Made by a program: the position numbers and the translations under genes. 64,000 nucleotides of DNA from Dichetophora obliterata (taxonomy: Eukaryota; Arthropoda; Insecta; Diptera; Sciomyzidae). The notes below the pieces were generated by a model that was not told the DNA's origin, ran no database searches, and saw only the letters and a list, made by a program, of their open reading frames with translations. The stretch lies in the NCBI GenBank assembly GCA_963920525.1, contig OY986435.1, positions 170,837,627 to 170,901,626 of the forward strand. The letters run 5' to 3'. Below, in pieces: positions 1 through 64,000 of this stretch (positions are counted from its first letter, which is position 1; every line of letters begins with the position of its first letter).

Positions 1-1100
1 AGTATTATTTAATCGTCAACATGTGCGTTTGATGATGCATTAATTCAAGCCAGTCAAGCAGCCAAGCTCAGACAGAGTTGCTATAGTCTTATGCCAGCAT
101 CCATGTCGATGTCACCGCCAGCACCAATACAAACAAAACGAGAAGCAAAAACGAAGGGTCATTAAAAATGTGATGAGTAGCGCATTCATCAACTCATCAT
201 GAACGACGATACTTTCGGTCGAATGCTTTGCGTTTCTTCCACTTTCAAGATATCTTTGCTTGACGCTGTTTAATTGAATTCTCGATGGACTTCAAGCAAT
301 TCGACGCTTCTAATAAAACGTTTTAATTCATTGGCCAAACGCTTTATGAGTTTGAGTGGTTTCAATATTGTTTAATGTTTGTATTCTATACAGAGAAGCA
401 TATTTTGATGAATAAATTGAATAACTTGATCTTAATTAATTTCATATCATTTATAAAAAGCTAAATTGAATACGTCAAGTGCAAAAAAAACATTTGCGTG
501 AAGCGTATGTTGAAAATTCTAAGTGTCAAATAATTTTTGGGATGAAATATCTTCAAATCAAAGGTCTATGTATATATGCAGTAATGCACATCCTGAAACT
601 TTTTAATATACCTATCTTAAAAAAAAAATAAATTATTTATAGTAAAAATATTATTAATAATAATTATTTAGTTATTGCTAACATTATTGCTAAGAAACTA
701 ATAAAAATCGTTTGAAATTGTTTCAAAACTTTTTTAACTTTTTCGTTTCAACCTATGCTGACTTTAAGCTAGACTTTTTATAAGAACCTTTTTATATTTT
801 TTTTTTTGAGCAAAGTTGTTGGCCAGAATAATTGAAACAACTTTGCTAAACAAACCAATGTGAAAATCCTATTAGCCACCACGCGATTCCTCATACCAAA
901 ATGAAGTGAAAAGCGTTGAAACTATCAAATACAGAAAAAAAATGATACAAAAAAGCACATATTATTTTGTTTTATACTTATTTAAAGATGGATACACAGA
1001 TATTTTAAATATTTGGGTTTGAAAACTTTACTTGCACATAAGGCAGTAATTCAATTTAGTGCCTTCGTAAATTTGTATTTAAGTATAATTTAAAAAAAAA
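1..1100. other. AT-rich sequence, no gene seen
   Basis: No coding frame with recognisable protein content on either strand. The first 300 bases have a more balanced composition and may be unique host DNA; the rest is AT-rich with long A and T runs. The only structured item is the short hairpin at 809-847, listed separately. Confidence 0.5.
809..847. repeat. Dispersed hairpin repeat, copy 1
   Basis: Twelve-base arms AGCAAAGTTGTT (809-820) and AACAACTTTGCT (836-847) form a perfect hairpin with a 15-base loop. A near copy lies at 44377-44414, again in a T-rich setting. The arms are conserved while the flanks are not, so this looks like a small dispersed structured repeat, not a chance palindrome. 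Confidence 0.6.
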
Positions 1101-1103
1101 ATA

Positions 1104-1385
1104 CAGAAACAAAAGGCAGCAACTTTAAACAGTTACTGCCTTTCAAGGTTTTATTTTTTCTTAATTATACGCAAAAGTCAAGTATAGAAGGATTTTATGT
1201 AATAACGGCTTTACTATTCACATATAATAATTTTTAAGCTTACGTTAAGATGAACAGTTCATTTGTTAATACTTAAACCTAGATTTTATATTTGTAAAGT
1301 AATAAATTATAAAGGGCCAACAAAAAAACCTTAAAAGTTGATTTTCTCGTAATCATAAAAAATGAGTTGCTGCCTTTTGTTACTG
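1104..1385. mobile_element. MITE, Tc1/mariner type (TA target)
   Basis: A 282 bp non-coding element bounded by inverted repeats of about 21 bases containing ACAAAAGGCAGCAAC. It is flanked by TA at 1102-1103 and 1386-1387. TA target duplication and short inverted termini fit a non-autonomous Tc1/mariner element. It has no transposase frame and is AT-rich inside. Confidence 0.7.
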
Positions 1386-1387
1386 TA

Positions 1388-1855
1388 GGAGAGATACACA
1401 TAGTCAAAATCTGAATAAATTGATTTACAAGATTAACATTTTGTATACTTTTGTCATGTTATGAAGGAAACAAATATAAAATCCCGTCCTGCGACGGGTC
1501 CTCCGCACACTTCCTTTTTGGAACCATTAGCTGAAAGCACTTTTTTCTCTTTTTAAAGCATGATTTTTTTATTCATTTGATTTTTGCAAAATACAAATAT
1601 AACACTTTAAATAACTCTTTTAGCATTGAAACAATGTTGAAAAATTGGTTCAAGTATAAAAGTGCAAAAGTCAATTTTGGTAACAATCATATTTATATAC
1701 AACTTTACAAACTGGCTTTGCCACCATCATATACGTAGCAACTCAGGTGTCGTTTCGCCACTGATACAATTATATTTTTTGGTACAATCCATTAAAAAAA
1801 ATTTCTTTAAATTCATCATAACTTATTGTTAAAAGGATGAAACAAACAGAAGTAA
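1388..1855. other. Intergenic DNA, no gene seen
   Basis: AT-rich DNA between two MITEs. A small perfect hairpin (CCCGTC ... GACGGG) sits near 1484-1499. I see no coding sequence and no element ends. Confidence 0.4.
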
Positions 1856-1858
1856 TTA

Positions 1859-2304
1859 AGGCGAATTTACACGATTCACTATCATTGTTCACTTTGGATG
1901 AATCATCTGATTTGAAAAATGTAAATTGAGTTTCATCTTTAAAATGAAGATGATTGTCATCCACATTGAACAGTGAAAGAAGTAGAAGCTCTTCCTACTT
2001 TTGATGAAAGTGAAAGCAAATGGAACTGATGTGTTATTCGTTCCGAAACACAATTGAAAGGTGTTAACATAACTTTAAGCAGAAAGTTTATATATTTTTT
2101 ATTTAATTGCTGAACGGCTTTTATTTATTTAATTTTTTAAACGTCAATAAAATTAATCAGCCCACGAATATATTTTGACATTCAACACTGAATCATCCAC
2201 CAAATTTTAAATTTACATTTTGAATAATGTAAATTAAAAATTGATTCACTGTCATCGTTCAACGTTCACTACCATCGTTTTAAGTGAAATGTGTAAATTC
2301 GCCT
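1859..2304. mobile_element. MITE, PIF/Harbinger type (TTA target), first of a pair
   Basis: Inverted termini AGGCGAATTTACAC bound a 446 bp non-coding element. TTA at 1856-1858 and 2305-2307 is a 3 bp duplication of the TWA type known for PIF/Harbinger. The right-hand TTA is also the left-hand TTA of the next MITE, so the two abut. Short frames inside are not protein-like. Confidence 0.75.
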
Positions 2305-2307
2305 TTA

Positions 2308-3005
2308 TACTATGTTCACACTAAGGTCGAAAAGCCGCTTTTCGGACATTAATGGCTTTTCAGCTGAAAAGCTGCATGATATTAAGTTTTTCGCCATAGA
2401 AGAACTGTCAAATGAAAAGCTGCTAATTGTTTGCTTTTCAGCGAAAAACTCTGAAAAGCTAAAAAACAACCCTGATTTTGGTTGTTGAACAGACTATTTG
2501 TTGGGGTAAAGTCAAAATCTATTACTAAAATCCAAGTTGTCACTAATATTTGGCATTTTGTTTGTCTGCTGATATTTTTTATTTGGTCAAACTCCAATTG
2601 AACATTTTATTTGTTGTATTGGATAAAAAAAATACAAAGAACAAGTTATATTGAGTGAGCTGCATGAGGCCATGAGGCAGAAGAGTTTCGTGGTGCACGG
2701 AAAAATATGCATATATATGCGGTAATGGCCAGCGACATGGGCTCTTGTTAAATGCAGCGGAAGTCAAAATAAACAATTTAACTATTAAATGCAGGTAAGA
2801 ATAATATATTTAGTATTTGATAATGTGGTTTAAAATAATTTTATTTAATACAATAAAAAAAAATTGAGCAAAGCGCAATAATAACAAACATATTACTACA
2901 AGTTGAATGTCAAATGAAAAGACCTTTTTTCAGTGTGAACACCTTATTTTGAAAAGAGACTTTTCAGCTGAAAAGCGGCTTTTCGGCCTGTGTGTGAACA
3001 TAGTA
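2308..3005. mobile_element. MITE, PIF/Harbinger type (TTA target), second of a pair
   Basis: A 698 bp element with termini TACTATGTTCACAC followed by a pyrimidine/purine-alternating stretch with repeated AAAAGC and GCTTTT blocks. TTA at 2305-2307 and 3006-3008 flanks it. TIR style and 3 bp TWA target fit PIF/Harbinger. No transposase remains. Confidence 0.8.
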
Positions 3006-3399
3006 TTAGATCAAAAAACCCATCCTGTCACTGATGAAGTGTCAAATGAGTTTGCTGTGCATACTTTCAGGCTGAACATTTTTGAGGACAATATACAGTG
3101 GCTCACAGCTTATTTTATGCAGTGCATACTTTAAATTTTTGGGCTTTATAACAACTAAACTAACAGGAATAGAAAAAATAATATCGTATCATTTAAAAGA
3201 ACAAAATGTTTAGTTTACTAAATTAACTTAATTTATTGTAAAAATATATATTAAGTTGGCTTAAAATTAAGAAACCAGAAACTACTGCTTAATTTCATAT
3301 CACAGCTTATTTTATGCAGTCACTTGTTATTTATAAATTTTTCGTATTAATTAATGATATATGATATTTTTATTATTTGGTATGATAGCCCTTGTTGTC

Positions 3400-4330
3400 C
3401 ACAACAGATCTAAGGTGGTTTGGCATTAATGCGACCAGTTTTTGAGTGATAGGTGGCGAAATATTTGCCCACTTCGTTTTCAATATCTCTTTCAGGTGGT
3501 TTTTGTTTGAAATTTGATGTTTCCGTATGTTATTTTCCAATAAAGACCACACATTTTAAATAACATTAAGGTCTGGTGGCGTCATCAATTGTGGGCAGTT
3601 GTATATTAGCCTGGTTTGGACAACACTAGCTTTGTGCTTTTGATCGTCATCCTGGTAAAATCGGATATTCAATTTTTTACCCTGAACCTTTGCACTCTGC
3701 AACAAATTGTTCTTCAGGTTCTGTAGGTACTTAAATTTCTCCATTGTTGTTTTAATAAATGGCAACTTCCCAGTACCAGCAGCGGACATTCAGGCCCAAA
3801 CCATGGCGCTGCCACCGCCATGTTTCACGATTTGTTTTAAGTTATTTTTTGTTGACCTCGGTATTCGGTTTTCGCCACATATAGCACATACCATCTGAAC
3901 CGAATAAATTGATCTTAGATTTATCTGCAAAAATAACTAAATTCCAGTACTCTGGGGCCTTGGACATATGTTCTTTGTTGTAGTTGAGTCTGCATAATCT
4001 GTTTTTGGGGCTAATGAACGGCTTGTTTCGTATTACTCGGCCATGAAAGTTCTTTTTGCGCAAGACACGTCGAATAGTTTCAGCACTACACTGTTTGCTC
4101 AGGTCAGTTTGAACTTCAAAAGCCATTTTTGGAGCTGAGAGTCTCGGGTTAGCCTTTATCTTCCGTACAATATGCCGCTCGTCGGTTGCATTAAAAATTT
4201 TGTTTGGGGCTTCTTTGCTCTTATTGTGTAATTAATTCTTATGGACGAAGCGCTCGATGATCTTTTGCACTATAGAGGAATTGATATTAACCATTTCAGC
4301 CATTTTTCGCTGCGAGCTGCTATTTTTAAA
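3400..4330 (-). pseudogene. Tc1-like transposase pseudogene
   Basis: Reading the minus strand, an N-terminal helix-turn-helix region (SSSQRKMAEMVNINSS, near 4310) leads into a clear Tc1 stretch at 3842-4126: ETIRRVLRKKNFHGR and a first catalytic segment NLVIFADKSKINLFG, followed by W-R-K-P-N. The next part (3556-3789) keeps RFYQDDDQKH, the second aspartate region, and P-Q-L-x-P-P-D-L-N near the third acidic residue. Several stops and frame shifts break the frame. In the parent it would be a nuclear cut-and-paste recombinase of the DDE type. It is inactive. Confidence 0.85.
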
Positions 4331-4336
4331 ATAGTA

Positions 4337-5258
4337 CAGTGTCCGCCATAGAACGTTTTTTTTTTCAACTAGTGCTTAATTCGTGAATGGTAACACTTAG
4401 CTCATGTCTGATTTCACAGATAATTAGTTTTATCCTTCCGCTAAACGAATATGGTTGTGTGTACGCTTGAACAATGCTGGGAAATATTGCGACATTACTT
4501 TGATGCAGAAGATGCCGATTTTGCCAAAAAAATCATCTTTTCAGATGAAGCTCATTTTGAATTTGGCGGGTATGTACACAAGCAAAATTGTCGCATTTGG
4601 GGCACAGAAAACCCGCACGCATACATTGAAAAGCCGCTGCATCCAAAATGAGGCACTGTTTGGTGCGGATTTTGGTCCAGAGGCATAATTGGGCCATTTT
4701 TCTTCGAAAATGAGCAAGGAGTGGCCGTTACAGTCAATGGCGATCGTTATCGGGCCATGTTGAACGAATTTTCGTTCACAAAAATTGAAGAGGAGAATAT
4801 TGGCAACATTTGGTTTTAACAGGACGGCGCTACGTGCCACACAGCCGAAGCTACACTCGATATTTTGCACCCTGTTTTTGAAGATCGCATTATCAGCCGC
4901 AGAGCTGATGTCGTTTGGCCACCTCGAAGCTGCGATTTGACACCGTTGAACTATTATTTGTGGGGTGCCCTCAAAGATAAGTGTTACGCCGACAAGCCAG
5001 AGACAATTGACGCTTTAAAGGATAATATTCGTGAAGCCATTGGTGAAATACAGCTGCACACAATCGATAATGTGCTTAAAAATTAGACCGATCGTGTAGG
5101 CTACTGCATGGCCAGCCGAGGCAGACATTTGAATGAAATTATTTTCCATTATTAACCGGAAGGATTGTACTTTCAAATAAAAAAAGAAATTTGAAAAAAT
5201 ATTCAGTAGTTTTTTTTTATAGAATTTTCAAAAAAAAAAAGTTATTTGGCGGACCCTT
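4337..5258 (+). mobile_element. Mariner-like element nested in the Tc1 element
   Basis: Left end CAGTGTCCGCC and right end (complement) AAGGGTCCGCC are imperfect inverted repeats, flanked by TA at 4335-4336 and 5259-5260. Length is 922 bp, shorter than intact mariners (about 1.3 kb), so the 5' part of the transposase is missing. It is inserted in the N-terminal coding part of the Tc1 transposase and is therefore younger than that element. Confidence 0.85.
4451..5155 (+). pseudogene. Mariner-like (DDE_3) transposase pseudogene
   Basis: The plus-strand frame carries IIFSDEAHFEFGGYVHKQN (first catalytic Asp region), then after a stop the segment NIWF-stop-QDGATCHTA (second Asp) and PPRSCDLTPLNYYLWG (third Asp), and ends with SRGRHLNEIIFHY, a C-terminus common in this insect mariner-like group. 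Stops after PLHPK, at the position before QDGATCH and before TDRVGY break it. About 36 residues separate the last two Asp residues. The DNA-binding N-terminus is missing. It encoded a transposase and cannot now do so. Confidence 0.88.
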
Positions 5259-5676
5259 TATATAACCAATTCTCATTGTTGTAGAGTTGTGCGCGCTCCT
5301 ATTTTAAATAATCATAGAAGCAGACACTTTAAACAAAAAAATCAGACTAAAAAGCTAACACAAAGCAATTATAGAAACAGAACGAAGGCATAGCTAACGA
5401 AAGTACCGTTAGACAGCGCAGCATTAGATTACCGTAGCGGAGAGAAGTGACTGCATAAAATAAGCTGCGAGATGAAATTTAGCAGTATTTTATGTTCTCT
5501 TATTTTTTAAACAACTAAATTTATGTATTCACAATTAATGAAAAACCTTTATTTAACAAGACTTTTTGCTCTTTTAAATGACACCATATTATCTTTTGTA
5601 TTCCTGTTAGTTTTGTTTTTATAAAGCCTTAAAGTTTAAAGTATGCACTGCATAAAATAAGCTGTGAGCCACTGTA

Positions 5677-7015
5677 TGTTGCAAAAACACTGCAATAATG
5701 CCAAAAAATAATTACAGTTTGAGCAATACTGTGCGCGGAGCAGCATGCTTGCCTTTTATGAAAATATAATAATAGAAACATTTATCGAAAGTTGAAGAAA
5801 ATATTCATAACTAATCATGAAAAACAATATATTTCCTTTACCAATAGATTTGCGGATGCTGCGTGGTTGCTAATACAGTTATCAAGTGTTATATATTCGA
5901 TTTTAAAAGCTTTTCTCTCAATAACTTTTAAAGGTAAAAAACAAATTGGTTTTTTGGCACAAAAAGCAGTGCAACCACGCAATTGACAAAGACGTTTTGC
6001 TTCCAATTTTCCATTTCGGAAGAAGGTTTGGCTAACAATTTCGAAGACAACTATCTTAACTAAACTAATCACTCTTAATCATAAAAAAATGACAGTTTAA
6101 CCACACATTTTTTAATTTAGAAAAAACCAAAAATATACTAAAAAAAGACACATTTTCGATAGTATCGTAAGTATGGACGTAAAATTCCTTTTTATACAGT
6201 AACTAGTATTCCCCGGCAGACGTTTTCCTGTCACAGACCGCCTTGCTGCCACATACAATTTTTTATGCTAATCGAAGAAAAAAATGTATATGGTCAACAT
6301 TTTTAGAACAGTTTCCGAAACTAATTATATGAACTAAATTACCCAATTTTATTCTAATACGACCAAAATCGTCCGAAGAATAGCATTTTTTTTTATTTGT
6401 GGGCCGTAAAGGGGGTGTGGAAACATTTTTTCGTACTCGAGAGAAATTGACTGCCGAAATTCCAGCTTAATTTAGTCTAAACCTAGCGCGCTTTGCTGAA
6501 CTCAATGCTTATCCTCCGGAAAGTGGGCGTAAGTAAAGGGGGAAACGCCCATTTATTATACAATTTCCGAAAGTTACCATACGAACTAAATTACCAAATT
6601 TTAGTCTAAAACAGTGGTCATCAACGCAGGGTTCAAAAAACAACAACAAAGAAAGCTTTCCAAGCACACAGCTTTACACTGAAACAAGAAGTTGTTAAAA
6701 GCTCTCGCACCATTTGGTGCTAGGAAATATTGTCGAGTGTTGGTTTTTCTATATAACGTTTTCTTTTCTATTTTTGTGTTTCTTGTTAGATGGTTTAACA
6801 TAGAAAAGAGCAAAATAGGTAAAAATATTGAATAGAATGTATTAATGTTTTTTTTATATCTATACAATAAATATGTGCTCTCATTTTTTTATTTAAATTT
6901 TTAATGTTTCGTTTTTTTATTTTAATGACAGATTTGAATAAGAAATATTGTAAAATATTCATAAAAATGACAACGAGCAACACCCTTGCCAAATGAACGC
7001 TCAAAGCATACTGAC
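5677..7015. other. Intergenic DNA with one repeat cluster
   Basis: No recognisable gene. 6270-6600 belongs to the ~150 bp repeat family described at 13790-16520 (phrases such as CTAAATTACC and GGGGGTGTGG recur). The remaining sequence is AT-rich. Confidence 0.5.
6270..6600 (-). repeat. ~150 bp dispersed repeat, outlying copy
   Basis: Shares ordered blocks with the clusters at 13.8-16.5 kb: a tetranucleotide-poor TAGAACAGTTTCCGAAA start, CTAAATTACC, TAATACGACCAAAATCG, then a T run and AAAGGGGGTGTGG. A second partial unit starts near 6555. Orientation matches the 13.8 kb cluster and opposes the 15.5-16.5 kb cluster. Confidence 0.6.
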
Positions 7016-7300
7016 TTATGGTCCAATTATGTTAGCGTAACGCAACGCAAGGTGGTCGTAGCAAATAGCATACTGCACGTAGATAATTTCGTATTGATTA
7101 TCCAGAAGTACATCTACCTAAAAAACTTCAACTCAGCTGCTTTTGTTTACAACAAGTAAGATGTTTGTCTTTAAATGGAATAATGTATCTAATTTTTCAA
7201 ATATGTCTAATTTTTAGTTTGAAGAACTTGAATATGAGGATACATCTGTAAATTTTATTTTTTAGGAACTGGCAAGCTTTTTACTGCACCTTTTATCATT

Positions 7301-8057
7301 GGTCGCATTCAGCGTAGACAACTGTTGTGAACTGTAATGGTAGCGCTACCTTAGTTCACGATGTTTTTCGCTGAATGTCTTGCTAATCTACACGTCAGAA
7401 TTTAGATTCAATTTAATTATATTTAATTTTTATATAAATTTAATTCAATTGCAAAGGTTTCTCACTTAAATTTGCTGCGTTCTTTCTGTATTTATTAATG
7501 TAACAGCGTCAGTAGCAGCATCTGACAGTTAACCAAACAGTTGTGTTCATGTAGCATAGAATTTGTTCGTTCGATTAAAAGTCGTGCGCTGCCTGATCAG
7601 TTTTAGCTAAATAAATAAATAAAAATAAACTGGCCATTTCAGCCCTTGAAAAGACTTTGACCTAGCTTCTATTGATCAATTGTGTTGTGCGTGTAATTAA
7701 ATGTTTGATCACAAATGATCGAGAACTGTTTTATGCTACGTGTTTTATGCTGACTCCGAGCGGCTTATGTTCTCAAGAAGCTTTACATGGCAATTTTTAC
7801 TCTCTGAGGTTTGCCATTGTCTGCAAAGAGGTGACGACCGAACAGAAAAACTAATTCAATTGAAAAAACTTTTCCGTCTGAGCTGGAATTGAACCCGGGC
7901 TACCGCGGTTCTTTAGCTTAGGGGCCACGCACTCTACCTACTAGGCTAAAGCCGCCACTTTAGTCAGCTATCAGTTTTAGTTAGCGCTCCCAAAATTCGA
8001 TCATTCAGCGAATTTTCACACAACAGTTGCCAACTGTTGTCTGCGCTGAATGCGGCC
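7301..8057. mobile_element. GGCCGC-type MITE, copy 1 (3 bp target ATT)
   Basis: Termini GGTCGCATTCAGCG and its counterpart GGCCGCATTCAGCG, extended by AGACAACTGTTG, bound the element. ATT at 7298-7300 and 8058-8060 is a 3 bp target duplication. A second copy is at 34222-34580 with AAT on both sides. Copy 1 is longer only because a 360 bp SINE sits inside it. The 3 bp target fits Harbinger-like elements, though ATT/AAT is not the classic TWA. Confidence 0.85.
7610..7969 (-). mobile_element. tRNA-derived SINE inserted in MITE copy 1
   Basis: On the minus strand the head (about 7955 down to 7870) has a perfect pol III A box TAGCCTAGTAGG and a B box GGTTCAATTCC, spaced as in a tRNA. The element is flanked by a 14 bp duplication ATCAGTTTTAGCTA (7596-7609) and ATCAGTTTTAGTTA (7970-7983), and MITE copy 2 shows the empty site. 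Length is about 360 bp. The tail is built of TTTA units on the SINE strand, not the usual A-rich tail. No reverse transcriptase is encoded; such elements borrow one from a LINE. Confidence 0.82.
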
Positions 8058-8336
8058 ATTGCCTTGGTTAAAGGCGCTTATTTTGAACGAGCGTTTAGCC
8101 AGCTCAATATTATAAAGTCCAGAATAAGATATCGCTTGCAAATCGACACAGTTAATTGCATTTAAAATGTTAAGTATTTCTTGTATATGTTTTTAAAAGA
8201 AAAAGAAAAATAAGTTAAAAATAATTCGAATCTTTGAAAACAATAACATTAATGAAGAATGTGGTTATTTAATTTTTTTTAACTGGAACTTGAATATTTT
8301 TTGCGATTTTTTTTACATTATTATTAGTAACTTTAT

Positions 8337-9205
8337 ATTAACATTTTGTCATATATTCAGCAATTCCATTTTAAATGTACCGGCCTTACGGAATGATCAT
8401 ATCCGATTTGGGTCAAATTTTGCATGAAGCATCACTGACGGAAACAAGAAACTAGATTTGGAGGATAAAAGTTTGGCGTGATTTTTGGCTGAGTTACAGG
8501 GTGCTCGGATGTCGAAAATCAATTTTATGAAAATTTATATCTAAAAAACCTTCTTAACCGAATGTTAAGTTTGAAATACTGTTGGAAAGCTAAAACAGAA
8601 AATTATAAAACGGACTTTGATTTAGTAAACATTTTTGGGAAATATTGGTGATTGGGGGCTTCGAAGAATGAATTCGAAGAACGCCATTTAAAAAATTTTA
8701 AAATAGTTTTTTCTTTTCTGGTAAAATTACTTTTCCAATATTTTAAAAATAAGGGTGGGGACTCAGTGGGTTAATGAGATATGGTGATTTTAACATATAA
8801 ACACAAATATTTTTTGATTAACAAACGAATTTCTTAACCAAATTTTAAGTTCGAACTACCGTTGCAAATGTAATTGAGCGGACTTTAATCTAAAAAAATT
8901 TTAAAATATTTCGGTGGTCTCTTGAGGTACGATAATTAATTTCGAAGTCGAAGTTCGAAGAACACACTTTAAAAATTCAAAATGGTTTCGATTTTCAACG
9001 TTTTTACCGATTTTTGTCAATTTTGTGCAACCTATAACTCCGCAAAAATCACGCCTAACTTTTTTATTCCAAATAAAGTTTTTTTTTATTTCCATCAGTG
9101 ATACTCCATACAAAATTTGACCCAAATCGGATATGTGCATTCCGTAATTTTTACTTTTCCGATACGTTTAAAATGGAATTGCTAAATTATGTTAATAATA
9201 TTAAA
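8337..9205. mobile_element. Foldback-type inverted repeat element
   Basis: Left arm (8337 to about 8550) and right arm (about 9000 to 9205) are inverted copies: GCAATTCCATTTTAAA, ATATCCGATTTGGGTCAAAT and GGCGTGATTTTTG occur in both in mirrored order. Arms are about 200 bp with a central region of about 450 bp that has no coding frame. Target duplication is not clear. It behaves like a long-arm MITE. Confidence 0.7.
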
Positions 9206-9351
9206 AAAAAACGAATTAGCGAATTTTTGCGGATTTTTCTGGCAAATTTTGAGGATTTTTATCAGCAGTATCTGGCAACACTGGTTAAAAGACACAATTT
9301 ATGAGCAAATTTACCGCACATAAACTGTTGCTATGAAAATGCAGCTATCAC

Positions 9352-9436
9352 CAGTGTTGTCGCTTTAAAATTTTAAATAGTAAAGAATAAAAAAAGGTGG
9401 TAGATCTACCACGATTGTGATAGAGTGACAACACTG
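9352..9436. mobile_element. 85 bp hAT MITE (8 bp target GCTATCAC)
   Basis: Termini CAGTGTTGTC bound only 85 bp. GCTATCAC is perfectly duplicated at 9344-9351 and 9437-9444, the 8 bp target length of hAT elements. A local palindrome GGTGGTAGATCTACCAC lies inside. The related fragment near 58.9 kb contains the right part of the same MITE, so that insertion predates the spread or truncation of that copy. Confidence 0.85.
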
Positions 9437-9664
9437 GCTATCACAAGACCATAGAGCGACGTAAGTTCAAAATGAAATTTAATTTTTTATTTGTTATACA
9501 TTTATCTTAAGGTTGTGAGATAAGATTCTGTTTTTATCTATATTTTTCTAAGCTTCGTTGCGTGGTGCATAACCAGATACACACAAAGCCCCTACAACAG
9601 AAATGCACGTGACATTTGCTACGGCCACTTTGCGTTGCGTTACGCGAACATAACTGAACCATTA

Positions 9665-11120
9665 AAATTTAAAGCACAGGAGAAAAAACAAACTTTTACG
9701 CAGTGTACAAACACAGCGAGCCGATTACTACTTCGTGTGCAACAACACAAAAACACCTGACGCCCGCGTGTTATGGGAAAACATAAGTTGATGACCACTG
9801 GTCCAAAGTTCATTTATAAGGTTGTGTCACTTGAGAGAAATGCACTCTTTTTCCGCCTTTGCTCGAACTGTCACTGTGCTTTTCTTTGTTCTAAGCATTC
9901 ATTTTCTGCGTTTCTTTTCATCCATTCGACCGAGCTCCCTCTCAAGTGCCACAACCTTATAAATGAGCCTTGCACTGGTCTAATACGACCCAGACCGTCT
10001 GAAAAACCATCGGATATTTTCAATTAAATAAGAAATACATACATTTTTTTATAATTTTGAGTATTTTTTTTTAAGTAAAAGCATGTGTTAATGTACAAAA
10101 AGACACCATTTGTAACAAAAAGAATTACTACCATTTCAATTAACAAAAAAACTTAATAACTTAGTATTAATATAAAATTTCATGAATTTAATAGTTATTT
10201 TAAGTTATAAGCTTAAAGTGGAATTTAAATTATTAAAATAATTTTAAAGTTATGTTAATATTTAAAATTATTTAAGAGTAAATTGTATTTTACAAAGACT
10301 AAGTTTGATAATTTATCGCTTCTTAACTTTTGAAGGGGGAAACTGACTTGACCGTTTTCCATTAAAAATGAGGTTTCTCAGGAGCGGCTTCACCGACTTT
10401 AAACATTTTTTGTACACTTATTATTTTAGCAAAACTAAGGCTAGTTTTCAGAGGATTTTAAAAATAAATAAAACTAATTTATTTATTTATAATCAACTAT
10501 TTGAAATTTCCTCTGTAAATTTGTTAGCTAGTACTGCTACTTATCGGCAAAAAAAATAATCTGTAATAATTTTTAAGAAAAATATTCCGAAGTAAGAAAA
10601 ATGCGAAAAATTTAACTTTTTATTACATCAAAACAACCTCCGCATTGCTTGTCAGATAATCACCGACCTCCTAACCTTGAATTAATTTTTTGAGCACATT
10701 TACTCATGTGAAATTTTTGCTGTTCATTTTATGCACACAGAGAGATATAGTTTTATTCCTTTATTCCATATTAACTTCATATATTTTTTTACTGTTTTGT
10801 CTGAATGTTATGGAAATACTAATTACCAGGGACTGTAACTGTCATAAGGAATATCGAAGATGTTACTTTGAAATAGTTATTTTTTGACTTTTTCTAAAAA
10901 TCGGTAAAATTTAATTGTTGTTTTTGAACGGAAAAAGAAATATTAAATCAAATTCTTAGAAAATAATTTTATTTTAAGCAGCTTACACATTAGCGAACTT
11001 GTTCTTAAAACAAAATGGCGGGTCTAACTTGTTCTACAGAGGTAGCGTTCAAATTAAAGCAACGTGTTCGTCAAACAAGCCAAAAACTTTTGTTGTTTTT
11101 CGCCATCATTTTGTTTCACA
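9665..11120. other. AT-rich DNA, no gene seen
   Basis: Very AT-rich with no protein-like frame. A long frame at 9773-10027 has no recognisable content. No element ends found. Confidence 0.4.
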
Positions 11121-11122
11121 AC

Positions 11123-11240
11123 CCTGGGGTCGAATTACAGCATCTGTGATCGAGCAAAATTACGAAGGGCACGACGAGACAAGTGCCTATCAATCTTGTA
11201 CAATTTTTCTCGATCACGGATGTTGTAATTCGGCCCCTGG
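11123..11240. mobile_element. Small palindromic MITE-like element
   Basis: Two 45-base arms with GGTCGAATTACAGCATC at the left and the mirrored GGATGTTGTAATTCGGCC at the right enclose about 30 bases; both arms also carry GTGATCGAG. I found no clean target duplication. The open frame crossing it (10999-11304) is an effect of the palindrome and has no known domain. Confidence 0.6.
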
Positions 11241-11244
11241 TTTG

Positions 11245-12368
11245 AAGGAGAAAATAAAAAATGTTTGCCAACAAACCAATAGCTTCGACAAACAGTCAAA
11301 TTAACTTCTTAACTATCAAATTGGTTCGAACATGGCCGCCGTTTGACGATCAAGTTCCATAATGTCACGTAAAAGAATAAAATAAAATAAATTTGGTTTT
11401 CCATTTATTATTTTGTATTTGGTAGAAAGCTATAACTAAATGTTTATACTTTATTAATCTGTGCAAACAGATTTGAAAAAATTCCTCAAAAAATCCTTTT
11501 TTTTCTATGGCAACTTTTGTTTCATACAGAGTTGGTAGGGAGTAAAATATTGATTATGTTTGCAACACTGTTTTCGGCCATTCTTTCTACTGTAGAAAAC
11601 TGGCGCGTATGTTCTATAGAAAGCTTTGAATTTTTTATATAGAAACTAGCAAATACCCGCTGCTTTGCTTGCGATAAAAATATTAAATACCATGTAAACA
11701 TTTTATATTTTTTTATAAACAACTTTATTTAATTGGAATTACCTTCTTTAAGGGGGAGGGATTTAGTTTTAAAACTGTTTTTTATTTGTTTTTCTGAATG
11801 TACAACATGTCGAGAGTATTATGTCAAGTAAATCAGAGCAAAACTCACGAAGAAACAGCGTTTCAAGCAACCAGCCCTCATACTGGGATATTCGAGTTTA
11901 AAGAATTTTAAATTGTTTTTTCCAAACATGTAACCATAAAAATTTTGAAGTCGGTGACCACGATTCCGAAAAAACTGCTGCACCGATCGTTTTAAAACAC
12001 ATGTTTAACATACAAACAGCTATAAACTGACGTTAAGTTTTTCAATTGGTATCAATCTTACAATAACAAATATGTACATTTTTTTTGTCCAAAAATCGAA
12101 ATTTTAAAATTATACAAAAAATTTGAAAATTGATAAAATAAAAACACTCACCGTCAGTTGAGAGAAAAACAAATTAACTAATCAAAATAATTTTTTTTAA
12201 TTCAGATAATCCAGTGCTGCGGAAGCTCGGTCACCGTAAAAAAAATTTTTTCGAAGCATCAGCGGAAAACTACAATAACACCGTTATTTCTTAACATTTT
12301 TTTACCAACATTTTTTTCAATATGCTCTAAATAATGTACTATAATATACTTATTTTCAAAATAAAACT
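11245..12368. other. AT-rich DNA with old repeat fragments
   Basis: No gene seen. The stretch 12190-12270 (TTCAGATAAT, then a GGTCACCG-like block) resembles 22130-22200, so both are likely fragments of one old dispersed repeat. 11640-11680 resembles the ends of common insect interspersed repeats. Confidence 0.35.
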
Positions 12369-12376
12369 GTAATAAC

Positions 12377-13222
12377 CAGGGAAGACAATTATATGCAAAT
12401 GCATATAATATATGCTTTTACATATTTGGACGTTTTGTTAATAATTTTGCATATTTATAACGATTGTGCTTATTTGTGCATATTTTTACATATTTTTAAC
12501 TTTTCGAACAGATTTTAGCTTGTAATCGGGCAAATTTTGATACTTCCTTCACATCTGGCAACATTGTTTGATATTATATTATATTGGCAACATTGTTTGA
12601 TATTAATTTCTTTGATATTATATATATTTATAAAGACATATTATATTATATATGTATAAAAAATATTTTGTTTAAAAACTCACAGACAATGGATCCATAC
12701 GCCGAAAGTCTCCTTCCGAACGAAGTCCCTTATTTTAAATGGTGCCCAACTACATCCTGCGATGTCGAGCGGTCTCTCTCACAATGCAAAACATTGTTGG
12801 CTGAAAATCTTAGAAAATTTCTTTTTGATAATATAAAAATGCATTTAATTGTTCAGTGTAATCGCTGAATGCAATACAATGTTTTTGCTATAAGCACCAT
12901 ATAAAATAATGGACTTCGTCCGGAAGGAGACTTTTGGCATTGGCTTCGAGCTACCAAACAAAATATTCATTAAATGATTAAAATAGAATTAAATTTTTAC
13001 TTTATAATTAAAATTATAATTTATTTAAACTGAAATATTTACTTTTACGCCTTGAAAGGGCTATTGTTTTGTTTTTTTTTATGAACTATTGAATAAAATT
13101 TTGAATAATAAAACTCCGACTTCGACATTTTTCGTGCTTATTTGATAGCATATTTTGCCATTTTTTAGAGCATATTAGCATACTTATTTTAGATTTTTTC
13201 GTGCATATTTCTGTTTTCCCTG
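12377..13222 (+). mobile_element. Deleted hAT transposon (8 bp target GTAATAAC)
   Basis: Termini CAGGGAAGACA and (complement) CAGGGAAAACA bound 846 bp, with GTAATAAC perfectly duplicated at 12369-12376 and 13223-13230. Subterminal regions are rich in GCATATTT motifs on both sides, as expected for transposase binding sites. It still encodes a piece of the hAT C-terminal domain, so it is a deletion derivative of an autonomous copy. Confidence 0.9.
12689..12868 (+). pseudogene. hAT transposase C-terminal dimerisation fragment
   Basis: The frame reads YFKWCPTTSCDVERSLSQCK and then ENLRKFLFDNIKMHLIVQCN before a natural stop. P-x-T-S-x-D-V-E-R-S-x-S is the conserved core of the hAT C-terminal dimerisation domain, and the last block matches the usual end of this subgroup. 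Only about 60 residues remain; the zinc finger and catalytic core are gone. The first 45 bases are present again as an inverted copy at 12893-12937. Confidence 0.85.
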
Positions 13223-13230
13223 GTAATAAC

Positions 13231-13789
13231 AATATGTTATAAGAAAATTCTTGACAGTAGCTTTTTTTTACCAAATCAACTTTACCCATTAAACAGTAAT
13301 TGCTATGGTGACAAAGTTACTTGGCTTTTTCTGTATTTTGATTTTTTAATAAGTCTTGCATAACAGGATTATAAAAAATTTGTGTAAAAAATTTTTAAAA
13401 TTAGTAATTCAAAAATGTAATTTTTTTCATAACTTAAATTCTAAACATGAATATATTCTTCTTAAGTTTTGAAAAATTTACATTATTATGACATCAAACT
13501 TTAACTTTGGCTTTATCTCGATTAATAAAAATAACGGTAAACGAAAGATTTTTCGAAAATATTTTGTACATATATCTAGTATATTGAAAAAAATTCCCAT
13601 TATTATGACATCAAAATTATTGTGATATCTTAAAAACTAAAGATTTTATCAATATGACACATATTCTTTAGCCTTAGCATGAGAAAAAACCGATTGAAAT
13701 TTAAATTTTTCGCTGTTCATCAAATTTCCTTTGTCTGAAAGGTCAATTAAATTAATTTGGCCTTAATTCGGAAAAAAAATTGTATACAT
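13231..13789. other. AT-rich DNA, no gene seen
   Basis: No coding frame and no element ends recognised between the hAT element and the repeat cluster. Confidence 0.4.
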
Positions 13790-14830
13790 ATTTTCACCAT
13801 TTTTAGTATAGTTGCCGAAAGTAACCATATGAACTGAATTACCATATTTTAGTCTAATAAGACCAAAACCGGCCGAAATATATTATTTCTGATGATTTGT
13901 GGGCGGTAATGGGGGTGTGGGAAAATTGTTTCCCTAAAACCATCTCGTTCTCGAAACAAATCGACTGTCAAAATTTCAGCTCAGTTTAGCTTAAACCTAG
14001 CGCGCTTTGCTTTACTCCACGCTTATCCCCTGAAAAGTGGGCGTAATTAATATGGTACACTTTTATTTTTTGTACAGTTGCCGAGAGTAATCAGATAGAC
14101 TAATTTACAAAATTTTAGTTTAATACGACTCAAACCGTCTTCACTCCACGCTTATCCACCAAAAAATGGATGTAACTAAAGTGGAAGACGCCCATTTTTA
14201 GTAAAGTTGCCAAAAGTAACCGTGAGAACTAAATTACCACATTTTAGTCTTGTACTACGATTACATTGAGACAAATGACTCATTTCAGCCCATTTAGCTA
14301 AATGAGAACAAAGTCATATCATTTCATACACAAATTCTCAGTTGCAATTCGACTCATAAAAAACAAATGAATGAGAATGTATACGTTCTTAAAACGTATT
14401 ACAAACTATTTCGAACGCAATCAATGGAGAATAGATAAAAAAAAAACACCGAACACACTAAAAACAAAGGAAAACATCAAACAACAAATCATTTTATACA
14501 CGTGTATCATCATCAATATCAACCAGTAAAAACAAAACAAAGAACCAGTTGTCAATTGAAATGAGATACTTTCGCAAAAAACAATAAAATAACTTTTGAA
14601 TGACTGATTCCAAATGAGTCATTTGGCTCAATTTAAACGTAGTATTATACGACTGAAACCGTTTGAAATATAGCATTTTCACTGATTTTTGAGTAGTTAA
14701 AGAGGGCTTGGAAGCCCATTTTTAGTACTGCTGCCCGAAAGTAAGAATACCTACAAATAAATGACCAAATTTTAATCTTATACGACCTAAACCGTCTGAA
14801 ATATAGCTTTTTTAGCATATAGTAGGCGTG
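13790..14830 (-). repeat. ~150 bp repeat cluster, orientation A
   Basis: Several diverged units share CTAAATTACC, TTTTAGTCT, AATACGAC and ACCGTCTGAAATATAGC blocks, ending in GGGGGTGTGG or similar. Units are recognisable near 13830, 14100, 14228 and 14650. One unit is split by the MITE at 14255-14642. Nothing is coded. Confidence 0.7.
14255..14642. mobile_element. MITE, TA target, inside a repeat unit
   Basis: Termini CTACG-A-TTACATTGAG and mirrored counterpart, both extended by CAAATGACTCATTT, enclose 388 bp, flanked by TA at 14253-14254 and 14643-14644. The host repeat unit resumes exactly after it (TTTTAGTCT before, ATACGACTGAAACCG after), so neighbouring units give the empty site. Confidence 0.8.
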
Positions 14831-15540
14831 AAATGTGATGATTCAGTTGAAATAACAAATCTTTTGTTACCTATATCATCTAAATCGGTTCAGGGGTTCT
14901 CGCGTTATTGCCAAACATCCGTGCAGTGTAACAACGATTTTTATAGTAAAGAAAGATAGATAGATGGACTAGCAAACCTCAAGTCGGAAAAAGCTAACTG
15001 ACAAGGCCACAAAACAAAACTTATGCCTATAACTAAATTCTGGCAATTCCCCTCAAAACATTTGCAAAGAAAATTAGTCAACACTGTATGACAGCATGAA
15101 TTCAACGAATATATACGAGCCCTAACCACAAATAATTGGTACAGCCCAGTAGTTTGTTTACGAAATTTATATAATTTATAGCACATTTTATTTTTGTAAA
15201 TTTAATATTTTTATTTTTTTTTTCATGAACACATAACAAAATTTCAATGCTGGAAAGTAAAAAACATTTTTTAATATCAATTGTTATTGAGCAACTTAAA
15301 TTGACCATTAAAAAAAGGTACATGTAGAAAATATTAGACTTATATTGTGTTACATCGTCTTTAACCCAGGTATAAGTAAATAAAGATAGTAAAGTGCCAT
15401 TCTACTCATCTACCATCTTCTCTAGCTGACTCCTTGACTTGTTTGGGGAGATTGTTTTCTTACCAAATTGAGTACTTTTTCCATGTGTTACCACCTTTTG
15501 CAGAAATAGACCTAAGGGCATCAAATTTGCAATATTTGTT
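14831..15540. other. Spacer between repeat clusters, no gene seen
   Basis: AT-rich DNA. 14840-14930 has the look of an interspersed repeat end but no family could be assigned. Open frames on the minus strand here have no recognisable protein content. Confidence 0.4.
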
Positions 15541-16520
15541 GTCAAGGCTAACACTTCGAATAATACACAAAAAATATTGCCACACCTCCTTTTTCCGCCC
15601 ACAAGTTAATAAAAACGCTATATTTCAGACAAATTCGGTTGTATGTCCAATACTGAAAAAAATTTAATAATTTAGCTCTTATGGCTACTATCGACAATTC
15701 AACAAAAATCGAACTATAACTACGCCTACTTTTCAGAAATTATAATTCCTAAGTTGTGCATGTTTTTATAATGAAACTTGGTTTATATATATATATATAT
15801 AATGCTATGAGACTAAATGGTGGTCACTAGATATATGTATACATTTTACCACGCCTACTTTTACAGCCGTTCTATATATATAAAAGCGTTCGTGCGGTGT
15901 CTCTTAAGATCTCAGAAACGGAAACACCTAAGGCAACCAAATTTACAGTATCTGTTAATATCTCGGTAAATAAAGTTAATATCTGGGTTAATAAAAAAAG
16001 CCACACCCCCTTTTACCGTCCCACAAATCAATAAAAATGCTATATTTCGGACGGGTTTGATCGTATTAGACTAAAATTTGGTAATTGAGTTTGTATGGTT
16101 ACTGTCTGAAACAGTATTACAAATTGGTAACCACGCCCTCTTTTATATCCCATAAATCAATAAAAATACTTTATTTAAGACGATTTTAGTCGTATAAGAC
16201 TTAAGCTTGGTAGTTTACTTTGTATGGTTACATTCGGGAACAGTACTACAAATGGGCGTAGTTACTCTATAGCAATGCCCACTTTTTCATAAATCATTAA
16301 ATTGACTACTGGGTCGATTGCGCTGAAATTTTGGTACTCAATTTTTTCCGCTCTAGAGACAGTTTAGGAAAATTTTGCCAAACCCCCTTTTACCACCTAC
16401 AAATCAATAAAAATGCTATATTTTAGACGGTTTTGGTCATATCAGACATAATTTAGTAAATTAGTGCATAAAGTTACTTTCGGAAACTGAACTAAAAATG
16501 GGAGTAGTCGCACTACAGTT
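15540..16520 (+). repeat. ~150 bp repeat cluster, orientation B
   Basis: At least four units begin near 15577, 16005, 16131 and 16379 with CCACACCCCCTTTTACC-like text, then CACAAATCAATAAAAATGC, an ATTTCAGACGG-like block, AGACTAAAATTTGG and a TATGGTTACTTTCGG-like end. This is the reverse complement of the 13.8 kb cluster, so the pair forms a broad inverted repeat centred near 15.2 kb. Confidence 0.7.
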
Positions 16521-16675
16521 ATGTCAGTTCAGATATACAAAAAATTAAAATTATTTTTCCGATTGGCATGAAAATTCTTATGTGGCAGTAAGCCGGTCTG
16601 TGACTCGACAACGTTTTCCCCTGGATTACTAGTAAATGATAAGATGCTGCGAAGTTCACATTAAGAATTACTCGT

Positions 16676-17214
16676 ATATCCCAAGAAACAATTTGTGTCC
16701 GTACCAAACTACTCAGGCACAAAAGTCCAGAGTATCGGACTCAATTTTATTTTTAAAAGCTACGAGTAGTAACGAAAAACTGCGAAGTTCATGAAAAAAA
16801 AATAAACGCACATTAATATTAAGTCGAATGGAAACGAGTTTCAGCGAACAGAACCCGAGAAAAAAAATTGATATATTCTGTTAATAAAGTAGCTTATATG
16901 TATCGAAACTGGCCTGAGTCTTAACTATAATGTACCCAAAACATGCCCAACAAGTGCCCCAACAAGTGCCTTAAAAGGCACCTGAAAAAGTACCGTAGTA
17001 AGTCTGCATTATGTTAATAAAGAGTTAAGAAACGAGCGACTATTTTCGGACACAATCAACTGACGAGTGCACGAATCGGTCTTCGTTCGTACAATGTGCC
17101 TGCCCAAGGTGTTCCAGAACTAGCACTTCTTTCGGTGCAGAGATCGGACATTTACCGACACATCGGTCGGACATTTACCGAAATATGAAATTGTTTCTCG
17201 GGTATATATTTTTT
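16676..17214. mobile_element. Possible MITE with GAGAAACAATTT termini
   Basis: TATCCCAAGAAACAATTT at the left and its mirrored counterpart ending CTCGGGTATA at the right enclose about 540 bp. Possible TA duplication is obscured by local TATATA. A direct repeat CGGACATTTACCGA occurs twice near the right end. No gene inside. Confidence 0.45.
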
Positions 17215-17399
17215 TACGCCCAATTAATGGCCTTAATTTTTCGCACATAAAATGACAATAAATGATTTGTTGTCAACCCTTTTCCAGCTGTCACCCATCT
17301 ACATATACCGGGGATATCAAAAAAATATGCAGCACTGCCCAAAACTATTCTACAAAGTACTCAATTGGAATTTAGGGTGCTCGCAATAACCAAAAGTAC

Positions 17400-17700
17400 T
17401 CAATCTACCCATACCCAACTACCCAAGTCAGTGTGAATGCCCCTAATGTATTTTTTAACATTTATGGTACCGTCAATGAAATGTTTGTTCCCAACACCTT
17501 TTGACGACATGCATCCCCATACCATGACATTCGCTGGAAACTTCACCGTTCGCTTTAAGCAATCTCTGTGGTGCACCTCATTTTTTGTCCGTATGACCCT
17601 CTTTCTAGAATCGCCAATGCACACATCGAACTCGGACTCGTCGCTAAATATGATGGTATCCCACTGCCGTTGAACCCAATATCGTTTATACTTAGCCCAT
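17400..17700 (-). pseudogene. Tc1-like transposase fragment (first catalytic segment)
   Basis: The minus strand reads WDTIIFSDESEFDV, a typical first-Asp block, then KFPANVMVWGCMSSKGVG and FIDGTINVKKYI, all in Tc1 order. Only about 95 residues remain; no matching ends were found. It is a relic of a cut-and-paste transposase. Confidence 0.85.
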
Positions 17701-18029
17701 AATAACCGCTTTTTTTTGCAACGGAGTAAGTAAAGGATTTTCTTTTGTCTGAAAAATATGTACCTCAGTAAAATAATTATATGTGCAATACTTCAAATGC
17801 AACTCTAAGCAAACATAACTTCATTTGTTTTTATATTATTTTTTTATTGAAATAGTATTAAGGACTTATATGTAAAACAAGAAATTGCTTATTTAAAAAA
17901 CGTGTAGTTATTAAAAAAATTAAATTGTATTTAAAAATTTCATAGAAAATATTTATAAGTGCAAAACCTATTTTTATTGATTTTATGGAATAAAATAGAA
18001 ATATATATAGATTTTATAAAAGAATATGT

Positions 18030-18480
18030 CTTCCTTTCTTATATATGACTTGGTTAAGCGCGAAAGGCAGGAAGTACATCAACGATCTAAGGATGAGGCC
18101 AACGATTTTCTTAAAGAATTGTTTTTAGATGCTTCATCGACTTGAACTGGCACCCGTTCTTATAAACTTGGGCCGAAAGAATGCCCCACAGGTTTTCGAT
18201 AGGATTTAAGTCATGACTAACAGTAGGTCTTTACAGTACGGGTATATTTCAGATTAATTGAAAGTCATTTGTGGCTCGGGAAGAATTTGTTGGTGTGCTG
18301 TCCTTCTGAACAGTCCAGCTATCCTGGTAATTACAGCATGTGAACTTAATAAATACATAATCTAATAACTCAATATACATTTGTGCATTTACACGAAAGT
18401 TTTGTACCTGGTCGATCAACGGTAACAAACCTTACTTTATTTACGGAATACTGTATTTCTGCCCTTCAAAAAGGATATCA
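18030..18480 (-). pseudogene. Tc1-like transposase fragment (C-terminal half)
   Basis: The minus strand reads WTVQKDSTPTN, then SHDLNPIENLWGIL and QFKSMKHLKT in different frames. This corresponds to the region around the third acidic residue (E of PIENLWG) and the C-terminus. It lies upstream, on its own strand, of the fragment at 17400-17700 that should precede it in the protein, so the two pieces are out of order or come from different copies. Confidence 0.75.
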
Positions 18481-18559
18481 AGTTGACTCAATTTTTCATT
18501 GACATTATATTATTATATCATTATATTTTAATAAAAAAAATTAGCGAAAATAGGTTTCC

Positions 18560-18880
18560 ATTCTAAGTTATTAAGATGGTTTGGGTCATATTTGATTAAC
18601 AGATTAAACCATGTTTACATTGAAAACGAACTATCTAGACCATTTCTAGCTTCTTCTGGTGTTCCTCAGGAAAGTATACCGGGTCCATACTTTTTATTAT
18701 ATTTATAAATGATATAACATGAAAAGTAAAGAATTCTCAATGTCTTCTATATGCGGATGATCTAAAAATTTTTCTCAAAATTAGGTCATTGTCAGATGCT
18801 GTGTTACTACAATCTGACTTAAATGCTATATTTGATTGGTGTACAAACAATGGCCTACTTCTTAATCATGAAAAATGTGT
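18560..18880 (+). pseudogene. LINE reverse transcriptase fragment, jockey-like
   Basis: In shifting frames the plus strand encodes SSGVPQESIPG (the RT motif before the catalytic centre), FINDI and then YADDLKIFLKIRSLSDA and NGLLLNHEKC. YADD is the RT catalytic box. The order and wording fit jockey-superfamily LINEs. Stops and shifts make it dead, and it is cut off near 18880. Confidence 0.75.
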
Positions 18881-18889
18881 GTGTATAAG

Positions 18890-19555
18890 AAATTTGAAAT
18901 TAAATAAAATATAACTTTTTTTAAACATACCTTGTAAAACCCATACTCCAGCTTATGAATGTTTTGTCTAGTCCATTCGCGACCAACGAACTTTCCAATT
19001 TTTTCTGACCATGTTGCTGCCAAATTTCGAACTGTACTTCGTCTTTTTTTGGTCACAAAAGTAGCTAATGCTCGTAAATCACAACTGGTAAATTTTTAAT
19101 TTCGGCCACATTTGTCATTTCAACAATTATTTTGCGAATTTCTTCGCAGATTGGTCTACCTCACACGATATTTAAGATTTGAGAACCTTGCAGGTGTTCT
19201 CAATATTTTATTACTGCACTAATTTTAAGTGGTCAGTTTAATTTTCTCAAAATATACTTTACTTCACTAAAACAACAGTGTCAAAAATAAAATTTTTAAT
19301 TAGTTTGGTAGTTAAAAAAATCAAGCTTAAATACAAAAATAAAATCAAAAGAAAAATTTTAAAACTAATATTTCAATAACTTGCCAAAAAAATTATTGTG
19401 TAAAAAAATTCAGCTGCACCAATAATTTGTAGTAAGGGCTCGTACACGCGTTGTTGTATCGTTATATTTTGGGAATCGTTATAAAAAAACCAAGGTTAAT
19501 TTTTAAAGGGTACAAATTAAACTTTTTTCCATTTGAATAAAAAAAATGTTCATCA
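18890..19555. other. AT-rich DNA, no gene seen
   Basis: No recognisable gene, element end or RNA. The minus-strand frame at 18862-19056 has no known domain. Confidence 0.4.
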
Positions 19556-19591
19556 AAACCCCCACCCATGTGTAAATCCTGGCTACGGCCC
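19555..19591 (-). mobile_element. Isolated hAT-type terminus
   Basis: The complement begins CAGGGCCGTAGCCAGGAT and continues with G-rich text, the style of many insect hAT ends. No partner end was found to the left. A similar phrase, CAGCCCCGTATCTAGGG, starts at 19604 on the plus strand and may be the left end of the hAT relic whose C-terminus lies at 21495-21659. Confidence 0.45.
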
Positions 19592-20387
19592 TGACAAGCA
19601 CATACAGCCCCGTATCTAGGGTACAGAGGGAGCATGCTCAGCATGCTCAAATATTCAGTGCGCATGCTTTGATCGATTTGAAAAATTTCCTTGTAAATCT
19701 TTTAATACTTAGGTACAAATCGCCACCTAAAATGCAAGAAGGCGTAATTACACTTAATAAGATTTTACAAGAGAAGCAAAAAAATTATTCAAGCGCTTGC
19801 ACTGAGGGCTTTTAGAATTTTGTTAGTAAAAACGTCGTTTTTAGTTGTAGGAAGTGTACAATTTTGCAAGAACATGTATTTTTATACAGTGCATCATAAT
19901 CAATCAAAAAGTAGATTTTGAATTTTACGTTATTACGCCATTTTGCATTTTAGGTGACGATATGTCTTTATATCAGTGTTATCAAAAACTCTGAGCGATT
20001 CTTGAGCGCCCTTTCATGTGAAGTTAAAATATCATTCTCACAAACATCATTCGCACTGTGCCTCGCGCTTTAAACGTGACGTATAGAGCTGCCATGAATA
20101 TTATAAACTCACTTATTGAAAATGTAAAAAATTTTATAACTGACGAAAACTTTCAACGCACGCTTTACAAAAAATAGCGATATTTTGATTGCGGCATCTT
20201 TTTTTGAAAAACTGGACTTTAAATAATTGCAATCACTTCAAAACCTTTCGAACTGCCAGCAGAATGGGAGATTCGAACAGCAAATCATTCTTCGAAAGGC
20301 AAAAAATTTAAACTAAAAGCCAAAACATTTCTATTTTGCAAAATTTTAGTGACTTTAAAATAAATTTTTTAAATGTGTTTAATTATA

Positions 20388-21320
20388 CTATACTATAGTA
20401 TACTAGTATACTATATTATATAGTATATACTATACTATACTATACTATACTATTCTATACTATACTATACTATACTATACTATACTATACTATACTATAC
20501 TATACTATACTATACTATACTATACTATACTATACTATACTATACTATACTATACTATACTATACTATACTATACTATACTATACTATACTATACTATAC
20601 TATACTATACTATACTATACTATACTATACTATACTATACTATACTATACTATACTATACTATACTATACTATACTATACTATACTATACTATACTATAC
20701 TATACTATACTATACTATACTATACTATACTATACTATACTATACTATACTATACTATACTATACTATACTATACTATACTATACTATACTATACTATAC
20801 TATACTATACTATACTATACTATACTATACTATACTATACTATACTATACTATACTATACTATACTATACTATACTATACTATACTATACTATACTATAC
20901 TATACTATACTATACTATACTATACTATACTATACTATACTATACTATACTATACTATACTATACTATACTATACTATACTATACTATACTATACTATAC
21001 TATACTATACTATACTATACTATACTATACTATACTATACTATACTATACTATACTATACTATACTATACTATACTATACTATACTATACTATACTATAC
21101 TATACTATACTATACTATACTATACTATACTATACTATACTATACTATACTATACTATACTATACTATACTATACTATACTATACTATACTATACTATAC
21201 TATACTATACTATACTATACTATACTATACTATACTATACTATACTATACTATACTATACTATACTATACTATACTATACTATACTATACTATACTATAC
21301 TATACTATACTATACTATAC
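20388..21320. repeat. Pentanucleotide microsatellite (TATAC)n
   Basis: From 20456 to 21320 the unit TATAC is repeated without error about 173 times, preceded by about 65 bp of imperfect units. Such length and purity are unusual and point to recent expansion or to assembly across a low-complexity region. Short further runs occur at 21400-21495, in both orientations. Confidence 0.97.
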
Positions 21321-21393
21321 GATTAATTGTTCCAACTCGCGACAACGAAGAAAAGGAAGCTTCATTCACAGCTGTGCTGCAGCCAATTGTCTC
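21321..21393 (-). repeat. Inverted copy of the hAT C-terminal segment
   Basis: These 73 bases are an essentially exact reverse complement of 21509-21581. Together they form a hairpin with a loop of about 115 bases made of TATAC/GTATA runs. The arm includes the sequence coding for IGCSTAVNEASFSSLSR. Confidence 0.9.
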
Positions 21394-21494
21394 AATACTA
21401 TAGTATAGTATAGTATACTATAGTGACTAACAGTTACTATACTATACTATACTATACTATATACTATAGTGACTATACTATATACTATACTATA

Positions 21495-21659
21495 CTATTA
21501 GAAGCAATTGTGACAATTGGCTGCAGCACAGCTGTGAATGAAGCTTCCTTTTCTTCGTTGTCGCGAGTTGGAACAATTAATCGAATGTCAATGACCAATA
21601 AACGCTTACGCAAACTTACGTATTTGGATTTGGAGTCGGATGAATTACGAAGAATTTAA
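21495..21659 (+). pseudogene. hAT transposase C-terminal fragment
   Basis: The frame reads IVTIGCSTAVNEASFSSLSR, then MTNKRLRKLTYLDLESDEL before a stop. S-x-x-E-R/A-S-F-S-x-L-x-R is the dimerisation motif of hAT transposases of the zinc finger MYM-like/Ac group. Everything upstream is replaced by microsatellite. It is a relic. Confidence 0.85.
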
Positions 21660-24620
21660 AAAGACTTGAGGTTCAGGACAGTTTCCGAGGCCGAAAAAAA
21701 CAGATTTCTTTTCTCAGTTTTGAGTGAATATTTGTTTTACAGATTAAAGAGGTTTTTCTACATACTATTTTCTTTGGAGAATATATAGAAAATTTATTAT
21801 TATATATTCGTTGCTTTTCAAACTTTAAACACGTTTTTGTAAAAACTACTTATTTGAATTCGGTGCGTAATATAACTGAAAAATTATTGTACCAATCTTA
21901 ATGTACCAATCTTAATTTTTGCAGACATCTTATATATAATAAATAATTGCAGATAAATTACCATTTTTAATAAAACAAACTGTTAACGATTTTTTACAAG
22001 CAATAATAGGCTAATATTTTATGTGAATATTATACCTCTAAATTGAAAACCGCGCCAAATATCGAAAATTGTAAATTTTTCAATATAATTACGTATAGAA
22101 ACTAATTTATTAAATAGATTACTTCGATTTTTGATTTCAGATAATACTGTGAGCCCAGATTTTTGGCACCGGTCAACCTGAAAAAAAATTTGTTTTTTTC
22201 GGCATCGGAAACTTAATATTTCCCCTTAATCATCACCCCTTAATATTGTAAAAATATATGAATCCAATCATCAAAGAGTGTAACTTTTTTGACATAACCT
22301 ACTGATTTCTTATTTATGTTATATGTAATATAAAACTTTAATAAAAAACAAGTAAAATGAATGAAAAACTTAGATTTTTATACATCGACACTTTATTAAT
22401 TGTACATTTTTTGATTGCAGATAAAAAAAATCTTGATCTTGTGTATGGCCAGACTTTTGGTTCTACATACGTTGCTGAGTTCATATATTAAAATGTTCAA
22501 AAAGTTTTTATTATCCCGAAGCAGTTACGAGATCACGTGATTTGGATTTTCATTGTCGTTAATTAAAATGGGGATTGTGAAAAGCTTCTGGGATTATACT
22601 AACGAATTTACTTTATTTTACAGAAATCTGTTTTTTTTTAAAGGAAGCTGGGAAATGTCTTAACTAAATTCTTATTTAAAAATTGATAGAAAAGTTTTTT
22701 GATTTTTGCCTGCGTCTCTTTTGTTTTTAAAGTGACACTTTTTGTTTTAATGAAAAGTACTGTGTGTTGCTTACGCATTGAGTTCTTTTCTGTATTTCTG
22801 TATTTATAGACAAAATATAACATTTCAATCAGAACTTCAACTCGCGAGATTTCGATGTTTAAAAATAAATAACTACCTTTTTCCTATGTATGCAAATCGA
22901 TTAATGTTCAATCATGGTCCAGATATTCCTCGAATGCTGTCTGAAAAAACAAAGGATCTTCATCGTTCAATGCTTTCAGTCACACACAATGGTTGAAACA
23001 GATTGCATTTCAACATTGTATCTCAAAGTTTGCAGCTCCAACTGAACTCAACACAGCTCATTGCAAGTAACGAAGCATCATTCGTCGCAGGACCACAACT
23101 CGGAACGGACGCAAGTCTCGCATTGCGATGCTTTGATTCTACAATCAGTAAAGATTCAGATACGTTGCCTTCGTGTACGGGTAGAATTCGTCGTCACAGT
23201 ACAGAATCGTTCATGGTAACATTCTACTGATGAACGATTCACACAATTCAGTTGAGTTCGAACTGCCAAGCGTGCTAGACGGTAAAAGCGGAAACGGAAA
23301 ACGTAGCTAAGACTATTTTGAATTTGCTTTTTATATATATTTATTGCTTTTTAACCGATTAATTGAATTGAGTTGCTTGACCCCGTAGACTTTTGACTGA
23401 TAATACGCCGTGATTTTGTATTCACACCAGTGATAGTGAGACGCGTTATCATCATTGTTGTTGTTGTTGTTTATTTTTCCTATAATATGTACTAAATGTT
23501 GTTGTGAACGCATCTATAAATAACAAACATTGACACGCGGCTTCAGTGAATTCCTTGTTGTTGTTTTCATTGTTGTAAATAGTTGATGTGTTGAGTACAA
23601 TCAGTGCATTAAGTTGATTTAACATTTGAATAATTTGAAAATAAAGCTAAATAAAATTATTTATTTTAAAGTGAAAAAAAAAAAATAAATACCACTGTGA
23701 GATATTTTGCAACCTGCTACAGCATCTCTAATGCTAGAAAAAAATAACTAAATTAAAAGTAATTTCAAAAAGCGAATAAAATACAAACTAGCAACAAAAA
23801 ATTCTAGAAATTGTCATCAGTTGGTTGCGCGTGAGGCATTTACAGAATGTGAAGTGTTCCCTGTTCTTTAGCTAGAGAATCGTCAAAAAGAAACTCTTGA
23901 TTTTTTTTTTAATTCTTTACTACATTCGGCCGCATGAGGATATTGTTGCATTTTTAGACGCTGTCACGTCGTGGTCTTCGTGGTTGCAGCCATTGTGGTT
24001 GCTGCGCTCGCGCGCCTTAAGTACTATCTTTGATTATAAATTGGCCCTTGTGGCACGACCTCGAGTGGTTATCAACTACTTTGCTCTGTCTTTGGATTGC
24101 GTTGCGAATCGGGCTGACGCAAAAAAAAAGTGAATTCAAAATCAGCGAGCGAACAGAGATATAAGCAGTGCCGCTACGTTCGTTTAAACATACAGTTTTA
24201 TGAGGATGAGGTAAGTTATGGTTTGAGTCGCATGCTTGTTATCAATTATTTGCAGGTAATTTTAAGTTGCTTTAAGGTCTTTTCAATTCGAAAAAGACAA
24301 AAAGACAAGAAGTTCAATAAAGTTGCTAATCGCCAGAAAAAGTCTAGAACGAAATCTTTAATTTTGTATCGTCTCTCAAAATTATAATTAAATTAAATTT
24401 TATAAAATCATTATTATTGCAACACACTCTTGCAACAAATTGTAAATAAAGATAATGCTAGATAAATTTAATAAAGCTTGATAAAAACAAATTAAAGCGA
24501 ATACAAAGAATACTACTTCCAGAATAGTTTGTGGTTATCTTTTAATTCTTAATAGATTCAATGGGTGCAATAATTACACATTATAAAAACGAGATGGTTT
24601 TGATTAAAACCACATTATGA
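21660..24620. other. Intergenic DNA with two less AT-rich islands
   Basis: No protein-like frame I can identify. 22980-23300 and 23900-24240 are clearly less AT-rich than their surroundings. The second ends with a good 5' splice site (GAG|GTAAGT) at about 24208-24216, and 23600 has a CAGT initiator-like site followed by an A-rich leader. These could be promoter and first-exon parts of a host gene or pieces of an unrecognised element. Confidence 0.3.
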
Positions 24621-24900
24621 AAACTAAGTTATGCATTTTTTAAAGTTTGATGACGTCACTTTCAGAGTTTTCGAGCTAATTTCCTAGCATCGACTGCTGG
24701 TAAAGATTCAAACCTTTTTGCCAAATTTAAAGCCATTTTACTCAATTTTGTGAAATTTAAGGAGATTTACAGTTTTTATAAAGTCACTTTGTATGATGAT
24801 CATGATCGTTATGGTAGCTCTAAAATTACGGCTGTTATCGTGATCACAAACGCACAGACGGACAGACAGACAGCTGACATGGTTAAATCGACCAAGGAGG
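24620..24900. repeat. Dispersed repeat with GACGGACAGACAGAC block
   Basis: Contains TTTTTGCCAAATTTAAAG-like text and then ACGGACAGACAGACAG before ACATGGTTAAATCGACC. This combination is common in interspersed repeats of flies. It directly precedes the Tc1-like left end at 24906. Confidence 0.5.
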
Positions 24901-25176
24901 TGATACAGTGCCGTGCACTTAATTAAGAAGGACTACTTTGTTGCTTTTTCTATTAACTTTTTTTATAATATAGCATGAAAACTCCTGAAAATCTTTACCC
25001 ATTCAATATTAGAGAATTACTTTTTTGTTTTATAAAATTCTTATTGGTAGTCTTTCTGTTTGAAATCAGAGCATCTTTTTATGATATCATAAAGAAAGAA
25101 AACGTGCACATAATTAAGAACTACTTACAAAAACTTCATTTTTTGTTCTAAGATATATTACACAGGGTAACACTGA

Positions 25177-27036
25177 TTCTGCGGCATGGGATTTGGTAGT
25201 CAATTTTAGTATATACTTTTATAAAGATCTTAGCCTATTATTTCAATTATTTGAATTGACTCCGGTTCTCGCGATAAACCGCTATTTTAAAATTAAGGAG
25301 GTTTCATCACAGATTTTAACATTACTCCAGAACAGTAAGTCTGATTTGCTAAAATAAAAAATCCAAAAATTGCCTCCAAGTAACATATACACTGTTTTTT
25401 AATTAGCTTAATAGTTTCGGAAATATTGTGAAAGTTCTTCTGAAAAAAACATTTTTTTTATGCAAAATTTAAACTTTTTTATTATTTCATAATTCATAAA
25501 AATTCAAAAACATAAAAATAGCTCTTTTTTTGATAATAAGTTATAAACACACATTTATTACAAAGAAAATAAGCCATATTTCATTAAAATGTATTGGAAT
25601 GTTTTGCCTTAATTCACATTTAATGATGTTATCTCATTTTGATACAAATCTTCTAAATAAATACACGAGGGAAAATTCGAGATCTAAATCTATCCAAAAA
25701 ATCAGCGGAGCTCAAGCATCAAGACTTAAATAAAAACGTTGTCGTCAGCCTGGCGTATTAGTTAAAACTTACCGGACTATAGAACGAGATATTCTTCAAT
25801 ACTTTGCAAAAGAGGAGAAAATCGTATACTGTAAGAATATTCATGAACTTTTAAATGCAATGGGGCTTCATAGATAGCTCAAAAATAAGTTTAAAATGTG
25901 TGTTACTGCATAATGGCAACATATTAGCTTCAATTCCGATAGCACATTCAACAAAACTTAAAGAACAATATCAAAATATCAAACTTATTTTAGAGAAAAT
26001 TGTATATGTTCAACACCAGTGGTCAGTGTGTGTTGATTTGAATATTGTTAACTTTTTATTGGGTCAGCAAGGTAGCTACACTAAATATCCATGTTTTCTT
26101 TGTCTATGGGACAGTCGTGCGAATAATAAGCACTACACTAGGAAAGTTTGGCTATCCAGAACAAATATGACTGCAGGCATAAATAAAATCGGTCATTATC
26201 CGTTAATATATCGAGAAAAAAATAATTTTGCCACCACTTCATATAAAACTTGAACTAAAGAAACAATATGTAAAAGCTTTGGATAAGATTGGCGAGTGAT
26301 ACAAATAAGTATATTTGCAAAGCATTTCTTGGCAAAATCACGGAAAAATTAAAAGCAGGCATCTTTGATGGGCCACAAATCCGAACTCTTATAAACAACA
26401 ATGATTTCACTTACCACATTACTAAGGTCGAATCAGAAGCATGGCTAAGTTTTTTATCAGTAGTTAAAAACTTTTTGGGGAATCATAAAGCTGCAGAGTA
26501 TTCTAAAATAGTTTCTAAAATGTTTTTAAATTTGTGGACTTATATTTTAAATGGATTTAAAATAAATAAGTGCAACCAAAATACCAAAGAAAATCCCATA
26601 GGAAACGATGGATTTTAATGAAATATGGCTTATTTTCTTCGTAACATATGTGCGTTTATAAGTAAATATCAAAAAAGAGCTATTTTGACGTTTTTGATTT
26701 TTTATGAATTATGATATAACAAAACAGATTAAGTTTTGCATAAAAATATGTTTTTTTCAGAAGAACTTTCTGAATATTTCCGAAACTATTCAGCTAATCA
26801 AAATACTTTGTAGATGTAACTTGGAGGCAATTTTGCTGCGGATGTTTGGATTGTTTATTTTACCAAATCAGACTAATTATTCTGGAGTTATGCTAAAATC
26901 TGTAATGAAACCTCCTTAATTTTTAAAATAGCGGCTTATCGCGAGAACCAGAGTCAATTCAAACAATGTGAATTATAGGATTAAAACTTCATTATCCCAT
27001 GTATCTTAATTGGCTCCAAAAACTTATGCCGCAGAA
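25177..27036 (+). mobile_element. Transposon with very long TIRs (about 370 bp)
   Basis: TTCTGCGGCAT starts the left arm and is mirrored at the right end. The arms stay similar for about 350-370 bp, including GAATTGACTC, GTTCTCGCGATAA, AAGGAGGTTTCAT and TTGCCTCCAAGT blocks. The core (about 25.6-26.7 kb) encodes a degenerate transposase-like protein. No clear target duplication seen. I cannot name the superfamily from motifs. Confidence 0.75.
25855..26618 (+). pseudogene. Transposon-borne protein of an unnamed insect family, broken
   Basis: Frame 1 (25855-26253) contains GFIDSSKISLKCVLLHNGN, SIPIAHSTKLKEQY and GQQGSYTKYPCFLCLWDSR. Frame 2 (26289-26618) continues with ICKAFLGKITEKLKAGIF, DGPQIRTLI and EAWLSFLSVVKNFLGNHK. 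This order of blocks is familiar from multi-copy uncharacterised insect proteins; C-x2-C in PCFLC may bind zinc. A stop and frame shift near 26253 and loss of the C-terminus make it inactive. Its place inside long TIRs suggests that it is the element's own transposase, which is an inference. Confidence 0.7.
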
Positions 27037-27081
27037 AATAATTCCTTTTTTGTTCCCCTATGTTATTAATGTCCTATTTAC

Positions 27082-27400
27082 TCAATACTTAGTTGGATAC
27101 CCATTGTTTTTAAGAACCATTGCATATCGTCTAGGCATTGAGCTCACCAGAAATTCACATACATATTATCTTAGAAATGTTTGACCATCTCTTTTGTACT
27201 TGAGCATAAAGTTGTATGAAATTTGATTTATTTAGATCCCAAACTCTTTCCTGCACCACTTGCCAGAGGTTCGCAATCGGATTGAGATCTGGACTACAGG
27301 ATAGCCAATCTAAAATATTTACCATATTATCTGTCAACCACTTCTTCGTGTGACCAGCAGTGTGTTTTGGATCATTATCTTGTTGTAGTATCCAACACAC
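27082..27400 (-). pseudogene. Tc1-like transposase C-terminal part
   Basis: Minus strand reads CWILQQDNDPKHTAGHTKKW (second Asp), then DWLSCSPDLNPIANLWQVV, in which the third catalytic residue, normally E in NPIENLW, is A. After a frame shift the natural end SSMPRRYAMVLKNNGYPTKY is present, followed by a stop. The C-terminus faces the IR/DR arm at 24906, as in an intact Tc1. It is dead by truncation, frame shift and loss of the catalytic Glu. Confidence 0.85.
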
Positions 27401-27867
27401 GGTTAAGTTTTCATATGCATATGTTATAAAATTGTTGAGTGAAAATTCGTGGAACTAGCCACCTAAAACAAGAAGTCGTAAATTTTATATCTTTCATGGA
27501 TATTATTGAAGTGTATATGAAAAAAATTGCAATTAATTTTTTAATTTGATATTAAAAATTAATTGTATTTTTTTTTAATTTCAAGTTTATTTTTCAATGA
27601 GTTACAAAGAACTTATTTTTAGGCCACTGTTTTAGTAAAATTAATTTTGCTAAGTAATGGCTTGTTAAAATTTAAATTATTAAATTACGAAATTTTAAAA
27701 AAAATTTTCTTTAAAATTAACAAGTTTTTTATAAAAAATAAAAAAACAACGTTCTGGACCACATAGAAAATTTTAAAAAAATATTACATATATATATAAA
27801 TTTAGAAATAATACAAAAAAAGAAAAACTTATGTATTCTCCATAAACAAGTCTGTCATGAAATGCTT
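27401..27867. other. AT-rich DNA, no gene seen
   Basis: Runs of A and T with no recognisable frame or element end. Confidence 0.4.
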
Positions 27868-27870
27868 TAA

Positions 27871-28023
27871 GGCTGCCCGCATAGTAAACGCCGAAGCAGG
27901 CAGGCAGGCAGGCAGGCCCTGCGAAGAAAGGAGATAGAAATAACTTTTTTCTCTCTTGTTCACATAGTTTTCCTGTGCCTGTCTGCCTGCCTGTCTGCTT
28001 CGGCGCTTACTCTGCGGGCAACC
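27871..28023. mobile_element. MITE, Harbinger type (TAA target) with CAGG arrays in both arms
   Basis: Termini GGCTGCCCGCA and mirrored GGTTGCCCGCA bound 153 bp, flanked by TAA at 27868-27870 and 28024-28026. Each arm continues with GCCGAAGCAG and a run of CAGG/CAGA units, so the element can fold almost fully. TAA is a TWA target, as in PIF/Harbinger. Confidence 0.75.
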
Positions 28024-28177
28024 TAAATCTGCACTACCTGTCTTGTGCGAGCCATACAGAGCACTGCACAATGGAATGATTGGTACAAACTAGAGGGAAT
28101 AAATTATTTTTATGACTTTTTAGGGCTTGAGGCACACAAAAGTACAAAAAAAGGTTTTTAAAAAAAAATATTTGCAC

Positions 28178-28447
28178 AAGTGGGCGCGGCAACTCCCATA
28201 CAAATGGATCTTATTTTTCGCTATATCAAAAAAAACCAGCAAAGCCATGACAACAGAAACTTAGGCAGTCATCAAGTGCGTCATTTAAAGGAAATGTTTC
28301 AAAAGTTGGAGTGATTGGAAAAGTGGGAGTGGCACCTCCCATACAAATGGATTACATTTTTCGCAATATCTAAAGAACCAGTAATTCTACAAAAACAAAA
28401 ACTTAGGCAATCATCAAATATGTACGTCATTTGGAGGAAATGTGCCA
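28178..28447. repeat. Tandem pair of a ~140 bp unit
   Basis: Two diverged copies (about 28178-28315 and 28320-28447) share CTCCCATACAAATGGAT, a TTTTTCGC block, AAACTTAGGCA, ATCATCAA and GGAAATGT in the same order and spacing. No coding content. Confidence 0.7.
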
Positions 28448-28479
28448 AATTAAGGCATTGTTTCACTGAGAACAGAGAG

Positions 28480-28800
28480 GGTTACTTTTGTTTCAGCAAG
28501 ATGCCTTTCTAGCACAAAAGGCAAAAATCGTTGAAAGGTGGTGCAAAGCAAGTTTGCCATGTTTTATTTCTGTTGAAGGAATGCCTTCCGTCATCCTCTG
28601 ACCTAAGTCCCCTGGAATTTTCTATTTGTGGTATAATGCTGAGAAAATTAACGAACATAAACACATGACGGTAGATAAACTTAAGCACTGATTAATGAAA
28701 ATATCAGATGATATACCTTCACAAATTGTTTTAAATTTAAAAAAAAAATTAATGGTGAAAGATTTGAATTTAATGATGAAGAGTTATAAAGATTGATTAA
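28480..28800 (+). pseudogene. Mariner-like transposase C-terminal fragment
   Basis: In shifting frames the plus strand encodes LFQQDAFLAQKAKIVERWC (second Asp region), then SSSDLSPLEFSICG (third Asp region) and KHMTVDKLKH. This is the C-terminal third of a Tc1/mariner-superfamily transposase. A run of frame shifts disables it, and no terminal repeats were identified. Confidence 0.75.
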
Positions 28801-29109
28801 AATAAAAAATTTTTTGTTTAATAAAGTTTACACAGTGCTTTTGATTTATGGCATTAAACAATTGCGACAGATATTTTGATTCACGCTGATATATATATAT
28901 ATAGAGAAACCACATCAGCAAAACAATTAAAGCTAGTCACTCTGCTGCTTAGACAGCGCTATATTTCACCATTTTGTTATTCCTACAGGAAAAATAGTTG
29001 TTGCGTTTTGTTTATTTCAAAGGAATTTATACAATTTATATACTTTATGATATAAAAATTTAAGAAAAATTCTATGAAATTTAATATGGCATGCCAATTT
29101 TTGAAAAAT

Positions 29110-29660
29110 TAATACATCAATAGTCTAACTCTCCTTGATCACTCGAAAGCTTTTGTCTGCGTTGACCATACCATTTTGTGCACTAAATTGATAAGAATGC
29201 ATAATTTCTCCAACTCTGCAACAAAACTCATTTTCACTTATCTAAATGGTAGATCACAGGCAGTTATGACTAAAAATTCCCAATCTCGGCACCTAACTCT
29301 CACGCGGGGAGTACCACAAAGTTCGGTTCTTGGGCCACTTCTTTTCTCAATTTATATTAATTATCTTACCACCGTTTAGAAGCATTGCGCAATACACCTG
29401 TATGCAGATGACGTTCAACTTTACGCCAGTGCCCCGCTGAATAAAGTCACGCAGTGTATCCAAAATACAAACAGCGATTTGGAAAACATTTCTAATCAAA
29501 AAACCACTTGATCTATCTGAATGGCCAAAAATTAAAATGACTCAATCTGAGATAGGTTATATTGCTTCTGCAAAGAATCTGGCGATTACATTTAACAATA
29601 CTCGCTCGTAGAACAATCACATCTATTCTACTGTTGGTAAAGTGTACGGAATGTACGGAC
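29110..29660 (+). pseudogene. Jockey-like LINE reverse transcriptase, first part
   Basis: Starting with LLDHSKAFVCVDHTIL (degenerate motif A, D-x-S-K-A-F), the plus strand continues through YLNGRSQAV, LTRGVPQSSVLGPLLFSIY (motif B) and LYADDVQLYASAPLNK (catalytic YADD), ending near YSTVGKVYGMYG. The reading is broken by several shifts. The same protein resumes near 31285, so the copy has been split by inserted DNA. Confidence 0.85.
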
Positions 29661-31284
29661 CCAATAATTTATATTAAATTTTATAATTTATATTAAATCA
29701 AGAAATAAATATTTAACATATTATTTTGGTATCTTTTATCTTAATTAGAATAAATAATAATTTTACCTACTTTGATTAATTTAGAAATATATCAACATTT
29801 TTTTTTTAACTAAAATAAAAAATGTTCGTAAAGGTGAACAGCTAATTTTCTTATATTTTTATAAAAAGTATTTTTAACGAGATCACAATTTTTTATCTGT
29901 TAGACATTTTTATACTCTATTAATATAAATAGAAATAATTAATTTTGTTTCAATCAAATTTTGCGAGTGGGAGGCCGTCAGCATTTATGTTGAGATGGAT
30001 TTCCATCAACTTAAAGGATTTCTTCATTAAAAAATCTGTTAGCGATTCCGCAACCCCGTAATTAAAATATTCTCCTAGTCCCATTATTTCCACTACAGAC
30101 ATTCTAGGAGTGACTTTCAATGTCCTTGAATCTTTTGGAATACCATCTACATGTTTACGCAATAATGCCAATAGCTCGTTCGTAGCCGCAGTTGAAATGT
30201 TAAACTTAACTGCTCACGCTGCTAACTCTTCCTTGAGGTCTCCTGATTTTGTCGTTGTTTTTGATGGAACTTCTTCTTCTAATTCTGTATCCGAGTCAAC
30301 ATCACTTTCGGTCCCACTTAAATTATTTTCAGATAAAATATTCGAAGTGGATGGACCCGCCTCCAACGCCAGGGTTTCCTCTGCGCTCTGGTGCTCCGGA
30401 TGTGAAAGGCTATCCAACTCACGTTCCGCTAGTAGTTTTATTATCTGCTCCACTTCTGTTTTATTTTTTTTCTTTGCATTTTTTTGCAATTATTTTTTAA
30501 CAAGAATGGCACAATAAACTTCTTCTTACGTTTTTCTCAGCAATGGCACGATAAATTTTAAATATCTTTCACAATTTGATATTATTATTATTATTATTAT
30601 TTATTTGAACATAAATTAGTACAGTAAGATACAAAAAGATCTTTAATTAGTACAACGCATAAGAATATATAATCAACTAATGCAATTAAAGGTAGCACTT
30701 AAAGAAAGTAATTTTATAGGTAAAAATAAAATAGAAATAACCACAAAAATAAAAAAATCATAATCAACAGATGGCAAATAAATATCTTAAAGTTAGATAA
30801 CTAATTACTTATTTATTGATCCTCTATACATTTAACATATGATTATTTATAATTAAAATCAAATTGATTAAAACATCAAAATTTTAAGGCTTTTATTAAA
30901 CTGTTTTAGATGTTCGAAAAATATAACATAATAGATTGTTTGAATTTGTTCGTACTGACGATAGATTTAATATTAAGTGGTAGTGAATTCCACTACCATA
31001 GTTTAATAGTTGAATAGTTTAATTTTTTTTTAATTTGACACTATGTTTTTGCAAACAATAAAACATATGATTCACTGTTGTTGCCAGACTTACATTTTTG
31101 TAAATCCAAATAAGTATTGCCACAAAGTTACAAATATTTTCTCAAATCTCCCTCAACTTCACCTCAAGTTGAGGAATAGTGTTTGAGAAAATGCTTAATC
31201 TCAAGTGATAAGGAATGATGAAACTCAACTTGAGAACTATAAATTTCTCAAACGTTAGAGAATTATTTTTCTTGTATTTGTTGG
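29661..31284. other. Insert splitting the LINE
   Basis: About 1.6 kb separates adjacent pieces of one RT frame. It holds the transposon-derived frame at 29950-30489, an ATT microsatellite near 30578-30606, AT-rich filler and small CTCAAGTTGAG palindromes at about 31160-31235. I could not define inverted ends, so the nature of the insert is open. Confidence 0.5.
29950..30489 (-). pseudogene. Transposon-type protein N-terminal region with one nonsense codon
   Basis: On the minus strand one frame runs through the whole span except for a single TGA at about 30214. The first part (about 90 residues) is charged, with an acidic Ser-rich stretch. The second part reads AVKFNISTAATNELLALLRK, then DSRTLKVTPR, GEYFNYGV and INADGLPLAK. 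The W-A-V-x-F-N-I and N-x-D-G-L-P-L blocks recall the N-terminal region of multi-copy insect transposon proteins. The TGA lies where a Trp is usual before AVKFN. It is truncated at its C-terminal end. Exact superfamily unknown. Confidence 0.6.
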
Positions 31285-31740
31285 AAAGGATGCTTTTAGC
31301 TAAAACATACCTTCTTCCAACACTTTTATACGGGTGCGAAATCTTAGCTAATTGCGATTACTCTGCTAAACTGAATGTGCCTTACAACAGTATCGCACGA
31401 TATATATTTTGTTGGAAGAAATACGACCATGTATCACAATCATGCGAAATATACTCAATAGCCTTTGAAAAACTTCTAGATTTTCGAACTTTAATTTTTT
31501 TTACATAAAATAATAAACATCAAAGACCCATCATATCTCTTCGAAAAACTTAGATTTGCACAATCCCAACGTTTAAAACTACTAATACATACGCGACATA
31601 ATACTTTAATACCAGAGCGAATATTTTTCATTCACGGTATTCGTCTTTGGAATTCTCTTCCACATCAACTCCATATCTGCAACGCCGCACGATTTAAGAA
31701 AGAACTTTTTGAAAATTTTATTATTCTTAACTAGTAAAAT
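31285..31740 (+). pseudogene. Jockey-like LINE reverse transcriptase, C-terminal part
   Basis: Reads MLLAKTYLLPTLLYGCEILA, then ARYIFCWKKYDHVSQSCEIY and FEKLLDFRTLIFF, followed in other frames by a histidine- and arginine-rich end. LLYGCE and IARYIF are typical of the RT thumb of jockey-superfamily LINEs. Continuous in protein order with 29110-29660. Confidence 0.8.
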
Positions 31741-31962
31741 TTTTGTCAATGTTCTTTTGTCAGTTGGAATGTATCTGCTACAATCTTACTGTAGGATTTT
31801 TTGCTTGTATCAGTTTAGCCCATGAACTTAGTTTAATACTAATTTTTTCTATATTGATATTAATTACTTTCCAATTTTGTTAGTATATTTTATTATATGA
31901 TATACTATGCCATTCGTGACTTATGTTGTATTTATAAGATTCTTGTAATCTTTTACATAAGG

Positions 31963-32454
31963 CAGTGTTACCAACTCCCAAAAATATTTATCCCTTAAGC
32001 TCTAGTCAAAAACCCCTAAAATCGCTACAATTACCCCCAAAAGAGAAAAATATCAATTAACATTTTGTTATAATCTTAAGTTATAAATGATTTGATATTT
32101 AAAAAAAAAAATCGGTTTCTTTGGTTTTTATGTGAACGCCATTTTATATTTTTGTTGTGAAAATCAAACACTTGGGTTGTCAAACCATACAAAATCACAT
32201 TTTCTGTATCTTTCACTCAGCACAAGTCTTAGCTGCCACGTTTACCTTGTTTTTTATACCATAGGAAATGAAAAAGGAAAAAATTTAGAAGTAAATGGAT
32301 AGCAAAATCGGAATAAATTCAAAAACTTCGTATTAAATTGGATTATCCAATGCTTAAGAATATCAAAAAGTCTCTAAAAAACCCCTAAAAATATAAAACC
32401 CCTAAAAAAATCCCACTCCACTTTTTCCCAGGTTTCTCCAAGTTGGTAACACTG
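31963..32454. mobile_element. hAT MITE (8 bp target ACATAAGG)
   Basis: Termini CAGTGTTACCAACT bound 492 bp. ACATAAGG is perfectly duplicated at 31955-31962 and 32455-32462. Both subterminal regions carry AAAACCCCTAAAA blocks. No transposase fragment remains, so it is non-autonomous. It shares the CAGTGTT start with the 85 bp MITE at 9352 but is a different family. Confidence 0.92.
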
Positions 32455-32462
32455 ACATAAGG

Positions 32463-33345
32463 ATTTATTTCCAAAAATGATAAATAAATAAATAAAAACA
32501 AAAAAGGTGTGTTTACAAACTGCTGTAAATTTTTACAAGTTTTTACTAGTAAAGCGTTTACGTAATCGAAAATCTTACAAGAGACGACAACGAGAGCGTA
32601 AAAAAGTAAGAGAAAAAAGTAACTACAAATTTCTGCTAGTACGATTTTTACTAGTGAATAAGATAAAATTGGCGTTAATAACACAGCTTCTAAGAAACCC
32701 AATAACCATAGATTAAATTTAACCTCTAAAAATTTCAGTGAAAATAAATCGTTCAGTTGTTTTTCAAATGATTTGCAATTAAAGAAAAAAATGCTTTGCC
32801 AAAATGTTTGACAAGTCCGCTCATAAATAGTGGGCGCACTATATTAAAAACGATAATTGTTTTTGTATGATCAATTTGAAGGAAGTTTTTCTATTTACAA
32901 TTTTTGGATAAAGGTTTTTTGCAAGAAATAAAAGTTAATGGTATAGTATGATTAACGTAACATGATGGTATGGTATGATGGATATAGTATAATTAGTTGA
33001 TGGTACAATAACATTAAACTTTTCGAAATTGTATTTTAATCTACTCTAGCCATTATATCAAATGAGACATTTTAGTAAGACTATATTAAAGAGTAAATCA
33101 ATTAACCACTTAAAAAATCTCTACTTTTTTAGGCTAAAGTTTAACTTTTACCGTATGTGGCAGCCACACACATATATTTTTATTATATATGTGTGTGTTA
33201 GAGGTTAACCAAAATAAAAAAATATTTTAATTAAAAAAAACTATTCTGCAATATTAGAAAACAAATAAACAATGAATATTATCGTATCAGGTTTAAATCC
33301 CGGCTTTTAAGTTTGATGAATATGTTGTATGTGAAGTTTAAGTAT
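32463..33345. other. AT-rich DNA, no gene seen
   Basis: Frames here have no recognisable content. A hairpin with CACACACATATA arms lies at 33166-33200. Confidence 0.4.
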
Positions 33346-33437
33346 TATACTGGGTGATACCACGAGGTCCCTTTTTCAACTGGGTTGTTTTGTGTCAAAT
33401 GGCTTGTCCATATGACGTTTGTGTTCAGTATTCAATA

Positions 33438-33782
33438 CTGAATAGACTAACTCCTGAACAACGCTTATTAATTGTGGAAACTCACTACCAAAATCATTCA
33501 TCAGTTAGAGCATGTTATAGAGTTCTTCAACATCATTTTGGTTATTATAAGCGTCCAAACCATTGAATCATCACCAAATTTCGAACCAATTTGACACTAT
33601 TGTACTGTATTGACATTCATTATTCAACTAGAGTACATAGAGACCGTAATATTGAGAATATTGGTGCGGTAGCAGAGAGTGTTCGTGAAAACCGTGGACA
33701 ATGATTCGAATTGGATCCACAGAATGGACCATTTAAGAGCTAGTCGTGGACAACATTTGAACGAAATAATTTTTAAACATTA
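33438..33782 (+). pseudogene. Internally deleted mariner-like transposase
   Basis: The start reads LNRLTPEQRLLIVETHYQNH then SVRACYRVLQHHF, the N-terminal helix-turn-helix (DUF4817-like) typical of this insect mariner-like group. The frame then jumps to MDHLRASRGQHLNEIIFKH and a stop, which is the usual C-terminus. The catalytic core between them is missing, so it cannot act. Confidence 0.82.
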
Positions 33783-34180
33783 AGTTGTACACGGTTAGAA
33801 ATTTTGGACTAATTTTCGGTCCCACTAAAATATTACTGCATGTTTTTAAACCTTGCGGTTTCAAATTGAAACTTTTCAAATACTTACTCATATTTAAAAC
33901 TTTTCTGTACTAGAATTGAAACCAAAAGAAATATTACAGCATCAATTTTAGCTTTTTGGTTTAAATTTTAGCTTTTTGGTTTCAATTTTAGTCTTTTTGG
34001 TTTCAATTTAAGTACAACTCTGTATAACTTTTTGTTTTTAATACAAATAATACTAAATTATAGTACATGTGGATAGTAAATTTGGATTAAGACCCGTAAA
34101 AAGTTGGCCTGGCAATGCTGCGACTCAATATTAGGCGCCTCGGTTCATATGTTTGTTTATCGCGCTTTTTATGTATAAAC

Positions 34181-34612
34181 CAATAGCTCTGTGGTTAGAG
34201 TAGTGAGTTTACAAACTCAATGGCCGCATTCAGCGCAGACAACTGTTGTGAACTTTAATGGTAGCGCTACCTTAGTTCGCGATGTTATGACGTGTAACAC
34301 GTCAGAAGTTAGATTCAATTTAATTTTTATGTAAATTTAATTCAATTGCAAAGGTTTCTTACTTAAATTTGCTGCGTTTTTTCTGCGTTTACTAATTTAG
34401 CAGCGTCAGTAACAGCATCTGACAGCTAAGCAAACAGTTGTGTTTATGTAGCATAGAATTTGTTCGCTTGATTAAAAGGCGTTCGCTACCTTATCAGTTT
34501 TAGTTAGCGCTACCAAATTTGTAGCATTCAGCGAATTTTTACACAACAGTTGCCAACTGTTGTCTGCGCTGAATGCGGCCAATGTCGTGTGATCGAATCT
34601 CGCGTTGTTTGT
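34181..34612 (+). repeat. tRNA-like sequence split by a MITE
   Basis: TAGCTCTGTGGTTAGAGTAG resembles a tRNA D-arm with a good A box. GAGTTTACAAACTC is an anticodon-arm-like hairpin. After the MITE at 34222-34580 the sequence resumes as GTGATCGAATCTCGC, a weaker B box and T-arm. No acceptor stem pairs, so it is more likely a tRNA-derived SINE head or decayed tRNA copy than a working tRNA gene. Confidence 0.6.
34222..34580. mobile_element. GGCCGC-type MITE, copy 2 (3 bp target AAT)
   Basis: Perfect inverted ends GGCCGCATTCAGCGCAGACA bound 359 bp, flanked by AAT at 34219-34221 and 34581-34583. It is closely similar to copy 1 at 7301-8057 along its length but lacks the SINE, so it shows the empty SINE site. 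Confidence 0.9.
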
Positions 34613-35489
34613 TATTTTTTTTTAAATATTTGAATCCAAGCTTGTACTAAATTTGAAACCAAAGCTGTATTAAAACCATTTTTTAGTATTTTGTAAATAC
34701 TAGATTTGAAACCAAAGCTAGTGTAGACTTATGTGTAGTACAGAAAATTTTCAATTTTAGTACAATATTTCTAACCGTGTAGGAACCGAACTATCATTCC
34801 AAATAATGATTTGCATCAATACATTGATTTTTATGTATTTTATTTAGAAAGCAAAGTAGAAAGCTCTTATTGGATCACCCTTTATAATGACTAGTGGATA
34901 ATTTTTTAATATATTTGAAGAATGATTGGATTTGGAATTTAAAACTGCTTAAAGGAAGACTTAACGTTCGTGCTCATCAGAGCTGCCGGGTGACCCAAAA
35001 CGGGGAGGTGGAGAAAAAAACCACAAAAGCGGGGAAAATAAAAAAAAAACAGATGCGTCGTTGGACACACGAGAGAAGCGAAGCTTTTGCGTAGTTTCAT
35101 AGATTTAATGATTTCATAAAATTATAGAACATCTTTTAAATTCAAAAATTTAAAACAAGATTAAGCTAATTAAAAAAATGCACCTTAATATTCTCACCAG
35201 TAACCTTTATTACATATTATTATTATTTTATTTTATTACATGTTACATTAATTTTTATTTATTTTTGTTAATGTAAATGAAATTATTGGTTTTTAATATA
35301 TCCTAATCGTCCTAAAATGTCTTAATCGTGTTGTGCAAATATTTCGATCGCTTATCATTGTCAAATTATATTTATCAAGACAACATTGTTTAAGGCTTAG
35401 AATTTTTATGAAACTGATTTTTTTATATTTCAAAAGTATAGTCTTTCTGACGTTAATGTCCATTCTTACAATGTCCAAGCTTGAGCAAT

Positions 35490-35690
35490 CATACCCCCTT
35501 CTAGCCATCCCTCCATCCGTCCATCCATCTGACCATCTGTCCGACTGTCTGTCCATACGTCTTCTATGCTTTCTTATCACCCATTTATAACAACAACGAT
35601 ACGCTGCCAGTGTTGCCACCTCTGACCGACAACACGCTGCCAGTGTTGCCACTTCTGGCCGTTTTCTGACTGCGCTGCTTCTCACAATTT
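35490..35690 (+). repeat. Subterminal direct repeat, left copy
   Basis: CATCCATCTG, CATCTGTCCGACTGTCTG, CATACGTCTTCTATGC, CCCATTTATAACAACAAC and GACTGCGCTGCTTCTCACAA occur here and, in the same order and orientation, at about 41995-42160. The left copy also has an internal duplication of CGCTGCCAGTGTTGCCAC. Open frames here are side effects of this repeat. Confidence 0.85.
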
Positions 35691-36097
35691 TGAGAATTTT
35701 GATTGAATATTTTGGCAGCTTTGAAAATTTGCACCCATCAAAGGAAATAATAAAATATTTAGGGGAAGATATAAACTATAATTATAGGAGATATCAAAAT
35801 TTTAACACAATAAATTGTGTACATTTATGTTTGAAATTTTTGTTTTCGAAAATAGGCTGAAAGAATAAAGAAAAAAAATAAAATACTTACAATCCATTTT
35901 GTTTCATTGTAAGTCATCGCAATCATCATCATCATCATCAGTTACTTACCCATACTAGAGATTATTATAAAATTCCAACAGCAGAGTAAAGTTTAAAAAA
36001 TAAAATAAATATATTTTGTACAACGTTATAAAAATTTTATTTTTTTTTTTCTTCTTAATCATATACCTTTAACAATTTAAAATCTTAAAAATAAACA

Positions 36098-36103
36098 TTT
36101 ATT
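36098..36103 (-). terminator. Polyadenylation signal of the polymerase gene
   Basis: AATAAA on the minus strand, 12 nt beyond the polymerase stop codon at 36115-36117. The position suits the 3' end of the transcript, although AATAAA is frequent by chance in such AT-rich DNA. Confidence 0.4.
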
Positions 36104-36114
36104 CTTAAGTAATA

Positions 36115-39056
36115 TTATTCTAACTCCATAATGCTGAAATGACCCCACGGTAATGTCTCATTACTATTTGCCACCAAAAATCGCTTATTATCATGAGGGC
36201 TTAATGCAATTTTTGTTTGTATGATCGAACTTACTTCATGTTTCCGCGACTGAATTAAATTTTGCTGAACTGTCTTTTCAATGTTGTTTTCAAGGCAATC
36301 AACATAGTCACTAAACGTTATTTTAGTCTTGACTATGTTTCTTTTTACACCTTTCGAATTGTTCGTTGAATCTTCACCCTCTACCCGTATCGCATACATT
36401 TTTGCACGGAGCCCCACAAATTCAGTCATGATACTGCCATTATTCTCATCTTTCATGAGACCCAAAACTTTTTTATTGACTTGAGGAATATCCCACACGT
36501 TTTCACTAGGATAGTCGCTTGTGTCAAAGTGTATAAAGCAATCGCGTTTAATGACCTCATACAAGTCTTTACAAGCCACCTCATAAATTAGCGAATCAGT
36601 ATCGGTATCGCAAATGCAACAATTGGAACCAAATTGAGGAACCATGTAACCATAATGAAAATCGTAAATGGTTGTATTAGCTAAATCAAGGATGCACATA
36701 CCAACATAAATGGGTTTATTGAAGTATATTTCAGTTTTATTGAGTTCAATTGCCATCAAATTTTACCAAATATTGTTGAGGCTTTAAACTCGGGCTTAGA
36801 AATATGGGCTCATAACCAACTCGTCACCAATTTAACAACACTGTGTTTACGTATGTTTTCCATAGTTTTCCCAAACACAGCATTATTCATGAGTTTGAAA
36901 AGGTTCTTCTCAAACTCATTTTTAGCCGCTGTTCGAAGACTCGTGTTTAGATCGATATATGGCTTCAACCATGCAGATTGTCTAAATTGCAAAATTTTAT
37001 GAATTTTAGATAGTCTTAATCCATATTTATAATATATCTCACGCTACCACCCAAAGTTGCCAACAGTTTTTTCTGCTTTGATCCTGGAGGTGTAATATGA
37101 TCAGGGCAAAAGGGGAGATCTTTATGGTAATCGTGGAGATTAATTGGATGCTCTAAATCTACCTCGAGAATATATCCTACATCTGAATCGTCAGCTATGG
37201 CTTCAACATTAAAATTTTGAGAATCTGACAGCCAATGAAACTCACTGTGGGGGAGAAATTGAGACATGGCCCAACCATACTGATTATTAATGTCATAATA
37301 CATTAAGAATTTGGATGGTTGAGCCTCATCGAAATCAGCCATGTACTTATTGTTGGCTTTCGAATAACGCTTAGTACACTGGCTAAGACCCCCACGAATA
37401 CCTCGCTCTACAAACATGAGCATATCAATAGCCGTCAATAGCTCAAGGGTTATATCAGTATGCTTAAGCATTGCATCCCATGTATAGCCAGGTAGAGTGA
37501 AATAATGTGCGGGATCTAGACCATAAGTTTTATGACAACTTGTGCGAAATTGTTCGAAAATATCAGATAATAGTAACACGTCAGTTTTCAAGTAAATATC
37601 TGAATATTCACCCAATTTATTAATATTTAATTTAACCCAGACATTTTGTGCATGAGCATAATCCTCTGGGCAGATGTTTGTATCATTAAGTTTATTGTAA
37701 AAATGTGTAATATCGGGTAATGATGTTTCCGAAAATTTAGATGCATCATCGCAGTAGTCATACGGAAAGACACCCTTACGTGTCAGCAAATTTAATTGTT
37801 CATCATTTAAATTTTTAAACTCTGATTTTAGAATATTGAAATTTGGTAGATGTGAGGCTAAAGTATCTAAGCTATTCGCCATGAATCTGAATGAGTCGAT
37901 AAACCGATATTTTATTACATATTCGTCCAGTCGTTTTGTGAATGAAATGTAACGTTCCTTGTTTATTGCTAGAAGGTCAATGCGCCCCTTTAAATCTGTA
38001 GTTAAATTTTTAAAAATGAAATGTGAGTCATAACCTGTGAGATTATGAAAAATTATGGGTACTGTGTGTGAGTCTTTGAAGTTGATATTGCATCCCTCAT
38101 GCGCCGGGCCTCGATCAACACCGGTAAGATGCCAATGATCGCGTACCTTGACATCATCATTGGTAAAGGCTTTCTCACATATGTGAAATGTGTTGGCGAT
38201 CGCAAAACTTTGAACTTGCTCAACAGTCACGTCATCCATGGGTAGAGGGCGAAGAAAGACAGTTTCAACATTTTCGGCAAAATTATTTAGTTCCGAAACG
38301 AACCACTTAATACAATCTGCCCCGCGATAGCTTTTATAAAACGATAACGTGGGGTCATACGCACACTCAACATAAAAACCCACACTATATGGTATATGCT
38401 TCTGGTATGCATTTCCAACAATGGACTTTGCCAAAATGCATTCCAAATCGGCATATACCACAAATGGGGTCATGATCTTATTTTTAAAATTTTTAAAGCA
38501 AACCTCCTTCTCAGCTTCTGTCGGCATCCTTATTTTGCAATTGTTTAGTCTGCTGCAGTCCTCGGTGTGCTGCTCCAACTTGAGTGCTGAGTGGAAGTAG
38601 TGCAAACATCTATCGCAAAAATATTTGACATTTTTATTTCGCGACACTTGCCTGGTTAAAAGTCGTGAAAGGCTTTTTATCCACACATAATGGTATGTGA
38701 TTGGAACATCATCATTGCTGCTACCATCTCCATTATCAGCGACATTGTTGTTATCATTGTCATCATCTTCATTCTGATATCTGCTCTGCACCATAAGCAG
38801 ATTTATGTGACATTCCCTTTTAGTTTTCGTTAAATATGACGGTAGCACTGTAAATTTGCTTCTTTTTTTATGCAGAATGTATACATTAATTGAGATGTTA
38901 TATTTGTCAAATTTAGTAAATCACGATAATTCGGATACATTGATATGCGCTCCGTATTTATATTCGCTGGACGCAGATATCATTGCCCAAGCAAAACATG
39001 CGTTGTCATCATTTTTCACATTAACGCATGCTTTCTTGCTATGAATCTGTGGTGGT
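36115..39056 (-). pseudogene. Polinton-type DNA polymerase B, exon 2 main part (broken)
   Basis: In intact relatives this is a protein-primed DNA polymerase that copies a linear element. From the N-terminal side: KKACVNVKNDDNACFAWAM (near 39000); a TGA near 38925; a C2HC finger in CDRCLHYFHSALKLEQHTED; exonuclease I VVYADLECIL; an HNH-like patch DHWH with RGPAHEGCN; exonuclease II TGYDSHF; exonuclease III YSDIYLKTD; palm motif A YYDINNQYGWAM (37016-38848 frame); a frame break near 37020; motif [11 protein letters not shown] (36810-36992); a TGA and a frame shift near 36765-36810; motif C DTDTDS; C-terminus at 36115. All key acidic residues seem present, so inactivation is by stops and shifts. 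Known relatives are Polintons/Mavericks and adintoviruses. Confidence 0.9.
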
Positions 39057-39187
39057 TTCTTTTTCCGGTTCAGGATCTTGTCAAGTGTGTTTGTTCTCAT
39101 ATTTGAGCTAAGGCCAAAATTTAAAAACACAAATTTTAATTTTTGGCAACTTGCACCAATTATTAAAAACTTCTAATCTTGTTAAAT

Positions 39188-39529
39188 ATGTCCACCAAAG
39201 CTGAACTTGCTTGCGTCTACGCTTCCCTCATCTTGGTTGATGACGATGTCGCTGTTACAGGCGAAAAAATCTCTACCATCTTGAAGGCTGCCAATGTTGA
39301 GGTTGAGCCCTACTGGCCCGGCTTATTCGCAAAGGCCTTGGAAGGCATCAATGTAAAGGACTTAATCACCAACATCGGTTCCGGAGTTGGCGCTGGTGCA
39401 CCGGCCGGTGCTTCCGTTGCCGCTGGAAATGATGCCGCCCCAGCTGCAGAAGCTAAGAAAGAGGAAAATAAAAAGGAAGAAGAGCCAGAGGAATCTGATG
39501 ATGATATGGGTTTCGGTCTTTTCGATTAA
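39188..39529 (+). CDS. RpLP1: 60S acidic ribosomal protein P1 (retrocopy, frame intact)
   Basis: 113 codons from ATG at 39188. P1 pairs with P2 on the ribosomal stalk through its N-terminal helical domain (about residues 1-65, [20 protein letters not shown] at the start), joined by an Ala/Gly-rich hinge (about 66-90) to a Lys/Glu-rich stretch and the acidic tail [11 protein letters not shown], which contacts translation factors. Length equals the usual 110-115 residues and every domain is present. The start is fixed by family homology. GC content is well above its surroundings. No intron. Whether it is transcribed is unknown; an antisense polymerase gene offers no obvious promoter, but the copy includes its own 5' leader. 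Confidence 0.93.
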
Positions 39530-39628
39530 GCTGTTGACAGTCAACACTTTCTCAATGTAAAAAGATGTAGTTTTGTGGACTTGTTTGTAGTTTTGTACAC
39601 GTTTTAATGTACAAATTTATAAATACAA

Positions 39629-39634
39629 AATAAA
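39629..39634 (+). terminator. Polyadenylation signal of the RpLP1 retrocopy
   Basis: AATAAA, 17 nt before the start of the short A run at 39652-39657. This spacing is what cleavage and polyadenylation of the parent mRNA would give. Confidence 0.8.
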
Positions 39635-39657
39635 AGGAATTTTTGCATTATAAAAAA

Positions 39658-40049
39658 GTGGTAGTGGGATATATGACGATCCTAGCTGTGGCGTGAATTT
39701 GTTAATGTTCACTGCCAAGTTAACGACTGCAGCCAACGCCCATCCACTATCGCGTTCTTGGAACTCTTCCAGCTTTTTCAAAATTGCATTTTGAACATGC
39801 TCAAAAAACCAAGCCCTAATATCCGTTTCCTGGTAAATAGCAACATTTTTCGTGTTCATGAATTTCAAGTCACTAATTTCTTCATTAGCTCTAGTAACTC
39901 GAAATTTTCCACAAAATATTGTATTTACCTTAAGGGACGTAAATTTCGCTAAGGATTTTTTAACGGTGCGTTGGAAGAGATCTACACAATCTGCCAAGAA
40001 ATTCTGGGGATCTTTATGCATTAAATTAATTATAACGCCGGTACGTACT
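39658..40049 (-). pseudogene. Polinton-type DNA polymerase B, exon 2 first part
   Basis: Continues the same protein upstream of the RpLP1 insertion: VRTGVIINLMHKDPQNFLAD, KVNTIFCGKF, MNTKNVAIY and then EFQERDSGWALAAVVNL and VNINKFTPQLGSSYIP. These blocks are the standard N-terminal region of this arthropod polymerase family. No stop occurs in it. It is cut at about 39663 by the retrocopy, and the protein resumes on the other side at about 39056 in the same frame. Confidence 0.85.
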
Positions 40050-40138
40050 CTGAAAATTAAAATAGGGTTTAAATTAATATATTATATTAAATCAAAATAA
40101 GTAATATGGTAATGAAATTATTTAAAAATTAGGCTTAC
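40050..40138 (-). other. Spliceosomal intron in the polymerase gene
   Basis: Minus-strand donor GGACG|GTAAGC at 40139/40138 and acceptor TTTTCAG|AGTACG at 40050/40049 bracket 89 nt. Splicing joins the frames without a stop (a split Arg codon). The intron is AT-rich with a pyrimidine-rich acceptor. It shows that the gene was expressed by the host splicing machinery. Confidence 0.8.
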
Positions 40139-40458
40139 CGTCCACCAAATGTTGATTCGATTTCTTCCCATCGAATTCGAATAGAAGCCCAATTCGATCT
40201 GTTACCCGTTCGAAAAAGGCCTGCACCAGTGGTAGAGTTGAGTACCTTTAACTTGGCGCGGTAACCTTGAATCAGTCCTATTCCACATGTAGCACTCTGT
40301 TTCACTCCAACATTTGTTGCCCATCGTAAAATATCACGAAGGGTAATGAGATGTATAGAGCACTTCTTTATACTCGGTATAACTAGCTCACGATTCTTTT
40401 GCACATTTTCGTATAATGCTTTCGCGTTTTCTAAAATTTCATTGACGCGTGCACTCAT
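40139..40458 (-). pseudogene. Polinton-type DNA polymerase B, exon 1
   Basis: The ATG at 40458 (MSARVNEILENAKALYENVQ) opens a frame of about 106 codons with no stop, ending in WEEIESTFGG at the donor site. I chose this ATG because the few codons upstream in frame are AAT repeats without another ATG. Content is helical and not tied to a known domain, but the exon continues directly into conserved polymerase text after splicing. Whole gene: about 1.2 thousand codons when the retrocopy and intron are left out. Confidence 0.75.
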
Positions 40459-41434
40459 TTTATTATTATTCAATATAATTTTCTAGAAATAGGTTTAAAC
40501 GACTTATGTTGCTGATCAAATATTGAATGAATGAAATACTCTCGACTCAATCATTTATATTCGTATTCAAATAATAAACTATTCTGAAGTCCTTATCTTC
40601 AATTCCAACAACAACATAGTACTTCAACCACCTAACCCCATTCCATCAGCTTAGAACAATTAGCCTACATATAGTATATATCCTTTTAACTTAGGCTCTT
40701 ATGAGCTCATACGTTTCATGCTTATCTCCAATTTCATCATCATACGTTTCATGCTTCAGTTCATACGTTTCATGCTTATTTCCAATTTCGACAAAAAATA
40801 TTTAAAATTCTTGAGACTTAATCTGCAAGCATGAATGAGATATTAAATGTTCTTCAAAAGCCAATATATGATGAGAGCATTATAAAAATGGAATAACATA
40901 GCTACTCACCTAAAGCCATCAACATAATAAAATAAAATGAATAGATTGAGAGGGTATCATAAATAAATTTATTGCTACTACTGCGCTAGCAACTCGCACT
41001 TAGAGGAGAAGTGTAAGAAGAAGAAGGATGACCAAAAGTTAGCAAAATGGGCAAAGGAGCAAAAAGACGCTAAAAATTAGATTGGTAAAGGAGTAAAAAG
41101 ATGCAGAAACAGAAGAAGAAGATAGAGCAAAATTATACTCGAAGCTGAATGGTTAAATCAATTACTTTTTATGAATGTAATTATTACTTTTATTCATGTA
41201 ATTATCAAACTTTATATATAACAAATCAATAAAAAACAATAATGATTCATATATAAATCAACTCGTTTTGTTTTATTTATATCAGCATAGTTGCATATGG
41301 TCATGGTTACGATGACGCTTTCAATCTCTAGCTTAACTTATCATTAACCCAAACCGCCGCCGCAGCCGCCGTTGCTGCTTTCATACTTTGTCTTTACATA
41401 AGTCAACCAACTCATATTAAATTTATTAAAATGC
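40459..41434. other. Upstream region of the polymerase gene, with short repeats
   Basis: No gene seen. 40700-40790 has three direct copies of CATACGTTTCATGCTT followed by TCCAATTTC-like text, related to the CATACGTCTTCTATGC block of the subterminal repeats. They lie about 250-330 bp upstream of the polymerase ATG and could be regulatory or element-terminal repeats. Confidence 0.5.
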
Positions 41435-41438
41435 TTAA

Positions 41439-41944
41439 CCCTTTCATGCCCGATGTTGCCTACAGGCAACATTGTACTTATAGACTTCTAAGTCCCGATA
41501 TTTTCATGTTTTTGACCCGTGGTTTTTTGCTTCATGTAGCCTTATGTGTTGTGCAAGCTTAAACCTATTTGTTCTATTGAATGCTTTGCACGTGTCCATT
41601 CAGTAGCCGTTCTCCGTAGAATAGAGTGGTCCAAATCAAGATCAGGATCGTTTCACAAAAAAGTGTTTATACACAAAGTGCTTGGAAACATTTTAATAAT
41701 TGTTTAAGTGTAAAACCAAGTGCACAATGTAAATAAATAAAGGTGAGGGAGTTATATAGATAAAAAAATCATGAGAAAAGTGTTAAGTTTGTCCAATAAC
41801 TACCCAACGGTGCACATAAGCAACATCCTGTAACTAACTCCTGGACTTTAAAATTTTTGTCAGTTCTTATTTGAGTTAAAACTAGCACATATCTGACCTC
41901 AAGAAATGTGTAGCCCCACCCATTTTAATTCGGGCATGAAAGGG
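41439..41944. mobile_element. MITE, piggyBac type (TTAA target)
   Basis: Perfect inverted ends CCCTTTCATGCCCGA flank 506 bp, with TTAA at 41435-41438 and 41945-41948. TTAA target plus a CCC-starting end fits piggyBac-like elements. No transposase frame. It lies inside the proposed polymerase-carrying unit. Confidence 0.85.
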
Positions 41945-41974
41945 TTAACAACTACACTGCCCCCTTATCATGAA

Positions 41975-42165
41975 CATGCTTATCTTCAATTTATAACAAC
42001 AACAACACGCTTTAGCTACCCATCCATCCATCCATCTGGCCATCTGTCCGACTGTCTGCCCATACGTCTTCTATGCTTGCTTATCTCCCATTTATAACAA
42101 CAACAACACGCTGCCTCTGACCGCTTTCCGACTGCGCTGCTTCTCACAATTTTGTGAATTTGGAG
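41975..42165 (+). repeat. Subterminal direct repeat, right copy
   Basis: Same ordered blocks as 35490-35690 (CATCCATCTG, CATCTGTCCGACTGTCTG, CATACGTCTTCTATGC, CCCATTTATAACAACAAC, GACTGCGCTGCTTCTCACAA). Direct, not inverted, orientation. Lacks the duplicated CCAGTGTTGCCAC segment. Confidence 0.85.
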
Positions 42166-42299
42166 GCCCATAAGGAAATACACGCGTTTTTGATTTAGAA
42201 GCCTCATAGCCCTTCTACTCAAATCACAAGACGAGGCGAAAAAGCTTCGCTACAAAAAAAAAAATTAAACACCTGCTTTTAAATTTTTGGGCCACCCTG

Positions 42300-45190
42300 T
42301 CGAAGCAAAATATTTGATCTCTAAATGTATGTTGTAGTGGCACTGCTTCAATAAAATAGCAAGTGAAATAATATTTTGGTTATAAGTCAACAACAACTAT
42401 TTATTTTGATTTTATAAGTTTTTTGCTTTTTTTTTTTGCAAAACTGAATCTAATTAACTTTGAAGACTTTTGTTGATTGTTTCATGCAAAGGGTTAGATT
42501 GACACCCTCAATAGTGTTTTTGATATAGAGTTAAGTGATTACAACAATTTTTAAAACTAGATGAGATATATTAAGGACCATTCATAGATGGTAAAATAAA
42601 AAAATATAAACTTTAAACATAGAGAGTATTGACATTTTTGAAATTTAAAGAAAAAATTTATTTCTTAATCCGAGTGGAACGATCTTGATCAAAAACATAG
42701 GTCATTAAGATGCATAAATTTTTCAAATATATCATCAGAAACTGTCCAGGGATTCTTTAAAGGAGTTATATTTTTCATTGATTCGGACAATATATTTCCA
42801 AAAATAAAAAAATTAGTTTCGTTTATTATTTGTCTTCCCATAGCAGCACATGCGCTAAAAGGGCTTTTTCTGCTTTTAATTATATATATATATATATAAA
42901 AATAAGGAACTCTCTTGATAATACGACTACTACTCTAACTATGCGGAATTTTTCACACTAAATCTTTAATGAAATAAAAAAAAAATTGCTTTGACATTGA
43001 TGTATAAATTGAAAAGTCACACAAAGGCGTGAAAAGAAAATGATTTAGCAACACATGGCAGCTGAGATCATTATTAAAAATCCTTAACCTTTACTTAAAA
43101 ACACTTATTATTATAACTTCGAAAGGAAAATACCCTTATAAAGTGCTGTAGCACAAATAAGATACTTTAAAACTTTTGTCATAAAAATCGGGCCAATACT
43201 TATGAAGTAAAATGGTAACAGTGAATTTGCACTTCAAATTTATATAACAGTATAAATAGATTTATATTTTTCCTATAGATAGATATGTCTGTATTTGCTT
43301 TATATATTTGTTTTTGTTATATTAAAATTAATTAATTAACTTTCTATTACTTTTAAAAACTTTTAAAACGAGGGGAAAACGGGGAAAATTTTTATTTTTC
43401 TATGCAAAAATGGGACATTTTTTTCGCTGACACCTGGCAGCACAGGTGCTAACGTAAAAATTTTAACACGCTCTTATGGTATGTTAAACACCTTTATTTA
43501 AAAGCATCTTCCCAACTGTAAAACCTCTAAATGTACAAAATCTTCATTAGCATCTGAATAATTTTACATTTCTTGAGTTTCTCAAGATGTAATTATTGTT
43601 CATGCAATTTTTGAGCACAGAATTTTCTACGTCATTTGATCCTTTCTTAAGAAATTGTTCATGCAAAATGGAGCACATGGTGCGTGCGGTCTGCGGTTTA
43701 AAAGAAAGGGGCAAAAATTAAAAATGAATTACAAATTTATACAAGCATATTTTGAATTCAATTGTAGCTGCCAGCAGCAGACAACAAGACAGACAAGACA
43801 AGACAACAGACAACAAGACAAACAGACGACACTTAACAGCAGGGGCTTCAGCTGACACTGTTGAGAATAAGAATATGGAAAAAAAACGGAAAAACATAAA
43901 TAAAGCATATCAACTACAAATATAATTTATTCGAGTAGCTTAGAAATATTATGCAAAAAGCAGAATATTCAGAATAATGTCATCTTGAAGTTGACTGATT
44001 TCTTCTTTTCTTCGGTGCTTGCGGGAAAAATGTAGGGGGACAAAAAACATTGTTAAACCACATCAAGAACATAAGTAGGTTTGGCAAACGAAATGACTAT
44101 TTATTTGTTAAATCTATGATTACACTGTGCGCATTTTTGTTCTCTTTTTTCATTATGTATTTGATAATTTCATGGTTTATTCTTCTTACAACTTTGCTGA
44201 ACTGATAGACCGAGTGGGTCTTACAAAAAGTCTAATTTAAAGTCAGCATAAGTTGCATCACTCATGGCGTATGATATACTTTAATTGATTTCAAGCGTTC
44301 AAAGCTGGCCAGAAATATGTGACTTGTAAATGTTTTTAAGACCATTTCAAACGATTTTTATATATTTATTTGTTTAACAAAGTTGTTGGTCTGAAAAATA
44401 GGAGCAACTTTGCTGAAGTAGGATGAACTTTCAAATACAGGGAGAAAAGGGTACAAAACAGCGCACAGTGCTAAATTAATTATACATACAAATACTCATA
44501 TATTTGAAAAGTACAGAGAAAAATGGATGACATTTTTTTAGCATATAGTAGAAGTATGTTCAAGTACTCTGAAGTTTATAAATCAAAAACGGCAATGACG
44601 ATTTTTGGAATCAATTTTCAAAAATTTCTACAGTTTTTATCCATTTTGACCTTTTGGTGACCTTGAACTTTAACTATCGTATAATATTTGTGTATACCAG
44701 TAGATAGCATTTACATAGAATAACTCAAGACTGAACTCAACCAGCGTTAGTTTAATGTGTTTTTGAATAAAAGTCCTTTACAACTAATTAAAATCATTGT
44801 TTACATTTTTTTCTTCTCTACTAAAAACTATTATCGAAAGAAATTAAAAAAAAAATATATTTTGTGTTAAATCAAGTTTTTTTTTGAGAAAAAAAAAGAT
44901 ATGTTTTAAGAAGAATATTTTTCTCTTAAGATTGCGAAGAAGGCCTATTGCGCAGAGTGGAAAAGGATTTTATTCTTCGGAATGTATAAAAAGTAGTATA
45001 AATGAATTTTGGGTAGTACGAGTGATTAAATAATAGATCTTGCACTGCAATTGTAGCATGTTTGGCAGCACTAAACATATCAAAGTCACGCCCATAATCA
45101 GAGCATTTCACGAACATAATATTTTCATTTGTTCGTTCGTAGAGTTTTTTCTACCTATTTTTTTTCTAACAACATTTTAATTTCTTTTTT
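42300..45190. other. AT-rich DNA, no gene seen
   Basis: No recognisable frame. Holds an ACAAG-type microsatellite at about 43780-43830 and the second copy of the AACAAAGTTGTT hairpin at 44377-44414. Confidence 0.45.
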
Positions 45191-45194
45191 CTGC

Positions 45195-45360
45195 GCACGA
45201 AGGAACAACTATTTTCTACGTAAGAACTAACGAACAACTATTTTTACGAACGAACACCTATTTTCTACAAAGGAACTAGCGGACAAAATATTTATTTTGT
45301 TGCTCTATAAACGAACGAACAAATATTATCTACAAACAAACAAAAGAATATTTCCTATGA
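45195..45360. repeat. Degenerate tandem repeat, GAACGAACAACTATTTTCTAC-like
   Basis: About six decayed units of 20-30 bp with a CGAAC part and an ACTATTTTCTAC part. No coding content. Confidence 0.6.
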
Positions 45361-45460
45361 ACCATGTATTGGAGCATTTATTCAATAAGTTAAAATATCT
45401 CTTATAACATTTTTAGCCTTGCTAAACTTTCTTATTCTCTTGTAAAAATCTCTAGGCAGT

Positions 45461-45700
45461 GTGATTCCCAGGTTGATTTTAGGAAAAACGCGATACTAAA
45501 AATTTTTTTAGCCCAAAAAGCGCCAGATAAAAAATTCTTAATATTCTGTAGCTCAAATAAGCGCGTCTTACTTCTACTAAACGATCTACTGTGCGACGCG
45601 CAGTGGTTGAGCCCCATACAAAAAGTGTCAATAAATAGAAGGATTCGTCGTAGAACAATAAAATTTGGCACATAAGTTTAAATTACCTATGTGAGAGTGC
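45461..45700. repeat. Dispersed repeat related to 51690-51830
   Basis: CTGTGCGACGCGCAGTGGTT, CCCATACAAA, AATAAATAGAAGGA and AATAAAATTTGGCA blocks match in order CTGTGCGATGCACAGTGCTT, CTCATACAAA, AATAAACAAAAGGA and ATTAAATTTTGTA at 51690-51790. The apparent minus-strand frames here are not protein-like. Confidence 0.5.
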
Positions 45701-47211
45701 ATGCAAAAAACTTTGTAATCCGCACACAGCCACGCCTACTTTCCATTTAAGACAAAAATTAAAAACACTTTATTTTTTTTTGTTATTGAGACTATATGAA
45801 AACTAATCTCTCAAAATTCTTAAATGTGTGTGTAGATTAGAAGAAAATTATTTTATGCCACCTCCCACAAGAAATTTTTCAGTGTACGTCATTTTTAAAA
45901 TGTCAACTTTCATGAGGCATAGCATTCAAAAGGCTGAATTAAGTAGTTACTTTTATTCAAAGATATTATTTGTTTGGTTATTAAAAAAAAAAAATTAAAA
46001 AAATCAAACAAAAAGTCCTGACCATTTCGTTTTTCAAAAAAAGAAAAATGAGTGAACCTTATGCATTTGGCAGCAAATTATTTCTGATTGAAAGACTGAT
46101 ACAAGCCACATCCTACAAATTTAGGATCATCAAAAAATATTTCACATTTATTTCTTGTACAATGTACATATTACATGAGTGTAACTGCAAACACTTTCTT
46201 TCTATTTCTAATCCTATGCAATTTTGATTTTTCATACGTGTTTTGGTGTGTAAAAAACCTTTTTTCGGTACGGTTTAAAAATTTCATATTTAAAACATGA
46301 TAAAAAAAATGTTGCACATTTTGTGTTAGTTTATTTAATAAACAAGTATTTAGTGACCAATATTCTAAGTCGAGATAAATTGATTCAGATCTTTTTTTTT
46401 AAAGAAATGAGGAGAATAGGAACACTACGGAATTATTGAAGGATGTGTTTCGTTTTTCAAAACAATAGGGTTAAAAAAATGCTAAAAGTCTAAATTCTCC
46501 GCCTTCGTCTCTGAAATTAAATCTCTGAAATTTCTCAGTTTTACTCACACATTTTCCATAGTTTTCCAAGTCACTAAATCAAGAAAACAAACTACGTTTG
46601 AAATTACAACTCATGACAATCCAAATGAATTTAAATTCCAATTTCAAACACAGACTAACTCAAATAGTGATAATATTGATTAAAAACTCAAGATGACTCA
46701 GAAAATTTTAAAATGTATTTAAGTACAAGATGCAAAAAAATGCATAATATAATTTGTAGATTTTGTGGTGATATTACTCTTTTTGCACTAAAACACGGTC
46801 AACCTCATTTTCCCCGTTTCTAAGAGTGTTATTCCCGTTTTCACTTTTGGATTGAAAATTCATGCAAAAGGGGGAAAATCCCCTTTTTTGGCAACACTGG
46901 TTGTATGTTGTAATTATGCTCCACTTAAAGTATATCAGTAGTAAAGGTATATCAAGCAATAGCTAAAAGTATACTAAACAAAATTGCTAACGTAGTTAGT
47001 CTTACGACCGAAAAAATAGTCTAAGCGCATTTAGTTTTTGCCGTATGTTGTGAAAAACGCAAAAATGCATTTACTTTTGTAATTTAAAACATTTAAGTTA
47101 AAGACCAATAAAAACTATTCCATAAATGAAAACGAAAGGCTGCGATGGGTAAATCCTGTCGTTGCCTTATGGCAACGCAAACACAAACACTAAAAATGTG
47201 CTTAAGTTAGT
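45701..47211. other. AT-rich DNA, no gene seen
   Basis: No recognised coding sequence or element ends. Confidence 0.4.
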
Positions 47212-47215
47212 TTAA

Positions 47216-48852
47216 GGGGGTCCTCTGGTAATCTATGCCAAATTTTAGCCTTTTTTCAAAATATTGTGGAAAGAGAACGAGTAAAGATATTTTAGTTCCG
47301 TTATTTGATTTGTGTAGCTTAATTTATTGAAAAAAATACAAAATTTTGAAAAAGTGAATTTATGGACCGTTCAGAAAGTTCTCGGCCTGGTAACGAGGTT
47401 CTCCGGAAAAAAGGTGGGTCCAAATTGCGCACGATTCCAAGAGTAAACATCGTCTGAAAAAAAAAAAAATATTCAGTTACTTAGAATGAATGTCCCTATA
47501 GCCCCTACCTCGGAATCAAAAATTGAAATTTTTTTAGGGGGGGAGCCGCCACTTTGAAAATGAAAAATCGAATTTCGACCTTTTTTTTTGTAGTCTAGTG
47601 TAGAAAAAAATAGTAAACATTATTTTTTCGGCAAGTTTGAGGTAGGGGCTATAGCGGCGTAAATTCTGCGTCGTTTCATGCCTCATATATCAAAATCGGT
47701 CAAAAACTGTTTGAGTTATCGTGCGCAAAGTTTTGAAAAACATGGTTTCGAGAAAAACGCGTTTAAAGTTTTGACTTCAATTTTGAGGCACACAAATGAC
47801 ATTAACACATATTTTTTTAATACAATACTTACGAATATTAATCGGCAATTCCAGCCCCATAAAGTGTGCCTTCTTCCATCTCATAAAACGAGTTTTCCAT
47901 GGCTTTTTGGGCTCTGCGGGCTGTGCGACCCTCTTTCGATGATGCGTACGTTTTTAGCTCTGAGCGTTGAAGTCGTTTTCCGTCGCGAGATTCAGCATAC
48001 ATCTCGGCTTGTGGGCCGATGACAATACCCATTGTTGACATTATTTTTAAAATACTTGTGAAGCCTTCGTTGAAAATGCAGGTTGCCAGAAAATTTGCGA
48101 TTTCGACTGTGGTAGCACCACAGTGGATATGTTTCGGCGCAAAGGTCCACAAAAGCGAGTTGAACGATTCGTTACAATTTTGCGTTTCACCTCCAGTGCA
48201 TCGGTTGAGTAGATCGTCGGATGATAACGCTTCGTATATGGGCTTCATTACTTGCAGAACCTTTCCATCAAGTGGGGCGTACGTGTGGTGAAATGAGGCT
48301 AATGAGCCTTCTGCTGCTGACTTTTGATAGGCGCACCAGCTGGACTCACCAGGTGGGCAATATATATGTTGTGGATTACTATCACTTGAACTTTTGTGAT
48401 AATATGTTGACCATATTTCTTTTCTCATGTTTTCCACAGAGTCCTTATTACGTCGAATAGCAAGTCCATAGTAAGTAGTCAGCTCGCTTATGACTTTGTC
48501 TGTCAGTTTGCCAGTGCCTTTTCCACCGATGCCTTTGTTTTCTTTTTTGGCCTTGCGCAGCCGTGTGCCCATGCGTGTTGCACGTGAGCGATGCACTCCT
48601 TTTTTGTGACAACGGGGTCGCCATTATACGGATCAAGGTCTATAATGGCCTTGAAGGTTTTGCTGTCGCCATCGCCAATATATTTTTCATATTTTATGCC
48701 ATATTTTTCGATCGATGAGGCAAATGCCTGTATCTCCTAAACTATTTCGAATTTTGAAAAATCCTTTTGGGAAAATGTTTTTGAGTATCTGAGCAATAGA
48801 AATATGAAAAAAAAAATCGAAAAAAAATTTTTCGGATTACCAGAGGACCCCC
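47216..48852 (-). mobile_element. Kolobok-like element (TTAA target)
   Basis: Perfect inverted ends GGGGGTCCTCTGGTAATC with TTAA at 47212-47215 and 48853-48856, length 1637 bp. It carries the C-terminal two thirds of a Mutator/Kolobok-type transposase. TTAA target and G-run start fit Kolobok. The 5' part of the gene is missing, so the copy depends on others. Confidence 0.85.
47838..48720 (-). pseudogene. Mutator-like (Kolobok) transposase, N-terminally truncated
   Basis: The minus strand reads YIGDGDSKTFKAI and KKECIAHVQ (near 48700-48580), then after one frame shift RMGTRLRKAKK, GKGTGKLTDKVISELTTYYG, AIRRNKDSVENMRKEIW, CPPGESSWCAYQK, DLLNRCTGGETQNCNESFNS and a C-terminus EEGTLYGAGIAD. These are the ordered blocks of the insect Mutator-like transposase domain; GDGDSK probably holds a catalytic Asp. 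The 252-codon ORF at 47838-48596 is intact. The single shift lies near 48575. The N-terminal third is absent, so activity is unlikely. Confidence 0.88.
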
Positions 48853-48856
48853 TTAA

Positions 48857-49215
48857 ACCATTTTATATCTGCATTAAATGAAAGTCATTCTGAAAAATTT
48901 AAAAAAATTTACTCAGTGTGATTCGGGTTAATATAATCATATTCTGCTAAAAATGTAATTTTCCCTTGTTTTCTTCATATCAACTTGCATAAAGAATTTA
49001 TTATAAAAATTACAACAAAAAATTATTTTCGAGATGTGCTCCAATAATGCTATAAGTACACTCTAAGAACTGATTGAAAAATCACTACATTAAATGTTGT
49101 AAAATTTTACATTTATTGGCGATTTTGTAAAAAACCCACGCTACACAGCGAGTTTTTTAAATTTTGTCCGAAAATCAGCGTTTTTTCCAAAATATTCATA
49201 TTTACTCTACTATTC
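48857..49215. other. AT-rich DNA, no gene seen
   Basis: No recognisable features before the minisatellite. Confidence 0.4.
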
Positions 49216-49217
49216 AC

Positions 49218-49500
49218 GCTATTTGAGCGTGTTTTCGCTCAGAGAGTCTTAAAATATGTATATCTCTCTACTTTGCACGCTATTTCAGCGTGTTTTCACT
49301 CAGAGAGCCCCAAAATATATATATTTTCTACTTTTTACGCTATTCCAGCATGTTTTCGCTCAGATAATTCGAAATTATGTATATTTTCTACTTTTTACGC
49401 TATTTCAGCGTGTTCTCGCTCAGAGAGCCTTAAAATATGTATGCTCTCCTTACTTTGCACGCCAGTTCAGCGCGTTCTCGCTCAGATAGTCCTAAAAACG
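49218..49500 (+). repeat. 60 bp minisatellite, five units
   Basis: Units start at 49218, 49279, 49339, 49399 and 49461 (spacing 60-62). Each has GCTATTTCAGCGTGTTTTCG, CTCAGAGAG and AAAATATGTAT blocks. Because 60 is a multiple of three, the middle units stay open in two frames (49256-49536), giving a false repetitive protein. Confidence 0.88.
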
Positions 49501-50785
49501 CTCCAGCAGCGGTATTTTACGCTTGCCCTCAAATAAACACCTCTTCTTTAACTTCATATGATTTCAAAGAGTTTATTCGAACAAGTGTCAGATTATGTAA
49601 AACTTAAACAGAAGATTGGTCACAGCTTAATTACTCAAGCCTACAGAAGTAGGAAAGAGTAGAGCCTTCTGTTTACCCAGCAGCGAAAGGAAATAGTACG
49701 TAGCTAGTTCCGAACTAGCTCTTAAGTATCAGTAACTAGTTCCGCGCAAATCCCCAGGCAATGCTTTCTACTGTCGCACTTAACATGGTGATGTCCTAGG
49801 AGGGAGTCAATTGACTTCCTTCTTGGGTGGATAGAGTCAGAAAGGTAACTAGTTTCTTTACTAGCCACTGTGTGGTTGTATATTCGCTAGTTACTTAATC
49901 GGGTGCAAAACGTCAGAAAGGTAACCACTTTCTTTTTTATTACCCACTCTGTAGTGGAATTTCCCCTAGTTATCTAAATAAGAGTATATATGTATAGCAC
50001 ACTTAAAATGTAAGAAAAAGAAAATCAATTTTATTTCAGTGCATAAAAAGGTTTAAGGTTATTTTGTTAAACATTCATGAATTTATAATAAATAAACCGG
50101 AAAGGTTTTCATTTCAGGTTTTTACTAGGTTATAGTATTCTGGTTCTTGTTTTGCACGGATTTGTTTTTGAAAAAACTTTTTTCCAAGCGGAAAGCGTTG
50201 CGTAAGACAGTATCAGGCGATTGGTCTTTTGCACCTGGTGGCATTACAATAGAATCTGTTTTAAATAACGTTTTGTAAGTATTAAAAAGTAGATTTGAAT
50301 ATAATTTATTTTTATTTATTTATAAACCTATGAGAGCACCATAAAAATTTGTAATAGGCACCATAATAATTGCCATACAAATTATAGGCCATAATGACAA
50401 TGGGTCTGAAAATAAAGAAATGTATTAACATTTATTAATTAGCAGCTTCATTTGCTTCCACGATAGCCTGGACTCCTCCGCGAGCATTTTCGTTTTAATT
50501 TTTTTTACTTTCATTATTTTCCCTGTCAATTTCAAATAATTTATTTAAATATTTTCTTCTTAATTTGTCTCCTTAGCTGCCTTTTACCACTGTTTTTCAG
50601 AATGTACCTTTGATTCATTAATTAAAATATTTAATAACAATACAAAATATTATATCGAACGTATTTATATTATATTTATATTTATTTGCTTATTTGAATT
50701 AAATTATTTGTTTTTTTTGGTGCACACACGATGATTTCAAAATGTCAACTGAGCAAAACAACCGGCGAAATAAAAATCAAACGAA
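49501..50785. other. Intergenic DNA, no gene seen
   Basis: 49840-49980 has a direct repeat (GTCAGAAAGGTAAC then TTTCTTT, twice). The rest is AT-rich without recognisable coding content. Confidence 0.4.
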
Positions 50786-50789
50786 AAAG

Positions 50790-50975
50790 CCAAAACGGTA
50801 TTTTTTCGATGTCTCTGTTATGCACGTGTTCAAGTACAGTGGTCAGCATAAGTATGTTGATAACTATTTAGTACACATGACCTGAGTAGTTGTCAAAGTA
50901 ATTATGTTCAACACTGTACTTGACAGCGTGCATAGCAGAGACAACGAAAAAGTCCCGTTTTGGGTTTCGCAGAAA
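50790..50975. repeat. 46 bp palindrome with a MITE at its centre
   Basis: Arms 50790-50834 and 50929-50975 are inverted copies sharing AAAACGG, TTTTTCG, TGTCTCTG, TATGCACG and CAAG. They meet at a TA, and that TA is duplicated on either side of the 90 bp element at 50837-50926. Confidence 0.75.
50837..50926. mobile_element. 90 bp Tc1-like MITE
   Basis: Ends CAGTGGTCAGCATAAGTATG and mirrored CAGTGTTGAACATAATTACT, flanked by TA at 50835-50836 and 50927-50928. The CAGTG start is typical of Tc1-like ends. No room for a gene. Confidence 0.65.
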
Positions 50976-51989
50976 CGAGGAAAAATAAATCAATGATTGA
51001 CAAACTATCGCTATTTACTTTCTGACCGCTTAGATACAGTAAAGAATATAATTACTGCTCCACTTACTTACTCTTAATGGACAAAAATGTAACTACTTCT
51101 TTTGGAGTTAGAACTAGTTCAATGGGTACCAATTGTCTCTTTGGCCGCTGCTGGGTAGTTATTGACTCTATACAGAGTTGTTGTTGTTGTTGTTGCCTTG
51201 TTCAAGACTTATTTGAGAGACTTCACGCATTTGTAGCTTTTTTTTATAAGCGAAGACAAGATTGGAAGAAATAATTTAAGAAGAGAGTTTTTACAAGAGA
51301 GCAAAAGTGATAATTGTAGGTGAGAGGATTCACGCATTTTTAGCAATAAATATTTATAATTTTGCTCTATGGGATTTAACGACAATAAATGTAGGCAATC
51401 AGTTGCCTGCAATTATTGTAGTTAATTCTCGTGAATTTTTGTTAGAGTGTAGTTAAAATAACCAAGAGTGCAATATTTTTCTTCGTTTGTCTGTAATTAC
51501 TCTCGAAAATTACGAATTTTATACGATATTATTCAAGATTTGTTACATTAATTGACTTTAGAGGCGTCTGCATAAGAAACCTGTGAATATTTCTCCAACA
51601 TATTTTGGAATCATGCTAGTTAGACCATTCTAAAACAATGTAAAGAAAAAGTTCATCAAAAGAGCTCATGCATTTTTGGATTTATTTCCACTTTTCAACG
51701 ACTGTGCGATGCACAGTGCTTTGCGCTCATACAAATTTGGAAATAAACAAAAGGAGGACTCCTATGATAATTAAATTTTGTATGCCTAGTATGTTTAAGC
51801 TATTTAAGAAAAAAACAAAAAATGTTTGAAATCATGTTTGAAACCTCCCTTGGACCTATATTGAATTTTTAAATAATTTTGTATGGCAGGTAAACACAAA
51901 AGTTTACCGATCTTAATAACATTTAGTCAAAAGGCTTTAAATATAAAGTAAAAGATGTTAGCATGGTTCAAACCGATTAGTTTTAGGGG
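50976..51989. other. Intergenic DNA, no gene seen
   Basis: 51179-51196 is a short GTT microsatellite, which explains the poly-Cys frame. 51690-51830 is the dispersed repeat mentioned at 45461. Confidence 0.4.
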
Positions 51990-52411
51990 TAGGTTAGGTC
52001 AGGTCAAAGTGGCTGCCTCAATTGAGACACACTTAGGCCAATGAGGCCCATTGTGGTACCACAGGGTTGATTTCCATTATCTATTTAAGCCAGCTTGAGC
52101 TGTTCACAAAGCTTTGGATTCGGTATACCGATATTTCCGAGAGTTCTTCGAGGTCTTTGAAAAACTAGCTGTTTAGGTGAAGAAAAGGTTTTTGAGCCAG
52201 CGCTGGGCAAGTGCAGAGAAAGTGTTCTGTAGATTCCTCCTCATCTCTACAGCTTCTGCAAAAGTCGTTGAGGTGTATGTTTAATCTTTGAGTGTGCCTG
52301 CCAATGAGGCAGTGCCCTGGGGGATCCCTATCATGGTGCTAATGTGGTCTCTATTGAGAGAAATGCGTTCTTTTGAACGCTTAAGATTGAGCTTAGGCCA
52401 GACTTGCCGTG

Positions 52412-53362
52412 TTATATTGTATTACACGTGTTACCTGCTGACCATCTATTGCTGGTTTTGATGCAGGATAACTCATGTGTAAGAAGTTTACATGTGGTGA
52501 GAGGAATACCAAGCTTTGTCTTGTCTAAAGAAAGTTGTTTGGTAGTACCTGTACGAGCGAGTTCATCTGCTTTACAGTTACCTAGAAAATCCTTATGTCC
52601 AGGAATCCAGCAAAGAAGGGTTTTGAGCTGCTCTGCCATCTCGTTTAGAGATCTGCGGCAGCTTAGAACTGTTTCAGATGTTATTTCAACAGTTCCTAGG
52701 GTTTTCAAAGCGGCTTGACTGTCAGAAAGTATGCAAATATCCATGGAAGATATTTCATTTACCTGAAGCCAAGTTAACGCTTCGCGTATAGCAGTGATTT
52801 CAGCTTGAAATACACTGCAGTGGTCAGGGAGCCTGAAGGCTAAATTAATGCTTAATGCTTCTGAGTAAACTCCTCCACCTACTTTGCCATCTAGTTTTGA
52901 TTCATCAGTAAAGCCCTCAATGACATTGTGAGGTGAACGGTTTTCTATTTCCCACTCTTCTCGAGAGGGAATGGATACATCGAACTTCCTTTCAAAGGAT
53001 AGTTTTTGTGTGATGTAGTCAATGGACCTAGGTAAGGGAGGGAGACAATTTATAATGCAAGAATGTCCTAGTGTTCCTTGTTTCCACTGGGAGGTGGCTT
53101 TTAGGCGGATGGCTGTATTAGCGGCCATCTGTTTAGTTAGGATACCCAGTGGTGTAAGATGGAGCATTGTTTCTAATGCGTCTGTCAAAGTGGTTCTTAG
53201 GGCTCCACTGATGCACAGTTCCGCTGATCTTTGAACTTTACGGAGAAGGTTTACGTGAGTATGTTTTTGAGTGCATTTCACCAGACAATAGCACCATATA
53301 GCAAGATTGGCCTTACAACTGCTGTATATAGCCAGTGAGTAACACTTGTTTGTAAACCCCAT
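52412..53362 (-). pseudogene. LINE ORF2: thumb, RNase H and C-terminal part
   Basis: A 316-codon open stretch. RNase H carries its four acidic sites: GFTDESKLDGKVGGGVYS (Asp), VFQAEITAIREAL (Glu), ICILSDSQAALKTL (Asp) and WIPGHKDFLGNCKADELAR (Asp). This domain removes the RNA template during reverse transcription in LINEs that have it. The frame breaks upstream at about 53362 (next piece 53278-53691) and downstream after 52412, where zinc-finger-like C-terminal text continues in other frames. Confidence 0.9.
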
Positions 53363-54540
53363 TTGCTACCTACCGACTTTTTGCATGAGTATAGGGCAAT
53401 ATTCGCCTTTTTGGCTCTCTCGAGCAGATTGAGCTTCCAGTTTAGTTTCCTATCCAGTATAAGGCCCAGGTATTTTGCTTGATCTGAGAAGCTAAGTCTT
53501 GTGTTTCCCAGTTTAGGAGGACTAATAAGAGGTACATTGTGTTTTTTGGTGGAAATCACTAAATCAGTTTTATTAGGATTAACGCTGATAGCCCAGTTGA
53601 CTAAAGTATTTAGGTTTTGCATAATGTCTCGAAGAGTAGAGATATATTTTCCAGAGGTAACAATAGCAACAACATTGGCATAAGCTATCACCCTGCACCC
53701 CTCTAGTTTTAGTTTAACTAACAGTTCATTTACTGCTTAATTCAAGAGTAGAGGCGATAGAACCCCTCCGGGGTTCCTCTTGGTACAGATCTTAACGTGA
53801 ATGCCGCTCCAAATTTGCACTTATAATCCTGCCAACTAGCTTTTGATTTATGAGTGCTATCAGTGCGTCATCCACCTCAAGCTCGACGTTATTAAAGGCT
53901 CCTTCTATATCAATGAAAGCTATCATTTCATTTCCTTCAGATGGAGGGATTTTTAAATGATGGAGATGATGGAGTGGATCCTAAGTGAATGTCAATTAAT
54001 CTCTCGAGGATTTTTAGAAGTAAAGATGAGAGACTAATTGGTCGAAGGTTTTTTGGGTTACGTGTTTGCTTTTGCCTGCCTTAGGTATAAAGATAACCTT
54101 CATATTGCGCTATCGCTTGGGAATGTGGTTTTGGTCAAAGCAGCTTTGGTAGATCAACAAAATCCGCTCCTTAATAATGTCATACGACTTTTGAATTTCT
54201 GCGGGAGCTATACCATCTGGTCCTGGTGACTTAAATGGTTTGAAGCTGCTTATTGCCTATTCGAGCATTGTTTGTGAGAGTATTTTTAGAGATCTGTTCA
54301 CAGATGGTAACTGATATTCCTGAATTGGAGCGTTACATATCTCTGAACATCCCGGAAAGCGGGTTTCTAATAAAACATTCAGAGATTCCTCACTGCTGGT
54401 GGTCCTAGTACCTTCTTCCTTTCTCATGAAGCTTGGATTGGAGGGAACCTTAGCTATAATTTTTCTAAGCCTTGACGCCTCAGAGGTCTGCGAGATATTT
54501 CCACAGAAGGTCCTCCAGGACTTTAGTGCTTTTCATAATT
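53278..54540 (-). pseudogene. LINE ORF2: reverse transcriptase core, degenerate
   Basis: Piece 53278-53691 has a mutated catalytic box (YANV in place of YADD), SVNPNKTDLVI, DQAKYLGLILDRKLNW and VVRPILLYGAIVW, all in normal order. Upstream near 53860-53920 is FIDIEGAFNNVELEVDDALI (motif A), and near 53750 a decayed motif B. Many stops and shifts. Clear relic of an I/jockey-group RT. Confidence 0.85.
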
Positions 54541-55018
54541 CATTCTTATATTCTTTGAGAGCTGTTTTATAATTTGACCACGTATCTGTGGATCTTGTGG
54601 CCTTTGCCCTATTGAAAAAATTTCTGGTCTTTTTCCGGAGATCTTCTAGTCCCTTATTCCACCAAGGAGGCTTTTGCTTCCCCCTCAATATTTTTAGCGG
54701 ACAAGCGGTATCTAGAGCTTTATTTAGCGAGTTAGTGAGACTATCAACTAAGTTGTCTAAATATTGTTTATTGGAAGCACGAGTAGGTTGTCCATTTGAG
54801 AGATCTGTTCTTAATGTATTTATACAAAGATCCCGGTTGACTTGCTTAAGATTGCGAAGTTCGCATGATCTCGTGTCAAAGTTATCAACATCAAAGAGAA
54901 TATATCTATGGTCTGAGAAGGAGTGTTCCTTAGAACTGGAAGGAGTCTGTCTGAGAAGGAGTGTTCTTTCCTTAAGGGGTACCTCCGTTGAATCAATATT
55001 CAAGCAATTCTCAAGCAA
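54533..55018 (-). pseudogene. LINE ORF2: end of endonuclease and linker
   Basis: 161 codons open. FSDHRYILF carries the SDH motif of apurinic-type LINE endonucleases, followed by the linker PLKILRGKQKPPWWNKGLED. A direct duplication of CTGAGAAGGAGTGTTC near 54915-54970 explains a repeated LLLRQ-like stretch. Start at 55018 is the truncation point, not a true N-terminus. Confidence 0.85.
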
Positions 55019-55029
55019 TTTATTGATTT

Positions 55030-56360
55030 AGAGGTATATTAAAAATCAACTTTATTCAAAAAGGTGGAACAAAGCGGAATTTATCTTTTCATAGCCTTTA
55101 AGAAAAAGGTTCGGGATTATCAATTGAAAAAAAATCGCCGCTATAATGTTTATGGTAGCAGTACATGTCTATCCAAATTTGCAAAATTTGTCTCTTTTGG
55201 TAGTGTTTTTTTTTTTGTTTTTTAAAAATTCTGTTCAAAAATTCTTAAAAGAAGCAATAGAACAGAATTTTTTCTTTAAAAATTTTTTATTATTAATTTC
55301 TATTTTCGATTAAAATGTATTTTAAGAAGATTTTTTCCCGTCAAAACACAAATAAAGTACACATCGAAAACTACATTGCAAATTACTAAAAGCTTAAACA
55401 ATTTTTAAGCAAAAATATTTTGGACTTACCTTAATGGGAGTATTATCTTTGAAATGATATCAAATTTATACAATTCTGAGACCAAAAATTTTTTATTTAT
55501 TTTCACTGCGCAAAGCACTGTGCGATGTCGCTTAGAAATATAAGCTCTGTTATGCTCTGTTTAGGCAAAACCAAAGAAGTAAAATAAAAGTAAATGGTGT
55601 TGCTAACACATAAACAGTACGTGAAGTGTCGCACCATTCGCAAATTGTGCGAGCGAGACAGAGAGTGTTTTTTGATATTTCTGAGCTCCCTGGCATATGA
55701 TTGGAAGACTCATAGATAAATAATCTCAAACGTAAGCAACGTAATGTTAGACGACGACGCAAGAAAAAATTACAAAGACCCAATGTAGGACGATCACGTC
55801 GGAAAACTAACGAAGCTTGTCACGATGGCTTAATTTTACAATTCACGACTCAGTGCAAAATACAACAAATCCAATGTTAGAAAAAATGGCTTAAAAATCT
55901 TGGTTTTTTCAGTTTTCCAACAAAGCTAAGCCTTATATCTTTTAAAACAAAAGTAACACAAGTGTCTATTCAACGAGGCATCAAACATAATATATGCATA
56001 CATTTTTTTATATCTCTTTTTATAATTAAAATCGCGCTGTTTTGAGAAAATTTATACCCATAGAGCTTAGTTTTGTTGGAAAATTGAAAAATTAGCTACA
56101 TTTCTAGGTAGTTTTTTCCAACTTTAGAGGCAACTTTAACTCCTACACCAAATAAGAGTACCCTAAAATTTTGAGATTTGATTAAGAAAGTCAAAATCAA
56201 TATAATCCGCAAAAAAAATAAAAATTAGAGTTGTTCCTATTGTTGAAATGTTTCATGAAATTTCCCTAGCCAGTATTTTTTGTTTAGAGTATTAAGTATT
56301 TAGTATTTTATAATAAATATCGTTTTTAATACAATAAATTTTAAGTAAATTTATATTTTA
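55030..56360. other. AT-rich DNA, no gene seen
   Basis: No recognised gene. An arginine- and lysine-rich short frame at 55730-55830 is chance. 55507-55530 has GCGCAAAGCACTGTGCGA, the reverse of text at 51697-51720. Confidence 0.4.
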
Positions 56361-56367
56361 CATTTAA

Positions 56368-56723
56368 AGCTTAGTATGCTGTAGGAACGAAAATTTTTAG
56401 GCATTTAATTCTACACACGAAATTTCGGTGTATACTCAACACTAACACATACTTACCACAACGTGTTAGTTGAATGGGTTAGTTGAACATTATTATTGAA
56501 TGTCAAATTTCCACGCCAATTAAATGTACCGACATATAAAAGGCAGCGAGATTCTGACATTTTAATTCTCCAATCGTGGCTGTGAACTTGGCTGTATTGA
56601 ACAAATTTTTCAATTCAACAGCGTATTAACCAACGAAAAAAAAAATTTCGCTACCTCTTCGCTGTCAAAATTGCAATGCATTTCTTACGGAAGATTTCTT
56701 TTCGCTTCCACAGCATACTAGGC
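56368..56723. mobile_element. TTAA MITE, copy A
   Basis: Inverted ends GCTTAGTATGCTGT and mirrored GCCTAGTATGCTGT, 356 bp, with TTAA at 56364-56367 and 56724-56727. Copy B at 58395-58744 is the same family in inverse orientation. TTAA target suggests piggyBac or Kolobok mobilisation. Non-coding. Confidence 0.85.
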
Positions 56724-57350
56724 TTAATTTTTGAATTGAAAGTTTACTTAGTAACAATATAACTACACAAATGATTGCATTTTACATGAAATTATTTATT
56801 AAAGATTTGATTTTTAGCCTTATTCTTATGATTGACAACTGTAAATTTATTGACAAGCTAGTCTTTTATGTTCCATTTTCTTGGTCCATGGAGTTAGAAA
56901 CATCCAAAATGTTTTCGCAAAATTATTTATTGTGAATATTTTTTCTGATGTTGACATTTTTGTCAAGTAATGAGTTATTGTATACATTTAACAATAGCAA
57001 TCTTTGCAACTATCAATAAATTTGCAATTGATGCATTTGCTGCAAAATGGGGGTGTGAGCCTTTCACTATTTTACTTGAATAGCAGATAATGATTATATT
57101 ATCATACACTACTGTTCTGAAAAATTTCACATCGATACAAAGAACTTTATTGTCATTTTCTGCAAAAAGGGTGTGAGCTTGGCGTCCTTTTACACCCAAC
57201 TGTTTTTCATATGATATGGGCGTGTGACAAAACGTCGATACCCAGTAGTTCCAGTCTTGAAGAAATTTCAAATGAATTATGTACAATTTTTCTTGATTCT
57301 TGACTTAGCATTCTGATTTGGCCATACATTTCATTGACGAAAATTTCATA
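56724..57350. other. AT-rich spacer, no gene seen
   Basis: Lies between the two inverted TTAA MITEs. No recognisable coding content. Confidence 0.4.
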
Positions 57351-57479
57351 TAAATGTTCCAAATTCGTGCAAGACGCAATGCAGAAACTTCGGGACTATT
57401 CATGCACGAACCCAATATCGAAATATTGAGGAAGTTTCGTGAGCGAAAAGTAGACAGGGATATAAAGAAAATTCGTCAA

Positions 57480-57830
57480 GGAATTAAAATCAAAACGTGC
57501 TTATGGACCGAATTCAACGTCGTGCGATATATTTGATAGGGGATAAAAATATTTCATACTCTTTCAACTCTATTTGAAATCGACGTAATGTTGGTTTCGT
57601 AATGGCCTGCCGCCACTCGGTCCAATCGGATAGCTGTCCAAGCCCATTCCTTTACCATTTCCTTGATGCCACACAGAACCTCACGTTGTAGTGATAATTC
57701 GTTCTTTATTCGTACGGTAAAGTTGTGGACGTTTTGAGCTGTGCAAATTTATAAAAAATTGTCAAAATCGAACGAATTCATCACGAAAAGTTCATCTATG
57801 ATGCCGCGAACTACTGGGGTGTTTGAACTT
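57480..57830 (+). pseudogene. LINE reverse transcriptase C-terminal fragment
   Basis: In shifting frames the plus strand has LMDRIQRRAIYLIGDKNISY, NRRNVGFV, AHSFTI and NSFFIRTVKLW. D-R-x-Q-R-R-A and N-x-F-x-x-R-T-x-x-L-W are familiar from the RT C-terminal region of insect LINEs. Highly degenerate, no ends found. Confidence 0.65.
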
Positions 57831-58394
57831 TTAGCTCTGTATTGTTATATATGACTAATATAGGGCTCAAAAAGAGCTGCAGAAAAATTTTTTAAAATAG
57901 CACCCATATCAATAATAACTCGAATATCACAAATGACGTGAACAAAACTTTTTGCTTTATCAAAGATATGCATGCATATCAAATTTTATGAAAATCGGAG
58001 CGATAAAATGCATTTTTTGCAAAAAGGGTGTCATACATGACTTTTTAAAGTAACCTGTTTTAATACGTATCCTTAAAAATTTAATAAAAAAATTTTAATC
58101 ACTCACTGAAAAAAACATCAGAATTTATTTCAAGAAAGAAATCAGCAAAATTTAACCATTACTTTACGAGCTATAAGCTGTTAAAAACTTAAGACTCGAT
58201 TTTCTCGAAACACAGTTTTTTTCACAAGCCCTTTTTGCACCTAATGCATCAATTGTCAAACACTAGAATAAAATTATAAATATTAAAAATAAAAAACAAG
58301 CAGAACAAACACGATTCATTTTATTTAAAACACCTAGCTAAAAATACTAAGCAATTAAGTTGTATTTTAGTTTTTATATTTGTTATAATATTAA

Positions 58395-58744
58395 GCTTAG
58401 TATGCTGTAGAAGCGAAAAGAAATCTTCCGTAAGAAATGCATTGCGTTTTTGACAGCGAAAAGGTAGCGAAACTTTTCTTTCTTTGGTCAGAACGCTGTT
58501 GAACCGAAAAATTTGTTCAATGCAGTTCACAACCATGATTGGAGAGTTAAAATGTCAAAATTTCGCTGTCTTTTATATGTCCGTACATGCAATTGGCGTG
58601 GAAATTTGACATTCAACAATAATCTTCAACCAACACATTCAACAAACACGTTATGGTAAGTATGTGTTAGTGTTGAGACTACACCAAAATTTCGCGTGTA
58701 GAATTAAATGCCTAGAAATTTTCGTTCCTACAGCATACTAAGCT
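58395..58744. mobile_element. TTAA MITE, copy B (inverse of copy A)
   Basis: 350 bp with the same ends as copy A in the opposite direction, TTAA at 58391-58394 and 58745-58748. Shares ACATATAAAAGGCAG-like, GGAAATTTGACATTCAA-like and AAGAAATCTTCCGTAAG blocks with copy A (mirrored). Confidence 0.85.
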
Positions 58745-58867
58745 TTAAGTTAGATCTAGTTTTGGAGTGTAAGTCTCCAATCCTCCAATAAATTAAAATT
58801 CCCAATTCGGCAGCGATTTTTTTCCATTGCATAAGGACCAACAAATTGGGTAATTGCAAAAAAAAGT

Positions 58868-59156
58868 GGTAAAAGTGGTAGAATCCAGAAAAGTGGTGAT
58901 TTACCACAATTGTGGTAAAGTGACAACACTGGCTGTCACAAGACCGTAGAGCGACGTAAGTTCAAAATAAAATTGAACTTTTTATTTGTTATACGTTTAT
59001 CTTAAGGTTGTGAGATAAGTTTCTGTTTTTATCTATACTGTTCTAAGCTTCGTTACGTGGTGCATAACCAGATACACACAAAGCCCATACAACAAAAATT
59101 CACGTGACATTTGCTACGGTCACCTTGCGTTACGTTACGCGAACATAATTGGACCA
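58868..59156. mobile_element. Fragment of the Harbinger-like element of 7019-9661
   Basis: Matches 9382-9661 closely, including CGTAGAGCGACGTAAGTTC and CATAACCAGATACACACAAA blocks, and ends with the same terminus followed by TTA (59157-59159). Its left edge falls inside the small hAT MITE, so the left part is lost. Confidence 0.82.
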
Positions 59157-59159
59157 TTA

Positions 59160-61435
59160 CTAAAGCAGCTTTATTTATCTCATTATGCGTGGTATTACAT
59201 GTCAGTCACAGTTAATTAAATAATATTTGTGACTTCCAATTCCAATATGTTTTTTAGTAATTACGTTTATAACTTAGGTTCTCTGCCATGGTGAAAAAAT
59301 AATATCTCTATGCTAATATACTGCTAATTGGCCAGCTCTCCAAAGCATCTCAAGAGGCCAGAAATAAAGATGTCAGACGCTTTAGTGAGTTTTTTCAAGA
59401 ACGATGTCAAGAACAGGCACATATATAGTGTATGAGGCAACAAATATAACAAAACAAAAATTTCTACAGAAGTTCTTAGTCTTTTGAAATCTTCTGAAAA
59501 CCTAAATGAAGGTTCTGATTCTGATTAAAGAAAAAAATTTATAAAAAAAAATAATTACTTTATTCTGTTTTATTTTTAATAGCGAACATTAGAAAGAGCA
59601 TCAGCATTGTTCTTTGGTAATCTAGTTGTATGAGAAATGTACCTAAAAGTTAACCGATTTCAATAATTTTTGGCATGACGTTTAAGTGTAGTTTTTTCTT
59701 ATTGAAAAAATTTGGTTTGTATGGAAGGCTGGCGTTGCAGTTTACCTTTGAACTCTAATTTTTCGTGGTATTGCTAAATTTGGGCTAGAAATCATTGGAC
59801 CAAAATGTCATGATTCTAGCTATTATAGTTTCTGTGGTGATGCAAATGTTATTCTATTATTATTCTGCATTTCAGCAAGTAAATTGCACAACAGTTCTGA
59901 ACACGATCGTATAAAATGTTTCATAAGATTGCTTATATTTTGCATATAATATTTTTGCATTACCAGTGCATTTAATAAATCAAAAAGAACATAGAGAGCT
60001 AGGAATAAGCTAATAAGGAACTGGAGTCAAGGTCATTAAAAATTAAAAATACCGTGTTTAACGGAGTATTTTAAATATTAGCCCTTATTAGCAAAGTCGG
60101 GTATTCTCTGTTTGTCTTTAAAAAGCTGTCTACTTTGGGACAAAAGAATGTGTGAAAATATTTCCTTGTTGTTCATTAAATTGTGAATTCTGTAAACATA
60201 AAAACAAACACATCTTCATGGCTTAACACGCTTTGATGACTTTTTATATACTTAAGCAGCATTCCAAGCGAAATGCTTATCAACTAATTTTGTTTTGAAG
60301 TAGCATTTTTAGAATTTATAAATACAGCCGCAATACAACTCAATTTATAGATTAATATGATTATAAGGTCTCGCTCATGTGAGCTGCTATCATGACGTTT
60401 ATATCCTTTGTTTGATGCACTTTACCAATAACTTCAGTGCTAACAAGTTGACATTTTTGGAATAAACTGCAATTTGGAAAAGACGATAAAGATGAAGAGG
60501 AAAATGCCATATTTTGGTACAAGCTTAAACCAGAAGTTATTTTAATACGTTTTTTATGACTTGCATCATATACGTGGTCAAAATAATAACGATAAGCATG
60601 GAGCTTATCATCAAATGTCAGAACTCATCAAAGATTAAAAAAATTCATACTTTGAAAATTATTTTGGGAAAAAAATTTGTTTGTACTTTTAATTAATAAA
60701 GATTGATCATTTTACGAGCACATGATTATTTCATATAGAATTTGGGTTATTTGTTTAAAATTTATCGAAATTTATTTATTTCAATTCAATGAAACTAAGT
60801 TTCATTTAAATTATCTTTTGTTAATTTTTTAAAATTGATAAAATGATTCTTTTTATTTTTTAATTTACAATTCATTGTAAGCTTGCAAACTTTTCAAAAG
60901 AGCTCATAGCTAAAAAACATATAAAATCAAAGAATAGATCGAATTTAATTATCAAAAATTAACTTACTCTGCTAGAGCCAGACCAAATAAGAACAATTTA
61001 AATAATATTTGAATATACAAAATCCCTGGTTCACGATCTTGGGCGCGTTTTTAGAGGTCACGTTTATAGAGGATGCTTATTGCTGAGCCGGTCGCCGAAT
61101 TGAAACTCAAAAACGCATTGGAGATAAAAAAGTGCTTGACTTGCGTTCACTGTTGCTCCAATGTGTTTTTCGGCTCTTTGTTTTATCGAAAAAAATGATT
61201 CCTTAATATAAAAAAATTGAAAATGTTTATATTAAAAATTATTCAGACGTACGAACTGAGTGTTGTTGGGATAGTATATGTATATTTTAAAAATAATTTC
61301 AAATTTAAATTTTAGTTAGCAAGTTATATTTTTAATATGGAACAAAATATGATTCATAATATAAATGTTTCAAACTTATGCTGATATTTCAAAAGCAAAT
61401 AGAGTTTTCAAAGTACAACGTATGAAGACTCGCAA
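59160..61435. other. AT-rich DNA, no gene seen
   Basis: No recognisable gene or element. A loose hairpin lies at about 61090-61180 (AAACGCATTGGAG facing CTCCAATGTGTTTT). Confidence 0.4.
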
Positions 61436-61439
61436 TCTC

Positions 61440-61600
61440 AGACTCGCTAACAAGCTTGCTAACGAATCCGAGATCTCGAACTCTCATTCTCGGACCCGTA
61501 AACGAGATCGCTAACGAATCCGAGATCTTCGACTCGCAATTTCGGACATTTAAATGTGCTCGAAACGAACACAATATCTCGGATTCATACATTTTTCTAA
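61440..61600. repeat. Short tandem repeat, GCTAACGAATCCGAGATC
   Basis: Two main units about 56 bp apart (near 61455 and 61511) carry GCTAACGAATCCGAGATC followed by GACTC-like text and TCGGAC. A weaker copy with GAGATCTCGGAC lies near 61880. Confidence 0.6.
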
Positions 61601-61936
61601 GTGACTTTTCATAAGAAAAATTATAAATTTTTCAGTGAAAATTATTAACATTAAAATAAACACTAAATAAACTGATAAATGAAAAAAATTTCCATAAATT
61701 TCTTCATACAAAATTATAAAAAAACACTTCGAATTTTTTATATAAATATGATGATGAAAATTTTTTAGTGTTTTTACTTACGTATTTTTAGCAGCTAACA
61801 ATGAAAAAATTTGTTCTTATTAAAAAACATATGTTTACATAAAAAAGTCCAACTCGTAAACGAGCTCAAAACGCACACGAGATCTCGGACCTAAACAAAA
61901 TTCATAGAAATTCTTCATAGAAAATTAAAAATTTTT

Positions 61937-62046
61937 GAAGTGAAAACTTCTTTAGGCACGTTGAACGATTTTGGTGGAGGGTAATTCTTTAGTTTGCGTC
62001 ATCGTATTTTTCCGAGTAACTCTCGTCATCAATACAGACAGCAAAA
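61937..62046 (+). repeat. Direct repeat flanking the foldback region, left
   Basis: GAAGTGAAAACTTCTTTAGG, GTTGAACGATTTTGGT, TTTGCGTCATCGT and CTCTCGTCATCAATACAGAC match 63561-63675 in order and direction. The first block contains a GAAGT/ACTTC hairpin. Confidence 0.82.
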
Positions 62047-62955
62047 GTAACAAAATAGGAAACTTAGACAGCAATACCTCAAAAAATGTTTGCATGTATT
62101 TGTGCATGAAAAAAATCAACAATGGCCGCCACTCTTGTTCTTAGTCGGCCGCAAGCTCACAGAGAAATCACTTGGCAACTCCTGAAATTAATGCATATAA
62201 TCTGTTTGTTAGTATATAAATACTTAAGTTAGGTTGCAATAAGATGTTTGCAACCAAAACTTATTAATTCGCTTTATATTGGTCTATATATGCTTTTAAA
62301 GTTCGGAAATTTCTTCAGTTATTGTATTTGTCAACATATTTGAAACATTTGCTTTTGCTCAAACCACCGCATGGTGAGATTTAAAAATGGAACCATCTTC
62401 TTTTTCTGCATTTTCTGCTGGAACTTCGTTTGCAAATAAGATAAATAATGTTGGATGAGGTGTTTTAACATTTTAATCTTTAAGCTGTGATAAAGGAATA
62501 TGTTGAACACTCAAGTAATTACATGCATGCTCTTATTTTATTACATATCGTCAAACAAAGTTTTACAATTTTCACACTTGTTGTATTTGTCAGTGGCTTT
62601 TTATTTTCACCACGGCGGCATGTTATTTTCAGAGTTGCCAACATCATTGTTTTATTAATATATTTTTTCATAAAGGTTGTGTGTCAAATGGAAACTTTTC
62701 AGTCGTGGTAGGATAGAAAATATCAGGTGGAATTAAATTTGTGTGTGTTGAAATAAATTTGTCTTATTTGCTGTGTTAAATGGACGATGGAATTTTGACA
62801 ATTGTAAATTTTGACGTTTCACATTTCGATCGTGTCTTAGCGCAAATATTTTATTTAATTTGCATTTTATTCAATTTGCACATATTCAATTCGAGTGCTT
62901 GTGCTTGCAACTTATTTCGTAAACTTGTAATATTGTAAACTTAAAAAACTTAAAA
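62047..62955. other. Spacer between direct repeat and foldback, no gene seen
   Basis: The 62487-62711 frame is hydrophobic and could be read as membrane segments, but nothing supports it as a gene. 62880-62960 is A-rich and 5'-leader-like. Confidence 0.35.
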
Positions 62956-62960
62956 AGAAC

Positions 62961-63550
62961 GAAAGTGCTTGAGTTTGTGTGTGCGTGTGTGTGGGTCAAC
63001 AATCTCCCGGTGCATCAGCAAGTGCAGTAAAGTTAAATTGGCTTTCTTTGCTGGCGAACGTCCTTCAAGTGCCACCACCACCAAGAGCAGTGCAAAATTT
63101 GTTGCTAGCCAACATCCTACAAGTGCCATCACCAGCAGCACAAGCAAGTGCAGCGCAAATTTCCTGATTCGGTTGCTTGCCTACGTTCTCCGAGAGTCAA
63201 CCATTAGCAGCACCAGCAAGTGCAGCACAATTCAATGGACTGGTCAACTCTCCAATATTTCAGAAGCACCATTTCAGCATGTCTCAAGCGCAGAGGCAAA
63301 TTTCTGCCATTATACTCCGGCGAGAATTAAATAAATTGAAAGCGGAGAATTTGCGATACATTCGCTTGTGCTGCTGGCAATGGCACTTGGAGGATGTTGG
63401 CTAAATTTGCGCTGCACTTGCTTGTGCTGCTCGTGGTGGCACTTGGAGGACGTTCACCAGCAAAGAAAGCCAATTTTACTTTGCTGCACTTGCTGATACA
63501 CCGGGAGATCGTTGGCCCACAGACACGCACACACAAACTCAAGCACTTTC
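62961..63550. mobile_element. Foldback-like element with tandem units in the arms
   Basis: GAAAGTGCTTGAGTTTGTGT at 62961 is mirrored at the right end 63550. The arms (about 200 and 165 bp) contain tandem units of about 65 bp with AACATCC, CAAGTGCCA, CAGCACAAGCAAGTGCAG and CAAATTT, three on the left and two on the right. Both strands therefore show similar Ser/Thr/Lys-rich frames, which are artefacts. The plan resembles FB-type foldback elements. Confidence 0.72.
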
Positions 63551-63560
63551 TTTTTTTTTT

Positions 63561-63675
63561 TGAAGTGAAAACTTCTTTAGGCGCGTTGAACGATTTTGGT
63601 AGAGGGTAAATCTTTGGTTTGCGTCATCGTCATCGTCATTTTGCGAGTAGCTCTCGTCATCAATACAGACAGCGA
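63561..63675 (+). repeat. Direct repeat flanking the foldback region, right
   Basis: Same blocks as 61937-62046, with an extra CATCGT unit. It starts directly after the T run that ends the foldback. Confidence 0.82.
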
Positions 63676-64000
63676 GTAGGTTTTTAAATGACGCTATTGG
63701 ATCTTGACTACCAGGTGCTCAGCAAATGTAGCAAGCAACCATGAATAAGTTTCTCTGCTGACGCATCGTTTTTTCCCTCCCTTTGCTCCGCTGCGAAACA
63801 TTAAATGATACTGTTCTTTTCAATGTATATGTAAAGCTGCTGTAGGCTAAAAAAAATAAATTTAAAATTTTTGATATTTGGTTTTTGTTTGACTGGCCGT
63901 GAAGTCTCTTTTGATGCCACCACTCATAGTACAACTAGACAAGGTAGTGTTAGAGCTAAATGTGTTATCTGTCTTAGGGCCGTTTTCTCAATGTCCGGTG
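63676..64000. other. Right edge, no gene seen
   Basis: AT-rich DNA. The last 30 bases contain AGGGCCGTTTTCTCAATGTC, which looks like the start of an insect TIR element that continues beyond the window. Confidence 0.35.

Follow-up and report, generated by a model that had tools for sequence, protein, structure and literature searches.

A young processed copy of RpLP1 mRNA lies antisense in a broken Polinton-type DNA polymerase gene of Dichetophora obliterata

The stretch of D. obliterata DNA analysed here (64,000 nucleotides, referred to as the window) carries a 601-bp copy of the mRNA for ribosomal protein P1 (RpLP1), inserted in the antisense orientation within a family-B DNA polymerase gene (PolB). 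The copy lacks the parental intron, starts inside the parental TOP tract, is flanked by a target-site duplication, is little diverged from its parent and has many siblings in the same genome. It is very probable that the copy goes back to a spliced RpLP1 mRNA whose germline reverse transcript entered a Polinton-type PolB gene, producing a 5-bp duplication, and that it is young and most likely a pseudogene. The insert and the gene surrounding it are composed of the following features.

39057-39657, plus strand: RpLP1 retrocopy (processed mRNA copy) of 601 bp, without the parental intron and matching the exons of the parent, locus L006
39052-39056: target-site duplication GTGGT, left copy, flanking the insert
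39658-39662: target-site duplication GTGGT, right copy, flanking the insert
39057-39187, plus strand: 5' untranslated leader of 131 bases, free of ATG; the first ten bases correspond to the TOP tract of the parent, from which they differ by three C-to-T changes
39188-39529, plus strand: intact RpLP1 coding frame of 113 codons and a stop, with the ATG at 39188
39259-39260, plus strand: junction between codons 24 and 25, the site of the 163-bp intron (GTAAGT...TTTTCAG) in L006
39530-39651, plus strand: 3' untranslated region containing AATAAA (39629) and no private substitutions
39652-39657, plus strand: A6 at the 3' end, where the parent encodes A5
40138-40482, minus strand: PolB first exon, weakly conserved, matched by the relative P0123 over 40440-40138 at 26% identity
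40052-40137, minus strand: probable spliceosomal intron of PolB with GT...AG ends; the matches to P0123 stop at 40138 and resume at 40051
39663-40051, minus strand: upstream coding piece of PolB up to the insert, identified by tblastn with relatives
36118-39051, minus strand: PolB downstream of the insert, broken, with DNA_pol_B_2 (PF03175)

The borders of the insert and its GTGGT duplication are those given in a preliminary description made from the letters of the window, and the undamaged 113-codon frame reported there was recovered as well. The frame product is ribosomal P1 (Pfam PF00428, E=1.6e-29), and the best solved P1 structure matches its residues 2-113. The nearest proteins, taken from the best 120 of 3428 relatives, include those of calyptrate flies, with Calliphora vicina at the top (93%) and Lucilia cuprina at 91%.

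The assembly that contains the window (C1:170837627-170901626) has a length of 1.3127 Gb in 76 contigs and holds at least 54 matches to PF00428; this count is a lower bound from scoring the best candidates, and the sequence around all 54 was examined. The parental RpLP1 gene is L006, located on contig C2, and the window copy is on C1. The coding region of L006 is split between codons 24 and 25 by the 163-bp intron, which is missing from the window copy. The insert is a retrocopy with an intron-bearing parent in the same genome, as the preliminary description had supposed. That it might be the sole RpLP1 of the genome, which the same description had raised against its own reading, is rejected since the parent and further copies were found. 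The window copy, locus L005, matches the L006 exons over its full length except for approximately 23 bases of 3' untranslated region without a counterpart in L006. These bases are kept in L005, L008 and L009 and are missing in L006, L003 and L004. Due to their absence from L006, the window copy presumably derives from an older parental allele.

The ends of the insert appear to coincide with the start and the poly(A) site of the parental mRNA, whose ends were taken from sibling copies and not from RNA. The ten bases at the 5' end align with the parental CTCCCTTTCC, which is also kept in L003, and the matches of L003 and L008 to the parent start in the same pyrimidine tract. The TOP-like 5' end noted earlier is upheld in that the copy starts within the parental TOP tract, but three positions (39057, 39060 and 39061, the first of which is the first base of the copy) differ from the parent, each as C to T. 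No parental sequence 5' of the TOP-tract start was seen in the window copy, and because the copy starts inside this tract, no parental upstream sequence was brought along. A search for a Motif 1-like word (two mismatches or fewer) from -300 bp to +60 bp around the start gave no hit in either the parent or the copy; as the word is missing from the parent too, it is uninformative on promoter loss. At the 3' end, the body of the copy stops 22 bases past the first base of AATAAA. Both AATAAA and the A6 of the preliminary description are present, but neither can be kept as a strong tail mark. The parent reads TTATAAAAAGTGAA (A5) where the copy has A6, which makes A6 weak as tail evidence, and the polyadenylation word, AATAAA in the window copy and older copies, is AATGAA in the assembled parent. 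A genuine run of approximately 18 A is found in L004.

The interrupted gene encodes a family-B polymerase of the DNA_pol_B_2 (viral, organellar) type. The minus-strand ORF at 37016-38920 matches DNA_pol_B_2 (Pfam PF03175, E=5.9e-17). The named relatives among the best 120 of 3434 matches are mostly insect proteins entered as "DNA-directed DNA polymerase", hypothetical or uncharacterized. When these 120 were compared with the window by tblastn, 45 aligned to both sides of the insert, which bears out the polymerase homology described earlier, and in many relatives the match ends at 39659 and the next starts at 39055 at the same residue. A KKACVN-type motif preceded by more than 40 residues was found in 22 of the listed relatives, and every one of them has P-x-x-[I/V/L]-x-x-[K/R][K/R] at the insertion site, with the conserved P and the site I/V/L two residues apart. 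This spacing fits a 5-bp duplication and does not fit one of 8 bp, which rules out the candidate 8-bp duplication with one mismatch. The target-site duplications of LINE-mediated copies are usually longer than 5 bp. The polymerase frame itself is damaged, with in-frame stops near 38923 and 36812, across which 63 and 62 of the 120 relatives align, respectively, and with frame breaks near 37022-37028 and 36762. If PolB is transcribed, its transcripts would include antisense RpLP1.

The host gene is classified as putatively Polinton-type by its polymerase alone, and other Polinton genes were not recognised around it. Of the 84 stop-to-stop ORFs of at least 60 aa listed between 24 and 48 kb, 59 were scanned, and none of them is an integrase, A32 ATPase, protease or capsid gene; the scan left aside ORFs in PolB, RpLP1 and some others, was extended with the same result to longer ORFs and may pass over shorter decayed pieces. 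These 59 ORFs gave only reverse transcriptase, DDE_3 and DUF4817 pieces, and in 28-64 kb there is no inverted repeat of 40 nt or longer that has one arm close to PolB. An endonuclease VII-like stretch was recognised by eye in the window PolB ORF and is annotated in several relatives. In insect Mavericks (Sf Mavericks), POLB has been described as containing endonuclease VII and PolB2 parts (PMC5803895), and the window resembles these elements in its family-B DNA polymerase and its endonuclease VII-like stretch; it differs in showing a broken polymerase only, without an integrase, ATPase or capsid gene among the scanned ORFs. When viral contigs were searched with an alignment built from 12 of these relatives, a distant PolB relative (39% identity) was identified on contig L001, where its neighbours are an integrase of the rve type (E=6.4e-08) and an ATPase matching Pox_A32 (E=5.6e-11). 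A single-piece PolB query returned no relatives from the viral contigs, and an RpLP1 query returned none from the genome contigs and viral contigs.

Several further features are located elsewhere in the window. A reverse transcriptase piece (PF00078, E=1.7e-07) is found at 29113-29379, and nothing ties it to the insertion event. Two neighbouring open frames at 25855-26618 (132 and 114 aa) have no Pfam match and look like one broken protein, presumably resembling a common arthropod protein of unknown role. An open frame of 261 aa at 47838-48623 exhibits a match to a Mutator-like transposase (PF20700, E=7.8e-09). Long inverted repeats are present at 56364-58748 (225 nt at 91%) and 62952-63559 (132 nt at 91%), and both may be foldback elements.

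L005 and L006 differ at 13 of 578 compared bases. Three of the differences are not counted as changes of the body: at 39505 and 39632 the L005 base is common to older siblings, and 39657 belongs to the tail. The changes that are the copy's own lie at 39060, 39101, 39124, 39128, 39193, 39208, 39427 and 39469, and its ten also include 39057 and 39061, both of which are common to L008, with 39057 also in L007. The window copy thus has 8-10 own substitutions in 601 bp (1.3-1.7%), in line with the recent origin proposed for it. The first 152 bp (39057-39208) hold eight of the ten changes (P=0.0005, post hoc). Base sharing among the RpLP1 copies suggests an order in which L008 and L009 are older, followed by L005 and then by L003 and L004.

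Four of the changes fall in the coding frame, three silent and one replacement (K94N), and the encoded protein is otherwise that of the parent. The residues S76, V77 and N81 were considered as decay of the window copy and rejected, as the parent carries all three. Residue 94 is N in none of the best 120 of 3428 relatives, K in 61, E in one and a gap in 58. A neutral expectation of 74% replacement gives a probability of 0.055 for one or fewer replacements in four. The private changes of six siblings (L002, L003, L004, L007, L008 and L009), when pooled, comprise 3 silent and 16 replacement, which matches neutral decay; this pool does not include the already broken L015 and L019, and the alignment in use contains nine RpLP1 loci with the window copy and excludes L022, L050 and L054. 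Against these siblings the silent excess of the window copy has a one-sided Fisher P=0.04, post hoc.

These values bear on the strongest alternative, namely that the copy is an expressed and selected retrogene providing an additional P1 protein, whose transcription would start from the copied leader or be driven by a promoter of the PolB remnant. The silent excess, which the comparison of silent and replacement changes called for in the preliminary description did bring out, is only a hint of constraint; with only four coding changes, a test for selection has little power. The frame is intact and AATAAA is present. However, an intact frame is expected at this divergence without selection with a probability of 0.35-0.63 (indel rates assumed), so frame intactness is not an argument for function and was rejected as proof of selection on its own. 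Expressed ribosomal-protein retrogenes are known in Drosophila (PMC2246290, PMC1839131). Against this reading, in the window copy three TOP positions have changed from the parent and nothing 5' of the TOP tract was copied, the replacement K94N introduces a residue absent from all 120 listed relatives, and the siblings decay as expected without selection. A selected retrogene is thus considered improbable, and expression of the copy, which the preliminary description had held possible by virtue of its own start and leader, appears unlikely.

The PF00428 matches of the assembly consist of 38 RpLP1-like loci, 7 RpLP2-like loci and 7 RpLP0-like loci, with L043 contributing two matches and L052 unplaced. 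The 38 RpLP1-like loci are composed of the parent, 12 copies (window copy included) and 25 loci in an element with terminal inverted repeats (TIRs). The 12 copies outside the TIR element are L002, L003, L004, L005, L007, L008, L009, L015, L019, L022, L050 and L054. Ten of these, L005 included, cross the intron point without an intron, and L022 and L054 do not span it. An ATG-started frame of 113 codons is kept in five (L002, L003, L004, L005 and L008), L007 is without the ATG, and L009 is frameshifted. The proteins of L002 and L003 are equal to that of the parent, and L019 is old and broken.

The RpLP2 loci are L010-L014, L016 and L017, with L013 as the intron-bearing parent. Each of the six other RpLP2 copies is missing at least one parental intron, and five of them (not L016) contain the leader from its CTTTTC start. 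The RpLP0 loci are L021, L023-L025, L031, L032 and L036, of which L021 is the intron-bearing parent and six are other copies; L023, L025, L032 and L036 are without the parental introns, and L024 and L031 do not span them. L023 and L024 possibly represent a single copy that was duplicated. Runs of A are found at the ends of several copies, for example L010, L011, L016 and L036. Duplications of 5 bp are present at the expected ends of L005, L008 and L009, and candidates of 4-6 bp were recognised by eye for L003, L011 and L032; none was found for L004 and L019 in a search over many offsets, and L002 and L007 gave no clear one. With that many offsets a chance 5-mer match is estimated in about half of cases, and only duplications at expected ends are cited as such.

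The TIR element was delimited at L034:1497-2609 as a unit of 1,113 bp, whose terminal inverted repeats are imperfect (27 bp, 78%). The RpLP1 body occupies 1717-2225 of this locus, beginning at insert position 102, and Rfam gave no matches on L034. The 25 element loci (L034 and 24 others among L018-L053) match this element outside the RpLP1 body as well, on both sides in 14 cases and on one side in 11, and their RpLP1 parts have 72.8-89.5% identity to the window copy. The RpLP1 part of L034 shares its starting point, insert position 101-102, with L004 and L009, a hint that the leader contains a second transcription start or a point at which reverse transcription stops. The element is read as an old 5'-truncated RpLP1 cDNA that was probably caught in a non-autonomous DNA transposon and then amplified.

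A broader reading would make the window copy a translated young retrogene with a portable TOP-leader start, in a lineage with recurrent copying of stalk mRNAs from the 5' end and with an earlier cDNA as cargo of the TIR transposon; taken as a whole, it is quite improbable. The element also raises the alternative that the window copy arose by DNA-based duplication, or as part of an RpLP1-carrying TIR element, and not by retroposition. The 25 of 38 RpLP1-like loci that share flanks with L034 indicate that RpLP1 sequence does move as DNA in this genome. The window copy, however, begins approximately 101 bp further 5' than the RpLP1 part of the element, has no match to the element flanks, is bordered by PolB sequence on both sides and is missing the parental intron. 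Its identity to the parent (94.6%) also exceeds that to the element copies. A DNA-based origin is very improbable. That the copy is an artefact of assembly or of cDNA contamination, a concern insofar as the analysis is based on one assembly, is hardly credible given the exact 5-bp duplication, the private substitutions against nine aligned RpLP1 loci and the PolB coding homology that resumes in the same frame beyond the insert.

Under the retroposition of a mature spliced RpLP1 mRNA, reverse transcription would have taken place in the germline, presumably by a LINE-type reverse transcriptase acting in trans on an abundant ribosomal-protein mRNA. The cDNA would then have been inserted antisense into PolB with the GTGGT duplication at the target site, giving a copy without the parental promoter region and probably without function. 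Fly substitution rates would give the insertion an age of the order of one million years. The window copy would be one of a series of RpLP0, RpLP1 and RpLP2 mRNA copies, many of them made from the parental 5' end or near it. Points against this explanation are the silent-leaning coding changes (P=0.055), an A6 that is mostly parent-encoded, the short duplication and the clustering of changes towards the 5' end.

Ribosomal-protein processed pseudogenes and retrogenes named for Drosophila in PMC2246290 are RpS10a, RpS15Ab, RpS28a, RpL10Aa and RpL37b. Like these, the window copy reproduces a ribosomal-protein mRNA without introns at a new location, and RpLP1 is not among the five named there. This fly differs in that a single genome contains 12 RpLP1 copies that are neither the parent nor part of the TIR element; of these, the window copy lies inside a transposon gene. 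Literature searches brought up no title about a Polinton with an RpLP1 retrocopy or about an RpLP1-carrying TIR element, although this does not prove absence. DNA transposons are known to take up host genes, as in Pack-MULE-like capture. The 1.1-kb TIR element resembles Pack-MULEs in carrying host gene cDNA in many copies, a likeness that concerns the sibling element and not the window copy.

As a single locus, the window copy is an ordinary processed copy that is not special in its own genome, and the RpLP1-carrying TIR element is the less ordinary find. Few processed pseudogenes are kept in Drosophila. The set of RpLP1, RpLP2 and RpLP0 retrocopies, which extends from copies with a protein equal to that of the parent to old broken ones, is more useful than the single locus, and such a series would let the rate of retroposition, the length of target-site duplications and neutral decay be measured in Diptera. 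The genome further preserves a DNA transposon by which the cDNA of a ribosomal protein was amplified.
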